Shown here: positions 1 to 64,000 of the stretch, one piece after another | Layout: every line of letters starts with the position of its first letter | How positions within the stretch are numbered: the first letter of the stretch is position 1 | Assembly (NCBI RefSeq): GCF_024979255.1 | Contig: NZ_JANLCN010000010.1 | Coordinates: 1 to 64,000, forward strand | DNA from: Herbiconiux moechotypicola | GTDB taxonomy: Bacteria > Actinomycetota > Actinomycetes > Actinomycetales > Microbacteriaceae | Direction: 5' to 3' | Length of the DNA stretch: 64,000 bases | Made by a program: the position numbers and the translations under genes | Notes under the pieces: model-generated | The model's database searches: none | Told to the model about the DNA's origin: nothing | Seen by the model: the letters and a program-made list of their open reading frames with translations, nothing else

Positions 1-104
1 GCGCCGACTACATCAAGGCCGTCTGGAACATCGCCAACTGGTCCAACGTCGCTTCGCGGCTCGAGGCCGCCCGCACCAAGACCGCGGGGCTCATCACCCT
101 CTGA
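1..104 (+). CDS. C-terminal fragment of an unidentified protein
   Basis: Only the last 33 codons are inside the window, read in the frame that starts at base 3 and ends in TGA at 102-104. The tail carries several tryptophans and ends in GLITL. I do not recognise the family from this piece. A strong hairpin follows 26 bases after the stop, which supports this being a real gene end. Confidence 0.6.
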   Translation, partial: ADYIKAVWNIANWSNVASRLEAARTKTAGLITL

Positions 105-130
105 GTCGTGCCCGGCACGCTCGAGTGAGC

Positions 131-169
131 GCGAATGGCCGCTTCCCCGTGTGGGAGGCGGCCATTCGC
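131..169. terminator. Bidirectional hairpin terminator between convergent genes
   Basis: A 12-base arm at 131-142 (GCGAATGGCCGC) is repeated as a perfect inverse at 158-169. The inner TTCCC/GGGAG extends it to a 17-pair stem with one G-U pair and a 5-base loop at 148-152. It lies between the fragment ending at 104 and the amidohydrolase gene ending at 212 on the other strand, so it can serve both. Confidence 0.75.
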
Positions 170-211
170 GTCTACTTGGCCGACGGATGCGCGGGGACGG
201 GCGACGGGGCG

Positions 212-1621
212 CTACCAGGCGAGGCGCTCGCGGCTGCGCTCCTCGGAGCGTGCGGCCACCTCGCGCACGCGCGCGTGCAGCTCGCGCGAGGCCTCGGCGG
301 CCAGCGGATGCGCAGACACGCCCTCGCTCGACACCAGCTCGCCGCCCACGAACACCTTCTTGAGGTTCCGCAGCCCGCAGGCGAAGGCGTAGTGGGCGTA
401 GACGTCCCACACGGGCCCGGTGTCGGGCGCCGACGGGTCGACCAGCAGCAGGTCGGCGAACTTACCCACCTCGAGCGACCCCACCCGCTCGGCCACGTGG
501 GCCCCGAGCGCCTCGGCGGAGCCCAGGGTGTGCATCCGGATCATCTCGCGCGGCATCACGACCGCGGCGTCCTTGTTCACCGCACGCTGTGTATATGCTC
601 CGATGCGCATGTTCTGGAAGGGGTCGGCGACGTCGGTGCAGCTCTGGTCGTCGAGACCGACGCCGATGGGCATGCCGAGCTCGCGGTAGAGCGGGATGTC
701 GGCGACTCCGGAACCGAGGCGGCCGTTGGAGGTGGGCTGCCACACCATGCCCGCCCCCTTCTCGGCTGCGGTGCGCGCCATGTACTCGTCGGGGTGCACG
801 AAGTGACCGAACAGGAACCCGGGACGCAGCGCCCCCGCCTCCTCGTACCACTGGAACTTCTCGCGCTGCTGTTCCAGCGCCTCGCTGGTCTCGAGGAAGT
901 GCGCCTGGTTGCCGATGCCGTGCGCGTCCATCGCCGTCACCTCGTCGCGCGCGGCCTGCGCGGTGGCCGACCACTGCACGGCGCCGAACACCGAGGCGCC
1001 AAGGTCGAGCTCGGCAGGCACCTCGGACTTGAGGTGCGCGATGGCCCGGTCGAACACCTCGAAGGCCTCGGCCGCGGGCTGGAATTCGGTGTCGACGCGG
1101 ATGGCGTTCATGGTGCGGATGCCCGCGTCGCGCGCGGCATCGAGCTGTCGGGTGAGATATGCCTCGGGGCGAATGGAGTAGATCTCGCGCGTGTCGGTGT
1201 CGGGGTCGTACTTACCGACCACCCGCGAGTCGGTGAAGTTGTAGACGCTGGTGACGCCGTTGCCGAGGAAGTCGAGGCAGCCGTGCAGGGTGAACCAGTA
1301 GATGTCGTCGACGTCGGCGCCGGCGATGAAGGTGCTCTGCTCGCCGACCCAGCCGTAGAGCGGCTCGCCCGGGGTCATGCCGCGCATACCCCCGGTGAAG
1401 ATGTGACTGTGCGCCGAGATGAAGCCGGGTGCGACGAAGGCCCCCGCGGCGTCGATCACCTCGGCGCCGTCGGCCTTCGCCTCGGCCAGCACCTCTGCCG
1501 GCGGCTCGCCCGCTTCGAGCGCGGCGACGGTGCCGTCGTCGGCGACGGAGAGCCAGCCGCGGAACCAGTCGGTCCCGTCGGCCATCGGGATGATCACGGC
1601 GTCGGTGAGGAGGAGCTTCAT
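212..1621 (-). CDS. Amidohydrolase family protein (chlorohydrolase/deaminase type)
   Basis: This 469-residue cytosolic metal-dependent hydrolase belongs to the group that holds atrazine chlorohydrolase, guanine deaminase and methylthioadenosine/S-adenosylhomocysteine deaminase. The N-terminal beta-sandwich leads to metal ligands H71-x-H73. Further ligand candidates are H241 in AHFLET, H273/H276, and D324/D325 in GLDDQS. The substrate cannot be read from sequence; an N-heterocycle deamination is the family norm. The start is the ATG at 1621, with GGAGGAG 13 bases upstream; the longer reading frame upstream runs antisense into the next gene and is not used. It is monocistronic and divergent from the histidine phosphatase gene. 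Confidence 0.85.
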   Translation of the reverse strand: MKLLLTDAVIIPMADGTDWFRGWLSVADDGTVAALEAGEPPAEVLAEAKADGAEVIDAAGAFVAPGFISAHSHIFTGGMRGMTPGEPLYGWVGEQSTFIAGADVDDIYWFTLHGCLDFLGNGVTSVYNFTDSRVVGKYDPDTDTREIYSIRPEAYLTRQLDAARDAGIRTMNAIRVDTEFQPAAEAFEVFDRAIAHLKSEVPAELDLGASVFGAVQWSATAQAARDEVTAMDAHGIGNQAHFLETSEALEQQREKFQWYEEAGALRPGFLFGHFVHPDEYMARTAAEKGAGMVWQPTSNGRLGSGVADIPLYRELGMPIGVGLDDQSCTDVADPFQNMRIGAYTQRAVNKDAAVVMPREMIRMHTLGSAEALGAHVAERVGSLEVGKFADLLLVDPSAPDTGPVWDVYAHYAFACGLRNLKKVFVGGELVSSEGVSAHPLAAEASRELHARVREVAARSEERSRERLAW

Positions 1622-1711
1622 GGTCGCATTCTGACTCCTCCACATTGCGGTCAGGTTTCGCCACTGTCCACAGGATGCTCGCCGCACGACAGGCGGGCGT
1701 GTCGTGGCCGA

Positions 1712-1717
1712 TAGCCT
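1712..1717 (+). promoter_or_regulatory. Predicted -10 element of a leaderless promoter
   Basis: TAGCCT ends 6 bases before the ATG at 1724. Transcription would start at or beside the start codon, and no Shine-Dalgarno is present. Confidence 0.5.
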
Positions 1718-1723
1718 GAAGGC

Positions 1724-2389
1724 ATGACCCAGAGCACCTCCGCACATCCCGCGAGCCCCAGCCTGGTGCTCGTGCGTCACGGCGAGACCGAGTGGAGCCT
1801 CGGCGGGCGCCACACCGGCCGCACCGACGTTCCGCTCACCGCGGTGGGCGAGTCGCAGGCCCGGGCGGCGGGGCGCGTGCTGGAGGGCCGCTCGTTCGGT
1901 CTCGTACTGTCGAGTCCGCGCCGTCGCGCGGTCGACACGGCGATGCTGGCGGGGTTCGGTGAGGAACTGGAGGTCGACGGCGACCTCGCGGAGTGGGACT
2001 ACGGGGCCTACGAGGGTCTCACCAGCGCCGAGATCTCGGAGCGGTTCGGCGAGGAGTGGAACCTCTGGGTGAACGGGGTCGAGATCGACGCCGAGGGCCG
2101 GGGCGAAGAGGCGGCCGATCTGCTGCGGCGCGACCTCGCCGTCATCCACCGGGCCCAGGCCGTGCTGGAGAAAGGGGAAGACGTGCTGGTGTTCTCGCAC
2201 GGGCACTTCCTGCGCACCCTCGCCGCCACCTGGGTGGGCCTGCCGGTCTCCGGCGGAGAGTACCTGGCGCTCGACACCGCGAGCATCAGCGTGCTGGGCT
2301 TCGAGCACTCGTGCCACGTGGTGCGCAGCTGGAACCGCACGCCCTGGGCGGAATCGGTGGCCGCCGGGTCGCCGGAGGCCGGTCGATGA
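1724..2389 (+). CDS. Histidine phosphatase family protein (phosphoglycerate mutase-like)
   Basis: This 221-residue soluble protein opens with the catalytic LVLVRHGETEWS motif near residue 15. It has the second-arm arginine in SSPRRRAVDT, the acid/base E in LAEWDYGAYEG, and the second histidine in VFSHGHFLR. That is the full catalytic set of the acid-phosphatase branch of the superfamily. The natural phosphoester is unknown. The gene ends in ATGA, where its stop overlaps the start of the flavin monooxygenase gene, so the two are translationally coupled. Transcription is probably leaderless. Confidence 0.88.
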   Translation: MTQSTSAHPASPSLVLVRHGETEWSLGGRHTGRTDVPLTAVGESQARAAGRVLEGRSFGLVLSSPRRRAVDTAMLAGFGEELEVDGDLAEWDYGAYEGLTSAEISERFGEEWNLWVNGVEIDAEGRGEEAADLLRRDLAVIHRAQAVLEKGEDVLVFSHGHFLRTLAATWVGLPVSGGEYLALDTASISVLGFEHSCHVVRSWNRTPWAESVAAGSPEAGR

Positions 2390-3573
2390 AGACGCTCACC
2401 TCTCCCGCCGAGGCCGTGTCGGCTCTCGACGCGCTGGCGCAGGAGTTCGCCGCCGTCGCGGCGGAGCGCGACCACGAGGGCACCGCGCCGTTCGCCGAGG
2501 TGGAGCGGTTGCGGGCGACCGGCCTGCTGCCCGCCTTGGTGCCCGTATCGCTCGGCGGGGGCGGGCTCGACTGGATGACGGTGTTCCGCGCGCTCCGGCC
2601 CGTCATCCGGGCCGACGCTGGTCTCGGGCACGTCTTCGCCTACCACTTCGTGAACTCGTGGCGCCTGCAGCTCAACGAGAACGAGGCGGCCATCGAGGGA
2701 CTGCAGCGCGAGCTGGCCGAGAAGCACCTGTTCTGGGGCGGAGCGGGCAACCCGCGCGACGCCGGCCTGCAGCTCACCCCCGCCGAGGGCGGTTTCACCG
2801 TCTCGGGGCGCAAGTTCTTCGCCACGGGCGCACAGGTCTCCGACCGCATCACCGCGAGCGCCACGCGCACCGACACCGGCGAGAAGCTCGCCGTCATCAT
2901 CGACGCCACCCAGCCCTCCGTGGTGCACCACGACGACTGGGAGAGCATCGGCCAGAGGCTCTCGGCCTCAGGATCGGTGTCGTTCGAGTCGGCGTTCGTG
3001 CCCGAGCGCTACGTGCTCGGCTACGGCGGGCAGTCCGGCGACCGCTACCGGCCGTTCGCGTCGCTGTCGATCCTGTTCTTCCAGGCCGCGCTCAACCACC
3101 TGCACGTGGGGCTCGCCGAGGGGGCGCTCGCCGCCGCGACCGAGTACGTACGTACCACCACGAAGCCGTGGTCGACGAGCGGTGTCGAGCGCGCCGTCGA
3201 CGACCCGTTCATCCGGGAGCTGATCGGCGACCTCACCTCGGCGACCCGAGCATCCGACGCCCTCACCTGGCACTCGACCGAGCTCTTGGCCGCAGCGGCC
3301 GAGCGGGGCTGGGAGCTCACCGACGACGAACGCGGCGAGGTGGCGGTCGAGATCGCCGCGGCCAAGGTGGTCACCACGAAGACGACGCTCGAGGTCACCT
3401 CGCGCCTGTTCGAGCTGACGGGCGCGCGTGCCACGGGCGAGAAGTACGGGTTCGACCGGTTCTGGCGCAACGCCCGCACCATCACGCTGCACGACCCGGT
3501 GGCCTACAAGGCGCAGGAGGTGGGCGACCACGCCCTGACCGGCACGCATCCCGAGCCGTCGGGGTACAGCTAG
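2386..3573 (+). CDS. Acyl-CoA dehydrogenase-fold flavin monooxygenase (DszC/SfnB-like)
   Basis: The protein has 395 residues with the acyl-CoA dehydrogenase fold. The C-terminal signature RNARTITLHDPVAYKAQEVG is typical of the DszC/SfnB branch, which uses reduced flavin to oxidise organosulfur compounds or related small molecules. The catalytic glutamate of true acyl-CoA dehydrogenases is not evident. Such enzymes need a separate flavin reductase, and none is next door. Its ATG overlaps the TGA of the upstream phosphatase by 4 bases. A role in sulfur scavenging is a family-based inference and the substrate is unknown. Confidence 0.8.
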   Translation: MKTLTSPAEAVSALDALAQEFAAVAAERDHEGTAPFAEVERLRATGLLPALVPVSLGGGGLDWMTVFRALRPVIRADAGLGHVFAYHFVNSWRLQLNENEAAIEGLQRELAEKHLFWGGAGNPRDAGLQLTPAEGGFTVSGRKFFATGAQVSDRITASATRTDTGEKLAVIIDATQPSVVHHDDWESIGQRLSASGSVSFESAFVPERYVLGYGGQSGDRYRPFASLSILFFQAALNHLHVGLAEGALAAATEYVRTTTKPWSTSGVERAVDDPFIRELIGDLTSATRASDALTWHSTELLAAAAERGWELTDDERGEVAVEIAAAKVVTTKTTLEVTSRLFELTGARATGEKYGFDRFWRNARTITLHDPVAYKAQEVGDHALTGTHPEPSGYS

Positions 3574-3650
3574 CGGCACTCGTCCGAGGCGCACAGGCGG
3601 CGGATGCGCGCCGCGGAGCGTAGGGTGCTCGGCAACCCGAGGAGGCTGCG

Positions 3651-4085
3651 ATGTCGAACTTGTTCCCCGACGACGAGGTGCGCGAGAAGGCGCTGCACAT
3701 GCTCGAGCACGACCTGATCGCCTGGATCGTGACGGTCGGTGCAGACGGCGCACCGCACGCGGTGCCGGTGTGGTTCTTCTGGCACGACGGCCGGGTGTAC
3801 GTGTTCAGCGAACCGTCGACGGCCAAGGTGCGGCACGTGCGTGCGGGTTCACCCGTCGTGATCCACCTGCAGGCCGGGGGCCGCTTCGGAGACGACGTGG
3901 TGGTGCTGCGAGGCTCGGCCGAGATCGCGGAGCAGTCGGCCGCGAGCGTGCTCGCACCCTTCCGGAGCGCCTACGCCGACAAGTACCGCGAGGCGATCGC
4001 CGACTACGGCATGCCGCTCGAGCAGATCGAGGCCACGTTCAGCGCCGCGATCATGTTCACGCCGGTGTCGGCCCTCGCCTGGTGA
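3651..4085 (+). CDS. PPOX-class F420-dependent protein (TIGR03667/Rv3369-like)
   Basis: The protein is 144 residues, the usual size for a single split-barrel PPOX domain. The pattern DLIAWIVTVGADGAPHAVPVWFFW followed by YVFSEPSTAKVRHVR is characteristic of actinobacterial flavin/deazaflavin proteins that bind cofactor F420. The likely role is an F420H2-dependent reductase, though some members only bind cofactor. GAGGAGG lies 5 bases before the ATG and fixes the start; a TAGGGT hexamer further upstream could be the -10. The fgd gene at 43.8-44.8 kb shows that the organism can supply F420H2. Confidence 0.8.
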   Translation: MSNLFPDDEVREKALHMLEHDLIAWIVTVGADGAPHAVPVWFFWHDGRVYVFSEPSTAKVRHVRAGSPVVIHLQAGGRFGDDVVVLRGSAEIAEQSAASVLAPFRSAYADKYREAIADYGMPLEQIEATFSAAIMFTPVSALAW

Positions 4086-4120
4086 GGCGGGCCGCGCCCC
4101 GCTCGCGCTGCCCCTCCGGC

Positions 4121-4126
4121 TAGCAT
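4121..4126 (+). promoter_or_regulatory. Predicted -10 element of a leaderless promoter
   Basis: TAGCAT is followed by 7 bases and the ATG at 4134. It overlaps the other possible ATG at 4125, which argues for the downstream start. Confidence 0.5.
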
Positions 4127-4133
4127 GAGCAGC

Positions 4134-5258
4134 ATGGCGGAGCCCACACCCGCGCAGTTGCGCCGCTGGCGCCAGTACCTCGCCGACGAACGGGCGGAGG
4201 CGGCGGTGTACCGCGAGCTCGCCCATCGGCGCACGGGCACCGAGAGGGAGATCCTCGAGGCCCTGGCCGAGGCCGAGGGGCGGCACGAGAGCCACTGGCT
4301 GCGACTGCTCGGGGACCAGGTCGGCGAACCCCGCCGGGCCGACGCGCGCACCAGGATGCTCGCGGTGCTGGCACGTCGATTCGGTTCGGTGTTCGTGCTC
4401 GCGCTGATGCAGCGCGCCGAGGCGCGATCCCCCTATGAAGACGACGCCGACGCCACCGACGCCATGGCGGCCGACGAGCGCATCCACGGCGAGGTGGTGC
4501 GAGGGCTGGCCGCCCGCGGCCGGAGTCGCCTCTCCGGTACCTTCCGCGCGGCCGTCTTCGGTGCCAACGACGGCCTCGTGTCGAACCTCGCTCTCGTACT
4601 CGGCATCGGCGCCACGGGGGTTCCGAGCACGGTCGTGCTGGCCACGGGCGTCGCGGGCCTCCTGGCCGGTGCGCTGTCGATGGGTGCCGGGGAGTTCGTG
4701 TCGGTGCGGTCGCAGCGCGAGTTGCTCGCCGCCTCCACGCCCGACCTCGACGCCGCCCGGGCCGTGCCGCGACTCGACGTCGACGCCAACGAGCTCGCTC
4801 TCGTCTATCGCGCACGCGGTCTGAGCGAGGAGGAGGCGGAGGCTCGGGCCCGCGACGTGTTCGGCGGCCTCACGACCGCGACCTCGGCCATCCGCATCCC
4901 GCGCGCGGGCGACGCGGGGATCACCGCACCCGACCTCGGCCCTGCCGGAACCGCAGGCACCGACGACGACCACGAGGAGATCGGCACAGCCTGGCAGGCC
5001 GCGCTGTCGTCGTTCTGCTTCTTCGCCTCGGGCGCGGTCATCCCGGTGCTGCCCTACCTGTTCGGCCTCAGCGGGTGGCCCGCCGTCGCGATCGCCGCCG
5101 GCCTCGTGGGCCTGGCGCTGCTCGCGACCGGCGCGATCGTGGGCCTGCTCTCAGGAGGGCCGCCTCTGCGCCGTGCCCTCCGCCAGCTCGCGATCGGCTA
5201 CGGCGCGGCTGCGGTCACCTACCTGCTCGGCCTGCTCTTCGGCGCGACCCTGGGCTGA
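4134..5258 (+). CDS. VIT1/CCC1-family metal transporter with N-terminal ferritin-like domain
   Basis: A 374-residue membrane protein. Residues 1-130 resemble a rubrerythrin-type four-helix domain with E-rich helices (LADERAEAAVYRELAHRR, EAEGRHESHW, AADERIHGE) that could bind di-iron. The rest is a VIT1/CCC1 transporter: FGANDGLVSNLALVLG, then LSMGAGEFVSVRSQRE, a charged cytosolic loop, and three C-terminal membrane segments. Proteins of this build export iron or manganese to the outside or to a store. I favour the ATG at 4134 because a -10 hexamer sits 7 bases before it; an in-frame ATG at 4125 lies inside that hexamer. The gene is monocistronic and converges on mtnD. Confidence 0.85.
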   Translation: MAEPTPAQLRRWRQYLADERAEAAVYRELAHRRTGTEREILEALAEAEGRHESHWLRLLGDQVGEPRRADARTRMLAVLARRFGSVFVLALMQRAEARSPYEDDADATDAMAADERIHGEVVRGLAARGRSRLSGTFRAAVFGANDGLVSNLALVLGIGATGVPSTVVLATGVAGLLAGALSMGAGEFVSVRSQRELLAASTPDLDAARAVPRLDVDANELALVYRARGLSEEEAEARARDVFGGLTTATSAIRIPRAGDAGITAPDLGPAGTAGTDDDHEEIGTAWQAALSSFCFFASGAVIPVLPYLFGLSGWPAVAIAAGLVGLALLATGAIVGLLSGGPPLRRALRQLAIGYGAAAVTYLLGLLFGATLG

Positions 5259-5288
5259 CGCGCGGCGCCGGGCGCGAGAGCGTCGTGG

Positions 5289-5864
5289 CTACGCCGAGAC
5301 GGAGGCCAGCTCGTCGTAGGTGGCGAACTTGGCGGCCACGTCGCTGCCGGTGAAGTGCCCCACCCAGCCGTCGTCGTCGTGGAAGAAGCGCACCGACACG
5401 TAGTCGGGGTTCGTGCCCATGTCGAACCAGTGCGTGGTGTCCTTCGGCACGGAGAGCACGTCGCCGGGCTCGCAGAACACCGCGTGCACCTTGTCGTCGG
5501 CGTGCAGGTAGAACACGCCGGAGCCGCGGGCGAAGAAGCGGTCCTCGTCGTCGTCGTGCTGGTGCTCGTTGAGGAACTTCTGGCGGGCCTGGGCGGCGAG
5601 CTCGCGGTACTCGTCGGTGTCGGCGCGGGTGATGGAGACCGCGTCGACCAGGGTGTAGCCGTGCTCGCGGTTGACCTCGGCGATCTCGTCGGCGTAAGCG
5701 GCGAGCACCTCCTCCTGCGACGGCTCGGCCGAGAGCTCCTTGAGCTCCCAGCGGCTGAAGCGGGCGTTCAGGCCCGCGAGCACGTCGCGGATGGTGTCGA
5801 AGTCTCGTGTCTGCAGCACGGGCGTCGAGGGGTCGGTGTCGTTCCACACGGTCAGCAGGGTCAT
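5289..5864 (-). CDS. mtnD: Acireductone dioxygenase (methionine salvage)
   Basis: This 191-residue cupin metalloenzyme oxidises acireductone with O2. With Fe it gives 4-methylthio-2-oxobutanoate and formate. The complete ligand set is visible as H101-x-H103-x3-E107 (in EHQHDDDEDRFF) and H145 (in TTHWFDMG). Length is normal. It is the fourth enzymatic step after mtnA, mtnB and mtnC, which lie on the same strand at 12-16 kb, separated from it by a + strand transporter operon. A -10 hexamer 6 bases before the ATG suggests a leaderless transcript of its own. Confidence 0.93.
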   Translation of the reverse strand: MTLLTVWNDTDPSTPVLQTRDFDTIRDVLAGLNARFSRWELKELSAEPSQEEVLAAYADEIAEVNREHGYTLVDAVSITRADTDEYRELAAQARQKFLNEHQHDDDEDRFFARGSGVFYLHADDKVHAVFCEPGDVLSVPKDTTHWFDMGTNPDYVSVRFFHDDDGWVGHFTGSDVAAKFATYDELASVSA

Positions 5865-5870
5865 GCATCC

Positions 5871-5876
5871 ATGCTA
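5871..5876 (-). promoter_or_regulatory. Predicted -10 element of a leaderless mtnD promoter
   Basis: On the minus strand TAGCAT ends 6 bases before the mtnD ATG. The remaining bases to 6029 are less G+C-rich and must also hold the promoter of the divergent ABC operon; I could not assign that one firmly. Confidence 0.5.
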
Positions 5877-6029
5877 GACCTCTCCTCCTGCACAGCCGGG
5901 CCCGAGACCGCAGAAAGTAACAGACGGAAACACGATTCGGCCGCCGACGCGCCCACACGGTTGAATCGAACCGCAATCACAGCCCTCCGGCCCTCGGGCC
6001 GGTCCCCGAACATCCCGAAGGAGCCTTCA

Positions 6030-7127
6030 ATGGCCATCACCCGCACCGGTGCAGTCCTCACGGCGCTCGTCGCCGTGAGCGTGCTGGGCCTCAGCGCCTG
6101 CTCGCAGTCGAGCGGCACCACCGAGTCCACCACCGCCGCCACCTCCGCCCCCACGGCCTCCGCCGCCCTCCCCGCGCCGTTCGACGGCGACCCGTTGAAG
6201 GTCGCGCTCGTCCGTCAGAGCGGCGCCGGAGACTACTTCGAGGCGTGGGGCGCCGGCGCCCAGGCCCAGGCCGCGTTCGCCAACATCGACCTGCAGGTGA
6301 CGGATGCGCGCAACGACAACGCGAAGCACGCCAGCGACCTCGAGCAGGCCATCGCCTCCAAGCCCGACGCCATCATCGTCGACCACGGCCAGACCGACAC
6401 CCTGCAGCCCCTCATCACCGAGGCGGTCGACGCGGGCATCCCCATCATCGTCTACGACCTCGCGCTGACCGACTCCGAGGGCGTCATCACCTCGAGCCAG
6501 TCCGACGAGTCGATGGCCTCGGGCGTGCTCGACCAGCTCATCGACGACGTCGGAGACGGCGCGAAGGTCGGCTACGTCTCGGCCGAGGGCTTCGCCGCAC
6601 TGGACCGCCGCGCGGTCGTCTGGAACGACTACGTGGCCGAGCACAACCTCGACGTGCTGTTCTCTACCGGCAAGGTCAGCGAGTCCACCGCCACCGACAA
6701 CATCCCGCTCGTCGACGCCGCCCTCAAGCAGAACCCCGACGTGCAAGCGATCTTCGCCCCGTACGATGAGATCACGAAGGGCACGGTGCAGGCCGTCATC
6801 CAGAACAACCTGCAAGACAAGGTGAAGGTGTACGGAATCGACATCTCGAACGCCGACATCGAGGTCATGACCGCCGACGGCAGCCCCTGGGTCGCCACCT
6901 CGGCCACCGACCCCGCCGCCGTCGGTGCTGGTGTCGTGCGCGCCCTCGCACTCAGCCTCGCCGGCGAGCTCGACGAGACCGACGTGCAGTTCCCCGCCAA
7001 GACCATCACGCAGCAGTTCCTGGCCGACAACTCGGTCACGAATGTCACCGAGCTCCGCGCGGCCGAGCCGTCGCTCGAGCTCTCCGACACCCTCGTCACG
7101 GATTGGCTGCCCGCGGTCTCCGAATGA
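6030..7127 (+). CDS. Sugar-type ABC transporter substrate-binding lipoprotein
   Basis: A 365-residue periplasmic-binding-protein-like lipoprotein. The signal peptide ends in the lipobox LSAC with C24, followed by a Ser/Thr/Ala-rich linker. The mature part has the type I binding-protein fold of the ribose/galactose family (KVALVRQSGAGDYFEAWGAG, DLEQAIASKPDAIIVDHGQT, AALKQNPDVQAIFAPYDE). GAAGGAG lies 6 bases before the ATG. It is the first gene of a + strand operon with ATPase, permease and a methylthioribose-kinase homologue, so methylthioribose or a related deoxypentose is the inferred ligand. The ATG of the ATPase overlaps its stop. Confidence 0.87.
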   Translation: MAITRTGAVLTALVAVSVLGLSACSQSSGTTESTTAATSAPTASAALPAPFDGDPLKVALVRQSGAGDYFEAWGAGAQAQAAFANIDLQVTDARNDNAKHASDLEQAIASKPDAIIVDHGQTDTLQPLITEAVDAGIPIIVYDLALTDSEGVITSSQSDESMASGVLDQLIDDVGDGAKVGYVSAEGFAALDRRAVVWNDYVAEHNLDVLFSTGKVSESTATDNIPLVDAALKQNPDVQAIFAPYDEITKGTVQAVIQNNLQDKVKVYGIDISNADIEVMTADGSPWVATSATDPAAVGAGVVRALALSLAGELDETDVQFPAKTITQQFLADNSVTNVTELRAAEPSLELSDTLVTDWLPAVSE

Positions 7128-8809
7128 CGCTCAGCACTCCCGCTCCGATCGAGGGGCACGACGCCACCGTCGTGTCCCTCGTCGGCGTCTCGGTCGCCTA
7201 CGGTTCCAACGTGGTGCTCACCGGGGTGAACCTCGACTTCGGCCCCGGCGAGATCACGGCGCTTCTCGGGGCGAACGGGGCGGGCAAGTCCACACTCATC
7301 AAGGCGCTCTCCGGCGCCAACCCGAGATACAGCGGCGAGATCACAGTGGGGGGCGAGGTCGCCCAGCTCGGCTCACCCGTGCAGGCGCGGCAGCTCGGCA
7401 TCTCGGCGGTGCACCAGAAGGTGGCCGACGGCATCGTGCCCGGCCTCTCGGTGGCCGAGAACCTCACCCTCGACGACCTGGCCCGGGCCTCCCGCCGCCC
7501 CTTCCGCACCGCCCGCTCCTCCCTCGCCGAGGCGCGCAGCGCCCTGGCGGCGCTCGGACTCGACTGGCCCGACTCGGTACTCACGCGCGACGCGGCCGAC
7601 CTCGCCATCTCCGACGCCCAGCTGCTCGTGCTCGCCAGGGCCCTGCGCAGCACGCCCCGGCTGCTCATCCTCGACGAGCCCACCTCCGCCCTCACGGCGG
7701 CCGAGGCGGAGCGACTGTTCGACGTGCTCCGCGCACTCCGCGCCTCCGGCCTCTCCATCGTCTACGTGTCCCACCGCTTCGGTGAGATCGAAGCCCTCGC
7801 CGACCGGGTCGTCGTGCTCCGTGACGGTATCGTGCAGAGCGACTCCGCACGGCCCTTCGAGTGGCACGGCATCCTGCACGACATGCTCGGCCGGGCCACC
7901 GACGTCGACCACGACCGCGGCGGCACCCGCCGCGGAACCGAGACGGTCGCCCGTCTCGACGGCGTCGGGCTGCTGCCCGAGTCGGGCCCGATCGACCTCG
8001 AGATCCGCGCCGGCGAGGTGCTCGGTGTGCTCGGGCTCATCGGCGCGGGCAAGACCGAGATCGCCGAGGCGCTGGCGGGGCTTGCGCCGCTCCGGTCGGG
8101 CTCGCTCGCCCTCGGCGGCGGCACCTACTCCCCCAAGCGCCCCGGCGACGCGATCGGTTCGGGCGTCGTGCTCGTGCCCGAAGACCGCCAGCGTCAAGCG
8201 CTCCTGCCCGGCTGGTCGCTCGAGCAGAACGTGAGCCTGCCGTTCCTCAAGCGATCCAGCCGCGGCGGTCTGCTCAGCCGCACTCTCGAGCGGCGCAGCG
8301 CCGAAGACGTGATCGAGAGCCTGTCGGTGGTCACCGACGGCCCCGACGCGTCGATCGACGATCTCTCGGGCGGCAACCAGCAGAAGGTCGTCGTGGGGCG
8401 CTGGCTCTCGGCAGGCCCGCGACTCGCCCTGCTCGACGAACCGTTCCGCGGGGTCGACATCGCAGCCCGGCGTGAGATCGGCGCCCGGCTGTCCACCCTC
8501 GTCGCCGACGGTGCCGCCGCCGTCGTGCTCTCCAGCGACGTCGACGAGATCTTCGAGGTCGCCGACCGCATCGTCGTGCTCGTGGCCGGTGAGGTCGAAC
8601 TCGATCGCTACGCCGACGAGGTCGACCGCTCCGAGGTCATCTCCGCCTTCCTCGGCCGCGACCATGCCGCAGCCCCCGTCGCTCCCGTCGCCTCCGCCGC
8701 CCCCGAGGTCACGGCTCCCACGGCCGCACCACAGCGCGCCGCGGCGGCCACCCCCACCGCGGCCCCCGACACCCCAGAGCCCTCCCCCGAAAGGCCCTCG
8801 AATGCCTAG
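7124..8809 (+). CDS. Sugar ABC transporter ATPase with two nucleotide-binding domains (RbsA-like)
   Basis: The protein has 561 residues and two fused ABC domains, as in RbsA/MglA. Domain 1 has Walker A GANGAGKST near residue 48 and Walker B LLILDEPTSAL, but its signature is degenerate (LAISDAQLLVLARAL). Domain 2 has a Walker-A-like GLIGAGKTE and a good signature, LSGGNQQKV. This asymmetry is normal for the family. The last 45 residues are an Ala/Pro-rich tail. Start and stop overlap the neighbouring genes by 4 and 8 bases, so synthesis is coupled. It energises import of the sugar bound by the upstream lipoprotein. Confidence 0.92.
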   Translation: MTLSTPAPIEGHDATVVSLVGVSVAYGSNVVLTGVNLDFGPGEITALLGANGAGKSTLIKALSGANPRYSGEITVGGEVAQLGSPVQARQLGISAVHQKVADGIVPGLSVAENLTLDDLARASRRPFRTARSSLAEARSALAALGLDWPDSVLTRDAADLAISDAQLLVLARALRSTPRLLILDEPTSALTAAEAERLFDVLRALRASGLSIVYVSHRFGEIEALADRVVVLRDGIVQSDSARPFEWHGILHDMLGRATDVDHDRGGTRRGTETVARLDGVGLLPESGPIDLEIRAGEVLGVLGLIGAGKTEIAEALAGLAPLRSGSLALGGGTYSPKRPGDAIGSGVVLVPEDRQRQALLPGWSLEQNVSLPFLKRSSRGGLLSRTLERRSAEDVIESLSVVTDGPDASIDDLSGGNQQKVVVGRWLSAGPRLALLDEPFRGVDIAARREIGARLSTLVADGAAAVVLSSDVDEIFEVADRIVVLVAGEVELDRYADEVDRSEVISAFLGRDHAAAPVAPVASAAPEVTAPTAAPQRAAAATPTAAPDTPEPSPERPSNA

Positions 8810-9920
8810 CCCCCGCGCCACCGCTCCCGGCGCCCCCACCCCCGCAGCCGGCGACACCACGGCCGGCACCACCGCGGCCCGCGTCTCGGCCACCCGCCGC
8901 TCCACCGGCGAGCGCGCGGCCGCGTTCGTCGTGAAATGGGGCTTCGTGGCGGTCACCGCCGCCCTCATCCTGTTCTTCCTCATCACCGAGCCGAACTTCC
9001 GCACCGTCGACAACGTCTTCGGCATGCTGAAGTACATCGCCCCCACCGCCATCGCGGGTCTCGGCGTGATGCTCGCGATGACCGTCGGAGGCATCGACCT
9101 GTCGGTCGGCGCCTCGGCCGGGTTCGCCGTGTCGATCGCGGCGTGGACCATGGTGATCGGCAACCAGGTGGGCGGCGTGGCCGTGTCGGTGGTGCTGGTG
9201 TGCGGCCTGCTCATCGGGGCGCTGAACGCGTTCCTCATCGTGGTGGCGCGCATCCCCGACCTTCTGGCCACGCTGACGACCATGTTCGTGATCGTGGGCC
9301 TCAAGCTCATCATCGTCGACGGCAAGTCGATCTCGTCGCAGATGACGCTCTCGAACGGCACCACCGCGCCGGGCAAGTTCACCGCCGACTTCCTCTGGCT
9401 CGACCGCGGCTCGATCGGCCCGGTGCCGGTGCCGGTCATCCTCTTCCTCGTCATCACCGTGGTGCTCTGGTTCCTGCTCGAGCGCACCCGCTGGGGCCGG
9501 GCCCTGTTCGCCGTGGGCGCCAACCCCGAGGCGGCTCGGCTGGCGGGCATCCGCGTGCAGTGGTACCGCACCCTGGCCTACATGGGCTGCGGCCTGCTCG
9601 CCTCGATCGCCGGCCTGCTCCTGGCCGCCCGCATCGGCCAGGGCGACGTGAGCGCCGGCAACTCGCTGCTGCTCGACGCGGTCGCCGTGGCGCTCGTCGG
9701 CGTCTCGGTGCTCGGCATCGGCCGGCCGAACGCCTGGGGCACCGCGCTCGGCGCCGTGCTCATCGCCGTGATGGTGACCGGGTTCACCATGCTGGGCCTG
9801 CCCTACTACGCGCAAGACTTCGGCAAGGGCGTGGTGCTGCTCGTCGCCCTCCTGTTCAGCTTCACCTTCTCGCGGCGACGCACGGTCGTCACCGCCGGAT
9901 CGACCACCTCGGCGTCGTGA
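8802..9920 (+). CDS. Sugar ABC transporter permease (RbsC-like)
   Basis: A 372-residue inner-membrane permease of the ribose/autoinducer-2 branch. After a 45-residue hydrophilic N-terminus there are about ten hydrophobic segments. The family motifs AGLGVMLAMTVGGIDLSVGA and the cytoplasmic loop NPEAARLAGIRVQWYR, which contacts the ATPase, are present. The start overlaps the ATPase gene by 8 bases. Only one permease gene is present, as expected for a homodimer. It continues directly into the kinase gene, which would phosphorylate the imported sugar. Confidence 0.9.
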   Translation: MPSPRATAPGAPTPAAGDTTAGTTAARVSATRRSTGERAAAFVVKWGFVAVTAALILFFLITEPNFRTVDNVFGMLKYIAPTAIAGLGVMLAMTVGGIDLSVGASAGFAVSIAAWTMVIGNQVGGVAVSVVLVCGLLIGALNAFLIVVARIPDLLATLTTMFVIVGLKLIIVDGKSISSQMTLSNGTTAPGKFTADFLWLDRGSIGPVPVPVILFLVITVVLWFLLERTRWGRALFAVGANPEAARLAGIRVQWYRTLAYMGCGLLASIAGLLLAARIGQGDVSAGNSLLLDAVAVALVGVSVLGIGRPNAWGTALGAVLIAVMVTGFTMLGLPYYAQDFGKGVVLLVALLFSFTFSRRRTVVTAGSTTSAS

Positions 9921-9922
9921 CC

Positions 9923-11134
9923 ATGAGCGACAGCCAGCTCTCCGCGGAGTCGATCGCGGCCTACCTCGTCACCCGTCCCGCGCTGGCCGGGCGCATCGAC
10001 GCCGCGCGCATCCGCTCGGTGCGTGAGGTGGGCGACGGCAACCTCAACCTCGTGTTCATCGTCACCGACGAGAGCGGTGCGTCGCTCGTGCTCAAGCAGT
10101 CGCTTCCGCACGTGCGCACCGACCCCTCGTGGCCTATGACCCGCGAGCGGTCAACCCGCGAGGCCACCGTCCTCGGCCGGCACGTGGTCGCCGACCCCGA
10201 GCACGTGCCCGCTTTCTTCGACTTCGACGCCTCGAACTACGTGCTCGCCATCGAAGACCTCTCCGACCACCGGGTGTGGCGGAGCGAGCTCAACGAGGGG
10301 CGCGTGCACGCGTACGCCGCCGAGGAGCTCGGCCGCTACGTCGCCCGTGCAGCGTTCGCCACCTCGCCGCTAGGGCTCGACCCGCTCGAGCACAAGGCAC
10401 TCGTCGCGAGGGCCGTCAACCCCGAGCTGGCGCAGATCACCGAAGACCTCGTGTTCACCGAGCCCTACATCGAGCACGAGCACAACCGTGTGCTGCCCGA
10501 GAACGAGGCGGATGTGGCGGCGCTGCGCAGCGACGCCCCGCTGGTGCGCGAGATGGGGCTGGCGAAGTGGCGGTTCATGACCACCGCGCAGTCGCTGATC
10601 CACGGCGATCTGCACACGGGGTCGGTGTTCGTGCGGGCGGCGGCTCCGGATGCTGCGGCCTCCGTGCGCGCATTCGACAGCGAGTTCGGGTTCGTGGGGC
10701 CGACGGGGTTCGACCTCGGTGCTGTCTGGGCGAACCTCGTCATCGCTGCCGCCCGGGCGCTCGCCCTGGGAGAGGCATCGCGCGCCGAAGAGATCACGGC
10801 GCTGCCGGGGCGGCTGTGGGAGGCGTTCGAGAGCGAGTACCGAGCGCTCTGGCCCACGCGCCTCGACCCGCGGGTGTGGGGCGACGAGGTGCTCGAACGG
10901 CTGCTCGCCGAGGTGCGCGACGACGCCGCGGTGTTCGCGGCCGCGAAGGCGATCCGGCGCATCGTCGGGTTCGCCAAGGCGTCGGACATCGAGTCGCTTC
11001 CGCCCGAGCTGAGGGTCGGGGCGGCGCGCGGCGTGCTGCGGGCGGGCCGCGTGCTCGCCCTCACCCGCCACGGCATCCCGAGCGTCGACGCCCTCTCGGC
11101 CGAGGCACTCGCCGCCCTGCGCTCCGCCCACTGA
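9923..11134 (+). CDS. Methylthioribose kinase family protein, copy 1 (transporter-linked)
   Basis: A 403-residue member of the aminoglycoside-phosphotransferase-like fold, closest in layout to MtnK. It has the glycine-rich VGDGNLNLVF, the ATP-binding lysine in LVLKQSLPHVR, the catalytic loop LIHGDLHTGSV, and the metal site FDSEFGFVGPTGFDLG. It should phosphorylate the 1-hydroxyl of methylthioribose or a related 5-deoxypentose. A GTG at 9917 would overlap the permease stop as GTGA, so the start could be two codons earlier. A second homologue lies in the mtnBCKA operon, so the two copies may differ in substrate or in source (imported versus internal). Confidence 0.83.
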   Translation: MSDSQLSAESIAAYLVTRPALAGRIDAARIRSVREVGDGNLNLVFIVTDESGASLVLKQSLPHVRTDPSWPMTRERSTREATVLGRHVVADPEHVPAFFDFDASNYVLAIEDLSDHRVWRSELNEGRVHAYAAEELGRYVARAAFATSPLGLDPLEHKALVARAVNPELAQITEDLVFTEPYIEHEHNRVLPENEADVAALRSDAPLVREMGLAKWRFMTTAQSLIHGDLHTGSVFVRAAAPDAAASVRAFDSEFGFVGPTGFDLGAVWANLVIAAARALALGEASRAEEITALPGRLWEAFESEYRALWPTRLDPRVWGDEVLERLLAEVRDDAAVFAAAKAIRRIVGFAKASDIESLPPELRVGAARGVLRAGRVLALTRHGIPSVDALSAEALAALRSAH

Positions 11135-11216
11135 ACGCGGCGCGTGTGGGCGATGGGCACGCGGCGAGGGGGCAGGATGGAGACGCGGCGCGCCAGCGAC
11201 GCAGCGGGAGGTTCTG

Positions 11217-12134
11217 ATGGTGCTGGGTGACGGCGACGTGGTCGTGTTCCTCGAAGCGGGTCGCGCGGCGGTCTCACGAGCCCGCGAGACGCAGGCACCG
11301 GCCCACGGCGAACCCGTCCCGCTGACCGAGGCGGCCGTGAACGTGGCCGATCTGGCGCTCACCCGCGGCGACGGGGTGTTCGAGTCGATCGCCGTGATCG
11401 ACGGACGCTTCATCGCCCTGGACGAGCATCTCGACCGCCTGGCCCACTCCGCCGCCCTGCTCGACCTCCCGGAGCCCGACACCGCGGCGTTCGAGGCGGC
11501 GGCCCGCGCCGGTGTCGCCGCGCATCCCGCAGCCCGTTCCTCCGCGCCGGACACGGAGCTGCTCGTGAAGCTGCTCTACAGCCGCGGCATCGAGGGTGCC
11601 GACACTCCCACGGGCTGGGTGCAGGTGCTCACCGGCCCCGACCACAGCCGCGCCCGCGAGCACGGCATCGCCGTCGTCACGCTCGACCGCGGCTACCGCC
11701 ACGACGTCGCCCGCACCTCGCCGTGGCTGCTGCAGGGCGCCAAGACCCTCTCGTACGCCGTGAACAAGGCGGCCCTGCGCGAGGCCGAGCGCCGCGACGC
11801 CGACGACGTCATCTTCGTCAGCAGCGACGGCATCGTGCTCGAGGGCCCCACGTCGAGCGTGATCGTGCGCCACGGCGAGCTGTTCCGCACCCCGCGCAGC
11901 GACCTCGGCATCCTCGCCGGCACCACGCAGGCGGCCGTGTTCCGCACCCTCGCCGGGCTCGGGTTCGAGACCGCGGACGCGGTGCTCACCGAGGCCGAGC
12001 TCGGCACAGCCGACGCCATCTGGCTGTGTTCGAGCGGCCGCCTCGTCGCACCCGTGCGCCGGCTCGACGGAGAAGCCGTGCCGGTCGACGCCGAGCTCAC
12101 CTCCACCCTGCTGCGGGGCGCCTTCGGGGTCTGA
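11217..12134 (+). CDS. Class IV PLP aminotransferase (aminodeoxychorismate lyase/branched-chain type)
   Basis: The protein has 305 residues with the fold-type IV pattern: DLALTRGDGVFESIAV near the start, the PLP lysine in GAKTLSYAVNKAA, and EGPTSSVIV for the phosphate-binding turn. The family includes 4-amino-4-deoxychorismate lyase, branched-chain and D-amino-acid aminotransferases, and these are hard to tell apart by eye. The position between two methionine-salvage gene groups makes the last step, transamination of 4-methylthio-2-oxobutanoate to methionine, a plausible alternative to folate synthesis. A GGGAGG lies 5 bases before the ATG. The 82-base gap after the kinase gene shows no clear terminator. 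Confidence 0.8.
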   Translation: MVLGDGDVVVFLEAGRAAVSRARETQAPAHGEPVPLTEAAVNVADLALTRGDGVFESIAVIDGRFIALDEHLDRLAHSAALLDLPEPDTAAFEAAARAGVAAHPAARSSAPDTELLVKLLYSRGIEGADTPTGWVQVLTGPDHSRAREHGIAVVTLDRGYRHDVARTSPWLLQGAKTLSYAVNKAALREAERRDADDVIFVSSDGIVLEGPTSSVIVRHGELFRTPRSDLGILAGTTQAAVFRTLAGLGFETADAVLTEAELGTADAIWLCSSGRLVAPVRRLDGEAVPVDAELTSTLLRGAFGV

Positions 12135-12156
12135 GACGGAACCGAAGGCCCGCCGA

Positions 12157-12912
12157 TCAGCGCGTCGCGAGCGCGATCTGCAGCAGCGCCTCGGTGAGCT
12201 CCAGGTGCCACCGCGCCTGCTTCAGGTCGGCCCCCCACGCGTAGATGCCGTGGCTCGCCACGATGAGCGCAGGCACCTCACGCCGCGACTCGGTGGCCGG
12301 CACGTACACCCGCTCGAAGTCGTCGCCGAGCACCCTCATGTCCTGGTGGTTCTGCACCACCGGGATGACCACCCGCTCACCGTGGGCGGAGTGCCCGATG
12401 CCCTTCAGCATCTCGAGGTCGTGCAGCACGACACCCTCCGGCCACGCGAACCCGGCCCGCACCGCGGCGAGCGCGTGCACGTGGATGACCGCGCCCGCGC
12501 CCGTCACGGCGGCGATCCGCGCGTGCAGCCCGGCCTCGGCCGATGGCCGGGTGGGCAGCCCGAGCCGCTCGGTCGGCCCCGCACCGGAAGCGCCCGACAC
12601 GCCGGAGCCCGACGTCGCCTCCCCGCCGAACTCGGCGTCGGGCACCCACGCCCCCTCGCCGTCGACCAGCACCACGGCGTCGGCGGTGAGCTCGCCCTTG
12701 TCGAACCCGGATGCGGTGACCGCGAGCCGGAGCGGGTCACGCCCCAGCGTGACCGACAGGTTCCCGGCCGTGCCGGGCATCCAGCCGAGCCCCGCGAATC
12801 GGGCGGACTCAGCGGCCAGAGCCGCCCCGGCGGCCGTGATGACCGCATCCGTCAGCTCTCCGCCCGCGAACACGTCCCCGTGGGCCGCGCGGGGGTCGTC
12901 GATGGCCCTCAC
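12157..12912 (-). CDS. mtnB: Methylthioribulose-1-phosphate dehydratase
   Basis: A 251-residue zinc enzyme of the class II aldolase/adducin fold. It dehydrates 5-methylthioribulose 1-phosphate to the diketone intermediate. Visible marks are WMPGTAGNLSVTLG, SAEAGLHARI with the usual glutamate, zinc ligands in VIHVHALAAV, and SHGIYAWG near the end. A Gly/Ser-rich stretch near residues 97-113 looks like an inserted surface loop. It starts with GTG overlapping the mtnC stop (GTGA). It is the last gene of mtnA-mtnK-mtnC-mtnB. A fuculose-type aldolase in deoxyribose disposal is the main alternative, but the adjacent mtnC argues for salvage. Confidence 0.88.
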   Translation of the reverse strand: MRAIDDPRAAHGDVFAGGELTDAVITAAGAALAAESARFAGLGWMPGTAGNLSVTLGRDPLRLAVTASGFDKGELTADAVVLVDGEGAWVPDAEFGGEATSGSGVSGASGAGPTERLGLPTRPSAEAGLHARIAAVTGAGAVIHVHALAAVRAGFAWPEGVVLHDLEMLKGIGHSAHGERVVIPVVQNHQDMRVLGDDFERVYVPATESRREVPALIVASHGIYAWGADLKQARWHLELTEALLQIALATR

Positions 12913-13652
12913 GGCGCCACCATCTCCACGTCGTCGAACGAGGCCACCACGGGCACGCCACCGAAGTCGGCCTCGAAGAACGGCTCGCCCGCACGCGAGA
13001 ACGCCACGACCTGCCAGCCCGCCTCGACGGCGGCCGCCACCTCGCCGGGGTTGTCGGTGAAGAACGCGAGCTCAGAGGCGGCGACGCCCAGCGCGCTCGC
13101 GATGGCGTCGTACGAGGCGCGCTCCTTCTTCGAACCCGCCTTGACCGTGTCGAAGTAGTCGGTGATGAGCCCCGTGAGGTCGCCGTCGGGCGAGTGCCTG
13201 AACCACGGCACCTGCGAAGCCACCGAGCCCGACGAGAACACCGCGAGCCCCACGCCCTGCTCGTGCCAGCGACGGAGCTTCGGGATGACGTCGTCGAAGA
13301 AGTGCGACGAGATCTCGTCGCGCGCGAAGCCCTCCGCCCAGATCTGGCCCTGGATGGTCTTGAGCGGCGTCGCCTTCACGTCGCGCTCCATCCACTCGTG
13401 AAGCACGGCGACGACCGCGTCGGTGGTGGCGTCGCCCGGCAGCGAGGCGTCGCGCAGCACCTGACGGCGCGCCTCGGCGATGGCGGGATCGTCGGCGTGC
13501 CCGTCGATCCACGCGGCGAGGCGCGGACGGGCGTAGTCGTAGAGGTCGCCCAGGATGAACCCGGCGGCACTGGTGGTGCCCTCGAGGTCGACCACGAGGT
13601 AGGTCGCGGTGACGACGAGCGGGTCGGGGGTGGGGGCGGGGTGGTCGGTCAC
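12909..13652 (-). CDS. mtnC: Enolase-phosphatase E1 (acireductone synthase)
   Basis: A 247-residue HAD-superfamily enzyme that enolises and dephosphorylates the MtnB product to acireductone. The hallmark motif I, VVDLEGTTS with D22 and E24, is intact. Motif II is FSSGSV, the motif III lysine lies in KAGSKKERASY, and motif IV is FFTDNPGEV. Length is that of bacterial E1 enzymes. The start is GTG overlapping the mtnK stop. This gene is diagnostic: it separates genuine methionine salvage from the 5-deoxyribose pathway, which has kinase, isomerase and aldolase but no E1. Confidence 0.93.
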   Translation of the reverse strand: MTDHPAPTPDPLVVTATYLVVDLEGTTSAAGFILGDLYDYARPRLAAWIDGHADDPAIAEARRQVLRDASLPGDATTDAVVAVLHEWMERDVKATPLKTIQGQIWAEGFARDEISSHFFDDVIPKLRRWHEQGVGLAVFSSGSVASQVPWFRHSPDGDLTGLITDYFDTVKAGSKKERASYDAIASALGVAASELAFFTDNPGEVAAAVEAGWQVVAFSRAGEPFFEADFGGVPVVASFDDVEMVAP

Positions 13653-15001
13653 GGGCGCTCCTCGGGGGCGGCGGATGGTGCGGTCGGGGTGGTGGGCGTG
13701 GCGCCGGATGCGCGGGGCGCGGTGTCGTCGCCGTCGGCAGCGGATGCGCGGGGCGCGGGCTCGGAAGCGGATACGCCGGCATCCCGCGCGAAGTCGTGCC
13801 GCACCGCGGCACCGGTGAGGATGTGCGCGCGCGCCACGTCGAACAGCCGCACCGAGGCGGCGGCTCGGGCCGGCTCGGGCAGGGTCTCGATGTCGGCGGC
13901 GTGCGAGAACCCGGCGGCGCGGCGCATCCCCTCCACACCGGCGAAGCGCCAGGCGTCGGCGACGATGCCGTCGAGTGTGCCCGGGTCGTTCCAGGCGCGG
14001 GCGAACGCGTCGAGCGAGGCCGCCACGGCCGAGTACCGCTCCGCCGCGAGCTCCGGCCGCCCGAGGGCGTCGGCGGCGAGCGCGGCGATCTCGAGGTTCG
14101 CCCAGAACAGCCCCAGGTCCATGCCGATCGGGCCGACGAAGCTGAACTCGGGGTCGAACACCTTCACGGCCTGCTCGCCGTCGCGCCGCCCCACCATCAC
14201 CGAACCGCTGTGCAGATCGCCGTGCAGCAGCGCCTCGGCGCGGCCCTCGAACGCCTCGCGCACGCCCGCGACCGCGGCGCGCACCTCGTCGTCGCGGTAC
14301 AGCTCGCGCACGCGCTCCTTGAGCGCGGGGTGCCAGCGGTTGTGCTCGTGCTCACGGTAGGGCTCGTCGAGCACCACGTCGACGGTGAGCGCGCACAGCT
14401 CCGGGTTCGCCGAGACGGCGACGAGCGCCGCGTGCGCCTCGTCACCCAGGGTCGTCCGCCGGGTCGCCGCGGCCAGCTCGCCCACGAAACGGCCCACCAC
14501 CTGCCCCAGCGCGACGTGGTCGACCCCGGCGGCCTCGTCCGCACCGGCCGCGGCATCCACACCCGCACTGACCGCAGCATCCGCATCCGCACCGGCCGCC
14601 AGCTCCGCCACCAGCACATCCCGCAGCACCGCCAGATCGGAGAGGTCCTCCATCGCCAGCACGTGCCGCTCCGCGTCGAAGTCGAGGATGCGCGGGATGC
14701 TCTCCGGCACCCGCTCCGCCAGCCGCTCGTAGGTGCGCGCCTCGCTCACGATGCGATCGGGATCGACCGGCCACTCCGGCCCCACCACCTGCACCCAGGG
14801 CGGCGCCTGCTTCACGGCGAGCGACCCGAGCGGCCCGCCGGCGAGGAACACGCGGTTCATGTTGCCCGCCGTCACCTCGCGCACCTCGACCTCGGAGGTG
14901 GCGGCGGCCACGAGCGGCAGCAGCCCGCGCAGCACGAGGTACTCCACCACGTCGGCGCGTCCCTCGAGCAACGGGTAGGGGCTCTGCGCCGTCACCGTCA
15001 T
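13649..15001 (-). CDS. mtnK: Methylthioribose kinase, copy 2 (mtn operon)
   Basis: A 450-residue kinase with GNMNRVFL, the lysine in LAVKQAPPWVQ, catalytic LLHGDLHSGSV and metal-binding FDPEFSFVGPIGMDLG, matching MtnK order and spacing. Residues about 135-160 are an Ala/Asp/Gly-rich run not present in copy 1, and the last 45 residues are a Pro/Ala/Thr-rich tail, which together explain the extra length. It overlaps mtnA and mtnC by 4 bases each, so all four genes form one translationally coupled operon. It should make 5-methylthioribose 1-phosphate for MtnA. Confidence 0.88.
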   Translation of the reverse strand: MTVTAQSPYPLLEGRADVVEYLVLRGLLPLVAAATSEVEVREVTAGNMNRVFLAGGPLGSLAVKQAPPWVQVVGPEWPVDPDRIVSEARTYERLAERVPESIPRILDFDAERHVLAMEDLSDLAVLRDVLVAELAAGADADAAVSAGVDAAAGADEAAGVDHVALGQVVGRFVGELAAATRRTTLGDEAHAALVAVSANPELCALTVDVVLDEPYREHEHNRWHPALKERVRELYRDDEVRAAVAGVREAFEGRAEALLHGDLHSGSVMVGRRDGEQAVKVFDPEFSFVGPIGMDLGLFWANLEIAALAADALGRPELAAERYSAVAASLDAFARAWNDPGTLDGIVADAWRFAGVEGMRRAAGFSHAADIETLPEPARAAASVRLFDVARAHILTGAAVRHDFARDAGVSASEPAPRASAADGDDTAPRASGATPTTPTAPSAAPEERP

Positions 15002-16047
15002 GCGCGTGCCTCCGCCTCGAAGTAGTCGCGCACGCGCTCGGGCTCGAAGGCGCCGCGGTCGGTGACGACGCGGGTGACGAAGCGCGGCGGCGTCACGTCG
15101 AACGCCGGGTACCAGGCCTCGGTGACGAGTCCGGATGCGGTGCGCCGGCCGAGCGTGGACAGCACCTCTGCAGGGTCGCGCTGCTCCACCACGATGTCGG
15201 CGGCGGTGGGCGCATTCACGTCAGGCGCCTGCACCAGGGCGTGGAAGGGGACCCCGAAGGCCGAAGCCGCCACGGCGAGGCCGAGCGTGCCCACCTTGTT
15301 CACCACGCTGCCGTCGAGCGAGACCCGGTCGGCAGCCGTGACGAGCGCGTCGATGCGCCCGAGCGTCGACCCCGGCGCGAGGGCGGCCGCCCCCATGCCG
15401 TCGGTGATGAGCGTGACCCGTTCGCCGAACTCCGCCAGGGTGTGTGCGGTGAGCCGGGCGCCCTGCAGGTACGGCCTGGTCTCGGTGGCGACCCACTCGA
15501 AGCGCTTGCCATCGGCCCGGGCGGCGCGCACGAGCTCGATGAGGTAGGTGTCCATCCAGCAGTGGGTGAGCAGGCGCGCGCCGTCGGGCAGCAGGTCGAC
15601 GGTCGCCTCGCCGAGCAGTCGGCTGCGCCGGCGGTACAGGTCGGCGCCCGAGCGGGCGGCGTCGACCGCGAGCTCGACGAGTTCGGGGGTGGAGGCGGCG
15701 GGCTCGATGGCGCGCAGCACCCGCTCGACCGCTTCGCGGGGATGGGCATTCGTGGGGCGGGCCGAGGCGAGAGCGGAGCCGGCCACGCGCATCCGCTCGG
15801 CCGCGTCGGCCACGGGGAGGCCGGCCACCTGGAGCGCCGTGATCTCGAGCCCGGCGTAGGCCGCGAACAGCGGGCCGGAGCTCTGCGTGACCATCGCGGT
15901 GATGGCCGCGGCCACCTCCTCGGCGTCGTGGGCCCGCACCCATTCGACCTTCTCGGGGAACACCCGTCGGTCGAGGACGAGCACGGTCTGCCCGTCGACC
16001 CGCACCGAGTCGTCGAGCACCGGCCTGGCTTCGGATGCTGTGGTCAT
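14998..16047 (-). CDS. mtnA: Methylthioribose-1-phosphate isomerase-like protein (divergent MtnA)
   Basis: A 349-residue protein of the eIF2B-alpha-like isomerase family, first gene of the mtn operon. The two catalytic positions known from MtnA are present: C163 in LLTHCWMDT and D240 in AADRVSLDG, followed by NKVGT. However, the usual RGAPAIG phosphate loop is replaced by QSSGPLFAAYAG near residues 55-66, and the normal THCNTG/A continuation is replaced by THCWMD. Context makes isomerisation to 5-methylthioribulose 1-phosphate the best call, but substrate recognition may differ. AGGAA lies 4 bases before the ATG. Confidence 0.8.
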   Translation of the reverse strand: MTTASEARPVLDDSVRVDGQTVLVLDRRVFPEKVEWVRAHDAEEVAAAITAMVTQSSGPLFAAYAGLEITALQVAGLPVADAAERMRVAGSALASARPTNAHPREAVERVLRAIEPAASTPELVELAVDAARSGADLYRRRSRLLGEATVDLLPDGARLLTHCWMDTYLIELVRAARADGKRFEWVATETRPYLQGARLTAHTLAEFGERVTLITDGMGAAALAPGSTLGRIDALVTAADRVSLDGSVVNKVGTLGLAVAASAFGVPFHALVQAPDVNAPTAADIVVEQRDPAEVLSTLGRRTASGLVTEAWYPAFDVTPPRFVTRVVTDRGAFEPERVRDYFEAEARA

Positions 16048-16072
16048 GTGGTTCCTGTCGTGTCCCCCCACG

Positions 16073-16078
16073 AGGATA
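16073..16078 (-). promoter_or_regulatory. Predicted -10 element of the mtnAKCB operon
   Basis: TATCCT on the minus strand, about 25 bases before the mtnA ATG. A transcript starting 6-7 bases later would carry a short leader with the AGGAA ribosome-binding site. It is back to back with the promoter of the DUF2510 gene. Confidence 0.4.
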
Positions 16079-16095
16079 CCGGGCCGGGGCGACCC

Positions 16096-16101
16096 TATGC
16101 T
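16096..16101 (+). promoter_or_regulatory. Predicted -10 element of a leaderless promoter
   Basis: TATGCT, then 6 bases, then the ATG at 16108. Confidence 0.5.
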
Positions 16102-16107
16102 GGTGCC

Positions 16108-16797
16108 ATGAGCGATGCGTCCGGCCCGGCCCAGGTTCCCGCGGGATGGTACCCCGACCCCTCGGGCCAGGCCGCCCGCCGCTGGTGGGACGGCACCCGC
16201 TGGACGGAGCACACCGACGCCCCCGCTGCGCCGGCCCCCGCCGCACCGGCAGCCCCCGCCTACCCGGCCTACGCCGCCCAGGCGCCGCTCTCCGTCGCAC
16301 CGGGCACGCCCGTCTACGGCCCCTTCATCTGGATCGTCACCCTCCTCCCCCTGGTGTCGTTCCTGCTCGCCCCGCTCTCGCTGATCGAGTTCGACCGCGT
16401 GCTCGCCGCCTCGTTCGCCGACCCCTACGGCACGCCCTTCGGCGGTTACGCCGGCTACACCCCGGCCGGGCTCCTCGCCCAGGGCATCGTGACGGTGCTC
16501 GGCTGGGCCATCTACGCGGCGGGAGTCGTGTTCGCCTTCCTCGACCACCGCTGGCTCACCCGTCTCGGCTACCCGCGCCCGTTCCACTGGGCCTGGGCGT
16601 TCCTCGGCTCGGTGTACCCGATCGGCCGCTCCGTCGTGGTGCGCCGCCGGGCCGGCCGAGGCATCGCTCCGATGTGGGTCACCATCGCCCTGCTCGCGGT
16701 CGGGGTCATCGCGACGATCGTGTTCACGGTCGTGATCGTGTCGATCGCGTTCCAGACGGTGACCGTCTACGGCGGTAGCTACTCCAGCTACAGCTGA
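16108..16797 (+). CDS. DUF2510 domain membrane protein
   Basis: A 229-residue protein. Residues 11-33 form a DUF2510 module (GWYPDPSGQAARRWWDGTRW), an aromatic-rich motif common in actinobacterial envelope proteins. A Pro/Ala-rich linker follows, then four hydrophobic segments with short polar connections, ending in a Ser/Tyr-rich tail. The function is unknown. It overlaps the HAD gene by 10 bases at the convergent 3' ends, so neither gene has room for a separate terminator. Confidence 0.75.
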   Translation: MSDASGPAQVPAGWYPDPSGQAARRWWDGTRWTEHTDAPAAPAPAAPAAPAYPAYAAQAPLSVAPGTPVYGPFIWIVTLLPLVSFLLAPLSLIEFDRVLAASFADPYGTPFGGYAGYTPAGLLAQGIVTVLGWAIYAAGVVFAFLDHRWLTRLGYPRPFHWAWAFLGSVYPIGRSVVVRRRAGRGIAPMWVTIALLAVGVIATIVFTVVIVSIAFQTVTVYGGSYSSYS

Positions 16798-17480
16798 TCG
16801 ACCGGGCCCGGTCCCACGATGGCTCGCAGCTCGCCCAGGTGCTCGATCACGTGCACGGCACCCGCCGCCCGGAGCGCCTCGGCACTGAGGTGGTCGCCCG
16901 CGACGCCGACCGGGGTGTAACCCGCCGCCGAGGCGCAGCGCATGTCGTCGAGCGAATCGCCCACGAAATAGGCCGACGCACGTTGCGGCCGATGGCGCAC
17001 GAGCACGGCGTACTTGTCGGCCACCCCCGCATCGACCGAGTTCCACACCGCGGGCACCGCGAGCGACCGCTGGTCGAAGCGCACCGCCGCCGGCGAGACG
17101 GCCGACACCACACCCAGCCAGGCCCCCGACCGGCTGAGACCGCCGAGGCAGTCCGCCGCTCCGGGTCGAAGCCGGGCCCGGATGCTCTCCAGCGCATCCG
17201 ACCACTCCTCCTCGGCCGGGCCGAGATCGGCCTCGGCCACGCCGAGCCGGGCGAACAGCTCCGACAGTGGCAGCCGGAACCTCAGCGAGAACTCCGCTTC
17301 GCCGAGCATCGGCAGTCCCCGGTTCGCGAGCACCGCGTTGAGCGCCGCCCTGGCCCGGTCGGCATCGAGCACGACGGTGCCGTTCCAGTCGAACAGCACC
17401 ATGCACTCGGCGAGCGCCGTGCGCTCGGCGGCCAGCACCGCGGCGTGCCCGTGTCGCGCTGCTGCGCTGCCGTGATCCAT
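16788..17480 (-). CDS. HAD family hydrolase (phosphatase)
   Basis: The protein has 230 residues from the ATG at 17480. Motif I is VLFDWNGTVVLD, where the second aspartate of DxD is replaced by asparagine (DWNGT), as in some phosphoglycolate-phosphatase-like members. Motif II is VVSAVSP, and motif IV YFVGDSLDDMRCA is good. The cap lies in between and is helical. The substrate is unknown. A GTG at 17516 would add 12 residues, and the sequence does not decide between them. The 172 bases between this gene and the next contain no gene that I can see. Confidence 0.75.
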   Translation of the reverse strand: MDHGSAAARHGHAAVLAAERTALAECMVLFDWNGTVVLDADRARAALNAVLANRGLPMLGEAEFSLRFRLPLSELFARLGVAEADLGPAEEEWSDALESIRARLRPGAADCLGGLSRSGAWLGVVSAVSPAAVRFDQRSLAVPAVWNSVDAGVADKYAVLVRHRPQRASAYFVGDSLDDMRCASAAGYTPVGVAGDHLSAEALRAAGAVHVIEHLGELRAIVGPGPVDQL

Positions 17481-17652
17481 CTGTCTCGCCCCCGTGTCAC
17501 CCGGGCTGCGCGGCACGGCGGCCCCAGGGTTGTGACCAATCCTCGGCGCAGTCGGCGACAGGGGACGGTCTCGGCACTCAAAGGTCGGGTGAACGGAGGG
17601 TGAAGACCTGTCGACGGCTCACCGGGTGCGGATGCGGCATCCGGCCCCCGGC

Positions 17653-18564
17653 TCAGCAGCTCTCGTACACGTGGCCCTCGGCGCCGGCCGGCGCGAGGTC
17701 GCGGTCGCGGAGGATGGCGTGCGGCGGGGTCGCCGGGTCGGCGCACACCTCGGCGAAGTCACCGTCGAGGTCTTCGACGTACTCGATGTCGAGCACCCGG
17801 TCTCCGTAGACGTCGGTGTAGGCGGCGCACTCGTCGTAGAGCGCGCACTGCTCCGAGACGGCGAAGTCGAAGCCGATCTCGCTCGCGCCCCGCTCGCCGA
17901 GCTCGGGCGTGTTCTTCTGCCCCGCGGCGAGACCCGACACGTGGGCCTGGTCGACCAGGAGACGCGCGAAGGCCACGGCGGAGTCGAGGTCGAGCGCCCC
18001 GCCCGAGCGGGTGTACGAGTCGAGGTTGTCGAATTCCACCGCCGAGAACCCCGCCTCGGCGCACCCGCGGATGGTCTCGGCCTGGATCGCCGCGATGGCC
18101 TGGCGGTTCGCCTCGCTCGAGATGTCGAGGATGCGCTCGTCGGGCCAGCCGGGGTCGAACACCTCGTCACCGGAGTCGTCGTGCAGCACCAGCTCCTCGG
18201 GCCAGTCGGCACCGGGCTGGGTCTGGAACCCGTTGACGTAGCAGATCGAGTACAGCCCGGCCTCGGGAACGTCGGTGCTGTCGCGCGCCACGATCCCCAC
18301 GCCGTCCGCGGGCGGATAGCCCCCGCCGAGCTGGTAGTCGAAGCGCTCGCCCGTGGGCAGCGGCGTCACCCCGCCGATCACGACGCCGCGGGGTGTCTTC
18401 GTGGCGGGCACGGTGGGTTCGGCCGTGGCGGATGCGGAGGAGGTGCCTGTCGCGACCGGTTCGCCGTCGCCCACCTCGCCCCGCTCGCCCGCGCATCCGG
18501 TGAGGGCGGCAGCGAGCACGAGCACGGCGAGTCCTGCGGTCGCCGTCTTCGTCGCCGTACGCAT
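17653..18564 (-). CDS. GH114-family (endo-alpha-1,4-polygalactosaminidase-like) lipoprotein
   Basis: A 303-residue lipoprotein with signal peptide and lipobox LTGC near residue 24, then a Ser/Ala/Thr linker. The mature part shows the TIM-barrel pattern of GH114: FDYQLGGGYPP, YSICYVNGFQTQPGAD, ILDISS, FSAVEFDNLDSY and AAGQKNTPEL. The acidic pair in EFDNLD fits the catalytic region. Family members cleave galactosaminogalactan-like polymers, and this one would act outside the membrane. Transcription is probably leaderless from a -10 at 18571-18576. Confidence 0.8.
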   Translation of the reverse strand: MRTATKTATAGLAVLVLAAALTGCAGERGEVGDGEPVATGTSSASATAEPTVPATKTPRGVVIGGVTPLPTGERFDYQLGGGYPPADGVGIVARDSTDVPEAGLYSICYVNGFQTQPGADWPEELVLHDDSGDEVFDPGWPDERILDISSEANRQAIAAIQAETIRGCAEAGFSAVEFDNLDSYTRSGGALDLDSAVAFARLLVDQAHVSGLAAGQKNTPELGERGASEIGFDFAVSEQCALYDECAAYTDVYGDRVLDIEYVEDLDGDFAEVCADPATPPHAILRDRDLAPAGAEGHVYESC

Positions 18565-18570
18565 GGGGCG

Positions 18571-18576
18571 ATACTA
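18571..18576 (-). promoter_or_regulatory. Predicted -10 element of a leaderless promoter
   Basis: TAGTAT on the minus strand ends 6 bases before the ATG of the GH114 gene. Confidence 0.5.
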
Positions 18577-18626
18577 ACTGCCCAACCGGAGAAGCGCCGG
18601 GGACCGGGATGCGCGGAGCCGGCCGC

Positions 18627-19376
18627 TCACCCGGCCAGTCCCGCCGAGTACGCGAAGATGACGGCGTGCACGCGATCGCGCAGCTCGAGCTTCATGAGCA
18701 CCCGGCCGACGTGGGTCTTCACCGTGGACTCCGACAGGAACAGCCGCGTGGCGATCTCGGTGTTGCTGAGACCCTCGCCGATGGCGACCAGCACCTCGCG
18801 CTCGCGCTCGGTGAGCGACGCCAGGCGGGCGGCGGCCGTCGGGTCGAGAGCCGCCGTGCCTCCGGCCGGGGCAGCGGATGCGACCGGCTGCGTAGCGACG
18901 GCGGTGATCGCTCCGGCCGGTGCACCTCCCGGCAGCTGAGGCCCGAAGAGCTCGAGCAGCTTGCGCGTCACCCGCGGCGACACCGCCGCGTCGCCCGAGG
19001 CCACCGCCCGGATGGCGGCCACGAGCTCGGCCGGCTGCGCGTCTTTGAGCAGAAACCCGCTGGCCCCCGCCTGGAGCCCAGCGAAGGCGTACTCGTCGAG
19101 GTCGAAGGTGGTGAGGATGAGGATGCGGCTCGCCGGGTGCGCCGCCACGATGCTGCGGGTGGCCGCGATGCCGTCGAGCCCGGGCATCCGCACGTCCATC
19201 AGCACCACGTCGGGGTGCAGCCGTTCCACCGCGGCGATCGCCTCCCAGCCGTCGGCCGCCTCGCCGGCCACCTCGATGCCGGCCTGGGCCTCGAGCACCA
19301 TGCGCATGCCCATCCTGATGAGGCTCTGATCGTCGACGAGCAGCACCCGGATGGAGGCGGGGGTGTGGTCTGTCAT
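18627..19376 (-). CDS. NarL/LuxR-family response regulator
   Basis: The protein has 249 residues. The receiver domain has the acidic pair in LLVDDQ, phospho-acceptor D61 in VVLMDVRMPG and the switch lysine in GFLLKDA. A long Ala/Pro/Gly-rich linker (about 140-180) precedes a LuxR helix-turn-helix (LTEREREVLVAIGEGLSNTE...STVKTHVGRV). Its start overlaps the stop of the histidine kinase gene, its cognate sensor. It is the last gene of the operon ATPase-permease-kinase-regulator and probably controls that operon. Confidence 0.92.
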   Translation of the reverse strand: MTDHTPASIRVLLVDDQSLIRMGMRMVLEAQAGIEVAGEAADGWEAIAAVERLHPDVVLMDVRMPGLDGIAATRSIVAAHPASRILILTTFDLDEYAFAGLQAGASGFLLKDAQPAELVAAIRAVASGDAAVSPRVTRKLLELFGPQLPGGAPAGAITAVATQPVASAAPAGGTAALDPTAAARLASLTEREREVLVAIGEGLSNTEIATRLFLSESTVKTHVGRVLMKLELRDRVHAVIFAYSAGLAG

Positions 19377-20770
19377 GCGCTGGTCTCCTCGCTGTCGTGG
19401 GCACCGGGCAGCTCGGCGCGCACCGTCCAGCCCCGCCCGCCGGCGGGCCCGGCCGTCACCGTGCCACCGAGGGTCGCGACCCGTTCGCGCATCCCGACCA
19501 GGCCGCGCCCGCTGCCCGCGGAGCCGGCACCGCGGGCCGGATCGACTCCGTCGTCGGCCACCTCGATCGTCACACCCGCCGCAGCGAACCCGATCGTCAC
19601 GTCGACTCGCGTCACCTGCACGGCGTAGCGCAGGGCGTTGGTGAGCGCCTCCTGCACCACGCGGTAGACGGTGAGCTGCAGCAGGGCGTCGCCGCGCGGC
19701 TCGCCCGTGACCGTGAAGCGCACCGGCAGGCCGGCCGCGCGGTACGACTGCACGAGCTCGCCGAGGTCGTCGAGCCGGGGCTGCGGGGCCAGACCCTCGG
19801 CCGATGCGGTCCGCGCATCCGCGGCGCCCGGTCCGCCCGTGCCACCCGCATCCGCACCGCCTTCACCGGTGCCCGAGCCCGGCTCGGTCAGCACGCCCAG
19901 CGAGCGCCGCATGTCGGCGAGGGCCCGTCGTGCCGTCACGGCGGTCTGCCGCACCGCCTCGCGCGCCGTCTCGGGGTTGCGCTCGATGCTCGCCTCGGCG
20001 CCGTCGGAGAGGGCGACGATGACGGTGAGGCTGTGCGCCACGATGTCGTGCATCTCGCGGGCGATGCGCGTGCGCTCGGCCGAGGCCGCGAGCTGGGCGC
20101 GCTGGTCACGCTCGCGGGCGAGCTGCGCCGCGCGGTCGAGGAGCGCCGTGATGTAGCGCCGGCGGTTGCCGAAGGTGATGCCCACCAGGGTGGCGATGAC
20201 GAGCAGCAGGCCGTTGAGCAGACCGTAGCCCACGATCGTGGCCAGGTCGGTGGGCACCTGCAGCACCAGCGAGACGATGCCGACGCCGGTGGCGACGGCG
20301 GTCCAGATCCAGGCCGAGCGGGTGGAGCGGTAGACGGCGAGCGCATAGAGCGCGATCATCATCGGCAGGCCGGCGATCTGCTGCGCGGTCGTGCTCGAGG
20401 CGAACAGGGCGATGACGCAGATGGCGGCCGTGACGCTCGGCACGTGGCGGCGGAAGAGCATGCCGACGGTCACCGCGGCGGCGAGATAGAGCAGCACCAG
20501 CCCGAAGTAGGGCGAGGAGCGGATCGCCTCGCCCCCGAACGGCGAGTCGCCGAAGGCGCTCCTGGCCAGCGTGACGAGCGCGTACACGAGCATCGGCAGG
20601 CCGATCCCCGCGGCGATGAACCCGTCGAGCAGCCACGGGTGCCGGTTGAAGAAGCTCCGGATGAACCCCGGCGGCTTCGGCAGGCGCAGGTCGTCGGCGC
20701 CGGCGGGCTGTGCCGCCGGCGCCGACGTGGCGCTGCTGGGGCCCGTCAGGGGGCCGGGGGTGGTGGTCAG
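19373..20770 (-). CDS. Two-component sensor histidine kinase (HisKA_3 type)
   Basis: A roughly 465-residue membrane sensor with five or six hydrophobic segments in the first 200 residues. The HisKA_3 dimerisation helix follows (RIAREMHDIVAHSLTV, phosphorylated histidine), then a Gly/Ala-rich insertion and a HATPase domain (QEALTNALRYA, VADDGVD, GRGLVGMRERV). There is no ATG or GTG near the expected start. A GGAGAG lies 4 bases before CTG at 20770, and this CTG overlaps the permease stop as CTGA, so a CTG start is likely. An in-frame GTG at 20824, inside the permease gene, is the alternative. Confidence 0.85.
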   Translation of the reverse strand: MTTTPGPLTGPSSATSAPAAQPAGADDLRLPKPPGFIRSFFNRHPWLLDGFIAAGIGLPMLVYALVTLARSAFGDSPFGGEAIRSSPYFGLVLLYLAAAVTVGMLFRRHVPSVTAAICVIALFASSTTAQQIAGLPMMIALYALAVYRSTRSAWIWTAVATGVGIVSLVLQVPTDLATIVGYGLLNGLLLVIATLVGITFGNRRRYITALLDRAAQLARERDQRAQLAASAERTRIAREMHDIVAHSLTVIVALSDGAEASIERNPETAREAVRQTAVTARRALADMRRSLGVLTEPGSGTGEGGADAGGTGGPGAADARTASAEGLAPQPRLDDLGELVQSYRAAGLPVRFTVTGEPRGDALLQLTVYRVVQEALTNALRYAVQVTRVDVTIGFAAAGVTIEVADDGVDPARGAGSAGSGRGLVGMRERVATLGGTVTAGPAGGRGWTVRAELPGAHDSEETSA

Positions 20771-21630
20771 GCGTCTCTCCGGGTGAGCAGGATGGCCGCG
20801 GGTGCGGCGAGCACCGCGATCCACCCGAGCATAACGAGCACCGCCTGCCACGGCTCGAACACGTCTCCGCCGAAGAACAGCGACTGGCCCACGCTGCCCG
20901 GCAGCCACTGCCCGAGTACCGTCGCCCACTCGGCCGAGATGAACTGCAGCACCGTCGGCACCACCAGCAGCAGGCCGACGGCCGCTCCGATGCCCGCGGC
21001 GGTGTGCCGCAGCAGCGCCCCGATGAAGAAGGCGATGAGGCCGATGAGCGCCAGGTAGCCCGCACCGCCCACGAGCCGTGCCCACACGTCGGGGTCGGTG
21101 AGGTCGGAGGTGTACCCGCGGTCGTCGAGCAGCGGCCAGGTGACGGCGTAGGCTGCGGCCACCGCGATGAGGCCGAGCACGAAGCTCGTGACCCCGAACA
21201 CGATCGCCTTCGCCCAGAGCACCGGCAGGCGCTTGGGCACGGCCGTGAGGCTCGAGCGGATCTGCCCGGTGCCGTATTCGCCGGTGATGACGAGCACGCC
21301 GAGCACCGAGATCACGAGCTGGCCGAGCAGGATGCCGAGGGACGAGGCCATGACGGCCGTCTGCGCGACCGCGTCGGCTGCGCCCGCATCCGCCCCCTGC
21401 TGCAGCGGGCCACCCTCCGGGGCGGCATCCATGGTGAGCACGAAGATGACGCCCATCCCGACCTGCAGCAGCACGAGCACGATCCAGGCCCAGATCGTCG
21501 AGCGGAGGGTGATGAGCTTGATCCACTCGCTGCGGAGCACCCCGGTGAAGCGGAGTCGGGCCGGCGGCAGCGGGCGGTGGGAGGCCCTCGCCGGCGCGGG
21601 CGAGGGGGCGGCGAAGGTGGAGGCGCTCAT
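20767..21630 (-). CDS. ABC transporter permease (ABC-2 type)
   Basis: A 287-residue integral membrane protein with six hydrophobic segments. The N-terminal RFTGVLRSEWIKLITLRSTIWAW and the internal ITGEYGTGQIRSSLTAVPKR are typical of ABC-2 exporters partnered with a separate ATPase. It overlaps the ATPase gene by 4 bases and is followed immediately by the sensor kinase. Such transporter/two-component modules often handle antibiotic or envelope stress. The substrate is not readable here. Confidence 0.87.
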   Translation of the reverse strand: MSASTFAAPSPAPARASHRPLPPARLRFTGVLRSEWIKLITLRSTIWAWIVLVLLQVGMGVIFVLTMDAAPEGGPLQQGADAGAADAVAQTAVMASSLGILLGQLVISVLGVLVITGEYGTGQIRSSLTAVPKRLPVLWAKAIVFGVTSFVLGLIAVAAAYAVTWPLLDDRGYTSDLTDPDVWARLVGGAGYLALIGLIAFFIGALLRHTAAGIGAAVGLLLVVPTVLQFISAEWATVLGQWLPGSVGQSLFFGGDVFEPWQAVLVMLGWIAVLAAPAAILLTRRDA

Positions 21631-22598
21631 CGGGCCACCGCCTCGAGACCGGCGTCGGCACCGGTGGCGCCGGCCGCACCGGCCGCGGCACCGGGGTCGA
21701 CTGTGGTGCGGTACTCCACCTCGTCGCGCGTGAGGTTCATGTAGGCGTCTTCGAGCGAGCCCTGCACGGTCGTGAGCTCGTGCAACGCCACCCCGAGGCC
21801 GAGGGCCGCGTCGCCGATGGCGTCGGCCGTGAGACCGCGCACCTCGATGAGGCCGGGGTCGACCTCGGTGACCGTCACGTCGGCCTGCCCGAGCCGGCGC
21901 GCCAGCTCGGCGGCGCGAGGGCTGCGCACCCGCACGAAGGTCTGCGTCGAGGCCACGATGTCGGCCACGCTGGCGTCGGCGATCACCCGCCCCTTGCCGA
22001 TCACGATGATGTGGTCGGCTGTGAGCGCCATCTCGCTCATGAGGTGGCTCGAGAGCAGCACGGTGCGGCCCTCGGCGGCCAGCTGCCGCACGAAGCCGCG
22101 CACCCACAGCACGCCCTCGGGGTCGAGGCCATTGACCGGCTCGTCGAGGATGAGCGTGGCCGGGTCGCCGAGCAGGGCCGCCGCGAGCCCGAGCCGCTGG
22201 CCCATGCCGAGCGAGAACCCGCCCACCCGCTTGCCCGCCACCGCGTGCAGGCCGGTGAGGTCGATCACCTCGTCGACGCGGCGGTTCGGGATGCCGTGGG
22301 TCGCCGCGATCGCCCGCAGATGGTTGCGGGCACTCCGGCCGGTGTGCACGGCTTTCGCCTCGAGCAGTGCACCCACCTCGTGGAGCGGCGAGCGGTGCTG
22401 CGCGTAGGGCAGCCCGTTGACGGTCACCCGCCCCGAGGTCGGGCGGTCCAGGCCCATGATCATGCGCATGGTCGTCGACTTGCCCGCCCCGTTCGGGCCG
22501 AGGAAGCCGGTCACCTGCCCGGGCCTCACCGCGAAGCTGACGTCGTGCACCGCCGTCTTCGCCCCGTATCGCTTGGTCAGTGCTGTGGCTTCGATCAT
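21627..22598 (-). CDS. ABC transporter ATP-binding protein
   Basis: The protein has 323 residues. Walker A is FLGPNGAGKST near residue 38, the signature is GFSLGMGQRLGLAAALLG, Walker B is TLILDEPVNGLDPEG, and the switch histidine is LLSSHLM. The degenerate LSGG (FSLGM) is common in the drug-export DrrA/BcrA branch. A C-terminal regulatory region of about 100 residues follows. It is first in the operon with permease, histidine kinase and response regulator. The 176 bases upstream hold no gene; I see several copies of the GGATGCG motif but no promoter I would name. Confidence 0.9.
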   Translation of the reverse strand: MIEATALTKRYGAKTAVHDVSFAVRPGQVTGFLGPNGAGKSTTMRMIMGLDRPTSGRVTVNGLPYAQHRSPLHEVGALLEAKAVHTGRSARNHLRAIAATHGIPNRRVDEVIDLTGLHAVAGKRVGGFSLGMGQRLGLAAALLGDPATLILDEPVNGLDPEGVLWVRGFVRQLAAEGRTVLLSSHLMSEMALTADHIIVIGKGRVIADASVADIVASTQTFVRVRSPRAAELARRLGQADVTVTEVDPGLIEVRGLTADAIGDAALGLGVALHELTTVQGSLEDAYMNLTRDEVEYRTTVDPGAAAGAAGATGADAGLEAVAR

Positions 22599-22774
22599 CG
22601 CCCGCGTCCCCGCATCCTTCGTTCTCGCATCCGTGTGCTCGGTGTCGCAGGATGCGCGTTGCATCCCACACCTCGAAGCTACGGATGCGCGGAGCCACGC
22701 CCATCCGACGCCGGTGCCGAATTCGCATGGCCACCCGCGGTCTTCGTGATACCTGAGTACCACCGCGACCGCCA

Positions 22775-23893
22775 CTAAGGAGTGATCTTCTGGATGGTTT
22801 CCAGAGTGCATACATCCACCATCCCGAACAGCGGCTCGCTCTCGATTCCGTAGTCCTCCCACAACGGGGCACGCTCGAGTCGCTCGACGAAGTTGATGCG
22901 CGTAGCGGTTCCGTGCATGACGAGTACTCCGGAGTGCTGGTCATCGGGATCGGAGAAGTCCTTCACGCCGTATGCGTGCAAGAGCTCGTGAACTGCGACG
23001 GCGACGGTTCCGAAGTGTGGATCGGCGTTCAGGAAGACGGAGGCCTTCCGCAACCGTCCGTCAGGCGTGAGATACGGCTGCACCTCCCCGTTGACTCTTC
23101 CGGAATCCGGCGGCAACGACCAGCCATCGGCCCCGCCCTCGGGAAGATCCTCGAACTCCAGCGTGGGGGCTACACCGTCGCCGGCACGGGAGAGTTTGAT
23201 CTGGGGAAGTCGAGGGTTCACATCCAGCGCCGCGTTCGCTGCCGTGACAGCCTCAGTGAGGATACTCACTTGGCCGTCGCTGAGCCCGTCACCCAGCTGA
23301 TAGGTGATGAATCCGCCGGATCCAGCCGGCCCTGGAATCGTGGCCACCGGCGGCTTGAAGTGGAAGGTCTGCCTCTCGGGGGCGGCTGTGCCGACTTCGG
23401 GCAGGTTGGGGCATGCGGCGGGGAGGGGGATTGCCGCTCGGCGCGCTGCAGCCTGCACGGCAGGTTCGGCCACGTCGAGGCGAGCCTGCACCACCTCACG
23501 CTTCTCGTCCTCGGTCGTGGGGGAACCGGCCGCCTTCGTCGCCTTGAACGCCTCCAAGATCCCGTACGGGTCGTCCTTCCGCGAGATGTCGAAGAACTCC
23601 GAAACCGTCACCCGCCTGTTCGGATCGAGTGGATCGTCGACCGTCGCGGAGCGTGGCGAAACATTCTTGTTCAGGCGGACGACAACCCTAGACACCCACC
23701 ACCCGCCCGTGCAGGTCTGCGTGTCGAAAGTGTTGTAATCCGAATCCGAAGTCGCCAACACACGCACCGGCGGATCCTTGGCCTCATCACAGGACAGATC
23801 GTCGGCAGCCCACGCCGGCGCAGCCGGAACGCCTCCGATCACCACTGCCATCAACGCCAGCGCTATCGCGGTTCCTCGCGCACCTGACTTCAC
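22775..23893 (-). CDS. Secreted metzincin-like metallopeptidase, copy A
   Basis: A 372-residue exported protein with a signal peptide ending near AWA-ADD. Near residue 302 it carries HELLHAYGVKD, the metzincin zinc motif HExxHxxGxxD with aspartate as third ligand as in snapalysin, and 14 residues later a methionine in VLVMHG fits the Met-turn. Four cysteines (DLSCDE, QTCTGG, AACPNL, DVCTLE) are shared with copy B. The catalytic fold is inferred. AAGGAG lies 6 bases before GTG at 23893 but directly abuts an in-frame ATG at 23899, so I prefer the GTG. It is the last of three exported-protein genes. Confidence 0.72.
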   Translation of the reverse strand: MKSGARGTAIALALMAVVIGGVPAAPAWAADDLSCDEAKDPPVRVLATSDSDYNTFDTQTCTGGWWVSRVVVRLNKNVSPRSATVDDPLDPNRRVTVSEFFDISRKDDPYGILEAFKATKAAGSPTTEDEKREVVQARLDVAEPAVQAAARRAAIPLPAACPNLPEVGTAAPERQTFHFKPPVATIPGPAGSGGFITYQLGDGLSDGQVSILTEAVTAANAALDVNPRLPQIKLSRAGDGVAPTLEFEDLPEGGADGWSLPPDSGRVNGEVQPYLTPDGRLRKASVFLNADPHFGTVAVAVHELLHAYGVKDFSDPDDQHSGVLVMHGTATRINFVERLERAPLWEDYGIESEPLFGMVDVCTLETIQKITP

Positions 23894-23927
23894 GGTCATC
23901 TCCTTCTGTGATAAACCCGGACCGCCG

Positions 23928-25103
23928 CTACGGCTTGATCTTCTGAATCGTCTCCAGGGTGCACACATCGACCAAGCCGTAAAGGGGTTCACTCTTGACG
24001 CCGTAGTACACCCACTCGGCACGAGGCTCCGCACGTTCCACGAAATTGATGAGCGGACTAGCTGCATGCATGACCAGCACACCGGTGGGGTGACCGTCAG
24101 GTATTGAGAAATCACTCACCCCATAGGCATGCAGCAATTCGTGCACCGCGGTGAACGTGGTTCCATAATGGGGGTCGGAGTGGAGGTAGACAGTGCCCTT
24201 CCGCAGGTGGCCGTCGACCCCGATATAGGGACGCATCTGTCCCTCAAGCACTCCCTCGTCGAATGGTGGCATGTACCAATGCTCATCAAGCCCGCCTTTC
24301 GGAAGGTCTTCCAGCTCCAGAGTCGGCTCGACTCCATCACCGGCTCGAGAGAGTTTGAGCTGGGGCAAGCCTGGGTTGTACGCCAGCGCCGCATTCACGG
24401 CGCCGACCGCGATGTTCCAGGTCTGAACCTGACTCTCGCTGAGTCCGTCACCCAACTGGTACGTGATGTACCCGCCCGATCCAGGGGCCCCTGGAATAGT
24501 GGCCACCGGCGGCTTGTACAGGAAGGTCTGCCTTTCCGGGGCGTCTGTGCCGGCCTCGGGAAAGTCGGGGCACGCTGCGGGAAGCGGGATCGCCGCGCGA
24601 CGTGCCGCTGCCTGCACCGCGGGCTCGGCCACCGCAAGACGAGCGTCCACGACCGCCCGCTTCTCGTCGTCGGTCTTGGGCAATCCAGCCGCCTTGGTCG
24701 CGTTGAAGCCCTCCAGGATGCCGTACGGATCGTCCTTCCGAGAGATGTCGAAGAACTCGGACACTGTTACTCGCCGGTTCGGATCGAGCGGGTCGTCCAC
24801 CGTTGCGGAGCGCGGCGGAACAGTCTTGCTCAGACGCACGACGACTCGGGACACCCACGACCCGCCCGTGCACGTCTGCGTGTCATAGGTGTTGTAGTCC
24901 GCATCCGACGTCTGCACCACCCGCACCGGCGGATCCTTGGTCTCATCGCAGGACAGATCATCGGCGGCCCACGCCGCCGACGGAGCTACTCCGACGACCA
25001 CGGCCAACAGGGCCAGCGTCAGCGCGGAGCCACCGACACCCGCACCCCTGCAACGACGGTTCGCGCCGTCACGACCAACAACCGCACGCGAATTCATGGT
25101 CAT
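23928..25103 (-). CDS. Secreted metzincin-like metallopeptidase, copy B
   Basis: This 391-residue protein is similar to copy A along its whole mature length, including AADDLSCDE at the mature N-terminus and DVCTLETIQKI at the C-terminus. The zinc motif HELLHAYGVSD lies near residue 321 and VLVMHA follows for the Met-turn. The signal peptide is longer, with an Arg-rich n-region. GAGGA precedes the ATG at 25103; a second ATG follows two codons later. Copies A and B are 34 bases apart and clearly arose by tandem duplication. The target protein is unknown. Confidence 0.72.
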   Translation of the reverse strand: MTMNSRAVVGRDGANRRCRGAGVGGSALTLALLAVVVGVAPSAAWAADDLSCDETKDPPVRVVQTSDADYNTYDTQTCTGGSWVSRVVVRLSKTVPPRSATVDDPLDPNRRVTVSEFFDISRKDDPYGILEGFNATKAAGLPKTDDEKRAVVDARLAVAEPAVQAAARRAAIPLPAACPDFPEAGTDAPERQTFLYKPPVATIPGAPGSGGYITYQLGDGLSESQVQTWNIAVGAVNAALAYNPGLPQLKLSRAGDGVEPTLELEDLPKGGLDEHWYMPPFDEGVLEGQMRPYIGVDGHLRKGTVYLHSDPHYGTTFTAVHELLHAYGVSDFSIPDGHPTGVLVMHAASPLINFVERAEPRAEWVYYGVKSEPLYGLVDVCTLETIQKIKP

Positions 25104-25122
25104 CCGTTCCTCGCTAAGCGCT

Positions 25123-27942
25123 TCATCGGGTGACATGGATGGCCACCGTCACGATGGGGGTGGACGCTGCAGAGTTCGGCCCTGTGCCATTCACGCGGTA
25201 CTTGAAGGTGACGTCTCCCACGAAGCCGTCGGCCGGCGTGAAGGTGAAGGCACCTGTGGCGTCGTCCATCGAGAGAGTTCCGCTCGACGGTGGATACCCT
25301 CGTTGCACCCGCCAGGCGCTGTCGACCGCGGGGAGCGTGTCGTTAGCCAGCACGCCACGGTCTGCCGGAACCGTCAGCACGGATCCACCCGCGACGGTGT
25401 ACGAATCCCCCGCGGCAATCGGAGGCGCTACGACCTCGACCGGGATGATCACCGGATCGCTGATTCGGGAGTAACCGTCGACGCCGGTCACGGTGATGCT
25501 GTCGGCACCGCGATGCCCGGCGTCGGGTGTGTAGGTGATTCCGCCGCCGTATTTGAGTTCGGCGCTGCCGTGCTCCGCCCGAACGGTCGCACGGGTCGGA
25601 GTCGCAGCGGAGACGCACTGCGTGTGCAAGAGGTTCGTCGCGACGCCTGCCACCACCTTCGTGGCCGTGCTCGGCTGAGTGCACACAGGTGGCGGCGGCC
25701 GCACGGCGGCGCTGGCCTGGGCGGCTTGACTCACACCGTTGATCGAAGCGACGACCTTCGCGGTCGTCGCATTGAGGAGTGCATTCGTATTGCGCAGCGC
25801 CAGCGAGAATGTGGCGGTGTCGCCGGCGTTCAGACGCGTGTTCGTGTACGTGACGGTGTTCGCCGCATCGCCCGCTGCCTTGACCCAGTACGGCGGGATG
25901 CTCAGCTCCCGCATGACGGCGAACTGGTCGAACTCGATGACCACCTCGGCCGAGCCGGCCGAGTTCGCGGTGACGGTGAGCCCGTAGGTGATGTCGCTCT
26001 GCTTCGGAGCGACGGACGGCACACTCAAGAAGCTCGTGGCGGTCACCTGTGCGGGTGTTCCGAGGGTCGGCAGCGATCGGATGCGCGTCTCGTAGTCGAT
26101 CGCCTGAGTCGGCCGCTTCTCGAGCGCCGCCTGATCGTCGAGCGGCACGTGCAGGTGCGGATTGAAGGCATTCGCTGCCACGGTGAAGGTGCGCACCGGC
26201 TCTGAGTGGTCATCAGGCTCACCGCCGTCGACGTAGATCGGCAGCCAGTCGGTGACGGCTCCACTCGGATGACCAGGCGAGGGCGGACCCCACCCGATCG
26301 GGGTGGTTCCGGTGATCCCCCGGAGATCACCGGCGAGCGAGCCGAAAGCCACCCAGGATCCATCGGCGGTGGAGGGAGTCTTGCCGTCGGCCACGGAATC
26401 GCCACCGCCGGTGGTGGATTCTCGGAGGAGTGCCCGTACGGTCGTGTTGGCGACATACTGGTCGGTTCGCTTCACAGACACCGGTTGCAGCGCGGTGGGG
26501 CGGGCGTCGTCGGTCAGCAGCACCTGGTACACGTCGAGAGCGCTGTTGTCGTCGACGAAGTTCTGGCAGCCGACGCAGTCGCCGTGGATGGAGACCAGCG
26601 GCGTCATTGAGGTGAGCACGGCGCTGCGGCCGTCGGCGGCCAGAGCGATTCTCGTGGTCGAGGCCCACGGCTCGTACCAGCGCCGCACCCTCACCACCGA
26701 AGGGCTGTAGCCGTAGGAGTCCGGCCAGTCCGGCTTCGCCTCATCGACCATGACCAACGAGACCCTGTGTGTGACGGCGGCGCCCTTACCGGAGAGATCA
26801 CGAACGAACGCGTCAGTCATGTGATCGTCTGTCGTCGGTACTTCTGTGGGCCCCACGAGGTTCGTCGCGCCGGATATGAAGCCCACCTTCGACCCGTCAC
26901 CGGAGATGGTGGGCCCATAAGAGTCGTCATCGGTCTTGGTGAAGCCGCTCCCGGTGTCGTCGACCGACGCGCTCACCAGGATCGACTTTCCCGTCTCCGA
27001 ATCCCACCGGTAGACGTAGCTCCTGCGCTCGGGGGCGTTTTCGACTGGAGCCGGAGTGGCTGTGGGAGATGACGTCGACGCAGTAGGAGCCGGCGTCGTG
27101 GCGGCCACCCCCAGATTGGTGGCATCCGAGGTGAACGCCACGAACCGGCCGTCCGCCGACACCACGGGCTCGTCGCTGGCACCCCGGGCCATCTCGGCAG
27201 CGCCGGTGCCGGCGTTCACCCCACCGGAGACGTTCGTGATGTCACCGGTCGAGCGATCGAATAGCTCGACGGTCGACAGGATCGACGTGGGAGCACCGTG
27301 GTTGTTGATTCCGGGCTGATTCGAGACGAAGACGACATGGCTTCCGTCGGCCGAGACCATGGCATCCGAGTTCACCGCACTCAGGATCTCTCCGGGAACG
27401 GGCACCGTGCCCCGCGGTGTGGAGACGCGGATGATCTCTCCGGTCGACATATCCGTGAGGGCGATCTGCATCGAGCCGACCGGCGACGGATCATCCTCGA
27501 AGATTCCGGCGTCTGTGGTCTGGAAGGCGATCCAGTTGCCGTCTGCGGAGATCGACGCCCTGTAGGCCGGACCGACCGGAAGGTCGGGACGCGCCCGTCG
27601 AGAGACGAGTTCCAGAGTCCCGTCCGCCGTGTTCCTCCGGTAGACGTGCCGCACGTCGCCCACCGCGTCGGGGGTGAGCAGCTCATTCGACTCGAACACC
27701 GTGTAGCGACCGTCGCCCGAGAACGACTGACCCATTCCCTCCGCGATCAGAGTCGGCCCTGCCGACTCGAACACCGGTTGGAGCGAGATGAACCCTGTCG
27801 GCCCGGCGATTGCCGGGAGCCCTCCCACCAAGACGGAGGCCACCACCACTGCGACAGGCACCACCGACGTGAGTCGACGCCGGACGGACGACCGGTTGGA
27901 AGGTTCGGGTTCGGGATGGAACGGGGCGAGGTGGAGCGGCAT
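25123..27942 (-). CDS. Secreted seven-bladed beta-propeller protein with C-terminal Ig-like/tandem domains
   Basis: A 939-residue exported protein. After the signal peptide (SVVPVAVVVASVLVGGLPAIA) come seven repeats of the PD40/TolB type with a core S-x-DG-x-x-V-x-F-x-S (for example SADGNWIAFQT, SADGSHVVFVS, SADGRFVAFTS, SGDGSKVGFIS, TADGSWVAFGS). This is the count expected for a closed seven-bladed propeller. The C-terminal 350 residues contain a beta-rich segment and two cadherin-like/Ig-like repeats (ITYTPDAGHRGADSITV, FTFTPADGFVGDVTFKYRV). It is upstream of the metzincin pair. The ATG at 27942 has no clear ribosome-binding site, and in-frame TTG at 27996 is an alternative. Confidence 0.75.
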   Translation of the reverse strand: MPLHLAPFHPEPEPSNRSSVRRRLTSVVPVAVVVASVLVGGLPAIAGPTGFISLQPVFESAGPTLIAEGMGQSFSGDGRYTVFESNELLTPDAVGDVRHVYRRNTADGTLELVSRRARPDLPVGPAYRASISADGNWIAFQTTDAGIFEDDPSPVGSMQIALTDMSTGEIIRVSTPRGTVPVPGEILSAVNSDAMVSADGSHVVFVSNQPGINNHGAPTSILSTVELFDRSTGDITNVSGGVNAGTGAAEMARGASDEPVVSADGRFVAFTSDATNLGVAATTPAPTASTSSPTATPAPVENAPERRSYVYRWDSETGKSILVSASVDDTGSGFTKTDDDSYGPTISGDGSKVGFISGATNLVGPTEVPTTDDHMTDAFVRDLSGKGAAVTHRVSLVMVDEAKPDWPDSYGYSPSVVRVRRWYEPWASTTRIALAADGRSAVLTSMTPLVSIHGDCVGCQNFVDDNSALDVYQVLLTDDARPTALQPVSVKRTDQYVANTTVRALLRESTTGGGDSVADGKTPSTADGSWVAFGSLAGDLRGITGTTPIGWGPPSPGHPSGAVTDWLPIYVDGGEPDDHSEPVRTFTVAANAFNPHLHVPLDDQAALEKRPTQAIDYETRIRSLPTLGTPAQVTATSFLSVPSVAPKQSDITYGLTVTANSAGSAEVVIEFDQFAVMRELSIPPYWVKAAGDAANTVTYTNTRLNAGDTATFSLALRNTNALLNATTAKVVASINGVSQAAQASAAVRPPPPVCTQPSTATKVVAGVATNLLHTQCVSAATPTRATVRAEHGSAELKYGGGITYTPDAGHRGADSITVTGVDGYSRISDPVIIPVEVVAPPIAAGDSYTVAGGSVLTVPADRGVLANDTLPAVDSAWRVQRGYPPSSGTLSMDDATGAFTFTPADGFVGDVTFKYRVNGTGPNSAASTPIVTVAIHVTR

Positions 27943-28023
27943 TTCACGAGGGTACGAGCGGATGAACGCTCCGCCTCCTGAGTAATCTCTACCCAATCAA
28001 GGCGAGCCCTCGCCCGACCAACG

Positions 28024-30264
28024 CTACTTGCCGAGCGACTTCTCGGGGGTGGGGAGGGTGCCGGCCTCGCGGCGATCACGGTAGTAGGCGCGTGCCTCGT
28101 CTTGCCGGCCCTTCTCGGCGCCCGTGGCGATGGGGGCCCGGAGGTGCTCGGGGCCGTAGCCGAAGGCGTCGACGAGGTCTTGCGCGTGGGGGCGCAGGCG
28201 GGCGGCGAGGCGCTCGGTGTAGAGCCCGACGGCCTGGGCGCGCTTGGGCGAGAGGCGGCCGTTCATGAGGTACCAAGAGAGGTGCTTCTCGACGAGCCCG
28301 AGGCCGAACAGGTCACGGAGCCAGGTGAGCACCACCCGCGTGCCGTCGTCCATGCCCGCGGCGCGCGGGTCGTCGCCCTCGATCGCGTCGGTGAACGCCT
28401 CCCACTGCAGAAGCTCCGCGTGGGCGCGGGCCGCCTCGATGATCTCGGTCTGGTGCTGGTTGAACAGGGCCGCCGCATCCTTCTGCGACAGCCTCGGGGC
28501 CGGGCGGAGCTTCGCGGCGACCGAGGCCACCATGGTGTGCACCCGGTCGGTGAGCAGCTGCCGCTGCGAGGAGGTGTCGCGCAGCTGCCCCACCGAGCGG
28601 GCGGTGGAGCCGAAGTCGACGATGGTCTGGCCGAGCGAACGCAGGCCCGAGCCGTGCACGGTGCGGCCGGCCGCCTGCTCCACCACGTAGCGGGCGAGCA
28701 CGCCGAAGTCGGCCTTGGCGAAGCGCTTGCCGTAGTCGCTGAGCAGGCGCTTGGCCACGAGCTGCAGCAGCACGTGGTTGTCACCCTCGAAGGTGGCGTA
28801 GATGTCGAGGTCGGCGCGGAGCCCGGTGAGGCGGTTCTCGGCCAGGAAGCCGGCGCCGCCGCAGGCCTCGCGCGCCTCCTGGAGGGTCTCCAGCGCGTGC
28901 CAGGTGCTCAGTGGCTTGAGCGCGGCCGCGAGGGTCTCGAGGTCTTGGCGGTCGGCGTCGGTGTCGGCGGCGCCCGAGAACACCTCGTCGAACTTGGTCA
29001 GCAGCACCTCGTGCGCGAAACTCGCGGCGTAGGTGGTGGCGAGCTTGGGCAGCAGTCGCTTCTGGTGCAGCTGGTAGTCGAGCAGCACCTCCTCGTCGGT
29101 GTCGCTGCCCGCGGTGAACTGCCGGCGCTCGTTGCCGTAGGTGATGGCGATCTTGAGGGCCATCTTCGCCGCGGCGGTGGAGGCGCCGTCGAGCGACACC
29201 CGGCCCTGCACGAGCGTGCCGAGCATGGTGAAGAAGCGCCGCCCGGGGCTCGCGATGGGGCTCGTGTACGTGCCGTCCGCATCCACGTCGCCGTAGCGGT
29301 TGAGCAGGTTCTCGCGCGGGATGCGCACACCGGTGAAGTGCAGCCGGCCGTTGTCGATGCCGTTGAGTCCGCCCTTGAGACCGTCGTCCTCTCCCCCCAC
29401 GCCGGGCAGGAACTCGCCCGTCGCGGCGTCGCGGATCGGCACGTAGAACGCGTGCACACCGTGATCGACGCCCTTCGTCACGAGGTGGGCGAAGAGCACC
29501 GCGGCGATGCCGTCCTTCGCGGCGTTGCCGAGGTAGTCCTTCCAGGCACCACGGAAAGGGGTGTCGATGACGAACTCCCCCGCCGCCTCGTCGTAGGTGG
29601 CGGTGGTGCCGATGGCGGCCACGTCGGAACCGTGACCCGTCTCGGTCATGGCGAAGGCGCCGGGCACCTCGAGGCTCATGATGCCGGGCAGGAACGCCTT
29701 GTGGTGCCGCTCGGTGCCGAGGTGCAGCACGGCGGCTCCGAACAGGCCCCACTGCACGCCCGACTTGATCTGCAGGCTCGGGTCGGCCACCACGAGCTCC
29801 TCGAAGCCGGCGATGTTGCCGCCGTGGTCGTCGGCCCCTCCCACCGAGGCCGGGAAGGCGCGGTGCACCTGCCCGTTCTCGACGAGCAGCTTGAGCTGGC
29901 CGAAGACGCGCTCGCGGTGGGCTTCGAGGCTCAGGCCCTCGATGCGCTGCATCTCGGGGCGGGCGGTGAGCTCGCGCGAGGCCAGGCGGGCCTCGGCCCA
30001 GGTTCCGAGCAGGTAGCGGCCGAGCCACTCCACGTCGGTGCGCGCGACGACGACGTCGTTGGTGTGCGCTCGGCGCGCGTCGGAGGCAGGGGCGGAGACG
30101 GATGCGGCGGAGCCGGCCCCGGACGGCCGCGCCTCTCGTCGGGTCGAACGGTCGAGTTCGACCTCGATCGCGTCGGGCTCGACGGCGTCTTCGTCGCGGC
30201 CCAGGGGCCGGCCGTCGGGCTCGCCGTGGGGCGTCGAAGGGGTGGTGCCGACCGTGTTCGTCAT
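28024..30264 (-). CDS. Acyl-CoA dehydrogenase/oxidase family protein (acyl-CoA oxidase-like)
   Basis: The protein has 746 residues from the ATG at 30264. The length and arrangement match acyl-CoA oxidases: an N-terminal helical domain, FAMTETGHGSDVAAIGTTA at the flavin site, ACGGAGFLAENRL, and the catalytic-base region ATFEGDNHVLLQ, then a second helical C-terminal domain. It should oxidise acyl-CoA to enoyl-CoA in fatty-acid breakdown, passing electrons to O2 or an acceptor. The first 80 residues are low-complexity. A GTG at 30300 would lengthen this. It stands alone on the minus strand. Confidence 0.85.
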   Translation of the reverse strand: MTNTVGTTPSTPHGEPDGRPLGRDEDAVEPDAIEVELDRSTRREARPSGAGSAASVSAPASDARRAHTNDVVVARTDVEWLGRYLLGTWAEARLASRELTARPEMQRIEGLSLEAHRERVFGQLKLLVENGQVHRAFPASVGGADDHGGNIAGFEELVVADPSLQIKSGVQWGLFGAAVLHLGTERHHKAFLPGIMSLEVPGAFAMTETGHGSDVAAIGTTATYDEAAGEFVIDTPFRGAWKDYLGNAAKDGIAAVLFAHLVTKGVDHGVHAFYVPIRDAATGEFLPGVGGEDDGLKGGLNGIDNGRLHFTGVRIPRENLLNRYGDVDADGTYTSPIASPGRRFFTMLGTLVQGRVSLDGASTAAAKMALKIAITYGNERRQFTAGSDTDEEVLLDYQLHQKRLLPKLATTYAASFAHEVLLTKFDEVFSGAADTDADRQDLETLAAALKPLSTWHALETLQEAREACGGAGFLAENRLTGLRADLDIYATFEGDNHVLLQLVAKRLLSDYGKRFAKADFGVLARYVVEQAAGRTVHGSGLRSLGQTIVDFGSTARSVGQLRDTSSQRQLLTDRVHTMVASVAAKLRPAPRLSQKDAAALFNQHQTEIIEAARAHAELLQWEAFTDAIEGDDPRAAGMDDGTRVVLTWLRDLFGLGLVEKHLSWYLMNGRLSPKRAQAVGLYTERLAARLRPHAQDLVDAFGYGPEHLRAPIATGAEKGRQDEARAYYRDRREAGTLPTPEKSLGK

Positions 30265-30393
30265 TCTCGTCGTCCTCGTCGTCGTGGTGCGTGCATCCAC
30301 GGTACGAGCAGGCTCCCGGGGGCGAAAACGGGCGGTGACCGGCCTACAACGGCAGACGGATGCGCGGTGCCGGCGCCTGTAGGGATGCGACAG

Positions 30394-31737
30394 TCAGCTG
30401 GGCGAAGGCTGTGACGAGGCAGACAAAACGGGTGTCTCGCTCACGGGTCGTGACGCATCCTTCGCCCGCGTGCGGCGCCGATCGGCGGTGGAGAGCACGA
30501 TCGCGGCTACGGCGAGCAGGGCGAGCGCCGGAGCCGCGATGTCGACGGCGGCGCGTAGACCCAGGGCGGTGGCGAGCGCACCCGCCGCCACGGCGGTGCC
30601 GGCCTGCAGGAGGTAGCTCACGAGGTAGAGCAACGACAGGGTGGCGCCCCGGTGGGCCTCGGGCGCGACGCGCGACGCGAGGCCGAGGCCGCCGGTGAAG
30701 CAGAAGGAGTACCCGATCCCGCCCACCACGCACCAGAGCAGGAACAGTGCGATCGATCCGGCGGCCGCGGCGGCCGCCATCACGGCGAGGCCCGTCAGCG
30801 ACAGCAGCCCTCCGACGATGATGGAGACGTGGGCGGGGACGCGCCCGAGCAGGAGCGCGGTGACGCCGATCGCGAGCGACGACACCCCGAGGAGGGCTCC
30901 GACCACGAGCAGGTTCGAGGTTCCGGTGAGATCGCGGGCCATCTGCGATCCGAGCGACAGGAAGATCGCACCGACGGTGTAGGCCACCGAGACCGAGAGT
31001 GTCGCCGCGGCGAAGGCGAGCACCGCGCCCCGGGGCAGGTGCAGCGTGCCGGAGCGGCGGGATGTGCGGGTGCCGTCGGCAACGGACGCCCGGGTGTCGC
31101 CGGCGCGGGGCGAGTCGGCGCGGGATGTGCGGGGCGAGTCGTCGGGGGTCAGCGCGAGGGCGACGAGCGTGACGGCGGCGATCAGCGCGAGCACCACGTA
31201 CGAGAGCACCAGCGGCAGCGGCGCGAACTGGGCGAGGGCTCCTGAGAGCACGAGGGCGATGGTGAGACCGGTCGCGGTGGAGGCCGTCGTCGCGGCACTC
31301 GCCGCACGCGGGTTGCGGAACGGGTTGTGCTCCACCATCGCGGCGGTGGCCGCTCCGAGCGCCAGACCGGTGCCGACGCCCTGCACGATGCGGGCGGCGA
31401 ACAACCACAGCACGTCGGGCGCGATCGCGAACAGCCCGGCGGCCACCACGATCAGCGCGGTGCCGAGGAGCATCGCGCGGCGGCGGCCGATGGCGTCGGA
31501 GAGGCCGCCGAAGAACAGCAGCACCAGCAGGAGCGCCAGCGGGTAGGCGCCGAACACACCGGTCACCACGACCGGCGGCAGGTTCCACTCGGCCGCGTAG
31601 ATCGGGTAGAGCACGCTGGGCGCGCCGCTCGACCAGAGCGACAGGGCGAGCACCAGGGCGGCGGACCAGAAGGTGCCGCGCCGGCCCAGACGGAACCGTG
31701 CGTGCCCGGCGGGCGTGGAGGGAGCGGAGGACGACAT
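30394..31737 (-). CDS. MFS transporter
   Basis: A 447-residue, twelve-segment major facilitator. Motif A is visible after segment 2 (FFGGLSDAIGRRRAMLLGT), and RIVQGVGTGLALGA marks the drug-exporter type. The central cytosolic loop is Arg/Asp/Ser-rich. It is divergent from the HxlR regulator with a perfect palindrome between them, so it is probably an efflux pump repressed by that regulator. The -10 hexamer lies 6 bases before the ATG, which indicates a leaderless mRNA. The substrate is unknown; redox-active or electrophilic compounds are common inducers of HxlR regulators. Confidence 0.88.
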   Translation of the reverse strand: MSSSAPSTPAGHARFRLGRRGTFWSAALVLALSLWSSGAPSVLYPIYAAEWNLPPVVVTGVFGAYPLALLLVLLFFGGLSDAIGRRRAMLLGTALIVVAAGLFAIAPDVLWLFAARIVQGVGTGLALGAATAAMVEHNPFRNPRAASAATTASTATGLTIALVLSGALAQFAPLPLVLSYVVLALIAAVTLVALALTPDDSPRTSRADSPRAGDTRASVADGTRTSRRSGTLHLPRGAVLAFAAATLSVSVAYTVGAIFLSLGSQMARDLTGTSNLLVVGALLGVSSLAIGVTALLLGRVPAHVSIIVGGLLSLTGLAVMAAAAAAGSIALFLLWCVVGGIGYSFCFTGGLGLASRVAPEAHRGATLSLLYLVSYLLQAGTAVAAGALATALGLRAAVDIAAPALALLAVAAIVLSTADRRRTRAKDASRPVSETPVLSASSQPSPS

Positions 31738-31743
31738 GGGTCG

Positions 31744-31749
31744 AGAGTA
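31744..31749 (-). promoter_or_regulatory. Predicted -10 element of the MFS gene promoter
   Basis: TACTCT on the minus strand, 6 bases before the MFS ATG. A TTGGAA at 31766-31771 (minus strand), 16 bases upstream, would be the -35 and lies inside the palindrome. Confidence 0.5.
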
Positions 31750-31757
31750 CACCCTGG

Positions 31758-31772
31758 ATTGGAATTTCCAAT
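31758..31772. promoter_or_regulatory. Palindromic operator, probably for the HxlR regulator
   Basis: ATTGGAA-T-TTCCAAT is a perfect 7+1+7 inverted repeat in the 64-base gap between the divergent MFS and hxlR genes. It overlaps the predicted -35 positions of both promoters. Confidence 0.6.
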
Positions 31773-31788
31773 TCAGATGAGGGAGTCG

Positions 31789-31794
31789 TACACT
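31789..31794 (+). promoter_or_regulatory. Predicted -10 element of the hxlR promoter
   Basis: TACACT, 7 bases before the ATG at 31802; TTCCAA at 31766-31771 with a 17-base spacer is the matching -35. The transcript would be leaderless. Confidence 0.5.
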
Positions 31795-31801
31795 GCCGCA
31801 C

Positions 31802-32266
31802 ATGGCTGCTGACGATTCCGGAGCGCGATGCCAGATCGTGCGCACCCTCGACGTGGTGGGCGAGAAGTGGTCTCTGCTCGTGGTCCGCGAGGCGTTCAAG
31901 GGGCGCACGAGGTACTCCGAGTTCCGCGATGCGCTCGGTGCGCCGAGCGACGTGCTGAGCGCGCGGCTGACGCGGCTCGTCGAGGCCGGGGTGTTCGAGA
32001 AGCGCGCCTACCGCGAGCCGGGCAGCCGGGAGCGGTCCAGCTACCACCTCACCGAGAAGGGTCAGGGGCTCGCCCTCGTGCTCGGCGCCATGGTGCAGTG
32101 GGGCGACACGTTTCAGCCCTACACGGGAGGTCGCGCCTCCGAGATCGTCGACGCCACGGCCGGAGAGCCGCTCTCCCTGGCCTTCGTCGACCCCGAGGGT
32201 CGCTCGCACCCCGCATCCGAGGTCACCCTCCGCCCCGGCCCCGCCGCAATCGAGACCTGGGGCTGA
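31802..32266 (+). CDS. HxlR-family transcriptional regulator
   Basis: A 154-residue winged-helix regulator with the family pattern: cysteine 10 in GARCQIVRTLDVVGEKWSLLVVREAF, then GRTRYSEFRDAL, SDVLSARLTRLVEAGVFEKR and the wing RSSYHLTEKG. The single N-terminal cysteine is where redox- or electrophile-sensing members are modified. It probably binds the palindrome just upstream and controls both itself and the divergent MFS pump. The last 50 residues extend past the usual domain. Confidence 0.9.
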   Translation: MAADDSGARCQIVRTLDVVGEKWSLLVVREAFKGRTRYSEFRDALGAPSDVLSARLTRLVEAGVFEKRAYREPGSRERSSYHLTEKGQGLALVLGAMVQWGDTFQPYTGGRASEIVDATAGEPLSLAFVDPEGRSHPASEVTLRPGPAAIETWG

Positions 32267-32268
32267 CC

Positions 32269-32304
32269 CGGCTCGCGCCGCCCATCCGTGTGGCCCGCGA
32301 GCCG
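32269..32304. terminator. Hairpin between convergent hxlR and acyltransferase genes
   Basis: CGGCTCGCG at 32269-32277 is perfectly inverted as CGCGAGCCG at 32296-32304 with an 18-base loop. A second pair, CGCCCATCC near 32277 with GGATGGGCG near 32330, could fold instead. No U-tract follows. Confidence 0.45.
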
Positions 32305-32373
32305 CCAATAATCCTTCGAGAACGAGGTGGATGGGCGACTTCTTGGCGGGTCGCCGACGAGCGGGATGCGGCG

Positions 32374-33084
32374 TCAGGCCGGGTCGTTGCGGTGGAGGGC
32401 GCGGCGGACGCGTTCGGCGACGGAGTGGGGTGGGGGTTCGTTGTAGACGCCGGCGAGCTCCTGACCGGACAGGCCGGCGATGGCGGTCATGACGTCGTCG
32501 GTCAGACGGCGTCGCGCGCGGGCGGAGGCGGCGTCGCCATACCCCGCCGAGTCGATCGGCTCACCGAACTCGATGGTGACGGGGCGGATGCGCGGGAGGG
32601 CCGCATCCACGGGCAGGAGTTCCTCCGTGCCGATGAGCCCTACCGGCACGACAGGGCACCCCGCCGTGAGCGCGAGCCAGGCCACCCCGGTGCGCCCCTT
32701 GTAGAGCCTGCCGTCGCGGGAGCGCGTGCCCTCGGGGTAGATCGCGAACACCCCGCCCTCCTGCAGCACCTCGAGGCCGCGCTGCAACGAGTCCTGCGCG
32801 GCGGTCGCGCTCTCGCGATCGACCGGGATGGCGCCGATCGACTCGAAGAACAGCTTCGACATCCGCCCCGTGAAGCCCGCCCCCGTGAAGTACTCGGACT
32901 TCGCCAGGAACCGCACGTCGCGGCGGGCGACGATCGTGATGGCGACGCTGTCGATGAAGCTGAGGTGGTTGCTCGCGATGACGACCGGGCCGTCGGCCGG
33001 GAGCCTGTCGGCGCCGATCACCGTCGGGCGGTACACCACCGAGGCGACCGGCCGCGCGATCGCCTTCGCCGCCGACTTGAACAT
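32374..33084 (-). CDS. 1-acyl-sn-glycerol-3-phosphate acyltransferase family protein
   Basis: A 236-residue PlsC-type enzyme. Catalytic motif I is SNHLSFIDS (HxxxxD with an S insertion typical of the family), motif III is YPEGTRSRDG, and PVVPVGLIG gives motif IV. It transfers an acyl chain to lysophosphatidate or a similar lipid at the inner membrane. The start ATG follows GAGGATCGGGAG. It is monocistronic and divergent from the DUF3105 gene. Actinobacteria usually have several paralogues, so the exact acceptor is uncertain. Confidence 0.87.
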   Translation of the reverse strand: MFKSAAKAIARPVASVVYRPTVIGADRLPADGPVVIASNHLSFIDSVAITIVARRDVRFLAKSEYFTGAGFTGRMSKLFFESIGAIPVDRESATAAQDSLQRGLEVLQEGGVFAIYPEGTRSRDGRLYKGRTGVAWLALTAGCPVVPVGLIGTEELLPVDAALPRIRPVTIEFGEPIDSAGYGDAASARARRRLTDDVMTAIAGLSGQELAGVYNEPPPHSVAERVRRALHRNDPA

Positions 33085-33212
33085 CTCCCGATCCTCACAC
33101 GGGTCATATGCACGGCGAGCTATGCGAATTCCCTCAGCCGGACGGGGACGCGCGGGGAGGCACCCATGGATTTTCCAGGTGCCCTCCGTAATAGTTGTAG
33201 CGTCAACTGCCG

Positions 33213-33938
33213 ATGTCCACGACCGAAACGAGTGCCGTGTCCCCCAGTTCCGATTCCTCGTCGCCCGTCCCCCCGAAGGCGAAGGATCAGGCCAAGAAGC
33301 TCACCGTCAAGCAGGAGCGTGAGGCGCGCCGTGCCGAGAAGGTGGCGGCCATGCTCGCCCAGCAGAAGCGGCAGCAGCGCAACCGGCGCTTCGGCTGGAT
33401 CGGCGGCGGAGCCGCGGGGGCACTCGTGGTGGGCCTCATCATCACCTTCGTGGTGACCAGCGCCGAGCCCAAGGTCGACCCCGCCTCGATCTCGATCGGC
33501 GAGCTGCAGACCTACCCCGACCTCACCGCCAACCACGTCTCGGGCACGGTCGACTATGCGATGACCCCGCCGGCCGGCGGCGACCACGCCGCGGTGTGGC
33601 TGAACTGCGGCGTGTACTCCGAGCCCGTGCCCAACGAGAACGCCGTGCACGCCCTCGAGCACGGTGCGGTGTGGGTGACCTACGACCCCGCCGTCGTCGA
33701 CGAGGCCGGGGTGCAGACCCTCCGCGACCAGCTGCCCGACACCTACGTGGTGCTCTCGCCCTTCGAGGGACTGGCCTCGCCCGTCGTGGCCTCGGCCTGG
33801 GGCAACCAGGTGTTCCTCGACGGGGGCGACGACACCCGTCTGGCCGACTTCGTGACCAAGTTCTGGCGCTCCAACGACGCCCCCGAGCCCGGCGCCGCGT
33901 GCACGGGCGGGGTGGACGGTGCCGGAAAGGTCGCCTGA
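33213..33938 (+). CDS. DUF3105 domain membrane-anchored protein
   Basis: A 241-residue protein. A charged cytosolic N-terminus of about 60 residues (Lys/Arg/Gln/Glu-rich, possibly coiled) is followed by one membrane segment (GWIGGGAAGALVVGLIITFVV) and an extracytoplasmic DUF3105 domain. That domain carries YAMTPPAGGDHAAVWLNCGVY, HALEHGAVWVTYDP and SPFEGLASPVVASAWG. The conserved histidines and cysteine suggest a metal site, but function is not established. It is followed 4 bases later by the DUF305 gene, a common pairing. TAGCGT 9 bases before the ATG may be the -10. Confidence 0.8.
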   Translation: MSTTETSAVSPSSDSSSPVPPKAKDQAKKLTVKQEREARRAEKVAAMLAQQKRQQRNRRFGWIGGGAAGALVVGLIITFVVTSAEPKVDPASISIGELQTYPDLTANHVSGTVDYAMTPPAGGDHAAVWLNCGVYSEPVPNENAVHALEHGAVWVTYDPAVVDEAGVQTLRDQLPDTYVVLSPFEGLASPVVASAWGNQVFLDGGDDTRLADFVTKFWRSNDAPEPGAACTGGVDGAGKVA

Positions 33939-33942
33939 TCCG

Positions 33943-34704
33943 GTGAGCGACAGCACGGACGGTCCGCGCAGCGGCGAGGGGAGTGACGGCGGCACCGGGG
34001 CAGAACGCCCGGTCGGCGTGCCGGCCGCCTCGTCGAAGACCCCGAAAGGCCGGCTCGTGCTCGCGGGGGTGGTCGCGGCCGTCGTGGTGGTGCTGGGAGC
34101 GTTCGCGGCGGGATGGTTGTCGGCGCCGCGGGTGCCGGTACCGGGCGACACCAGCGTGGAGGCAGGGTTCGCCCGCGACATGCAGCAGCACCACGACCAG
34201 GCGGTGCAGATGGCGATGATCGTGCGCGACGAGACCGACGATCCGGACGTACGCCAGCTCGCCTACGACATCGCCACCTCGCAGTCGCAGCAGTCGGGTC
34301 AGATGTACGCCTGGCTCAACGCGTGGGGGCTGCCTCAGGCCTCGAGCCAGCCGTCGATGACCTGGATGCTGCAGCCGACTCTCGACGGCTCCGACAACGG
34401 CCACGGCGGCCATGCCGGCTCCGCCACGGCGTCGAGCGGGTCGGGCGACATGGTGCCGGGCGGCCCGATGCCCGGGATGGCCTCGGACGAGGACATCCAG
34501 CGGCTCGGTGAGCTGAGCGGCGTCGACGCCGAGCGCCTCTTTCTGCAGCTCATGATCGCCCACCACCAGGGCGGCGTGGAGATGGCCGAGGCGGTGGAGG
34601 CCCGCACCACGAATCCGCTGGTGCTCGCGCTCGCCAAGGCCGTGATCTTCGCCCAGTCGGGCGAGATCGACTACATGACCGAGCTGCTGGCCGAACGCGG
34701 CTGA
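33943..34704 (+). CDS. DUF305 domain protein
   Basis: A 253-residue protein from GTG at 33943. It has one N-terminal membrane segment and an extracytoplasmic ferritin-like DUF305 domain with the paired motif DMQQHHDQAVQMA and MIAHHQGGVEMA, 150 residues apart. His/Met-rich stretches (GHGGHAG, PMPGMA) lie between them. Family members are linked to copper or other metal handling at the envelope. A GTG at 33919 inside the previous gene is an alternative start. It is co-transcribed with the DUF3105 gene. Confidence 0.8.
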   Translation: MSDSTDGPRSGEGSDGGTGAERPVGVPAASSKTPKGRLVLAGVVAAVVVVLGAFAAGWLSAPRVPVPGDTSVEAGFARDMQQHHDQAVQMAMIVRDETDDPDVRQLAYDIATSQSQQSGQMYAWLNAWGLPQASSQPSMTWMLQPTLDGSDNGHGGHAGSATASSGSGDMVPGGPMPGMASDEDIQRLGELSGVDAERLFLQLMIAHHQGGVEMAEAVEARTTNPLVLALAKAVIFAQSGEIDYMTELLAERG

Positions 34705-34743
34705 CGCCTCGACACCGCCTCAGCCCTGACGACCCTCAGCCCC

Positions 34744-36933
<2,190 letters not shown>

Positions 36934-36939
36934 AGGTCG

Positions 36940-36945
36940 AGCCTA
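36940..36945 (-). promoter_or_regulatory. Predicted -10 element of the recQ promoter
   Basis: TAGGCT on the minus strand, 6 bases before the GTG start of recQ. Confidence 0.5.
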
Positions 36946-37026
36946 GTTCGGCCCCAGGACATCACCGCCGCCGCGACCGCTCTGTGGAGAATTCCCACCC
37001 CGCACCACACTGTGCAGGAGAGCACC

Positions 37027-38724
37027 TCACCGTTCGAGCGTCACCTCGACGATGCTGCACCCGGGCGCGGGAGACGCCAGCGCCGAGTCGAGCTCCCCCC
37101 GGCGGGTCACCTGCCGGTGCTCCCATCCGTACGCGGCGGCGAGCGCCGCGAGGTCGACGGCCTGCGGCGTGTAGAGCACCCGGTCGAACGCCTCCCGCTC
37201 GGCCGTTCCCGCCACCTCGAGACCGTCGAAGATGGTGCCGCCACCGTCGTTGCCGACCACGAGCTGCACCCGCGGAACCGGCTCTCCCGGCGTGCGTGCG
37301 AGCGCCCCGGCGTCGTGCAGCAGCGCGAGATCGCCGAGCAGCACGCGCGTGGTGCCCACCCGCCTGGCGCCCGAACCGGCCGCCGCGGCCGCGATCCCGA
37401 GCGCCGTCGACACCGTGCCGTCGATCCCGGCGAGTCCGCGGTTCGCGTGCACCGGGATGCGCTTGCCCGCCGCCGCCTGGTCGAGCACCCGGATGAGGCG
37501 GGAGGCGCCGATCACGAGCCGATCGTGCGGCCAGCTCGCCCTCCAGGCCGCCCGCACGAGCGAGCGCCGGGTGACCGGCGCGTTCAGCGCCGCGAGCTCG
37601 CCCCGGGCGAAGGCGCGCGACGCATCGACGTCCCCGGTACCACTGTCGCTCACCACGGGGGCGTCGACGTCGTCCTCGGCATCGGCCTCGTCGAGCAGGC
37701 CCCGGCCGGTGAGCACCCAGCGGTTGGTCCACGACCGCGCCTGCGGGTCGCGCGGATCCAGGCCCGACACGTCGACCCCCGCCACCGCACGGGCACCGGC
37801 GGGCAGGAAGGGTGCCCCCCGGCCCGCCACCACCAGCACCTCGACGCCCGGCCGGCCGAGCACCGCAGGCACCTCGCGACTGAGGGTGGGATGCCCGAAC
37901 ACGATGGCCCGCTCGACCTCGCCGCCGAACTCGGGATGCGCGAGCAGCTCGCGATACGACCCCACCAGCAGCGGCCCGAAGCGGGCTCCGCTGGAGACCT
38001 CGGCGACGAGCGGTAGGCCCGCGCGGCGGGCCGTCTCCTCGGCGACCTCTCCCGCATCCGCCCCCGCGATCACGATCGTGCGCGGCCCGGCTTCCAGGCG
38101 CGCGATCGCACCATCGGAGGGCACCGCCGCCACGGGAGCGGCCCAGGGCACCGTGGCGATCGACGGGTCGACCGAACCCGACAACGGCTCCGCGAACTGG
38201 AGGTTGAGATGAACCGCCCCCGCGGGCCGGCCCGAACCGCCGGTGGCCTCCGCCACCGCCCACTCTGCGAGCGCACCCGCGTCAGGGATGCCCTGAGCGG
38301 TCGGTGCCGGCACGTCGACCTCGGCCACGGCGAACACCCCGAAGATGCCGGGCTGCACGGTGGTCTGGTTCGAGCCGGTGCCGCGGAGCGACTCCGGCCG
38401 GTCGGCGGTGAGCACGATCATCGGCACCCCCGAGTGGTGCGCCTCCACCACGGCGGGCACGAGGTTGGCCACCGCCGTGCCCGAGGTCGTCACGACCAGC
38501 GCCGGCCGGCCGCTCTCGCGCGCGATGCCGAGCGCGGTGAACGCCGCGACGCGCTCGTCGATCCGCACGTGCAGCCGGATGCGGCCCTGGGTCTCCAGGC
38601 GTGCCAGCTCCAGAGCCAGAGCCTGCGACCGCGAACCGGGAGACACCACGGCGTGCTCGACCCCTCGTTCGACCAGCTCGGCGGCGAGCCGGTGCGCGAA
38701 CGTGGTGGCGGGACTGACCGTCAC
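37027..38724 (-). CDS. menD: 2-succinyl-5-enolpyruvyl-6-hydroxy-3-cyclohexene-1-carboxylate synthase
   Basis: A 565-residue thiamine-diphosphate enzyme of menaquinone synthesis that adds 2-oxoglutarate-derived succinic semialdehyde to isochorismate. Visible marks are AVVSPGSRSQALALEL, the catalytic region HVRIDERVAAFTALGIA, TTSGTAVANLVPAVVEAHHSGVPMIVLTADRP and the ThDP/Mg loop VVGNDGGGTIF. The GTG start overlaps the stop of the upstream PLD-N gene (GTGA). Together with menA, menE, menB and menC it forms one men locus split over both strands. Confidence 0.93.
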   Translation of the reverse strand: MTVSPATTFAHRLAAELVERGVEHAVVSPGSRSQALALELARLETQGRIRLHVRIDERVAAFTALGIARESGRPALVVTTSGTAVANLVPAVVEAHHSGVPMIVLTADRPESLRGTGSNQTTVQPGIFGVFAVAEVDVPAPTAQGIPDAGALAEWAVAEATGGSGRPAGAVHLNLQFAEPLSGSVDPSIATVPWAAPVAAVPSDGAIARLEAGPRTIVIAGADAGEVAEETARRAGLPLVAEVSSGARFGPLLVGSYRELLAHPEFGGEVERAIVFGHPTLSREVPAVLGRPGVEVLVVAGRGAPFLPAGARAVAGVDVSGLDPRDPQARSWTNRWVLTGRGLLDEADAEDDVDAPVVSDSGTGDVDASRAFARGELAALNAPVTRRSLVRAAWRASWPHDRLVIGASRLIRVLDQAAAGKRIPVHANRGLAGIDGTVSTALGIAAAAAGSGARRVGTTRVLLGDLALLHDAGALARTPGEPVPRVQLVVGNDGGGTIFDGLEVAGTAEREAFDRVLYTPQAVDLAALAAAYGWEHRQVTRRGELDSALASPAPGCSIVEVTLER

Positions 38725-39071
38725 CGCTCGGCGCGGCCGCTGTCCGACTCGTCGTCGGTCTCGGCCAGGCGCTTCTCGAGCTCACGGATGCGCTCATCTT
38801 GCTGGGGGTCGTACACGGGCTTGATGGTGCCGAGGAAGTCGGGGTCGTCGTCGGGCGCGAGAGTGCGCGGCGGCGGCGTGGTCGACCGGCGCCCGCGCCC
38901 GATGAGGAGCCACAGGATGCCGCCGAGCGGCGTGAACAACAGGATGATGAGCACCCAGACGGGCCGGGGAAGAGCCTTCACTCGCGACTTCGGGAGCATG
39001 AGGCAGTCGACCAGCGCGTACACGGTGAACGCCACGATGACGATCACGAGTGCGAGGAGTAGGCGGGCCAT
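38721..39071 (-). CDS. PLD nuclease N-terminal domain membrane protein
   Basis: A 116-residue protein with two membrane segments (LLLALVIVIVAFTVYALVDCL and PVWVLIILLFTPLGGILWLLIG). This is the PLDc_N module without any phospholipase domain. A charged C-terminal tail of 55 residues follows and is probably helical at EERIRELEKRLAE-like positions. It is co-transcribed with menD through a GTGA overlap, so it may assist the membrane-linked quinone pathway, but no function is known. A -10 hexamer 6 bases before the ATG makes this the promoter for menD as well. Confidence 0.78.
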   Translation of the reverse strand: MARLLLALVIVIVAFTVYALVDCLMLPKSRVKALPRPVWVLIILLFTPLGGILWLLIGRGRRSTTPPPRTLAPDDDPDFLGTIKPVYDPQQDERIRELEKRLAETDDESDSGRAER

Positions 39072-39077
39072 GGAGCA

Positions 39078-39083
39078 ACTGTA
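39078..39083 (-). promoter_or_regulatory. Predicted -10 element for the PLDc_N-menD operon
   Basis: TACAGT on the minus strand, 6 bases before the ATG at 39071. Confidence 0.5.
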
Positions 39084-39152
39084 CCCCCGGCATCCGGGAG
39101 CCGACTGCGTGTTCTCCCACCGCGCACCGGCGGGCGTTCAGGATGCGCGGCC

Positions 39153-39158
39153 TAGACT
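39153..39158 (+). promoter_or_regulatory. Predicted -10 element of a leaderless promoter
   Basis: TAGACT, 7 bases before the GTG at 39166. Confidence 0.5.
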
Positions 39159-39165
39159 CGAGGGC

Positions 39166-39525
39166 GTGAATCCCGGACGCACCTGGCTCGTGTACACCCT
39201 CATCCGCCTGGGTATCTTCGCGGTCGTGCTCACGGTGCTGCTCCTCGTGGGCATCACACCCTGGATCGCGGCGGTGCTGGCCGCGGTGATCGCCCTCTGC
39301 ATCTCGATCATCGCCCTGCGCCGCCCTCGCGACGAGGCCTCGCGATCGCTGCACGACGCCCGGGCGTCGCGCGGCCGCGCGTCGCGCGACACCGAGGCGC
39401 CCCGCTCCGACGACGAGCTGGCCGAAGACGACGCCATCGAGTCGGCACGCGCCACCGAACCCGCCGACGATTCCCCCGCCGAACCGGCTCAGAATCCGAA
39501 CGACAACCCGAGCCCCACGCCGTAG
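39166..39525 (+). CDS. DUF4229 domain membrane protein
   Basis: A 119-residue protein. Two adjacent membrane segments (TWLVYTLIRLGIFAVVLTVL and PWIAAVLAAVIALCISIIAL) are followed by RRPRDEASRSLHDARA and an acidic, disordered tail, which is the DUF4229 layout seen next to men genes in actinobacteria. The function is unknown. Its last 37 bases overlap the 3' end of menA on the opposite strand. The GTG start is placed by the -10 hexamer; the longer frame upstream is antisense to menD. Confidence 0.75.
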   Translation: MNPGRTWLVYTLIRLGIFAVVLTVLLLVGITPWIAAVLAAVIALCISIIALRRPRDEASRSLHDARASRGRASRDTEAPRSDDELAEDDAIESARATEPADDSPAEPAQNPNDNPSPTP

Positions 39526-40448
39526 AGCAGCCCGAACAGGCTCGTGAGCTGCAGCACCGTCACGAACTCCCGCGGCTTCTTGGCCGTGAGCATGATGATG
39601 GTGGCCGGCACCGTCACGAGCAGGGTGAAGAACACCAGCGGAGCCAGCGGGTAGAGCAGGCTGAAGAACGCCAGGATCGCGTAGGCGACGAGCAGCCAGA
39701 ACACGTAGACGATGCGCGACGCCGTGCGGCCGATGAGCACGGCCAGGGTGCGCTTCTTCACCAGCCGGTCTTGCTCGATGTCGCGGATGTTGTTGGCCAT
39801 GAGCACCGCGCACGCGATGGCCCCCGCCGCGACCCCGCCGGCCCAGCTCTCGAAGTTCACCTCTCCGGCCAGGATGAACGTGGTGCCCGCGGTGGCCACC
39901 AGACCGAAGAAGACGAACACGAACAGCTCGCCCAGCGCGTAGTACCCGTAGGGGTGCTTGCCGCCGGTATAGAACCACCCCGCCGCGATAGCCGCGGCGC
40001 CCACGGCGAGCAGCCACCAGTGGCCGGTGAGCACGGTGATGACGACACCGGATGCGGCGGCGAGCCCGAAGAACACCAGGGCGACCGCGAGCACGCGCTT
40101 GGCCGGCACGAGCCCCGACCCGGTGAGCCGAGGTGGCCCGACTCGCACGTCGTCGGTGCCGCGCACGCCGTCGGAGTAGTCGTTGGCGTAGTTCACACCG
40201 ATCTGCAGGAAGACCGCGACCAGGAGGCACAGCAGCAGCCTCGTCTTCGAGATGTCGGTGATGACCATCGCCGCGCCGGCTCCGAGCGCCACCGGCGCCA
40301 CCGAGAGGGTGAGCGTGCGCAGTCTCGCCCCGGCGACCCAGGCGCCGAACGCCGAGCGGGGACCACGGGGAGCGGGGGTACCGGTCGCACTGCGGCCTGC
40401 GGCCTGCCTCGCCGGGTTGCCCGACGGGCGCTTCTTCGTTTTCGACAT
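39489..40448 (-). CDS. menA: 1,4-dihydroxy-2-naphthoate polyprenyltransferase
   Basis: A 319-residue UbiA-type membrane prenyltransferase with about nine membrane segments. The two aspartate-rich sites are NYANDYSDGVRGTDD and NNIRDIEQDRLVKKRTLAVLIG. It joins a polyprenyl chain to dihydroxynaphthoate to give demethylmenaquinone. The N-terminal 30 residues are basic and cytosolic. A TAGACT hexamer at 40459-40464, which contains the stop codon of menE, lies 10 bases before the ATG and could drive menA separately. Confidence 0.92.
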   Translation of the reverse strand: MSKTKKRPSGNPARQAAGRSATGTPAPRGPRSAFGAWVAGARLRTLTLSVAPVALGAGAAMVITDISKTRLLLCLLVAVFLQIGVNYANDYSDGVRGTDDVRVGPPRLTGSGLVPAKRVLAVALVFFGLAAASGVVITVLTGHWWLLAVGAAAIAAGWFYTGGKHPYGYYALGELFVFVFFGLVATAGTTFILAGEVNFESWAGGVAAGAIACAVLMANNIRDIEQDRLVKKRTLAVLIGRTASRIVYVFWLLVAYAILAFFSLLYPLAPLVFFTLLVTVPATIIMLTAKKPREFVTVLQLTSLFGLLYGVGLGLSFGF

Positions 40449-40458
40449 CTCGCGGGCG

Positions 40459-40464
40459 AGTCTA
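40459..40464 (-). promoter_or_regulatory. Predicted -10 element of menA overlapping the menE stop
   Basis: TAGACT on the minus strand; its first three bases are the TAG stop codon of menE. It lies 10 bases before the menA ATG. Confidence 0.35.
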
Positions 40465-41688
40465 GTCTCGGGGCCCTTGGAACCAGCTGGCCACCGACTG
40501 CCGGTCGGGTTTGCCCGAGGCCAGGCGCGGCAGTGCGGGCACCCACTCGATCTCGGCGGGCGCCGCCGGCCGGCCGAGCTGCGCGATGACGGCGGCCCGG
40601 GCCGCACGCCAGCTCTCGTCAGGATCGACACCCGCACCCGCACCTGGGCCGGCACCTGCACCTGCACCTGCAGCCGGCCCGACCCCGCTCTCCGCCACGA
40701 CCACGGGCACCTGCCCCCAGGTCTCGTCGGCCGCCGCGACCACCACGGCCGACTCCAGCCCCGGCACGCCCTGGACCAGTCGCTCCACTCGATCGAGCGA
40801 CACCTTGACCCCGCCCGAGATGATGACGTTGTCGAGCCGGCCCGTCACCGCGACCACACCGTCCTCGACACTGCCCCCGTCTGAGGTGCGGTACCACCGC
40901 CGCCCCTCCGCCACGACGAAACGATCGGCCGTGAGCTCGTCGTCTCCGAGGTAGCCCTCGGCGAGCATGGGCCCGCCGATCTGGAGTTCGCCCCCGACCT
41001 CGCGCACGACCGCGCTGCCGATCGGGCGCCCGTCATAGACGCAGCCACCCGCGGTCTCGCTGGAGCCATAGGTGCGCACCACCCGCATCTCGAGAGCGCG
41101 CGCACGCTCGTGCAGGCGACGCGGGAGCGCCTGGCCGCCGATGAGCACCGCGTCGAATCGCCGCGCGGCCCGCCTCACCCGCTCGTCGGTCTCGGCCGCT
41201 TCCACCACCCTCGCCAGCTGCGCCGGCACGAGTGAGGTGTAGCGGCGCGGGTGCGTGAGCCGCTCAGCGAGATCAGTGAACTGCGACGCCGAGAAGTGAC
41301 CGGCGCCGTGCACCACGGCAGCCTGCACCACGGGCGCCGTGCCCGCCGTGATGGACCGCACGAGCACCTGGAGGCCGGCGATGTAGTGCACCGGCAGCGC
41401 GAGCAGCCACTGGCCACCACCGCCGAGGGCGTTCTCGGTGGCTGCCGCCGAAGACAGCAGTGCATCGGCCGACAGCATGACCCGCTTCGGAGCGCCCGAC
41501 GACCCCGAGGTCTCCACCACGAGCGCGACCCTCCCGGGGACCTCGGAGGGGAGGGCACCGCCGGAACGGTGCTCGGCGTCGGAGGACTCGCGCGGGAGGA
41601 TCGCCGGCCCGTCGTGCGCGAGAGCGCGCTGCAGGGACTCCACGACCGCCGAGGTCTCCGCCTCGACGATCTCGAGCGGTCTGGTCAT
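40462..41688 (-). CDS. menE: o-succinylbenzoate-CoA ligase
   Basis: A 408-residue adenylate-forming enzyme that activates o-succinylbenzoate with CoA. Motifs are VVETSGSSGAPKRV (AMP loop), RTYGSSETAGGCVYDG, GRLDNVIISGGVKVS and the catalytic lysine in LPRLASGKPDR. It is shorter than typical MenE because the N-terminal part is compact. Near residues 335-355 is an Ala/Gly repeat (AAGAGAGAGPGAGAG) encoded by a CACCTG-type hexamer repeat. Identification rests on motifs plus the men neighbours on both sides. Confidence 0.88.
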   Translation of the reverse strand: MTRPLEIVEAETSAVVESLQRALAHDGPAILPRESSDAEHRSGGALPSEVPGRVALVVETSGSSGAPKRVMLSADALLSSAAATENALGGGGQWLLALPVHYIAGLQVLVRSITAGTAPVVQAAVVHGAGHFSASQFTDLAERLTHPRRYTSLVPAQLARVVEAAETDERVRRAARRFDAVLIGGQALPRRLHERARALEMRVVRTYGSSETAGGCVYDGRPIGSAVVREVGGELQIGGPMLAEGYLGDDELTADRFVVAEGRRWYRTSDGGSVEDGVVAVTGRLDNVIISGGVKVSLDRVERLVQGVPGLESAVVVAAADETWGQVPVVVAESGVGPAAGAGAGAGPGAGAGVDPDESWRAARAAVIAQLGRPAAPAEIEWVPALPRLASGKPDRQSVASWFQGPRD

Positions 41689-41707
41689 GAGAGACGGACC
41701 CGCGCCA

Positions 41708-42625
41708 TCAGAAGTGGTAGGGGAAGGCCGACCAGTCGGGGTCGCGCTTCTCGAGGAAGGAGTCGCGGCCCTCGACGGCCTCGTCGCTGGCGTAGGCGAG
41801 GCGGGTGGCCTCGCCGGCGAACACCTGCTGACCAACCAGGCCGTCGTCGACCGCGTTGAAGGCGAACTTGAGCATGCGCACCGCCGTGGGCGACTTGCCG
41901 AGGATGACCCGGGCCCAGCGCAGCGCCTCGGCCTCGAGCTCGGCGTGCGGCACCACGCGGTTCACCGCGCCCATCTCGTAGGCGCGCTGGGCGCTGTACT
42001 CCTCGGCGAGGAAGAACACCTCACGCGCGAACTTCTGCCCCACCTGGCGCGCGAAGTAGGCGCTGCCGTAGCCCGCGTCGAACGACCCCACGTCGGCGTC
42101 GGTCTGCTTGAACCGCCCGTGCTCGGCGCTGGCGATGGTGAGGTCGCACACCACGTGCAGCGAGTGCCCTCCGCCCGCCGCCCAGCCGGGCACCACCGCG
42201 ATGACCACCTTCGGCATGAACCGGATGAGCCGCTGCACCTCGAGGATGTGCAGCCGACCCGAGCGCGCCTGGTCGATGCCCGCCGCGGTCTCCTCTTCGG
42301 AGTACTTGTAGCCGTCGCGCCCTCGGATGCGCTGGTCTCCGCCGCTGCAGAACGCCCACCCGCCGTCGCGCGGGCTCGGGCCGTTGCCCGTGATGAGCAC
42401 CACGCCCACCCTCGGGTTCTGCCGGGCGTCGTCGAGCGCGATGTAGAGCTCGTCGACCGTCTTGGGCCGGAAGGCGTTGCGCACCTCGGGCCGGTCGAAC
42501 GCGATGCGCGCCACCCTGCCCTCCACGTCGAGGTGGTAGGTGATGTCGGTGAAGCCCTCGGAGACCGGTGCGACCACCCATTCGGCGGGATCGAAGATGT
42601 CGGAGACCGTGGTGCGTTCACTCAT
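41708..42625 (-). CDS. menB: 1,4-dihydroxy-2-naphthoyl-CoA synthase
   Basis: A 305-residue crotonase-fold enzyme that closes the naphthoate ring. Diagnostic stretches are ITYHLDVEGRVARIAFDRPEVRNAFRPKT, WAFCSGGDQRIRG, VVPGWAAGGGHSLHVVCDL and the catalytic region TDADVGSFDAGYGSAYFARQVG. Length and motifs are those of classical MenB. It has its own leaderless -10 (42632-42637) and is divergent from menC; menE starts 20 bases after its stop. Confidence 0.95.
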   Translation of the reverse strand: MSERTTVSDIFDPAEWVVAPVSEGFTDITYHLDVEGRVARIAFDRPEVRNAFRPKTVDELYIALDDARQNPRVGVVLITGNGPSPRDGGWAFCSGGDQRIRGRDGYKYSEEETAAGIDQARSGRLHILEVQRLIRFMPKVVIAVVPGWAAGGGHSLHVVCDLTIASAEHGRFKQTDADVGSFDAGYGSAYFARQVGQKFAREVFFLAEEYSAQRAYEMGAVNRVVPHAELEAEALRWARVILGKSPTAVRMLKFAFNAVDDGLVGQQVFAGEATRLAYASDEAVEGRDSFLEKRDPDWSAFPYHF

Positions 42626-42631
42626 GCTGCA

Positions 42632-42637
42632 AGGCTA
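42632..42637 (-). promoter_or_regulatory. Predicted -10 element of the menB promoter
   Basis: TAGCCT on the minus strand, 6 bases before the menB ATG. The 87-base gap to menC must also hold the menC promoter, which I cannot assign. Confidence 0.5.
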
Positions 42638-42712
42638 CGCCCCACGCGCATCCGGGACTCTCGAAGCCGGATGCTGTGGAGAACCTCGCTCGCGCGGCAG
42701 ACTTGTGCAGGA

Positions 42713-43747
42713 ATGGACGAGACGACGACGCCCCCACCGCTCGACGAGCTGCTCGGCGGGATGCAGGTGGTGGCCCTCCCCCTGCACACCCGCTTCCGCG
42801 GTCAGGACACGCGCGAGCTCGCGCTGTTCGAAGGCCCGGCGGGGTGGACCGAGTTCTCCCCCTTCATCGAGTACGGCGACCACGAGGCGGCAGCCTGGCT
42901 CCGCGCGGCGATCGACTTCGGCTGGGCGCCCGCGCCGGCGTCCGCACCCGTGCCGGCGTCCGCACCCGCGTCCGTCCCCACCCGCACCTCCATCCCCGTC
43001 AACGCCACCCTCCCCGCGGTCGCCCCCGAGCGCGTGGAGGAGGTGCTCGCCCACTACGACGGTTGCCGCACCGTCAAGGTGAAGGTCGCCGAGCGCCGCC
43101 AGACGCTCGACGACGACGTGGCCCGGGTGCAGCGCGTGCGCGAGCTCGTGGGGGCCGAGGGCCGCATCCGCCTCGACGCCAACGGCGCCTGGAACCTCGA
43201 CGAGGCCGAGCACGCCGTGCACCGGCTGGCGGAGTTCGACCTCGAGTACCTGGAGCAGCCCTGCGCGAGCGTCGACGAGCTCGCCGAGCTGCGCCGCCGC
43301 ATCCGCTACCTCGGCATCCCCGTGGCGGCCGACGAGAGCGTGCGCAAGGCCGACGACCCCCTCGCCGTGGCCCGGGCCGGCGCCGCCGACCTGCTTGTGG
43401 TGAAGGCGCAGCCGCTCGGTGGGGTTCGGCGCGCCGCGGCGCTGGTGGCCGAGGCCGGGCTGCCCGCCGTGGTGTCGAGCGCGCTGGAGAGTTCGGTGGG
43501 CATCGCGATGGGGGCGCATCTGGCAGCAGCCCTGCCCGAACTCCCCTACGATTGCGGGCTTGCGACCGTCGACCTGTTCACGGGAGACGTCGCGGCGCCC
43601 GGCCGGAGCCTCGTGCCGCGTGGCGGCAGCATCCCGGTCGAGCGGCCCGAGGTCGACCCGGCACAGCTCGAACGCTGGAAGGCCGCACCCGAGCGCGAGC
43701 GCTGGTGGCGCGACCGCGTCGAGCGCGTGCACGCCCTCCTGCGATAG
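42713..43747 (+). CDS. menC: o-succinylbenzoate synthase
   Basis: A 344-residue enolase-superfamily enzyme that dehydrates SHCHC to o-succinylbenzoate. Catalytic lysines lie in CRTVKVKVAE and LLVVKAQPLGG. Metal ligands are in IRLDANGAWNLDEA, YLEQPC and VAADESVRK, and SALESSVGIAMGAHLAAALP is the usual C-terminal barrel motif. Residues 72-89 are a Pro/Ala/Ser insertion encoded by a near-perfect 15-base tandem repeat. It is the only men enzyme here on the + strand and converges on fgd. Confidence 0.92.
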   Translation: MDETTTPPPLDELLGGMQVVALPLHTRFRGQDTRELALFEGPAGWTEFSPFIEYGDHEAAAWLRAAIDFGWAPAPASAPVPASAPASVPTRTSIPVNATLPAVAPERVEEVLAHYDGCRTVKVKVAERRQTLDDDVARVQRVRELVGAEGRIRLDANGAWNLDEAEHAVHRLAEFDLEYLEQPCASVDELAELRRRIRYLGIPVAADESVRKADDPLAVARAGAADLLVVKAQPLGGVRRAAALVAEAGLPAVVSSALESSVGIAMGAHLAAALPELPYDCGLATVDLFTGDVAAPGRSLVPRGGSIPVERPEVDPAQLERWKAAPERERWWRDRVERVHALLR

Positions 43748-43778
43748 CCCCACAAGCCCCCGCGCCCGCGCCGGCGTC

Positions 43779-44783
43779 CTACCCGAGCGCCCGCAGCCGC
43801 GGCGCCAGGTCGCGCTCGAACAGCGTCATGAACCGCTCCTGGTCGTGCCCCGGCGCGTGGAACACGAGATGGTTGAAGCCCCAGTCGACGTACTGCCCGA
43901 TCTGCGCGGCCACCTCGTCGGGGTCGGTGCCCACGATCCAGCGCTTGGCGATGGTCTCGATCGGCAGCGCGTCGGCGGCCTTCTCCATCTCGATCGGGTC
44001 GGTGATGTCGTGCTTCTGCTCCTTCGAGAGCGACAGCGGCGACCAGAAGCGGGTGTTGTCGAGCGCGGCGTCGAGCGTCTCCTCGTAGGAGAGCTTGATC
44101 TCGATCATGCGATCGATGTCCTCGAACGAACGCCCCGCCTTCTCGGCGCCCTCCTTCACGGCCGGCACCAGCTGCTCGGTGTAGAGCTCGGCTCCCTTGC
44201 CCGAGGTGCAGATGAAGCCGTCGCCCGCACGCCCGGCGTAGCGCGCCACGACCGGTCCGCCCGCGGCGATGTACACCGGCACGCCTCCGGGCTCCACGTC
44301 GTAGATGGAGGCGTCGACAGTGGAGTAGTACTCGCCCTCGTACGACACACGGTCGCCCGTCCACAGCTCGCGCATGAGCGCCACGGCCTCGCGCAGACGC
44401 GCGAACCGCTCCTTGAACTCCGGCCATTCCTTCGCGCCCGTGGCGATCTCGTTGAGCGCCTCTCCCGAGCCCACGCCCAGCCACATGCGGCCCGGGTAGA
44501 GCACGCTCATCGAGGCGAAGTACTGCGCCAGCACCGCCGGGTTGTAGCGGAAGGTGGGCGTGAGCACGCTCGTGCCGATGCGCACCGACGAGGTGCGCTC
44601 CCCCACCGCGGCCATCCAGGCCAGCGCCGACGGCGCATGCCCACCGGTGTGCCGCCAGGGCTGGAAGTGGTCGCTCACGGCGACCGACTCGAAGCCGTGC
44701 CCCTCGGCGGCGACGGCGATCTCCACCAGCTCCCGCGGGCCGAACTGCTCGGCAGAAGCCTTGTATCCCAGCGTGATGGCCAT
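43779..44783 (-). CDS. fgd: F420-dependent glucose-6-phosphate dehydrogenase
   Basis: A 334-residue luciferase-fold enzyme that oxidises glucose 6-phosphate and reduces cofactor F420. From memory it lines up with mycobacterial FGD1 almost throughout: [92 protein letters not shown] and [20 protein letters not shown] lies 7 bases before the ATG. It supplies F420H2 for proteins such as the PPOX-fold gene at 3651. It is followed on the same strand, 14 bases away, by the kyn operon's last gene upstream. Confidence 0.93.
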
Positions 44784-44797
44784 GTGCGTGCCTTCCT

Positions 44798-45559
44798 TCA
44801 GTGCGCGTCCCCGCGCCGGCCGGGTGCCTCGAGCGCGGCGAGCACGCTCGGCCACACGGCGGTGGCGGGGTCGATGAGTTCGTAGTGACCGGCCGCGGCG
44901 AGCGGGGTGAACCGGATGCGCGGGTCACGATCAGCGTAAACCCGGCTGAACGAGGCGGGCACCTCGTCGTCGTCCTCCCCGTGTACGAGCGCGAGGGTGG
45001 GTCCGTCGGGCACGGGCAGGGTCATCGGGTCGGCAGCCGCCAGCCGGTCGATGAAGCCGGGCTCCGACGGGCCGCCGAGCAGCTCGCCGACCGCGTCGCC
45101 GCTGAGCGCCAGCCGGTGCGCCTCGGCGAGGTCGAGCACCCCGGCCAGCGACACCACGTGGTCGACCGACGCGACCGCGGCGGATCCCGACGCCGCCTGG
45201 CTCCAGACCGCGAGATGCCCACCCGCCGAGTGCCCCGCGAGCACCACCCGCGACACGGACCCCGCACCGAAGCGCTCCCGCACCAGCTCGGGCGCCGCGG
45301 CCACGATCCGGCGCACGTCGTCGAAAGTGTGCGGCCACCCGCCGCCCCCGCCGACCCGCCGGAACTCCGGCAGCGCCACCGCCCATCCGGCCTCCGCGAG
45401 CGCGACGGCCATCGGGCGCAGATGCGTGCGGTCCCACCGGCTGCGCCAGAAGCCCCCGTGCAGCAGCACGACGAGGCCGCGCATCCCGTCGCCCCGGTAC
45501 AGCTCGATCAGCTGATCGGGATGCGCCCCGTAGACGTCGACGTGATCGGGCTCACGCAC
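44798..45559 (-). CDS. Alpha/beta hydrolase, probable kynurenine formamidase
   Basis: A 253-residue enzyme with the oxyanion motif [13 protein letters not shown], the nucleophile serine in [14 protein letters not shown], an acid in [11 protein letters not shown] and the histidine in [10 protein letters not shown]. This HGGxW arrangement is shared with the alpha/beta-type kynurenine formamidases. It overlaps kynU by 8 bases and lies in the kynA-kynU operon, which supports hydrolysis of N-formylkynurenine to kynurenine. It is not of the metal-dependent bacterial KynB family, so the kynB symbol is withheld. The start is GTG. Confidence 0.78.
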
Positions 45560-46805
45560 GCGGCGCCAGCAGCGACCGGATCGCCTCCACCGTGAACTCC
45601 ACCTCGGCGAAGCTCGTCGACAGGGGCGAGAGCCCGAGCCGGATGCCCGAGGGCGCCCGGAAGTCGGGGATGACGCCGCGCGACCACAGCTCCTGCATCA
45701 GGCCGGCGAACGAGGGGTGGTCGATGGTGACGTGGCTGCCGCGCACCTCGTGCTCGCGCGGCGAGGAGAGCGTGACGCCGAGGGGCGCGAGCCGCTCGTC
45801 GAACAGCGCGATGGCGTAGTCGGTGAGCGCGAGCGACTTCGTGCGGATCGCGTCGATGCCCACCTCCTCGATGAGCCCCAGCATCTCCTGCATCGCGATC
45901 ATGCCGACCACGGGTGGGGTGCCGCTGATGAAACGCCGGATGCCGTCGGCCGGCACGTAGCCGTCGGCCATGGCGAAGGGGTTGCGGTCGCCCATCCAGC
46001 CCCAGATGGGCTGCCTGGCCTCGCCCAGCAGCGCCGCGTTCACATAGAGGAACGCCGGCGAACCCGGGCCGCCGTTGAGATACTTGTACGTGCATCCGGT
46101 GGCCAGGTCGACGCCCCAGGCGTCGAGCTCGATCGGCACCGAGCCCACCGAGTGGCAGAGGTCCCAGAGCACCAGCGCGCCCCGCTCGTGGGCGAGCGCG
46201 GTGATGCCGGGCACGTCGGCGATGTAGCCGGAGCGATAGGCGATGTGGCTCAGCACGATGACCGCGGTCTCGTCGCCGATCACGGCCTCGGCGTCGGCGA
46301 GGGTGGCGCCCCTGCCCGGCTCGGTCTCGATCCAGCGGATGTGCGCCCCGGTCTCGGCCGCGACGCCCTCCACCACGAAGCGGTCGGTGGGGAAGTTGCC
46401 GCGGTCGATGACGATCTCGCTGCGCCCGGGCCGCGCGTGGAGCGCGGTGCGGATGAGCTTGTAGAGCGACACCGTGGTGGAGTCGGCGACCACGGTCTGG
46501 CCCGCGGCGGCGCCGAGCACCGAGCGCCCGATGCGGTCGCCGAGGGCGAGCGGCAGGTTCAGCCACGACTCGTCCCAGCCCCGGATGAGACGGCCGCCCC
46601 ATTGCTCGGTGACGAACGACGAGAACACCCCGGGCAGCGAGGCCAGCGGCCGGCCGAGCGAGTTGCCGTCGAGATAGGCGGGCACCGAGGGGTCGTCGGC
46701 GCCGAGGAATCGCGAGCGGTAGCCGCCCAGCGGGTCGGCCGCGTCGAGCACGGAGGCGTCGGGCACGGGCGCGTCGGCGAGGCCCGCCGCGGGAAGGGTG
46801 GTCAT
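45552..46805 (-). CDS. kynU: Kynureninase
   Basis: A 417-residue PLP enzyme that splits kynurenine into anthranilate and alanine. The PLP lysine K241 lies in GCTYKYLNGGPGSPAF, the cofactor aspartate in LVLWDLCHSVGSVPIEL, and DSTTVSLYK and IDRGNFPTDRF mark the phosphate and N-terminal sites. The start is ATG at 46805, 4 bases after the kynA stop; an in-frame TTG at 46820 is possible. No kynurenine 3-monooxygenase is nearby, so the route stops at anthranilate. Confidence 0.93.
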   Translation of the reverse strand: MTTLPAAGLADAPVPDASVLDAADPLGGYRSRFLGADDPSVPAYLDGNSLGRPLASLPGVFSSFVTEQWGGRLIRGWDESWLNLPLALGDRIGRSVLGAAAGQTVVADSTTVSLYKLIRTALHARPGRSEIVIDRGNFPTDRFVVEGVAAETGAHIRWIETEPGRGATLADAEAVIGDETAVIVLSHIAYRSGYIADVPGITALAHERGALVLWDLCHSVGSVPIELDAWGVDLATGCTYKYLNGGPGSPAFLYVNAALLGEARQPIWGWMGDRNPFAMADGYVPADGIRRFISGTPPVVGMIAMQEMLGLIEEVGIDAIRTKSLALTDYAIALFDERLAPLGVTLSSPREHEVRGSHVTIDHPSFAGLMQELWSRGVIPDFRAPSGIRLGLSPLSTSFAEVEFTVEAIRSLLAPRA

Positions 46806-46809
46806 CGTG

Positions 46810-47679
46810 TCAGCGTCCAATCTCGGTGCGCACCGCGAACAGCTCGGGGAAGAAGGTGAGGTCGAGGGCCCGGCGCAGGAAGTCCACGCCGCTCGACCCG
46901 CCCGTGCCCACCTTCATGCCGATGGTGCGCTGCACGGTGCGGAGGTGCCTGAAGCGCCAGAGCTGGAAGTTCTCCTCGAGGTCGACGAGCTCTTCGCAGG
47001 CCTCGTAGACGGCCCAGTTCTCAGCGGAGTTGTCGTAGATCTGAATGAACACCGGCAGCAGCTCGGGGGTCATCGTGTGCGCTACCGTCACGTCGCGCTC
47101 GAGCACGGAGACGGGGACGGCAAACCCCTGACGGGCGAGGTAGCGCAGGAACTCGTCGTAGAGGCTCGGCTGCTCCAGCAGCTCCTGCAGCAGGGCCCTG
47201 GCGCCGGGCTCGCCGTCGAACACCGCGAGCATCTTGGCGTTCTTGTTGCCGAGGGCGAACTCCACCGCCCGGTACTGGAACGACTGGAAGCCCGAGGAGT
47301 TCGCCAGCGAGTCGCGGAACTGCGCGTACTCGCTGGGCGTGAGGGTAGCGAGCACCGACCACTGCTCGGTCATCGTCTTCTGGATGTGCTTCACCCGCGC
47401 GATCTTCTTCAGCGCCGCCGCGAGGTCGTCGGACGCGATGAGCGCGCTCGCCGCCTTGAGCTCGTGCAGCACCAGCTTCAGCCAGAGCTCGGTGGTCTGG
47501 TGCTGGATGATGAAGAGCATCTCGTCGTGGTGCTCGGGCTGCGACACCGGGCTCTGCGCGCTCAGCAGGGTGTCGAGCCCCAGGTACGACCCGTAGGTCA
47601 TCTTCTCGCGCAGATCGGTGACGATGCCCTCTTCGAGCTCGCGGGTGTTCGTCTCCGCCGTCTTGTCGTTGTCCACCAT
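46810..47679 (-). CDS. kynA: Tryptophan 2,3-dioxygenase
   Basis: A 289-residue haem dioxygenase that opens the indole ring to N-formylkynurenine. Family marks are [49 protein letters not shown]-type stretches ([17 protein letters not shown]) and the C-terminal [14 protein letters not shown]. Length is typical of bacterial TDO. The ATG at 47679 is only 3 bases from the -10, but GTG at codon 2 (47676) is exactly 6 bases away, so a leaderless mRNA beginning at that GTG fits better. It is first in the kynA-kynU-hydrolase operon. Confidence 0.94.
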
Positions 47680-47682
47680 GGC

Positions 47683-47688
47683 AGTCTA
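47683..47688 (-). promoter_or_regulatory. Predicted -10 element of the kyn operon
   Basis: TAGACT on the minus strand. A TGAC-containing -35 (about 47706-47712) with a 17-18 base spacer lies inside the palindrome just upstream. Confidence 0.55.
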
Positions 47689-47691
47689 TCT

Positions 47692-47719
47692 CTTAACTCT
47701 GACGTGCGTCACGTTTAAG
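47692..47719. promoter_or_regulatory. 28-base interrupted palindrome over the kyn promoter
   Basis: CTTAA at 47692-47696 pairs with TTAAG at 47715-47719, and the inner TGACG at 47700-47704 pairs with CGTCA at 47707-47711. The spacers are symmetrical at 3-2-3 bases. It covers the predicted -35 of kynA and the end of the ABM gene, so an operator for a repressor is likely. Confidence 0.6.
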
Positions 47720-48008
47720 AAACGACATCGACCACGTACTTGGTGAACGTGGGCGGAGCCGTGGAGGCCGAGGCGATGAACGAGGTCCACTCCAGCACGT
47801 GCGGCTGCTGGGTGTGCACGGCGTGCGCCTCGCTCGGCTCCCACACCTCGAGCAGCCGCAGGAAGCCGGGCTCGGCGATCGACCACGAGAGGCTGTAGGT
47901 GACGCAGCCCTCCTCCTCGAGGCAGGCGGCCTCGAACACGCGGGCGGCCTCCTCGATCTCGGCGCGCTTCGCGGGGTCGGTCGGCACTCCGCCGTAGACG
48001 TACAGCAT
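47715..48008 (-). CDS. ABM-domain (antibiotic biosynthesis monooxygenase-like) protein
   Basis: A 97-residue ferredoxin-like-fold protein. The pattern MLYVYGGVPTDPAKRAEIEEAA, then CLEEEGCVTYSLSWSIAEPGFLRLLEVWE, then HTQQPHVLEW matches the dimeric ABM family: a helix, the EEGC strand and the HxxxPH end. Members oxidise phenolic rings or degrade small aromatics without cofactor. AGGAGAG lies 4 bases before the ATG. It is the last gene of the catabolic run that begins with the PaaX-type regulator, and its stop lies inside the kyn palindrome. Confidence 0.8.
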   Translation of the reverse strand: MLYVYGGVPTDPAKRAEIEEAARVFEAACLEEEGCVTYSLSWSIAEPGFLRLLEVWEPSEAHAVHTQQPHVLEWTSFIASASTAPPTFTKYVVDVVS

Positions 48009-48049
48009 GGTTCTCTCCTAGCAGGGGGATGGGTGGTACGGGAAGGGGT

Positions 48050-49060
48050 TCAGAACTGTTCGCGCAGCCGCGGCAGCACCTGGCTGCCGAGGAGGCGCAG
48101 AGCGGCTGCGGGGTCGGGCCCCATGGGCGGCCCGAACGAGATGTGGCGGGCCCCCGCCGCGATGAGCGCGCCGCACTGGTCGATGACCTCGGCGGCCTCG
48201 CCCACGATGCCGAGCTCGAGCATGGAGTCGGTGACCGAGGCGACGGCGTCGGCCTCGCGCCCCTCCGACATGAGCGCCTGGGTGCGCGCGAACTCCTCGG
48301 GGTCGAGCCCGTTGGCCTCGAGCGCCGCGGTCGAGAGCGAGCCGCTGTAGAGCGCGATGTGCTTGGCGAGCAGGGCCCTCGCCTCGTCGCGATCGTCGGA
48401 GATCGACACCCACACGCAGGCGGCCACGTCGAGGTCGTCGATGCTGCGTCCGGCGCTCTCGGCGCCCGCCTTGAGCTGGTCGATCACGCCGAACACGTGG
48501 CGAGGCGGAAGGCAGAGCGAGAGCGCGCCGTCGGCGATGCGCCCGGTCATGGCGATCATCTTCGGCCCCATGGCGCCCACATAGATCGGCGTGGGCCGCG
48601 GATCGTGCAGCACGGCCTGTTCGGTCCAGCCGTCGGCCACCCCGGGGACGCCCATCGGGCTGCGCCCGGCGAGCAGCTCGCGGATGGCCAGCACGGCCTG
48701 CCGGGTGCGCACCACGGGCGGGGGCGGCGTGAGGCCGGCCCACGAGAAGAACACGTCGGAGCCCGCGCCGAGCCCGAGCAGGAAGCGGTCGCCCGAGAGC
48801 TCCTGCAGCGCCGAGGCGTAGCTGGCGATCTGGGCGGGGTGCAGCGACACCGGGTCCATCACGCCCGAGCCGAAGCGGATGCGCGTGGTGCGCATCGCGA
48901 TGGCGGCGAGGCCCACGAGACCCGAGTGGCCGAACAGGTCGTTGCCGGTCCACACCTGGTCGAAGCCGGACTCCTCGGCGAGGAGGGCGCGGTCGGCGAG
49001 CGCCTCGACACCGGCCGAGGCCGAGCCGATGCGGGCGCTGAAGGTGACGGGACGGGTCAT
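48050..49060 (-). CDS. LLM class flavin-dependent oxidoreductase
   Basis: A 336-residue luciferase-like TIM barrel: GFDQVWTGNDLFG, TTRIRFGSGVMDPVSLHPAQIASYA, GDRFLLGLGAGSDVFFSWAG, and PTPIYVGAMGPKMIAMTGRIADGAL. It could use FMN or F420, and the N-terminal pattern resembles the F420-dependent methylene-tetrahydromethanopterin-reductase-like branch. In this cluster it may carry out an oxygenation or a reduction of the imported compound. Its ATG overlaps the stop of the TIGR04076 gene (ATGA). Confidence 0.85.
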   Translation of the reverse strand: MTRPVTFSARIGSASAGVEALADRALLAEESGFDQVWTGNDLFGHSGLVGLAAIAMRTTRIRFGSGVMDPVSLHPAQIASYASALQELSGDRFLLGLGAGSDVFFSWAGLTPPPPVVRTRQAVLAIRELLAGRSPMGVPGVADGWTEQAVLHDPRPTPIYVGAMGPKMIAMTGRIADGALSLCLPPRHVFGVIDQLKAGAESAGRSIDDLDVAACVWVSISDDRDEARALLAKHIALYSGSLSTAALEANGLDPEEFARTQALMSEGREADAVASVTDSMLELGIVGEAAEVIDQCGALIAAGARHISFGPPMGPDPAAALRLLGSQVLPRLREQF

Positions 49061-49356
49061 GCGGATGCTCCTGGTTCAGTACTCGGCTCGGTCACGTTCT
49101 CCAGCCGCATCCAGAGCGCCTCGGGCGGGTCGGGGCACTGCAGCAGCGGCTTCGAGTCGAGCCACTCGTCGGGGTCGTCGTCGCCGAGGCGCCCGTTCAC
49201 GAGCGGCAGCACCGAGGCGATGGCGAAGGCGCAGAACGACTGGCCGTCGGGCATCCGCAGGCCCTCGGCGTCGACCTCGAACCAGTCGCCCTTCTTCAGC
49301 GCGCAGGCCGAGTAGTTCATCGACTCGACTGTGCAGCGCACGGTGCGCCCGCTCAT
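49057..49356 (-). CDS. TIGR04076 family protein, copy 1
   Basis: A 99-residue protein with the family core: RCTVESM, KKGDWFEVDAEGLRMPDGQSFCAFAIASVLPLVNG, then a short acidic segment and CPDPPEALWMRLENV. Three conserved cysteine positions (SACALKKG, SFCAF, LQCPDP) suggest a metal or redox site, but the biochemical role of the family is unknown. It overlaps the second copy by 4 bases (ATGA) and the LLM gene by 4 bases. Confidence 0.78.
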   Translation of the reverse strand: MSGRTVRCTVESMNYSACALKKGDWFEVDAEGLRMPDGQSFCAFAIASVLPLVNGRLGDDDPDEWLDSKPLLQCPDPPEALWMRLENVTEPSTEPGASA

Positions 49357-49688
49357 CCTGCCGCCTCCTCGTAGACGGCCTCGACCTTCATCACGAGGTT
49401 CTCCTCGGCATCGGGCCCGCAGATATAGGGCTTGCGCACCAGCCAGCTGTCGGCCGGCAGATCGCCCTGCCGCATCACCACGACGGGGAAGACCGCCGCC
49501 AGCGCATAAGGGCAGAACGACTGTCCGGGAGGAAGAATGAGCCTGCTTCCGTTGATCTCGAACCAGTCGCCCACCCTCGTCCTCCCGCGCGGACGGTCCA
49601 CCCGGGTGACGGTCACCCGCACCCGCGGGCTGCCGGGCGAGATCGCCGGAGTTGGTGGGAGAGCGGCAGAGCCGGGCACGCCCCTCAT
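49353..49688 (-). CDS. TIGR04076 family protein, copy 2
   Basis: A 111-residue protein that aligns with its neighbour over GDWFEINGSRLILPPGQSFCPYALAAVFPVV and YICGPDAEENLVMKVEAVYE. It keeps the cysteines in SFCPY and ICGPD but lacks the N-terminal cysteine of copy 1. The N-terminal 25 residues are Pro/Ser-rich. The ATG at 49688 overlaps the stop of the hydroxylase gene. Tandem, sequence-diverged copies suggest a hetero-oligomer. Confidence 0.75.
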   Translation of the reverse strand: MRGVPGSAALPPTPAISPGSPRVRVTVTRVDRPRGRTRVGDWFEINGSRLILPPGQSFCPYALAAVFPVVVMRQGDLPADSWLVRKPYICGPDAEENLVMKVEAVYEEAAG

Positions 49689-50950
49689 CTCGCCTCGCGC
49701 ACGAGCGCTCCGCCGTCGTTCGAGACGTCGTCGGGGATGGTGTAGCCGCACTCGGGGTTGTTGAGGGCTGCGGAGGCATAGGAGGCCAGGTGCGCCCGGC
49801 GGGTGCCCGCGTGGGCGAGGGCGCTCATCCCGTCGCGGATGACCCGCTGGATGGGGTTGACGTCGAGGATGTAGCGGGCCGAGGCGATCTCCATGCAGAG
49901 GTTGAGCGACCGCCGGAGGGCGTTCGCAGCGACGGCGTTGGCCGCCGTCATGCGGGCTTTCTGCACCGGGGTGAGGCCGAGGCCGGGGGTCCAGAGCACC
50001 TCGTCGGTGAGCCTGGCCACCTCGCGCACACCGGCGTAGGCGAAGTCGACCTCGCCCATCGCCTCGCCGAGCGCCTGCCGGGTGGCGGCGTCGATCTTCG
50101 CGGCATCGATGGAGCCCATGCGCTCACGCACGAAGTCGCCCGCGAGCTGCACCGCGTGGCGGGCGACGCCGAGCACCACACCCGTGAGGGCGAAGTGCGA
50201 GACGGGCACGCTCTTGTTGAGCGGGTCGGCCAGCGGGTTGTCGAGACCCTCGCGGTCGAAGGTGTACCGCGCGGGCACGAAGGCGGGCTCGGTGATGGAG
50301 TAGGAGGTGCTGCCGGAGCCGCGCACGCCCAGGGTCTGCCAGTTGTGGGCCACCTCGATGGCCTCGCGCGGCAGCCAGAAGCCGAGGTGCATCTGCTTGC
50401 CGTCGGCCCCCTGCACGGGCTCGCCGTTCTCGAACACCTCGGCGCCGCCCACGATGTGCTCTGCGGTGTAGCTGCCCGAGCCCCAGTTCCACTCGCCGGT
50501 CACGAGGTAGCCGCCGTCGACCCGCTCGGCGCGCCCCCGGGGGTGGAAGGCTCCGCTCGTGGGCATGTCGCGGGTGGGGTAGAGCTCGGCGTAGGCCTCG
50601 TCGCCCAGGCGCCCCGCGTAGTACCCGCCGGCGTTGAGCACGCCGATGTTCCAGCCGGCGGAGGCGTCGACCGCCGCCACGAGCGCGGTCACCTCGACCT
50701 GCTGCGCGAGCGTGGCCTCGACCCCTCCGCGGAAGGCGGGGAAGCCCATCTCGAACACCCCGGCGGCGCGCATGACGCGGGCGGCACGGGGGCTCAGCCG
50801 GGCGAGGTTCTCGATCTCGTCGGCCTCCTCGGCGACGACGGGGAGGATGGCGTGGGCGTTGGCGACGATCGCCTCGGCGCTGTCGGGAGCGAGGAGAACG
50901 GGATCGGTGGAGCCGGTGAGCGGCTCGGCGGGGGTGTCGACCGTGGTCAT
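49685..50950 (-). CDS. Acyl-CoA dehydrogenase-fold hydroxylase (group D flavin monooxygenase-like), copy 1
   Basis: A 421-residue protein with the fold and order of HsaA/DszC-type oxygenases: [88 protein letters not shown], and LGVRGSGSTSYSITEPAFVPARYTF. It lacks an acyl-CoA dehydrogenase type catalytic glutamate that I can place. Reduced flavin from a partner is expected. AAAGGACGG precedes the ATG. It is a paralogue of the protein encoded at 53454-54629, on the far side of the transporter genes. Confidence 0.82.
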   Translation of the reverse strand: MTTVDTPAEPLTGSTDPVLLAPDSAEAIVANAHAILPVVAEEADEIENLARLSPRAARVMRAAGVFEMGFPAFRGGVEATLAQQVEVTALVAAVDASAGWNIGVLNAGGYYAGRLGDEAYAELYPTRDMPTSGAFHPRGRAERVDGGYLVTGEWNWGSGSYTAEHIVGGAEVFENGEPVQGADGKQMHLGFWLPREAIEVAHNWQTLGVRGSGSTSYSITEPAFVPARYTFDREGLDNPLADPLNKSVPVSHFALTGVVLGVARHAVQLAGDFVRERMGSIDAAKIDAATRQALGEAMGEVDFAYAGVREVARLTDEVLWTPGLGLTPVQKARMTAANAVAANALRRSLNLCMEIASARYILDVNPIQRVIRDGMSALAHAGTRRAHLASYASAALNNPECGYTIPDDVSNDGGALVREAR

Positions 50951-51014
50951 GGGACACCGTCCTTTCTGGATCGGACTCGGGAGGAGCGGGGGATGGAGGG
51001 GTGACCGGATGCGG

Positions 51015-51808
51015 TCAGGCGCCGATCGGCTCGCCGCCGGTCACCCACATGGTCTGGCCGGTGAGCGCGGCCGACCCGGGGCCGACGAGCATCGACACCA
51101 CCTGGGCGACCTCGAGGGGCGAGGGGAAGACGCCGAGCGCGGTGCGCTCGAGCAGGCGGTCGCTGAGCGCCTGGCGGGTCGCGTCGAGCGGCTCGTCGTC
51201 GGCGGGGTCAACCACGCGGCCGGGGGCGACGACGTTGGCGGTGATGCCGTTGCGGCCCTCCTCGACCGAGAGATAGCGGGTGAGCGCGGTCGCGGCCGAC
51301 TTCGCCGCGCCGTAGGCACCGAAGCCGGGGTACGGGCGCGACATGAGGGCACCGGAGATGTAGACGATGCGGCCCCAGCCGTGGGCGCGCATTCCCGGCA
51401 CCACCCGGCCCACGAGCGCCGCGTGCACCTTGACCGAGCCGAACTGGCTGTCGAGGATCTCGGGGGTGAGCTCGGCCACGGGCACCACGCCGTGGCTCTC
51501 GTGCGTGGTGTTCACGAGCACCGTCACCGGCCCGACGGTGTTCTCGACCTCGGCGAAGGCCGCGTCGAGCGCCGCGGGGTCGGAGAGGTCGGCCTGCACC
51601 ACGAGATGCGAGCCCGGCAGCGACTCGGCGAGCGCCTCCGCTCCCGCACGGTCGCGACGGCAGTGCACCACGACGGTGGCACCCAGCCGGGCGAGCTCGC
51701 GCACGATCTCGCGGCCGAGCGAGCCGGTCGCCCCGGCGACGAAGGCGACCTCGCCGGCCAGCGCGCCCCGCGCATCCGGAGTCGTGCTCGTGGCGGCCTC
51801 GGCCGCGC

Positions 51809-51812
<4 letters not shown>
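51015..51812 (-). CDS. Short-chain dehydrogenase/reductase
   Basis: A 265-residue Rossmann enzyme. The NAD(P) loop is [11 protein letters not shown] with arginines after strand 2 (HCRRDRAG), which favours NADPH. The catalytic triad is visible as S in YISGALMS and Y-x3-K in [11 protein letters not shown], and [15 protein letters not shown] is the usual C-terminal motif. It would oxidise or reduce a hydroxyl/keto group in the cluster's pathway, or it could be a FabG-like reductase. The GTG start overlaps the ATPase stop (GTGA). Confidence 0.88.
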
Positions 51813-52572
<760 letters not shown>

Positions 52573-52576
<4 letters not shown>

Positions 52577-53457
52577 CGCTCTGCCGTCCTCTTCTCGACG
52601 AAGTACTGCACGACGGTGAGCACGGCGATCACCAGCAGGTACCAGATGGATGCGACGATCAGCAGCTCGATCGTGCGGAAGTTCACGCCCGAGATGCCGA
52701 GCGCCACCGTGAGCAGGTCGCCGCCCGCGATCACCGAGACGATCGCGGAGGCCTTGAGCATGCTGATGAATTCGTTGCCCATCGGGGGCAGCAGCACCTT
52801 CAGCGCCTGCGGCATGACGATGTAGCGGAGGGTGCGCGTGCGGTTGAGGCCCAGCGCCTTCGCCGCCTCGTGCTGGCCGCGGCCGATGGAGAGCAGGCCG
52901 CCGCGCACGATCTCGGCCATGTAGCCCGAGCCCGCGAGCGAGAGGCCGATCACCGAGGCCAGGAACGGGCTCATCACGTCTTTCACCGGCACCGACCAGA
53001 AGGTGATGTCGGTGAACGGGATGCCGATGGCGAAATCCTGGAAGAACAGGCCCAGGTTGCCCACGAAGATGAGCAGCACGATCATCGGGATGCCGCGGAA
53101 GATGAACACGTAGGCGGCGGCGAACCCACTCACGATGCGGCTGGGCGAGATGCGCATGACCGCGATCACGACGGCCAGGATGAGCGCCACCACCATCGAC
53201 ACCGCGCTGATCTGCAGGGTCGACCAGAGGCCCTTGAGGATCGCCGGGCTGAACACGAACTCCCAGACGATGGGCCACTCGATGTTGGGGTTGGTCCACA
53301 GCCCCATCACCACACTCGCGAGGATCACCACCGAGACGACGGCCAGCACTCCGCGCCCCCAGTGCCGCACCGGCACCACGTTGAGCTTGGTCTCGCGCAG
53401 CAGCAGCGGGCGCGCACCCTCGCGGCCCACCGCCGCCTCTGCCGGGCTGTCGGTCAT
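52573..53457 (-). CDS. Amino-acid-type ABC transporter permease
   Basis: A 294-residue permease with five or six membrane segments. [29 protein letters not shown] and [18 protein letters not shown] are typical, and the EAA loop is [34 protein letters not shown]. Only one permease gene is present, so a homodimer is implied. ATGA overlaps on both sides tie it to the hydroxylase upstream and the ATPase downstream. Confidence 0.92.
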
Positions 53458-54629
53458 CGTTCCTCCTCCACCAGGGTGCGTCCCACGTCGACCCAGCGGC
53501 TGCGCCAGGTCGAGGCGTGGGCGGTCACGCCCACGAGGTCGCGGATCAGTCGTTCGAACGGGCCGCTGAGGTAGATCACCTGCGACCCCATGAGCTCGGC
53601 GCACAGGTCGACGATGCGCCGGGCGAGGTCGGCGGCCACGGGCGCGTCGCCCCTGGCCATCACCGAGGCGCTCGGCAGCACCCCGGGGGTGAACACCGCC
53701 TCGTCGATGCGGGCGACACCCGAGTAGACCACCGCGCGGGCGGCGCGCAGCAGACTCTCCGCCTCGCCCAGCAGGCCGAGCTTGCGGGCGTCGACGGGCA
53801 CGGGGCCGGCGGCTCGCTTGCGCAGCTCGGCCGCGGCCAGGTCGACGGCGTGCTGCGCGATGCCGACGGCGATGGATGCGGTGCTGTAGAACGGCAGGTC
53901 GACCAGCTTGTTGAGCGGCTCGGCGTCGGGGTCTGGGGTGAAGTAGCGGTCGAAGGAGTGGGCTGCGGGCACGAACACGTCGTCGACGGCGTATCCGCTC
54001 GAGCCGGAGCCGCGGAGGCCCACGACCTGCCAGTCGTCGAGGATCTCGACCTCGCCGACCGGCAGCCACACCCCGAGCACGAGGGCGCTGCCGTCGTCTT
54101 TGAGCACCTTCTCGCCGCCGTCGAACACCTCGACGCCGCCGAGCACGTAGTGGGAGGAGTGGATGCCGCTGCCGAACTTCCAGCGGCCGGTGACCCGGTA
54201 GCCGCCGTCGACGACCTCGGCGCGGCCCCGGGGGTGGAACGAGCCGCAGGTGGGCCGGTCGAGGTCGGGGTAGAGCTCGGCGAAGGCCTCGTCGTCGAGG
54301 CGTCCGGCGTAGAAGCCGGTGGCGGCGAGGATGGCCGCGTTCCACGCGACACCGGCGTCGATGGTGGCGATCATCTCCACCAGGCGGGTCTGGTCGGTGA
54401 GGCTGAGCTCGGGGCCGCCGCGGCGGGCGGCGAAGCCCACCTGGAACACGCCGGCGGCGGCGAGCGCGGCGGCCATGCGGTCGGTGAGGTGCCCGAGCTC
54501 GCTCGAGGCCGACGCCTCCTCGGCGACGATCGGGAGGATCGTCTCGACGTTGGCGAGGATCGCCGCGGCATCGAGCGGCGGCCGGAGCCCGTCGAGGAGC
54601 GGGTCGTGGACGGTGTCGGTGAGCGTCAT
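53454..54629 (-). CDS. Acyl-CoA dehydrogenase-fold hydroxylase, copy 2
   Basis: A 391-residue paralogue of the protein at 49685-50950, with the same landmarks in the same order: [86 protein letters not shown] and [20 protein letters not shown]. Flavin-dependent oxygenation is inferred as for copy 1. The two may act on successive intermediates or form a mixed tetramer. It is separated from the upstream lipoprotein gene by a strong hairpin, so it is probably made at a lower level than the lipoprotein. Confidence 0.82.
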
Positions 54630-54696
54630 CGGGGAGTCGCTTTCTGGGGTGACACGGATGCGGGTCGCCCGGCACACGAGGTGCGGGGCGGGAAGC

Positions 54697-54733
54697 CGGG
54701 AGCGGCCGGGCGGGGGGATGCCGGCCGCTCCCG
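54697..54733 (-). terminator. Intercistronic hairpin after the substrate-binding-protein gene
   Basis: A perfect 13-pair stem joins 54697-54709 to 54721-54733 (core GGGAGCGGCCGG) with an 11-base loop. It follows the lipoprotein stop by 6 bases within the operon. Such hairpins often act as partial terminators or stabilise the upstream message so that the binding protein is made in excess. Confidence 0.65.
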
Positions 54734-54738
54734 ACCGG

Positions 54739-55710
54739 TCAGGAGGCCGCGACCTCGCCGGGGGCGGTGCCCGTCATCGGGTTGATGATCAGTTCGTCGA
54801 CCGTGATGGCCTGCGACGAGACGCCGTACTCCTCGTAGATCGCGTCGTAGCTGCCGTCCTCGATGAGGATCTTGAGAGCGCCCGCGAGCGCCTCGGAGAG
54901 GCCGGGCGCGTCCTTCGACACCGCGATGCCGCCGAACTGCGTGGGCATCTCGCTCTCGGGGATGACGACCGAGGTGAACACGTCGGGGTCGGCGGCCACG
55001 ACGGCCTCCTGGGCCGAGGTGGTGTCGAACCAGGCGTCGACCGTTCCGGCGCGCAGCGCCTGCACGGCGCTGGTGGCGCCCTGGTACTCGGCCATCTGGA
55101 TCGGGTCGGCGGCGCACTCGGCGTCGCTGATCGCCTGCACCGTGGCCGACTGGTTCGAGCCGACAGGCACGGCGATGGTCATGCCGCACATGTCGGCGAT
55201 CTTCTCGATGTCCTCGGGATTCCCGGCCGGCAGCAGCAGCGAGTGGCTGCTCTTCTGGAACGGCACGAGGTCGACGATGCTCTGCTCGCGCTCGGCGGTG
55301 ATGCTCACCTGGCCGAACAGGGCGTCGACGGTGCCCGCCTGCACGCCCGGCAGCTGCGCCGGCCACTGCATGTTCATCCACTCGGCGTCGACGCCGAGGA
55401 TGGGGGCCATGAGAGCGACGAGGTCAGGAGCGATGCCCACGGGGGTGTCGGGGTCGTTGATGTCGGCGCCGATCACCGGAGGCGTCTCCCAGAGGGCGCC
55501 GAACGAGATGACGCCGCTCTCCTGGATCGACTCGGGGAGCAGGTCGTGCAGCTCCTGGCTGAACACGTCGTCGGCGGCGGCCGTCTCGGTGGGGGTCGCC
55601 GCGTCGGAGGTGCCCGAACAGCCCGCGAGGGCCACGGCGGAGAGGAGGGCGATGCCGGGAAGGGCCAGGCGCCTGGCCCGGAGGGAACGGGAAGGGATGG
55701 AGGAGCTCAT
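54739..55710 (-). CDS. Amino-acid-type ABC transporter substrate-binding lipoprotein
   Basis: A 323-residue lipoprotein with an Arg-rich n-region and lipobox LAGC near residue 31. The mature protein is a type II binding protein of the SBP_bac_3 family: GVISFGALWETPPVIGADINDPDTPVGIAPDLVALMAPILG, MQWPAQLPGVQAGTVDALFGQVSITAERE, and IAVPVGSNQSATV. In amino-acid binders the carboxylate is held by an arginine in TPER-like segments; here TAERE includes it. The ligand is not determinable. It is first in its transcript, behind a region with two palindromes. Confidence 0.87.
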   Translation of the reverse strand: MSSSIPSRSLRARRLALPGIALLSAVALAGCSGTSDAATPTETAAADDVFSQELHDLLPESIQESGVISFGALWETPPVIGADINDPDTPVGIAPDLVALMAPILGVDAEWMNMQWPAQLPGVQAGTVDALFGQVSITAEREQSIVDLVPFQKSSHSLLLPAGNPEDIEKIADMCGMTIAVPVGSNQSATVQAISDAECAADPIQMAEYQGATSAVQALRAGTVDAWFDTTSAQEAVVAADPDVFTSVVIPESEMPTQFGGIAVSKDAPGLSEALAGALKILIEDGSYDAIYEEYGVSSQAITVDELIINPMTGTAPGEVAAS

Positions 55711-55844
55711 AGTCAGGGGTCCTATCGTGTCGGGATGGTGCGGGGGGTGCAGGCCCCGTGGTGCCAACCTGCCGACTCCATTCCTACAGAAGCGATGTGA
55801 CCGCGAGATTTCTGTCGGTTACAGTCATGTTTCAATTCACTGAC

Positions 55845-55863
55845 TGACGTCACAAATTTGTGA
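55845..55863. promoter_or_regulatory. Overlapping palindromes upstream of the transporter operon
   Basis: TGACGTCA at 55845-55852 and the perfect 14-mer TCACAAATTTGTGA at 55850-55863 overlap. They lie in the 165-base A+T-richer gap between the hydrolase-fold gene and the lipoprotein gene, and TTGTGA could itself be a -35. A regulator site is likely; the PaaX-type protein encoded upstream is one candidate. Confidence 0.5.
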
Positions 55864-55875
55864 TGAACCGCCCAC

Positions 55876-56808
55876 TCAGACCCAGATCACGGGACAGCCC
55901 GCCGCCACGTAGGCCGACTCGACGCGCGAGCGCCCATCCTGGTTCTCGGTGAGCGTAGTGGCGAGCACCGCCACCGAGTACTCATGGCCGTACAGCGTGC
56001 CGAACTCCGCCACGTCGGTGTCGCGCAGCCTCTCCTCGCCCACCCGCGGTTGCAGTCGCGCACGGCGACGCTCGGGCGCGAGACCCTTGGCCTCGAGCGA
56101 GGTGTCGACCGAGGCCAGCACGGAGGCGGGCAGGTCACCCGCGACGACGATCCCCAGCCGGTGCCCCGCCGGCGCGTAGAGCCGGGCGAGGTCGCCGTCG
56201 AGCGAGCGGGCCGCCGGCCAGCCACCCGTCACGCACCACTCGAGCATCTCCGGCCAGGGGCCGAACCCCGAAGCCGCGTTCAGGTGCGCCCCTCCCGGAA
56301 CCTCGACCGACTCGAGTCCGAGCGGCACGCCGTAGAGCGCATCGGCACCACCCGAGCCCTCCGAAAGGTAGGGGTCGTCGGCCGACCAGACGAGGAGCGT
56401 GGGCCGGAGCGCGGCCGCGGCCACCGCATCCGGTGTCACCTCGGCACCGAGCGGGGCCGACACGTCGCCGCCGTGCAGACCGGATGCGGGCGGCGCGACC
56501 AGCACCACCCGCTCGGCCAGCGGAGACGTCGCCTCGCCGCACATCCGGAGCCAGAGCAGCACGCTGAGGCCGTGGGCGATCACCGTGAGACCCTTGGGGC
56601 CGCCGTCGCGCACGAGCGCGCGGCCCACCACCGCCGACCAGTCGGCGAACCGCGGGTTCTCGGGGTCCGGGAGGGTGAGGTAGTCGACCTCGGCGCCGCG
56701 TTCCACCAGCCGCTCGGCGAGCCAGCCCTGCCAGTGCAGGGGCTCGCGGCGGTGCTGCCAGCCGTCCAGCAGCAGGAAGCGGCGGCCGAGGAGGGTGGTG
56801 TCGGACAT
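55876..56808 (-). CDS. RBBP9/YdeN-like alpha/beta-hydrolase-fold protein lacking the nucleophile serine
   Basis: A 310-residue protein. The first 200 residues match the RBBP9-type hydrolase fold: LLLDGWQHRREPLHWQGWLAERL, acid D144/D145 in VWSADDPYLS, and H175 in GGAHLNAASGFGPWPE. At the nucleophile elbow, where HSLG is expected, it reads VIAHGLSVLL, so G80 replaces serine. The last 100 residues are not part of the usual domain and I do not recognise them. It may be a binding protein or use S82. It starts 11 bases after the PaaX-type gene's stop. Confidence 0.75.
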   Translation of the reverse strand: MSDTTLLGRRFLLLDGWQHRREPLHWQGWLAERLVERGAEVDYLTLPDPENPRFADWSAVVGRALVRDGGPKGLTVIAHGLSVLLWLRMCGEATSPLAERVVLVAPPASGLHGGDVSAPLGAEVTPDAVAAAALRPTLLVWSADDPYLSEGSGGADALYGVPLGLESVEVPGGAHLNAASGFGPWPEMLEWCVTGGWPAARSLDGDLARLYAPAGHRLGIVVAGDLPASVLASVDTSLEAKGLAPERRRARLQPRVGEERLRDTDVAEFGTLYGHEYSVAVLATTLTENQDGRSRVESAYVAAGCPVIWV

Positions 56809-56818
56809 GGTCTCGCTC

Positions 56819-57709
56819 TCAGTCGGTGACGGTCAGTGCGGGCGACGCGCCGAGGGCCGGGTCGGCGATGGCCGTGCCGGTCACTTCCGACACGAAGTCG
56901 GTGGCCGGCCCGCTGAACCGCTCGCGCAGCTCGAGCAGCAGCGCGTTGCTCGCGTCGCCGGGCCAGTCGTCGGGCAGAAGCCCCGCGGGCAGGCCGGGGT
57001 CGATGTAGGGGATGATGCGCCAGGTGTCGACGCTGCGGATGTAGATGGCGAACGCCTCCCTGGCCGACACCGGCGGGTCGGTGGGCACGAGGCCGTCGGC
57101 CGCGTGCTGCTCGAGGAAGGCCTCGTGGTGACCGCGGATCTCGTCGAGGTCCCACCAGCCCTCGATCGCCTGACGCAGATCTCCGGCCACGCGCGGTCGC
57201 TCCGCGATGAACACGGTCGAGTGCTCCCGCAGCTCGAGGTCGTCGAGGATCTCCTCCACCTCGCCCGCGAGGTAGGCCGGGCAGATCCAGAGCGCGGGCG
57301 ACACGGTGCCGCAACCGATCCAGTGCAGGCGCCGGCGCAGCTGGTGCCTGAGGTGCCGGTTCTCCTCGGGGATCGAGAACGACACCACACACCAGCGGCT
57401 CTCCGGGCCCATGTTGCGGGGGTGGTAGATGCGCCGGTCGCCGCGGGCGAGCATGGTCGCCGCCTCGGGCACGAGCGAGTAGCCGGCCACCTTGTCGCGC
57501 GTCTCAGGCACCACGAGCGACTTTTTCTTCACCCGCACCAGCGCCGTGCGGGTGCGGGGCGCCGGCACATCGAGCGCCTCCATCAGCTCGAGCAGGTCGG
57601 CCACGGCGATCCAGCCGCCGAGCTGCCGCAGATAGAGGCCGAGAACCGTGCGCAGCAGCGACGTGGTGCTCCCGGGCCGGGAGTCCATGTCGTCGAGGAT
57701 CTCGCTCAC
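56819..57709 (-). CDS. PaaX-family transcriptional regulator
   Basis: A 296-residue regulator. The N-terminal winged helix is TTSLLRTVLGLYLRQLGGWIAVADLLELMEAL...RTRTALVRVKKKSLVV. The central part is GDRRIYHPRN and WCVVSFSIPEENRHLRHQLRRRLHWIGCGTVSPALWICP, the PaaX core domain, followed by the C-terminal PaaX domain. PaaX proteins repress aromatic-acid catabolism and are released by an aryl-CoA. It is first in the run of genes leading down to 47715, so it probably controls that run and itself. The GTG start follows GGAAGGTGG. Confidence 0.88.
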   Translation of the reverse strand: MSEILDDMDSRPGSTTSLLRTVLGLYLRQLGGWIAVADLLELMEALDVPAPRTRTALVRVKKKSLVVPETRDKVAGYSLVPEAATMLARGDRRIYHPRNMGPESRWCVVSFSIPEENRHLRHQLRRRLHWIGCGTVSPALWICPAYLAGEVEEILDDLELREHSTVFIAERPRVAGDLRQAIEGWWDLDEIRGHHEAFLEQHAADGLVPTDPPVSAREAFAIYIRSVDTWRIIPYIDPGLPAGLLPDDWPGDASNALLLELRERFSGPATDFVSEVTGTAIADPALGASPALTVTD

Positions 57710-57766
57710 GACACCACCTTCCGCGCGGTCTCGGATGTCGCGCCGATCTGACCTTAACCGATCTGC

Positions 57767-57833
57767 GACGGTCGTCAGGGATGCGTAAGACGTTTAAACG
57801 CGACCGTAACATTTCTGAATCATGACGGTCGTC
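57767..57833. promoter_or_regulatory. Direct repeats flanking a palindrome upstream of the PaaX-type gene
   Basis: GACGGTCGTC occurs at 57767-57776 and again at 57824-57833, with the palindrome CGTTTAAACG at 57791-57800 between them. The block lies 58 bases upstream of the PaaX-type start and is a candidate self-regulation site. ACGTTTAA also occurs in the kyn palindrome. Confidence 0.45.
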
Positions 57834-57863
57834 CAGACCGTTCCGGCCGGCGGAATCGGGCGG

Positions 57864-58850
57864 TCAGGCGCCGGCGGGCACCGAGAGCTCGAGCACCGAG
57901 AACGCAGCCGCGTCGGGAGCGGGCAGACCCGTCACGCGCACGTAGCGGAAGTCGTGCAGCGCGTAACCCGGCTCGAACACCTCGTCGACGGTGCCGGCCG
58001 ACACGAACACGTCGGTGCCGATGACGGTCGGCTCACCCTCCTCCGGATGCGCGGGCAGGTGCTCCAGCGTCACCTCGCTCCCGGCGGGCAGGGTGAAGCG
58101 CACTCGCAGGCGGCCCACCAGGCGACGACCGAAGTCGACCAGCACCTGCCCGCCCGGCCCCCACGACTGCTGGGTGCGCGCCGCGCTCTCGCCCACGACC
58201 CGCACGGCCTCCTGCGTCTCGGCCTCGTCGGGCCGCACGATCGCGTCGAGGCTCTGATCGGCGGCGATGCGGGGCGGTGTCCAGCGGGCGTCATCGAAGC
58301 CCGCCTCCTTCCACCCGGCGTCGCGCAGCGCGTGCTCCTGCCGCTCGCCCCTGCCCGGCTCGGAGTAGATGATGGCGCCCGTGGTGCAGCGGAACGACTC
58401 GTCGGAGACCACCACGACCTCCGAGCCGTCGGAGAGCTCCACCACGAGGTCGAACAGCACCGCGAGAGGAGGCGTCTCGCCGGGGAACGGCCGCACCCCC
58501 GGTACCGGCGTCGTCGCGCCCCAGCTCTCGCCGAGGATCAGCCCGACCACGTTCTCGCCGGCCACCAGCGTGGAGATCGCGTCGTACTCGCGCGCGATCG
58601 GCTCGCCGGCGGGACCCGTCGACGGCCCCTCCGCATCCAGCCGCCGGTCGTTGATGAACAGCGCCACGTCGCCCCGCGCCGCCACGCGGGCACGGGCCGA
58701 CACGATGGTCGGGCTGTCGCCGTCGCCGTCGCCGTCGGGCAGCACGAACGGCACACGCAGACGCTGCGGGCGCCGGCTGCCCTCGGGAACCGGAACCGGC
58801 TCGATCCAGCGCCCGAGCCAGCCCTCCGCGCTCACAGGGCCCGCGCTCAC
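57864..58850 (-). CDS. Alpha-L-rhamnosidase N-terminal domain protein without catalytic barrel
   Basis: A 328-residue protein that corresponds to the N-terminal beta-sandwich modules of GH78 rhamnosidases: ARARVAARGDVALFINDRRLDAEG, YDAISTLVAGENVVGLILGESWG, SDESFRCTTGAIIYSEPGRGE with WKEAGFDDARWTPP, and LVDFGRRLVGRLRVRF plus HDFRYVRVTGLPAP. It stops where the (alpha/alpha)6 catalytic barrel should begin. It may bind a carbohydrate, or be a relic. The GTG start overlaps the ccsB stop as GTGA, so it is translated together with a cytochrome c maturation gene, an odd partner. Confidence 0.7.
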   Translation of the reverse strand: MSAGPVSAEGWLGRWIEPVPVPEGSRRPQRLRVPFVLPDGDGDGDSPTIVSARARVAARGDVALFINDRRLDAEGPSTGPAGEPIAREYDAISTLVAGENVVGLILGESWGATTPVPGVRPFPGETPPLAVLFDLVVELSDGSEVVVVSDESFRCTTGAIIYSEPGRGERQEHALRDAGWKEAGFDDARWTPPRIAADQSLDAIVRPDEAETQEAVRVVGESAARTQQSWGPGGQVLVDFGRRLVGRLRVRFTLPAGSEVTLEHLPAHPEEGEPTVIGTDVFVSAGTVDEVFEPGYALHDFRYVRVTGLPAPDAAAFSVLELSVPAGA

Positions 58851-59908
58851 AGGCCGGAGTAGGCGTGGAGGCCCTTGAAGAACACGTTCACCACGCCGAA
58901 GTTGAACAGCACGGCCGCGAAGCCGATGATCGCGAGCCAGGCCGAGCGCGAACCGCGCCAGCCCCGGGTGGCACGGGCGTGGATGTAGCCGGCGTAGATC
59001 ACCCAGATGATGAAGGTCCACACCTCCTTGGTGTCCCACCCCCAGTAGCGACCCCAGGCGCGCTCGGCCCAGATGGCGCCCGCGATGAGCGTGAAGGTCC
59101 AGAACACGAACCCGACGATGTTCACCCGGTAGGCCAGGCGCTCGAGCGTCTCGGCGTCGGGAAGGGTGCGCAGGAACCGCAGCTTGAGCTTCGTGGCGAG
59201 CCGGCCCAGGCCGTCGCCGCGGGTCTGCAGCAGCTGGATGACGGACAGCGCGCCACCGAGCGCGAAGAAGGCCGTGCCCAGGATGGCCACGAGCACGTGG
59301 ATGACGAGCCAGGCCGACTGCAGGGCCGGCGGCAGCGGCACCACGCTCACGTAGTAGTTCACGGTCGAGACGCCGAGCAGCACCAGCACGAGGCCCGTGA
59401 CGAAGGCACCGAGGAAGCGCAGGTCTTCGCGCACCAGCACCACGAGGAACACCGCGACGATGAGCAGCGTGCCCGTGATGGAGAACTCGTACATGTTGGC
59501 CCACGGCACCCGCGAGGCGGCGATGCCACGCAGCACGACGCCGGCGAGCTGGATGACGAAGCCCAGCACCGTGAACGCCACACCCAGGCGCAGCGCCAGC
59601 GAGCGGCGGCCCGCGGCGTCGATGCCGTCGAGCGAGACGAGCGACCCCTCGGCCGACCCGTCGCCGGCGGCGCCCGCTGCGGCACGGCCCTTGCGGGGTG
59701 CCCCGCCCGATGCCGCCGCTCCCACGGCGGCCACCTCGGCGAGGGGTGCCTCCTCCGACGCCGTCTGTGCCGGAACCGCCGCGACGGCCTTCTTCACCGT
59801 CGACGACCGCCGGGCCAGATCGAGCGTGAACGCGATGAACGCCAGAGCGTACACGGCCATGGCCGAGTAGATGAGGATGATCGAGATCTCGTCGAGGGTT
59901 TGCGTCAC
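58847..59908 (-). CDS. ccsB: Cytochrome c biogenesis protein CcsB/CcsA (ResC)
   Basis: A 353-residue membrane protein of System II haem handling. The tryptophan-rich haem-binding segment is WGRYWGWDTKEVWTFIIWVIYAGYIH, with histidines in WLVIHVLVAILG and GYIHAR, and about eight membrane segments. A 60-residue Ala-rich cytosolic loop lies after segment 1. Together with ResB it exports haem and attaches it to apocytochrome c. A TAGGCT hexamer 6 bases before the GTG contains the stop codon of resB and could give a separate leaderless transcript. Confidence 0.92.
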   Translation of the reverse strand: MTQTLDEISIILIYSAMAVYALAFIAFTLDLARRSSTVKKAVAAVPAQTASEEAPLAEVAAVGAAASGGAPRKGRAAAGAAGDGSAEGSLVSLDGIDAAGRRSLALRLGVAFTVLGFVIQLAGVVLRGIAASRVPWANMYEFSITGTLLIVAVFLVVLVREDLRFLGAFVTGLVLVLLGVSTVNYYVSVVPLPPALQSAWLVIHVLVAILGTAFFALGGALSVIQLLQTRGDGLGRLATKLKLRFLRTLPDAETLERLAYRVNIVGFVFWTFTLIAGAIWAERAWGRYWGWDTKEVWTFIIWVIYAGYIHARATRGWRGSRSAWLAIIGFAAVLFNFGVVNVFFKGLHAYSGL

Positions 59909-59914
59909 GAGTAG

Positions 59915-59920
59915 AGCCTA
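59915..59920 (-). promoter_or_regulatory. Predicted -10 element of ccsB overlapping the resB stop
   Basis: TAGGCT on the minus strand; the first three bases are the resB stop codon and the GTG of ccsB follows 6 bases later. Confidence 0.4.
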
Positions 59921-61579
59921 AGCCTTGCTGTCGGAGGGGTCACGGGCTGCTGCGGGCGGGAAGGCCTCGGAGTGCTTCTGGGCGAACGAGGCCACGGCCT
60001 CGTCGAGTCTCGGGTCGTCTCCCCGGGCGAGTCCCGCGTACTCCACGAGCACGGTGCCGTCGGCACGCCCGGTGGCCTTCACCCAGAGCCGGCGGCGCGG
60101 CACGAAGAGCGAGGTGAGCAGCCCGCCGAGCACGAGCAGCGAGAACGCGAGCACCCAGCCCTGGGTGGCGTCGTGGTGGATGTCGAACGAGGCGAAGCGC
60201 TTCACGTCGTCGAAGGTCACCGTGCCCAGCCCGTTCGGCAGCTCGACCGTGTCGCCGGGCATGAGCTCGAGGGAGTCGACCCCGGTGTCACCGCCCGTGA
60301 GCTGCGTCATGGTGTCGGTGTTGAGCGTGTAGACCGACTCCGGCACCCCGCCGTCGAGCCCCAGGTCTCCGTCGTAGACGTTGAGGGTCATGACCGGGTA
60401 CTGCAGGTCGGGGTAGGTGGAGAAGTAGGCCCCCGTGGACCCCTGCTCCTGGGTGGGATAGAAGAACGCGATCATGCCCACCTGCTCGGCGAGGCCGTCC
60501 GGGATCTTCACCACACCGAGCGAGGTGAGGTTGGAGTCCTGGGGCAGGAAGGGCACCGAGTCGGTGAACACCACCGTGCCGTCGGGGTCGCGCACCGTGA
60601 TGGTGGGGGCGTAGCCGTTGCCGAGCAGGTAGACGTCGGTGCCACCGATCTTGAGCGGATCGTTCACCTTGATCTCGTGCTGGGAGCTCTCACCCGAGCC
60701 GTTCGACGTGGTCACCGTGGCGGTGTAGTCGAGCGGCTGACCGAACGCCTGCAGGGACTGCGTCTCGTACGAGGCGGTGAAGTCGTCGAGGGTGAGCGAG
60801 TACGGCTCGAGCTGGCTGTCACTGAAGAAGCGGCCCGGGTTGAAGGAGTCGTAGGCCAACAGGGTGTTCACGAAGGTCTGCCCCTCCACCACCACGCGCT
60901 GACCCTGGTAGCCGAAGCCGCCGCCGATGCCGACGGTCACCAGGATGCCGACGAGCGCCGAGTGGAACACCAGGTTGCCGGTCTCGCGCAGGTAGCCACG
61001 CTCGGCCGACACCGACACCACGTCGAGACCGGTCTTGCGGTCGACGCCCGTGAACACCACGGTGCGGTAGCGCAGGCGCTTCAGCTGCGCCCGCGCGGCA
61101 TCGACGACGGAGGTGGGCGTCGCCGCATCCTCACCGCCCTCGAGCTCACGGGTGGTGTAGCCCGCGAGGCGCGCGAGCCGGGCCGGTGTGCGCGGGGGCT
61201 TCGCCCGCAGCGCCTCGAAGTGGTGCTTGGTGCGCGGGATGATGCAGCCGATGAGCGAGACGAACAGCAGCAGGTAGATCGACGAGAACCACACCGAGGT
61301 GTACACGTCGAACACCTGGAAGGTGTCGAGCACCGGGGCGAGGTCGGGGTTGTCGACGAAGTACTGGGTGACGCCGTTGGGGTCGGCCGCGCGCTGCGGC
61401 ACGAGCGAGCCGGGCACCGCCGCGAGCGCGAGCAGCAGCAGCAGGAACAGCGCCGTGCGCATGCTCGTGAGCTGGCGCCACATCCAGCGCAGCCAGCCGA
61501 CCGGCCCGAGCCGGGGAAGGGTGACGTCGTCGGTGCGCTCCTCGAGCGGGGCGTCGGCGTGATCAGATGGGCGTGACAA
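59918..61579 (-). CDS. resB: Cytochrome c biogenesis protein ResB
   Basis: A 553-residue System II protein. LGPVGWLRWMWRQLTSMRTALFLLLLLALAA starts three N-terminal membrane segments. A large extracytoplasmic domain (about 220-490) follows and a last membrane segment lies at WVLAFSLLVLGGLLTSLFV. A histidine in LRETGNLVFHSALVG is the conserved haem-ligand position. It overlaps ccdA by 17 bases and the only usable start is TTG at 61579, with no ATG or GTG near the expected N-terminus. It is one operon with tlpA-like, ccdA and ccsB. Confidence 0.9.
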   Translation of the reverse strand: MSRPSDHADAPLEERTDDVTLPRLGPVGWLRWMWRQLTSMRTALFLLLLLALAAVPGSLVPQRAADPNGVTQYFVDNPDLAPVLDTFQVFDVYTSVWFSSIYLLLFVSLIGCIIPRTKHHFEALRAKPPRTPARLARLAGYTTRELEGGEDAATPTSVVDAARAQLKRLRYRTVVFTGVDRKTGLDVVSVSAERGYLRETGNLVFHSALVGILVTVGIGGGFGYQGQRVVVEGQTFVNTLLAYDSFNPGRFFSDSQLEPYSLTLDDFTASYETQSLQAFGQPLDYTATVTTSNGSGESSQHEIKVNDPLKIGGTDVYLLGNGYAPTITVRDPDGTVVFTDSVPFLPQDSNLTSLGVVKIPDGLAEQVGMIAFFYPTQEQGSTGAYFSTYPDLQYPVMTLNVYDGDLGLDGGVPESVYTLNTDTMTQLTGGDTGVDSLELMPGDTVELPNGLGTVTFDDVKRFASFDIHHDATQGWVLAFSLLVLGGLLTSLFVPRRRLWVKATGRADGTVLVEYAGLARGDDPRLDEAVASFAQKHSEAFPPAAARDPSDSKA

Positions 61580-62324
61580 AACCGGTGATCACCGCCTGGA
61601 TCTCGTAGAGGAAGATCGTCCACACCCCGGTGACCATGAGTACGCCGATGGCCACCAGGAGGGCGCCGCCGATGATGTTGATGGCCCGGATGTGGCGCTT
61701 GAGGAAGGCCACCGAGCCGGCCACCCAGTCGAAGCCGAGTGCCACCAGCAGGAACGGCACCCCGAGACCGATGCAGTAGAAGAAGCCGAGCAGCACGCCC
61801 GTCCACGCCGAGCCGCTGGTGAGGCTGAGCGCCTGGATCGCTCCGAGCGTCGGGCCGATGCACGGGGTCCAGCCCAGGCCGAACACGATGCCCAGCACGG
61901 GAGCGCCGGCCAGCCCGGTCGCGGGCCGCCAACTGGGCTTGATGGTGCGCTGCAAGAAGCTGAACTGACCGATGAACACCAGGCCGAGCACGATCACGAC
62001 CCCACCCATGACGCGGGTGATCGCGTCCTGCCAGACGATCAGCCAGGTGCCGAGCGCGCCGAACACCGCGGAGTAGGCCAGGAACACCAGCGAGAAGCCG
62101 AGGATGAAGAGGGAGATGCCGAGCAGCATGCGCCGGCGGCCGGCCTTGCGCTCCTCGGCGCCGGCGTCGGCCGCCGTGAAGCCGCCCACGTAGCCGAGAT
62201 AGCCCGGCACGAGCGGCAGCACGCAGGGTGAGGCGAACGACACCAGGCCTGCCAGGAGCGCCACCGGGATGGCGAGCAGCAGCTGGCCGCTCAGCACCAC
62301 CTCGGCGAACGGATTGCCTCCCAC
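61563..62324 (-). CDS. ccdA: Cytochrome c biogenesis protein CcdA
   Basis: A 253-residue membrane thiol-disulfide transporter with six or seven segments. The two redox cysteines lie in SFASPCVLPLVPGYLGYVGG and FGLGWTPCIGPTLGA, the classical CcdA pair. It carries electrons from thioredoxin across the membrane to the redoxin encoded just upstream, so that apocytochrome cysteines are kept reduced. The start is GTG, 4 bases after the redoxin stop. Confidence 0.94.
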   Translation of the reverse strand: MGGNPFAEVVLSGQLLLAIPVALLAGLVSFASPCVLPLVPGYLGYVGGFTAADAGAEERKAGRRRMLLGISLFILGFSLVFLAYSAVFGALGTWLIVWQDAITRVMGGVVIVLGLVFIGQFSFLQRTIKPSWRPATGLAGAPVLGIVFGLGWTPCIGPTLGAIQALSLTSGSAWTGVLLGFFYCIGLGVPFLLVALGFDWVAGSVAFLKRHIRAINIIGGALLVAIGVLMVTGVWTIFLYEIQAVITGFVTPI

Positions 62325-62328
62325 GGCG

Positions 62329-62946
62329 TCAGCTCGTTCCGAGGTTCGACTTGATGAGGGTGTCGAGGATGGACTCCTCGCTCACGAGGCCCACGATGCG
62401 GGCCGCCACCCGGCCCTCGGGGTCGATGACCAGGGTGGTGGGCACCGCCTTCGGGCTGACCTCGCCCGAGAACGCCAGCTGGAGCGCGCCGTCGGTGTCG
62501 ACGACCGAGGGATAGGTGACGCCGTAGGTCTCGGCGAAGCTCACCGCCGTCGGCGCCTGGTCGCGCACGTTGACGCCGAGGAAGGCCGCCCCGCCCTCCT
62601 CGGTGTACTCGGCGTTCAGCCCCTGGAGCAGAGGCGCCTCGTAGCGGCACGGGGCGCATCCGGCGTACCAGAAGTTCACCACGAGCACCTCGCCGCGGTA
62701 GTCGGCCGACGACACCGGCTCGCCGTTCTCGTCGGTGCCCTCGAAGTCGATGGGGTCGCCACGGTTCTCGACCGCGATCTCGGTCACGGTTCCGTCGCCG
62801 GCGATGTAGCCCTTGTTGCTGCCCTCGCGGTACTGCTCGGCGAGGTCGTCGTTGGAGCACCCGGCGACCACCAGGGTCGCCGCGGCGACCAGCGCGGCCG
62901 TGGCCACGCGCATCCGGTGACCGGCACCGCGTCGCGCGCCGGTCAC
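62329..62946 (-). CDS. TlpA/ResA-like thiol-disulfide oxidoreductase lipoprotein
   Basis: A 205-residue lipoprotein with lipobox VAGC near residue 30 and a thioredoxin domain with the active site YAGCAPCRYEAP (CxPC). FLGVNVRDQAPTAVSFAETYGVTYP and AVPTTLVIDPEGRV, with the cis-proline, are typical of ResA. It reduces apocytochrome c cysteines on the outer face. GTG at 62946 overlaps the phosphatase stop (GTGA); ATG at 62913 would give a shorter but still functional signal peptide. Confidence 0.9.
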   Translation of the reverse strand: MTGARRGAGHRMRVATAALVAAATLVVAGCSNDDLAEQYREGSNKGYIAGDGTVTEIAVENRGDPIDFEGTDENGEPVSSADYRGEVLVVNFWYAGCAPCRYEAPLLQGLNAEYTEEGGAAFLGVNVRDQAPTAVSFAETYGVTYPSVVDTDGALQLAFSGEVSPKAVPTTLVIDPEGRVAARIVGLVSEESILDTLIKSNLGTS

Positions 62947-63641
62947 ACGGCACCCACGTCGGTGGCGCGGGCGGCGAGGGCCGCTGCGGGGTCGGTGTAG
63001 CCGACCTCCACGAATCGGCCGTCGCGGCGCTCGAAGCTCGTGATGCTGGAGAGGGCGCAGCGGCGCTTGCGCGGGTCGTGCGGGAGTCGCTCGCCCACGA
63101 TGGTGCGGTGGGCCATCCAGATGGGCAGCTGGTGGCTCACCATCACCACGTCGCCGTCGTCGGCGCGATCGTAGGCGTCGTTCATCGCCGCGAGCATGCG
63201 GGTGGAGATGGAGCGGAAGGGCTCGCCCCAGGCGGGGCGCCAGGGGTTCCAGAGAAAGCGCCACATGCGCGGGTCGCGGAGCGCGCCGCCGGGGCCGCGC
63301 ATCCGTCGCCCCTCGAAGGCGTTGGTGGGCTCGATGATGCGGTCTTCGATCATCGGCGCCAGCTCGAAGCCCTGGGAGATGGGCTGGCCCGACTCGCGGG
63401 CGCGCTGCAACGGAGAGGTGTAGAGCGCCACCACGGGGCGTTTGCGGGCGATCAGGTCGTCGGCCGCGGCCTTGGCGAAGCGGTGTCCGAGCTCGGAGAG
63501 ACCGAAGTTCGGCAGGCGGCCGTAGAGCACCTCGTCGGGGTTGAAGACTTCACCGTGGCGGACGAGGTGGATCTGGCGGGCGGGCACGGCTACCAGTCTA
63601 CGAGCGGCCATGCCGAGCGTTCGCCGAGAGCGCTCGATCAT
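62943..63641 (-). CDS. Histidine phosphatase family protein
   Basis: A 232-residue phosphoglycerate-mutase-like protein. The catalytic site is IHLVRHGEVFNP, with SPLQRARESGQPI, RIIEPTNAFEGRRM and VMVSHQLPIWMAHRT. It sits first in the cytochrome c maturation operon, an arrangement usual in actinobacteria, though its substrate and link to haem maturation are unclear. ATG at 63641 is used; ATG at 63611 is an alternative that still leaves the motif intact. A TAGGCC hexamer 6 bases upstream is a poor -10. Confidence 0.88.
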   Translation of the reverse strand: MIERSRRTLGMAARRLVAVPARQIHLVRHGEVFNPDEVLYGRLPNFGLSELGHRFAKAAADDLIARKRPVVALYTSPLQRARESGQPISQGFELAPMIEDRIIEPTNAFEGRRMRGPGGALRDPRMWRFLWNPWRPAWGEPFRSISTRMLAAMNDAYDRADDGDVVMVSHQLPIWMAHRTIVGERLPHDPRKRRCALSSITSFERRDGRFVEVGYTDPAAALAARATDVGAV

Positions 63642-63727
63642 GAAGATGGCCTAACGCTCATATGTAGAACTATGCGATTGTGCTGAAAAGTTGTAGCTGC
63701 TCAAATGGAGTACAGAAAGGCACACTC

Positions 63728-63835
63728 ATGACCCTCATCACGCTGTCCGCATTCGCTCTCGTCGCCCTCGCCGGCATCGCCGCCACCGTCAAGGCCGTGG
63801 CCACCGACGGCTACCGCCGCCAGCCCACCCGCTGA
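63728..63835 (+). CDS. 35-residue membrane peptide
   Basis: A short open frame with one hydrophobic helix (LITLSAFALVALAGIAATV) and a basic end, DGYRRQPTR. GAAAGG lies 8 bases before the ATG. The 86 bases upstream, up to the divergent phosphatase gene, are clearly A+T-richer than the surroundings, as expected for a promoter. I recall similar short peptides ending in DGYRR-PTR from related actinobacteria but cannot check. The function is unknown. Confidence 0.6.
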   Translation: MTLITLSAFALVALAGIAATVKAVATDGYRRQPTR

Positions 63836-63896
63836 GGCCCGCCCGCCCCGGCCCGCGCATCCTGGCCCGCGCCTGCTGGCCCGGGAGCTCGGCCTG

Positions 63897-63902
63897 TAGA
63901 CT
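63897..63902 (+). promoter_or_regulatory. Predicted -10 element of a leaderless promoter
   Basis: TAGACT, 8 bases before the GTG at 63911. Confidence 0.45.
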
Positions 63903-63910
63903 CGTCCTCC

Positions 63911-64000
63911 GTGACAGCACAGAGCTCCCGCACCCTCGTCAAGAACCTCGCCGCCCTCGAAGACGGACCCGTCACGGTCTCGGGCTGGGTCGAGACCGTT
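63911..64000 (+). CDS. Aspartyl/asparaginyl-tRNA synthetase, N-terminal fragment
   Basis: The first 30 codons of a gene that runs off the window. RTLVKNLAALEDGPVTVSGW is the start of the OB-fold anticodon-binding domain of class IIb synthetases, closest in form to the archaeal-type AspS (non-discriminating) or AsnS. The GTG start is placed by the frame and the -10 hexamer upstream. The amino acid specificity cannot be decided from this part. Confidence 0.7.
   Translation, partial: MTAQSSRTLVKNLAALEDGPVTVSGWVETV

Follow-up and report, generated by a model that had tools for sequence, protein, structure and literature searches.

The twelve genes at 47715-57709 of the window (the whole 64,000-nucleotide stretch analysed here) are, in the reading that we favor as reasonably likely, the front part, for uptake and oxidation, of a longer island that PaaX controls and that serves a tryptophan-family α-amino acid, which would be degraded via anthranilate. 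The compound class indicated by the neighboring genes, by a common predicted operator and by the anthraniloyl-CoA genes found alongside is the tryptophan/kynurenine family.

The gene run and its continuation into the kynurenine pathway

All twelve genes lie on the minus strand and carry named domains: domain search of the window recovered each of the families that a first-pass annotation had given them. Its description of most genes as overlapping by 4 bases holds for six of the 11 junctions; the remaining five are spaced, with gaps of +10, +165, +109, +64 and +41 bp. The end that it set at 47715 has to be moved: on the same strand, a tryptophan 2,3-dioxygenase gene begins 35 bp further on. 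It was because that reading stopped just before the dioxygenase and kynureninase genes that the compound was left unnamed. A literature search, with subscription papers mostly outside it, found no described equivalent gene set with an assigned substrate.

Following the ABM-domain gene that closes the run are, all on the minus strand: the tryptophan 2,3-dioxygenase (46810..47679; TIGR03036, 392.1 bits, cut-off 390.7); at +4 bp the kynureninase (45552..46805; TIGR01814, 258.7 bits, cut-off 246.4); at -8 bp an α/β hydrolase (44798..45559; PF20434); and at +14 bp an F420-dependent glucose-6-phosphate dehydrogenase (43779..44783; TIGR03554, 611.6 bits, cut-off 420). At locus L009 the match taken for this dehydrogenase was a paralogue and was left out. 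Both the dioxygenase and the kynureninase thus pass equivalog cut-offs, and Lys241 of the kynureninase YKY motif is invariant in all 10 aligned sequences. The hydrolase has the HGGFW and GHSAGG motifs at the expected place and, given its position beside the kynureninase, is a probable kynurenine formamidase; no formamidase model matched it at the cut-offs used. The cluster dioxygenase is the sole tryptophan dioxygenase found in seven of the eight genomes searched, the eighth, that of Gordonia, having none.

The importer and the oxidative module

The ABC importer comprises a substrate-binding protein of the SBP_bac_3 family (54739..55710, minus), a permease (52573..53457, minus; PF00528) and an ATPase (51809..52576, minus; PF00005). 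The binding protein has the Arg141 and Asp229 of amino-acid binders, both invariant in 8/8 sequences. That an amino-acid-like or N-containing aromatic compound is imported and degraded oxidatively, as the first-pass annotation suggested, fits the evidence; its hint at sulfur compounds, by way of the cmo/ytm genes, found no support. In the cmo/ytm pathway for S-substituted cysteines an N-acetyltransferase and a deacetylase accompany the importer, and neither domain occurs in the cluster genes scanned.

The oxidative module includes two HsaA-like flavin oxygenases of the ACAD fold, ACAD1 (53454..54629, minus) and ACAD2 (49685..50950, minus), which are 44% identical to each other. They score 113.4 and 107.1 bits against the HsaA equivalog NF045629 and so fall short of its cut-off of 450 bits. 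Between them is a short-chain dehydrogenase/reductase (SDR; 51015..51812, minus) recognized by domain search. Two TIGR04076 proteins follow, a (49353..49688, minus; 38.3 bits) and b (49057..49356, minus; 41.6 bits), both above the cut-off of 33; the model of protein b weakly resembles the XdhC/CoxI N-terminal domain. The LLM-class protein (48050..49060, minus) is, by its nearest solved relatives among the chains listed, a putative F420-dependent protein of the Mer type (8qpm scores 181 bits, the single luciferase-family chain in the list 62.9), and it scores below the Mer equivalog cut-offs. The last gene encodes the ABM-domain protein (47715..48008, minus; PF03992).

A flavin reductase that could partner the oxygenases is absent from the window locus, and the best match in its own genome is 30% identical. 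Five of the 10 loci with the core of the run have one: in four relatives (L006, L007, L008 and L009) it sits between the kynureninase and the hydrolase, and the fifth is the Rhodococcus locus. None was found at the core loci L010, L017, L018 and L039. The roles given to the oxygenases, SDR, TIGR04076 pair, LLM and ABM proteins in the pathway proposed below are inferred.

A fusion of two apparently inactive enzymes

Next to the regulator gene is a protein (55876..56808, minus) described earlier as a hydrolase without nucleophile. The loss of the nucleophile stands: in the Ser_hydrolase domain (PF06821) the motif reads HGLS, with Gly80 at the expected nucleophile Ser, as in 5/5 aligned homologues. 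What had been missed is a second domain, at residues about 198-310, which is homologous to the kynureninase fold. Its alignment covers residues 133-250 of human kynureninase and stops there; residues 250 and 276 of the human enzyme are the PLP-binding Asp and Lys, and the fragment does not preserve this pair. Hhalign of the fragment against the local kynureninases gave no match. Judged from its motifs, the protein is a dead RBBP9/YdeN-like α/β hydrolase joined to a dead kynureninase fragment. Two sequence pairs gave dN/dS values of about 0.4 and 0.7 for the fragment, a fast rate of evolution. It is present in all 10 core loci, and Herbiconiux, Microbacterium, Gordonia and Rhodococcus, a minimum of four actinobacterial genera, have retained it, even the Gordonia genome where the search found no real kynureninase. 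Such a piece may serve as a sensor.

The PaaX-type regulator and its candidate operator

The regulator (296 aa; 56819..57709, minus) has all three PaaX domains (PF07848, PF20803 and PF08223), as do repressors of the MeqR2 kind. It scores 141.4 bits against the phenylacetate-PaaX equivalog TIGR02277, short of its cut-off of 264.55, and so is not classed with the PaaX of phenylacetate degradation. Repressors of the MeqR2 kind leave their operator on binding anthraniloyl-CoA, and we take the palindrome TGACGNNCGTCA to be the operator of such an anthraniloyl-CoA-responsive regulator. The sole exact site in the window (47700..47711) falls in the 35-bp gap upstream of the tryptophan 2,3-dioxygenase gene; sites with one mismatch lie upstream of paaX (57823..57834 and 57766..57777) and upstream of the importer/oxidative module (55841..55852).

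Across loci the candidate operator precedes the dioxygenase in 11 of 15, the core in seven of 10 and paaX in three of the seven examined, against 30 background sites in 395,373 positions, and it is near the start of the lower-pathway genes in 7/10 loci. Each of the seven sites before the core carries one mismatch, and the remaining three core loci have no site there. Among 1,024 palindromes TGACGNNCGTCA ranks first, with sites in 18 of 25 intervals (the next palindromes reach 7 and 3). The intervals were hand-picked from gene maps, with paaX upstream regions covered in seven of the 10 core loci; because locus L017 overlaps it, one dioxygenase site (G319) was counted in the background as well, a slight tightening of the test. 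We conclude that TGACGNNCGTCA probably marks operators at PaaX's own and target promoters, those at paaX and the core being one-mismatch sites only. With an exact site before the dioxygenase, near-matches before paaX and the importer, and the top palindrome rank, the twelve genes and the kynurenine genes probably belong to a single regulon that feeds anthraniloyl-CoA.

Distribution of the core and the lower pathway

Core loci were collected by similarity to ACAD2, which is thus in all ten by construction; L009 and L016 (one contig) and G1125 and G1459 (one genome) were each counted once. In a separate search, one of five non-own matches (L108) overlies an SDR gene and was taken as spurious. 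The module is rare (4/398 family genomes). Gene content and order are kept with small changes in the ten loci, which span at least four genera, in line with the co-conservation in related genomes on which the first-pass annotation had made its proposal depend; ACAD1 is found in four of the ten. The core is contiguous with the dioxygenase and kynureninase genes in 8/10 loci, in two arrangements, and on the Rhodococcus plasmid these genes lie ~11 kb beyond the module. Among 16 genus members all five core carriers have the dioxygenase. Six further members have the dioxygenase and no core; tryptophan catabolism therefore needs no core.

The main result against the tryptophan reading comes from Gordonia desulfuricans. 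Its core consists of the importer, SDR, ACAD2, TIGR04076 pair, LLM and fusion proteins, with no ABM gene at the locus, and its genome has no tryptophan dioxygenase, kynureninase or full-length 2-aminobenzoyl-CoA reductase at the thresholds used; the core therefore needs no such route there. This suits an explanation in which the core serves a separate pathway, for a different amino acid (e.g. a phenolic or sulfur-containing one), and was inserted next to paaX, having only the regulator in common with the tryptophan operon. Coreless relatives with the orders paaX-dioxygenase-kynureninase-hydrolase (L037, L038) and dioxygenase-kynureninase-paaX (L040, L041) likewise make the core look inserted next to paaX, and the top solved match of the ACAD profile is Rv3094c, an S-oxygenase. 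Against it are the occurrence of the core together with kynurenine genes in the two contiguous arrangements and the Rhodococcus locus, the same candidate operator before both gene sets, and the kynureninase-derived domain that belongs to the core in every locus. We regard such independence as unlikely.

The lower-pathway genes for anthranilate (CoA ligase, cupin, thioesterase, 2-aminobenzoyl-CoA monooxygenase/reductase homologue, RidA and FAA hydrolase) sit elsewhere in the window's genome or are contiguous in relatives. The reductase homologue occurs in 8/8 Microbacteriaceae core carriers examined and 2/11 non-carriers examined, and is contiguous in five of the 10 core loci; two coreless dioxygenase carriers of the genus have it beside the dioxygenase. 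Matches begin at residue 1 and reach at least residue 669 of 788; the one in G1462 is cut by a contig end, and those in G321 and G1461 cross one stop at codon 758, near the match end, which was taken as the natural gene end. The homologue in the window's own genome (G000:C12:14510-16885) shares 67% identity with its Rhodococcus counterpart across residues 1-783.

These ring-degrading anthraniloyl-CoA genes, the importer and the PaaX-type control speak against a biosynthetic cluster that, like those for pyrrolobenzodiazepines, would combine an F420-dependent reductase with genes turning tryptophan into an anthranilate building block. In the available part of a porothramycin cluster paper the words anthranilate, kynureninase and F420 all appear (PMC4194701), and at the Rhodococcus locus an NRPS gene is annotated ~11 kb away from paaX (L015:337-4398); of the window's cluster genes that were scanned none showed an NRPS domain, and none is named in the lower-pathway genes scanned. 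We hold this origin to be highly improbable.

A proposed pathway

Under the favored tryptophan-family reading, the importer would bring in the amino acid and PaaX would act as a repressor that leaves its TGACGNNCGTCA operators as anthraniloyl-CoA accumulates, thereby turning on the importer, oxidative module and kynurenine genes jointly. Unmodified tryptophan would pass through N-formylkynurenine and kynurenine to anthranilate; the oxidative module, with reduced flavin and F420H2, would convert ring-oxidised or substituted tryptophan or kynurenine for the same route. The fusion protein beside paaX might bind the amino acid as a sensor or co-regulator and be no enzyme. A bolder proposal, possible and put forward tentatively, is that the core opens a new oxidative way, linked to F420, into tryptophan-family catabolism, in which the two ACAD oxygenases, the TIGR04076 pair and the Mer-type reductase would remodel a modified tryptophan or kynurenine after its import, with a new two-dead-enzyme sensor beside an anthraniloyl-CoA-sensing PaaX.

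An unnamed gene run thus becomes a testable pathway with a substrate shortlist (tryptophan, kynurenine and their oxidised or substituted forms) and with a predicted regulator, operator and effector. The TIGR04076 proteins, a family name without a function, gain a concrete setting, and F420 chemistry would, if the proposal is true, be tied to aromatic amino-acid catabolism. A further point is the retention of a catalytically dead kynureninase fragment across at least four genera.

Comparison with known systems

A close likeness is to the meq/anthraniloyl-CoA regulon of Arthrobacter sp. Rue61a. There, PaaX-type regulators occur with an anthranilate-CoA ligase of the AMP-binding kind, the same 2-aminobenzoyl-CoA monooxygenase/reductase homologue, thioesterase, cupin, FAA hydrolase and RidA (PMC3534580). 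The same palindrome is present at these genes, with one exact and one one-mismatch site. The upper pathway differs: in Rue61a it leads from quinaldine via anthranilate to anthraniloyl-CoA, whereas in the window it consists of amino-acid import, the ACAD/SDR/TIGR04076/LLM module and tryptophan dioxygenase/kynureninase; the PaaX-type regulators of the two are only 36-37% identical. With the bacterial kynurenine pathway the window shares the equivalog-level dioxygenase and kynureninase and the formamidase-like hydrolase, but here the set stands together with importer genes, a pair of ACAD-fold oxygenases, F420-type proteins and the dead fragment of kynureninase.

The indole-3-acetate (iac) pathway invites a further explanation, in which ACAD oxygenase, flavin reductase and SDR would oxidise the ring of tryptophan or an indole amino acid to oxindole and dioxindole and on to anthranilate, as in iac/iif systems, bypassing the dioxygenase. 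In the part of the source available, IacA belongs to the ACAD-family oxygenases and IacE to the SDRs, and IacG has a flavin reductase annotation (PMC7225977). The flavin reductase of the window's relatives matches this set, and the bypass would account for the Gordonia core. The iac pathway includes a ring-hydroxylating dioxygenase, however, of which the cluster genes scanned contain no domain, and the window adds an amino-acid importer. Further, HsaA and HpaH-C2 outscore the indole enzyme XiaF for the ACAD proteins (IacA and IacE being outside this comparison), no Iac family is among the NCBIfam matches (the library may hold none), and the LLM protein, TIGR04076 pair and ABM protein are left unexplained. 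We consider this route decidedly unlikely. The ACAD proteins share their fold family with the HsaA/HpaH-C2 two-component flavin hydroxylases, their H380 aligning with His396 of HpaH and being invariant in 12/12; unlike HpaH, all 12 have Gly133 at the position of its Ser146.

The twelve-gene run and its continuation

Domain searches recovered all twelve minus-strand genes that the first-pass annotation had placed at 47715-57709, with the domains it named, including the PaaX-type regulator, the importer, the two ACAD-fold flavin oxygenases (ACAD1 and ACAD2), the SDR, the TIGR04076 pair, the Mer-type LLM protein and the ABM protein. Its statement that most of these genes have 4-base overlaps is borne out at 6 of the 11 junctions; gaps lie at the rest, the widest being 165 bp before and 109 bp after the binding-protein gene. 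ACAD1 and ACAD2 share 44% identity and resemble HsaA and HpaH-C2, with scores far under the HsaA cut-off. All 12 ACAD-fold sequences have a histidine aligned with HpaH His396 and a glycine at the position of HpaH Ser146, both of which we presume to be functional residues in HpaH. The nearest solved structures to the LLM protein are F420-dependent methylene-H4MPT reductases (181 bits); the sole other kind among those listed scores 63 bits.

The end of the run had been set too early: a same-strand tryptophan 2,3-dioxygenase gene begins 35 bases downstream of the ABM gene (TIGR03036, 392.1 bits against a cut-off of 390.7). It is followed on the same strand by a kynureninase (TIGR01814, 258.7 against 246.4), then by an α/β hydrolase with HGGFW and GHSAGG motifs, a probable formamidase, and then by an F420-dependent glucose-6-phosphate dehydrogenase (TIGR03554, 611.6 against 420).

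Several further features were seen at or near such loci. A 353-aa protein lies between dioxygenase and kynureninase at L070:735-1793 (the same as L017:17732-18793); it has no Pfam match at E 0.001 and is possibly a different formamidase. An open frame at L015:16440-17270, which lacks a gene entry in the itself incomplete PLSDB table, encodes a degenerate kynureninase in the position held in other loci by the fusion protein (an RBBP9-like hydrolase without nucleophile joined to a kynureninase fragment). In the window, a gene with an α-L-rhamnosidase-like domain (57864-58667) ends 154 bp before paaX, and a frame 41% identical to it also precedes paaX in locus L009. Between 22000 and 28000 the G+C content falls from about 0.72 to 0.65-0.66, with no tRNA or Rfam match in that interval.

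Distribution and gene order of the core

Few genomes have an ACAD2 homologue when thresholds are strict: one occurs in 4 of 398 Microbacteriaceae genomes including the window's own, in 1 of 396 genomes of the order and 1 of 394 of the class (the window's own in both), and in 1 of 331 genomes of the family of Gordonia, namely Gordonia itself. We compared ten distinct loci. Eight are from Microbacteriaceae, namely the window, Herbiconiux ginsengi, two Microbacterium, 3FA27C10 and the genomes G319, G321 and G1462; the other two are from Gordonia desulfuricans and from a plasmid of Rhodococcus qingshengii. A further Rhodococcus plasmid, whose ACAD2 match scores equally, was left out. ACAD2 is present in all ten by construction, because every locus was found by it. 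The importer, SDR, TIGR04076a, TIGR04076b and LLM genes are likewise each present in 10/10, ABM in nine (for G1462 as read from L075; it was not found at the Gordonia locus) and ACAD1 in four. The order importer-SDR-ACAD2-TIGR04076a-TIGR04076b-LLM is conserved apart from Microbacterium 67-17, where the importer genes lie at another place in the island, and Rhodococcus, where the SDR follows ABM. Co-conservation in relatives, on which the first-pass reading of a single gene set depended, thus holds for content and order, with small changes, across the ten loci.

The dioxygenase and kynureninase genes are contiguous with this core in 8/10 loci, either after ABM or upstream of paaX; in Rhodococcus they lie within the same locus, about 11 kb past the module. 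Coreless members of the genus have the orders paaX-dioxygenase-kynureninase-hydrolase (L037, L038), dioxygenase-kynureninase-hydrolase-F420 dehydrogenase (L035, L036) and dioxygenase-another gene-kynureninase-paaX (L040, L041). Because of these orders, the core looks to have been inserted beside paaX in both arrangements, and the link to the F420 dehydrogenase is not core-specific. A flavin reductase gene is found between kynureninase and hydrolase in four loci (L006, L007, L008, L009) and after the SDR in Rhodococcus; none was found in L010, L017, L018 or L039, nor at the corresponding place in the window.

A second LLM copy, with 50% identity to that of the window, directly precedes ACAD1 in Microbacterium excoecariae (L008:5401-6390), suggesting that an ACAD protein may work together with an LLM partner. 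TIGR04076 proteins also occur in other settings. Genome G1458, whose kynurenine operon stands without the core, has a second TIGR04076-like and LLM-like pair about 4 kb from that operon (L037:253-3950, L065:18106-19899). Genes for a RidA-like protein and a formamidase-like hydrolase adjoin the pair, and hydantoinase-like genes and ABC transporter genes lie upstream of it. On a Rhodococcus YL-1 plasmid (L077:8464-13745) consecutive genes encode an APC permease, a TIGR04076 protein, two LLM proteins and an FAD-dependent oxidoreductase. On alphaproteobacterial plasmids (L078, L079, L081, L082) a branched-chain-type ABC importer, a GntR regulator, a TIGR04076 protein and one or two aldo/keto reductases recur, which suggests that TIGR04076 proteins often go with a reductase and an importer.

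An operator-like palindrome

The palindrome TGACGNNCGTCA, which we take to be the site bound by a PaaX-type repressor of the Arthrobacter Rue61a system, with anthraniloyl-CoA as the releasing effector, has a single exact match in the window, at 47700-47711, between the ABM and dioxygenase genes; this exact site suggests that the dioxygenase gene opens a second transcription unit. Six sites in the window have one mismatch, three of them upstream of paaX or in the importer gap; when up to two mismatches are allowed, the whole window has 58 sites, no excess over shuffles (mean 60.67). With at most one mismatch, the site precedes the dioxygenase in 11/15 loci (six exact), the core in 7/10 (none exact) and paaX in three of the seven looked at, against a background of 30 in 395,373 positions, and as the loci behind these counts are kin, Poisson values overstate their independence. 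Among 1,024 palindromes of the same form TGACGNNCGTCA ranks first, occurring in 18 of the 25 dioxygenase and core intervals; the runner-up, its one-letter neighbour, occurs in seven, and the next in three. In 7/10 loci (three exact) it is also found close to where lower-pathway genes begin, with none seen there in L069, L070 and L071.

The imported compound, the proposed route and its sink

Arg141 and Asp229 of the binding protein are kept in all eight aligned sequences. The former aligns with an arginine of solved amino-acid binders, the latter with an aspartate of GlnP domains, one column off in AncQR; presumably both positions have ligand-related roles as in those binders. Given this conservation, the importer ligand is likely an α-amino acid.

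The Rhodococcus locus also carries genes for a CoA ligase, a thioesterase, a 2-aminobenzoyl-CoA monooxygenase/reductase (annotated as salicylyl-CoA 5-hydroxylase/oxidoreductase), RidA, an FAA hydrolase and a cupin. Of 20 genomes examined, 10 encode a homologue that aligns with this reductase from its first residue as far as residue 669 or beyond (of 788). These are all eight Microbacteriaceae core carriers, with the G1462 copy truncated at the end of its contig, plus G1458 and G1461. In the remaining nine Microbacteriaceae the match covers its C-terminal half only. Five of the ten loci (G1125, G1126, G1127, G319 and Rhodococcus) have the reductase gene in one contiguous stretch with the core. 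In the window's genome the lower-pathway set sits on a separate contig together with a PaaX protein of its own, which shares 34% identity with that of the window.

The sequence itself shows which genes are present, how they are conserved, where operator-like sites lie and that the window's genome encodes the lower pathway; the route itself is proposed. The importer would take up a tryptophan-family amino acid; tryptophan would pass via N-formylkynurenine and kynurenine to anthranilate and alanine, and anthranilate to anthraniloyl-CoA, with feedback via PaaX. The ACAD/SDR/LLM/TIGR04076/ABM module, drawing on reduced flavin and F420H2, may ready a modified tryptophan or kynurenine for the kynurenine route. 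The core could instead belong to an independent amino-acid pathway having its regulator in common with the tryptophan operon: the Gordonia genome carries the core, yet neither tryptophan dioxygenase nor kynureninase was found in it, nor a reductase match at E 1e-60, and six members of the genus have the dioxygenase without the core. We consider this unlikely and favor the kynurenine-linked route.

A search of mainly openly accessible literature found no earlier description of the gene set. The island would join regulation of the PaaX/anthraniloyl-CoA type to a kynurenine upper pathway and an oxidative module. One of the closest likenesses is to plasmid pAL1 of Arthrobacter Rue61a, with the same lower-pathway gene set beside two PaaX-type genes and the palindrome also at genes of that set. 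Anthranilate-CoA ligase activity has been demonstrated for Rue61a, and its PaaX-related regulators reportedly take part in the control of quinaldine degradation (PMC3534580).
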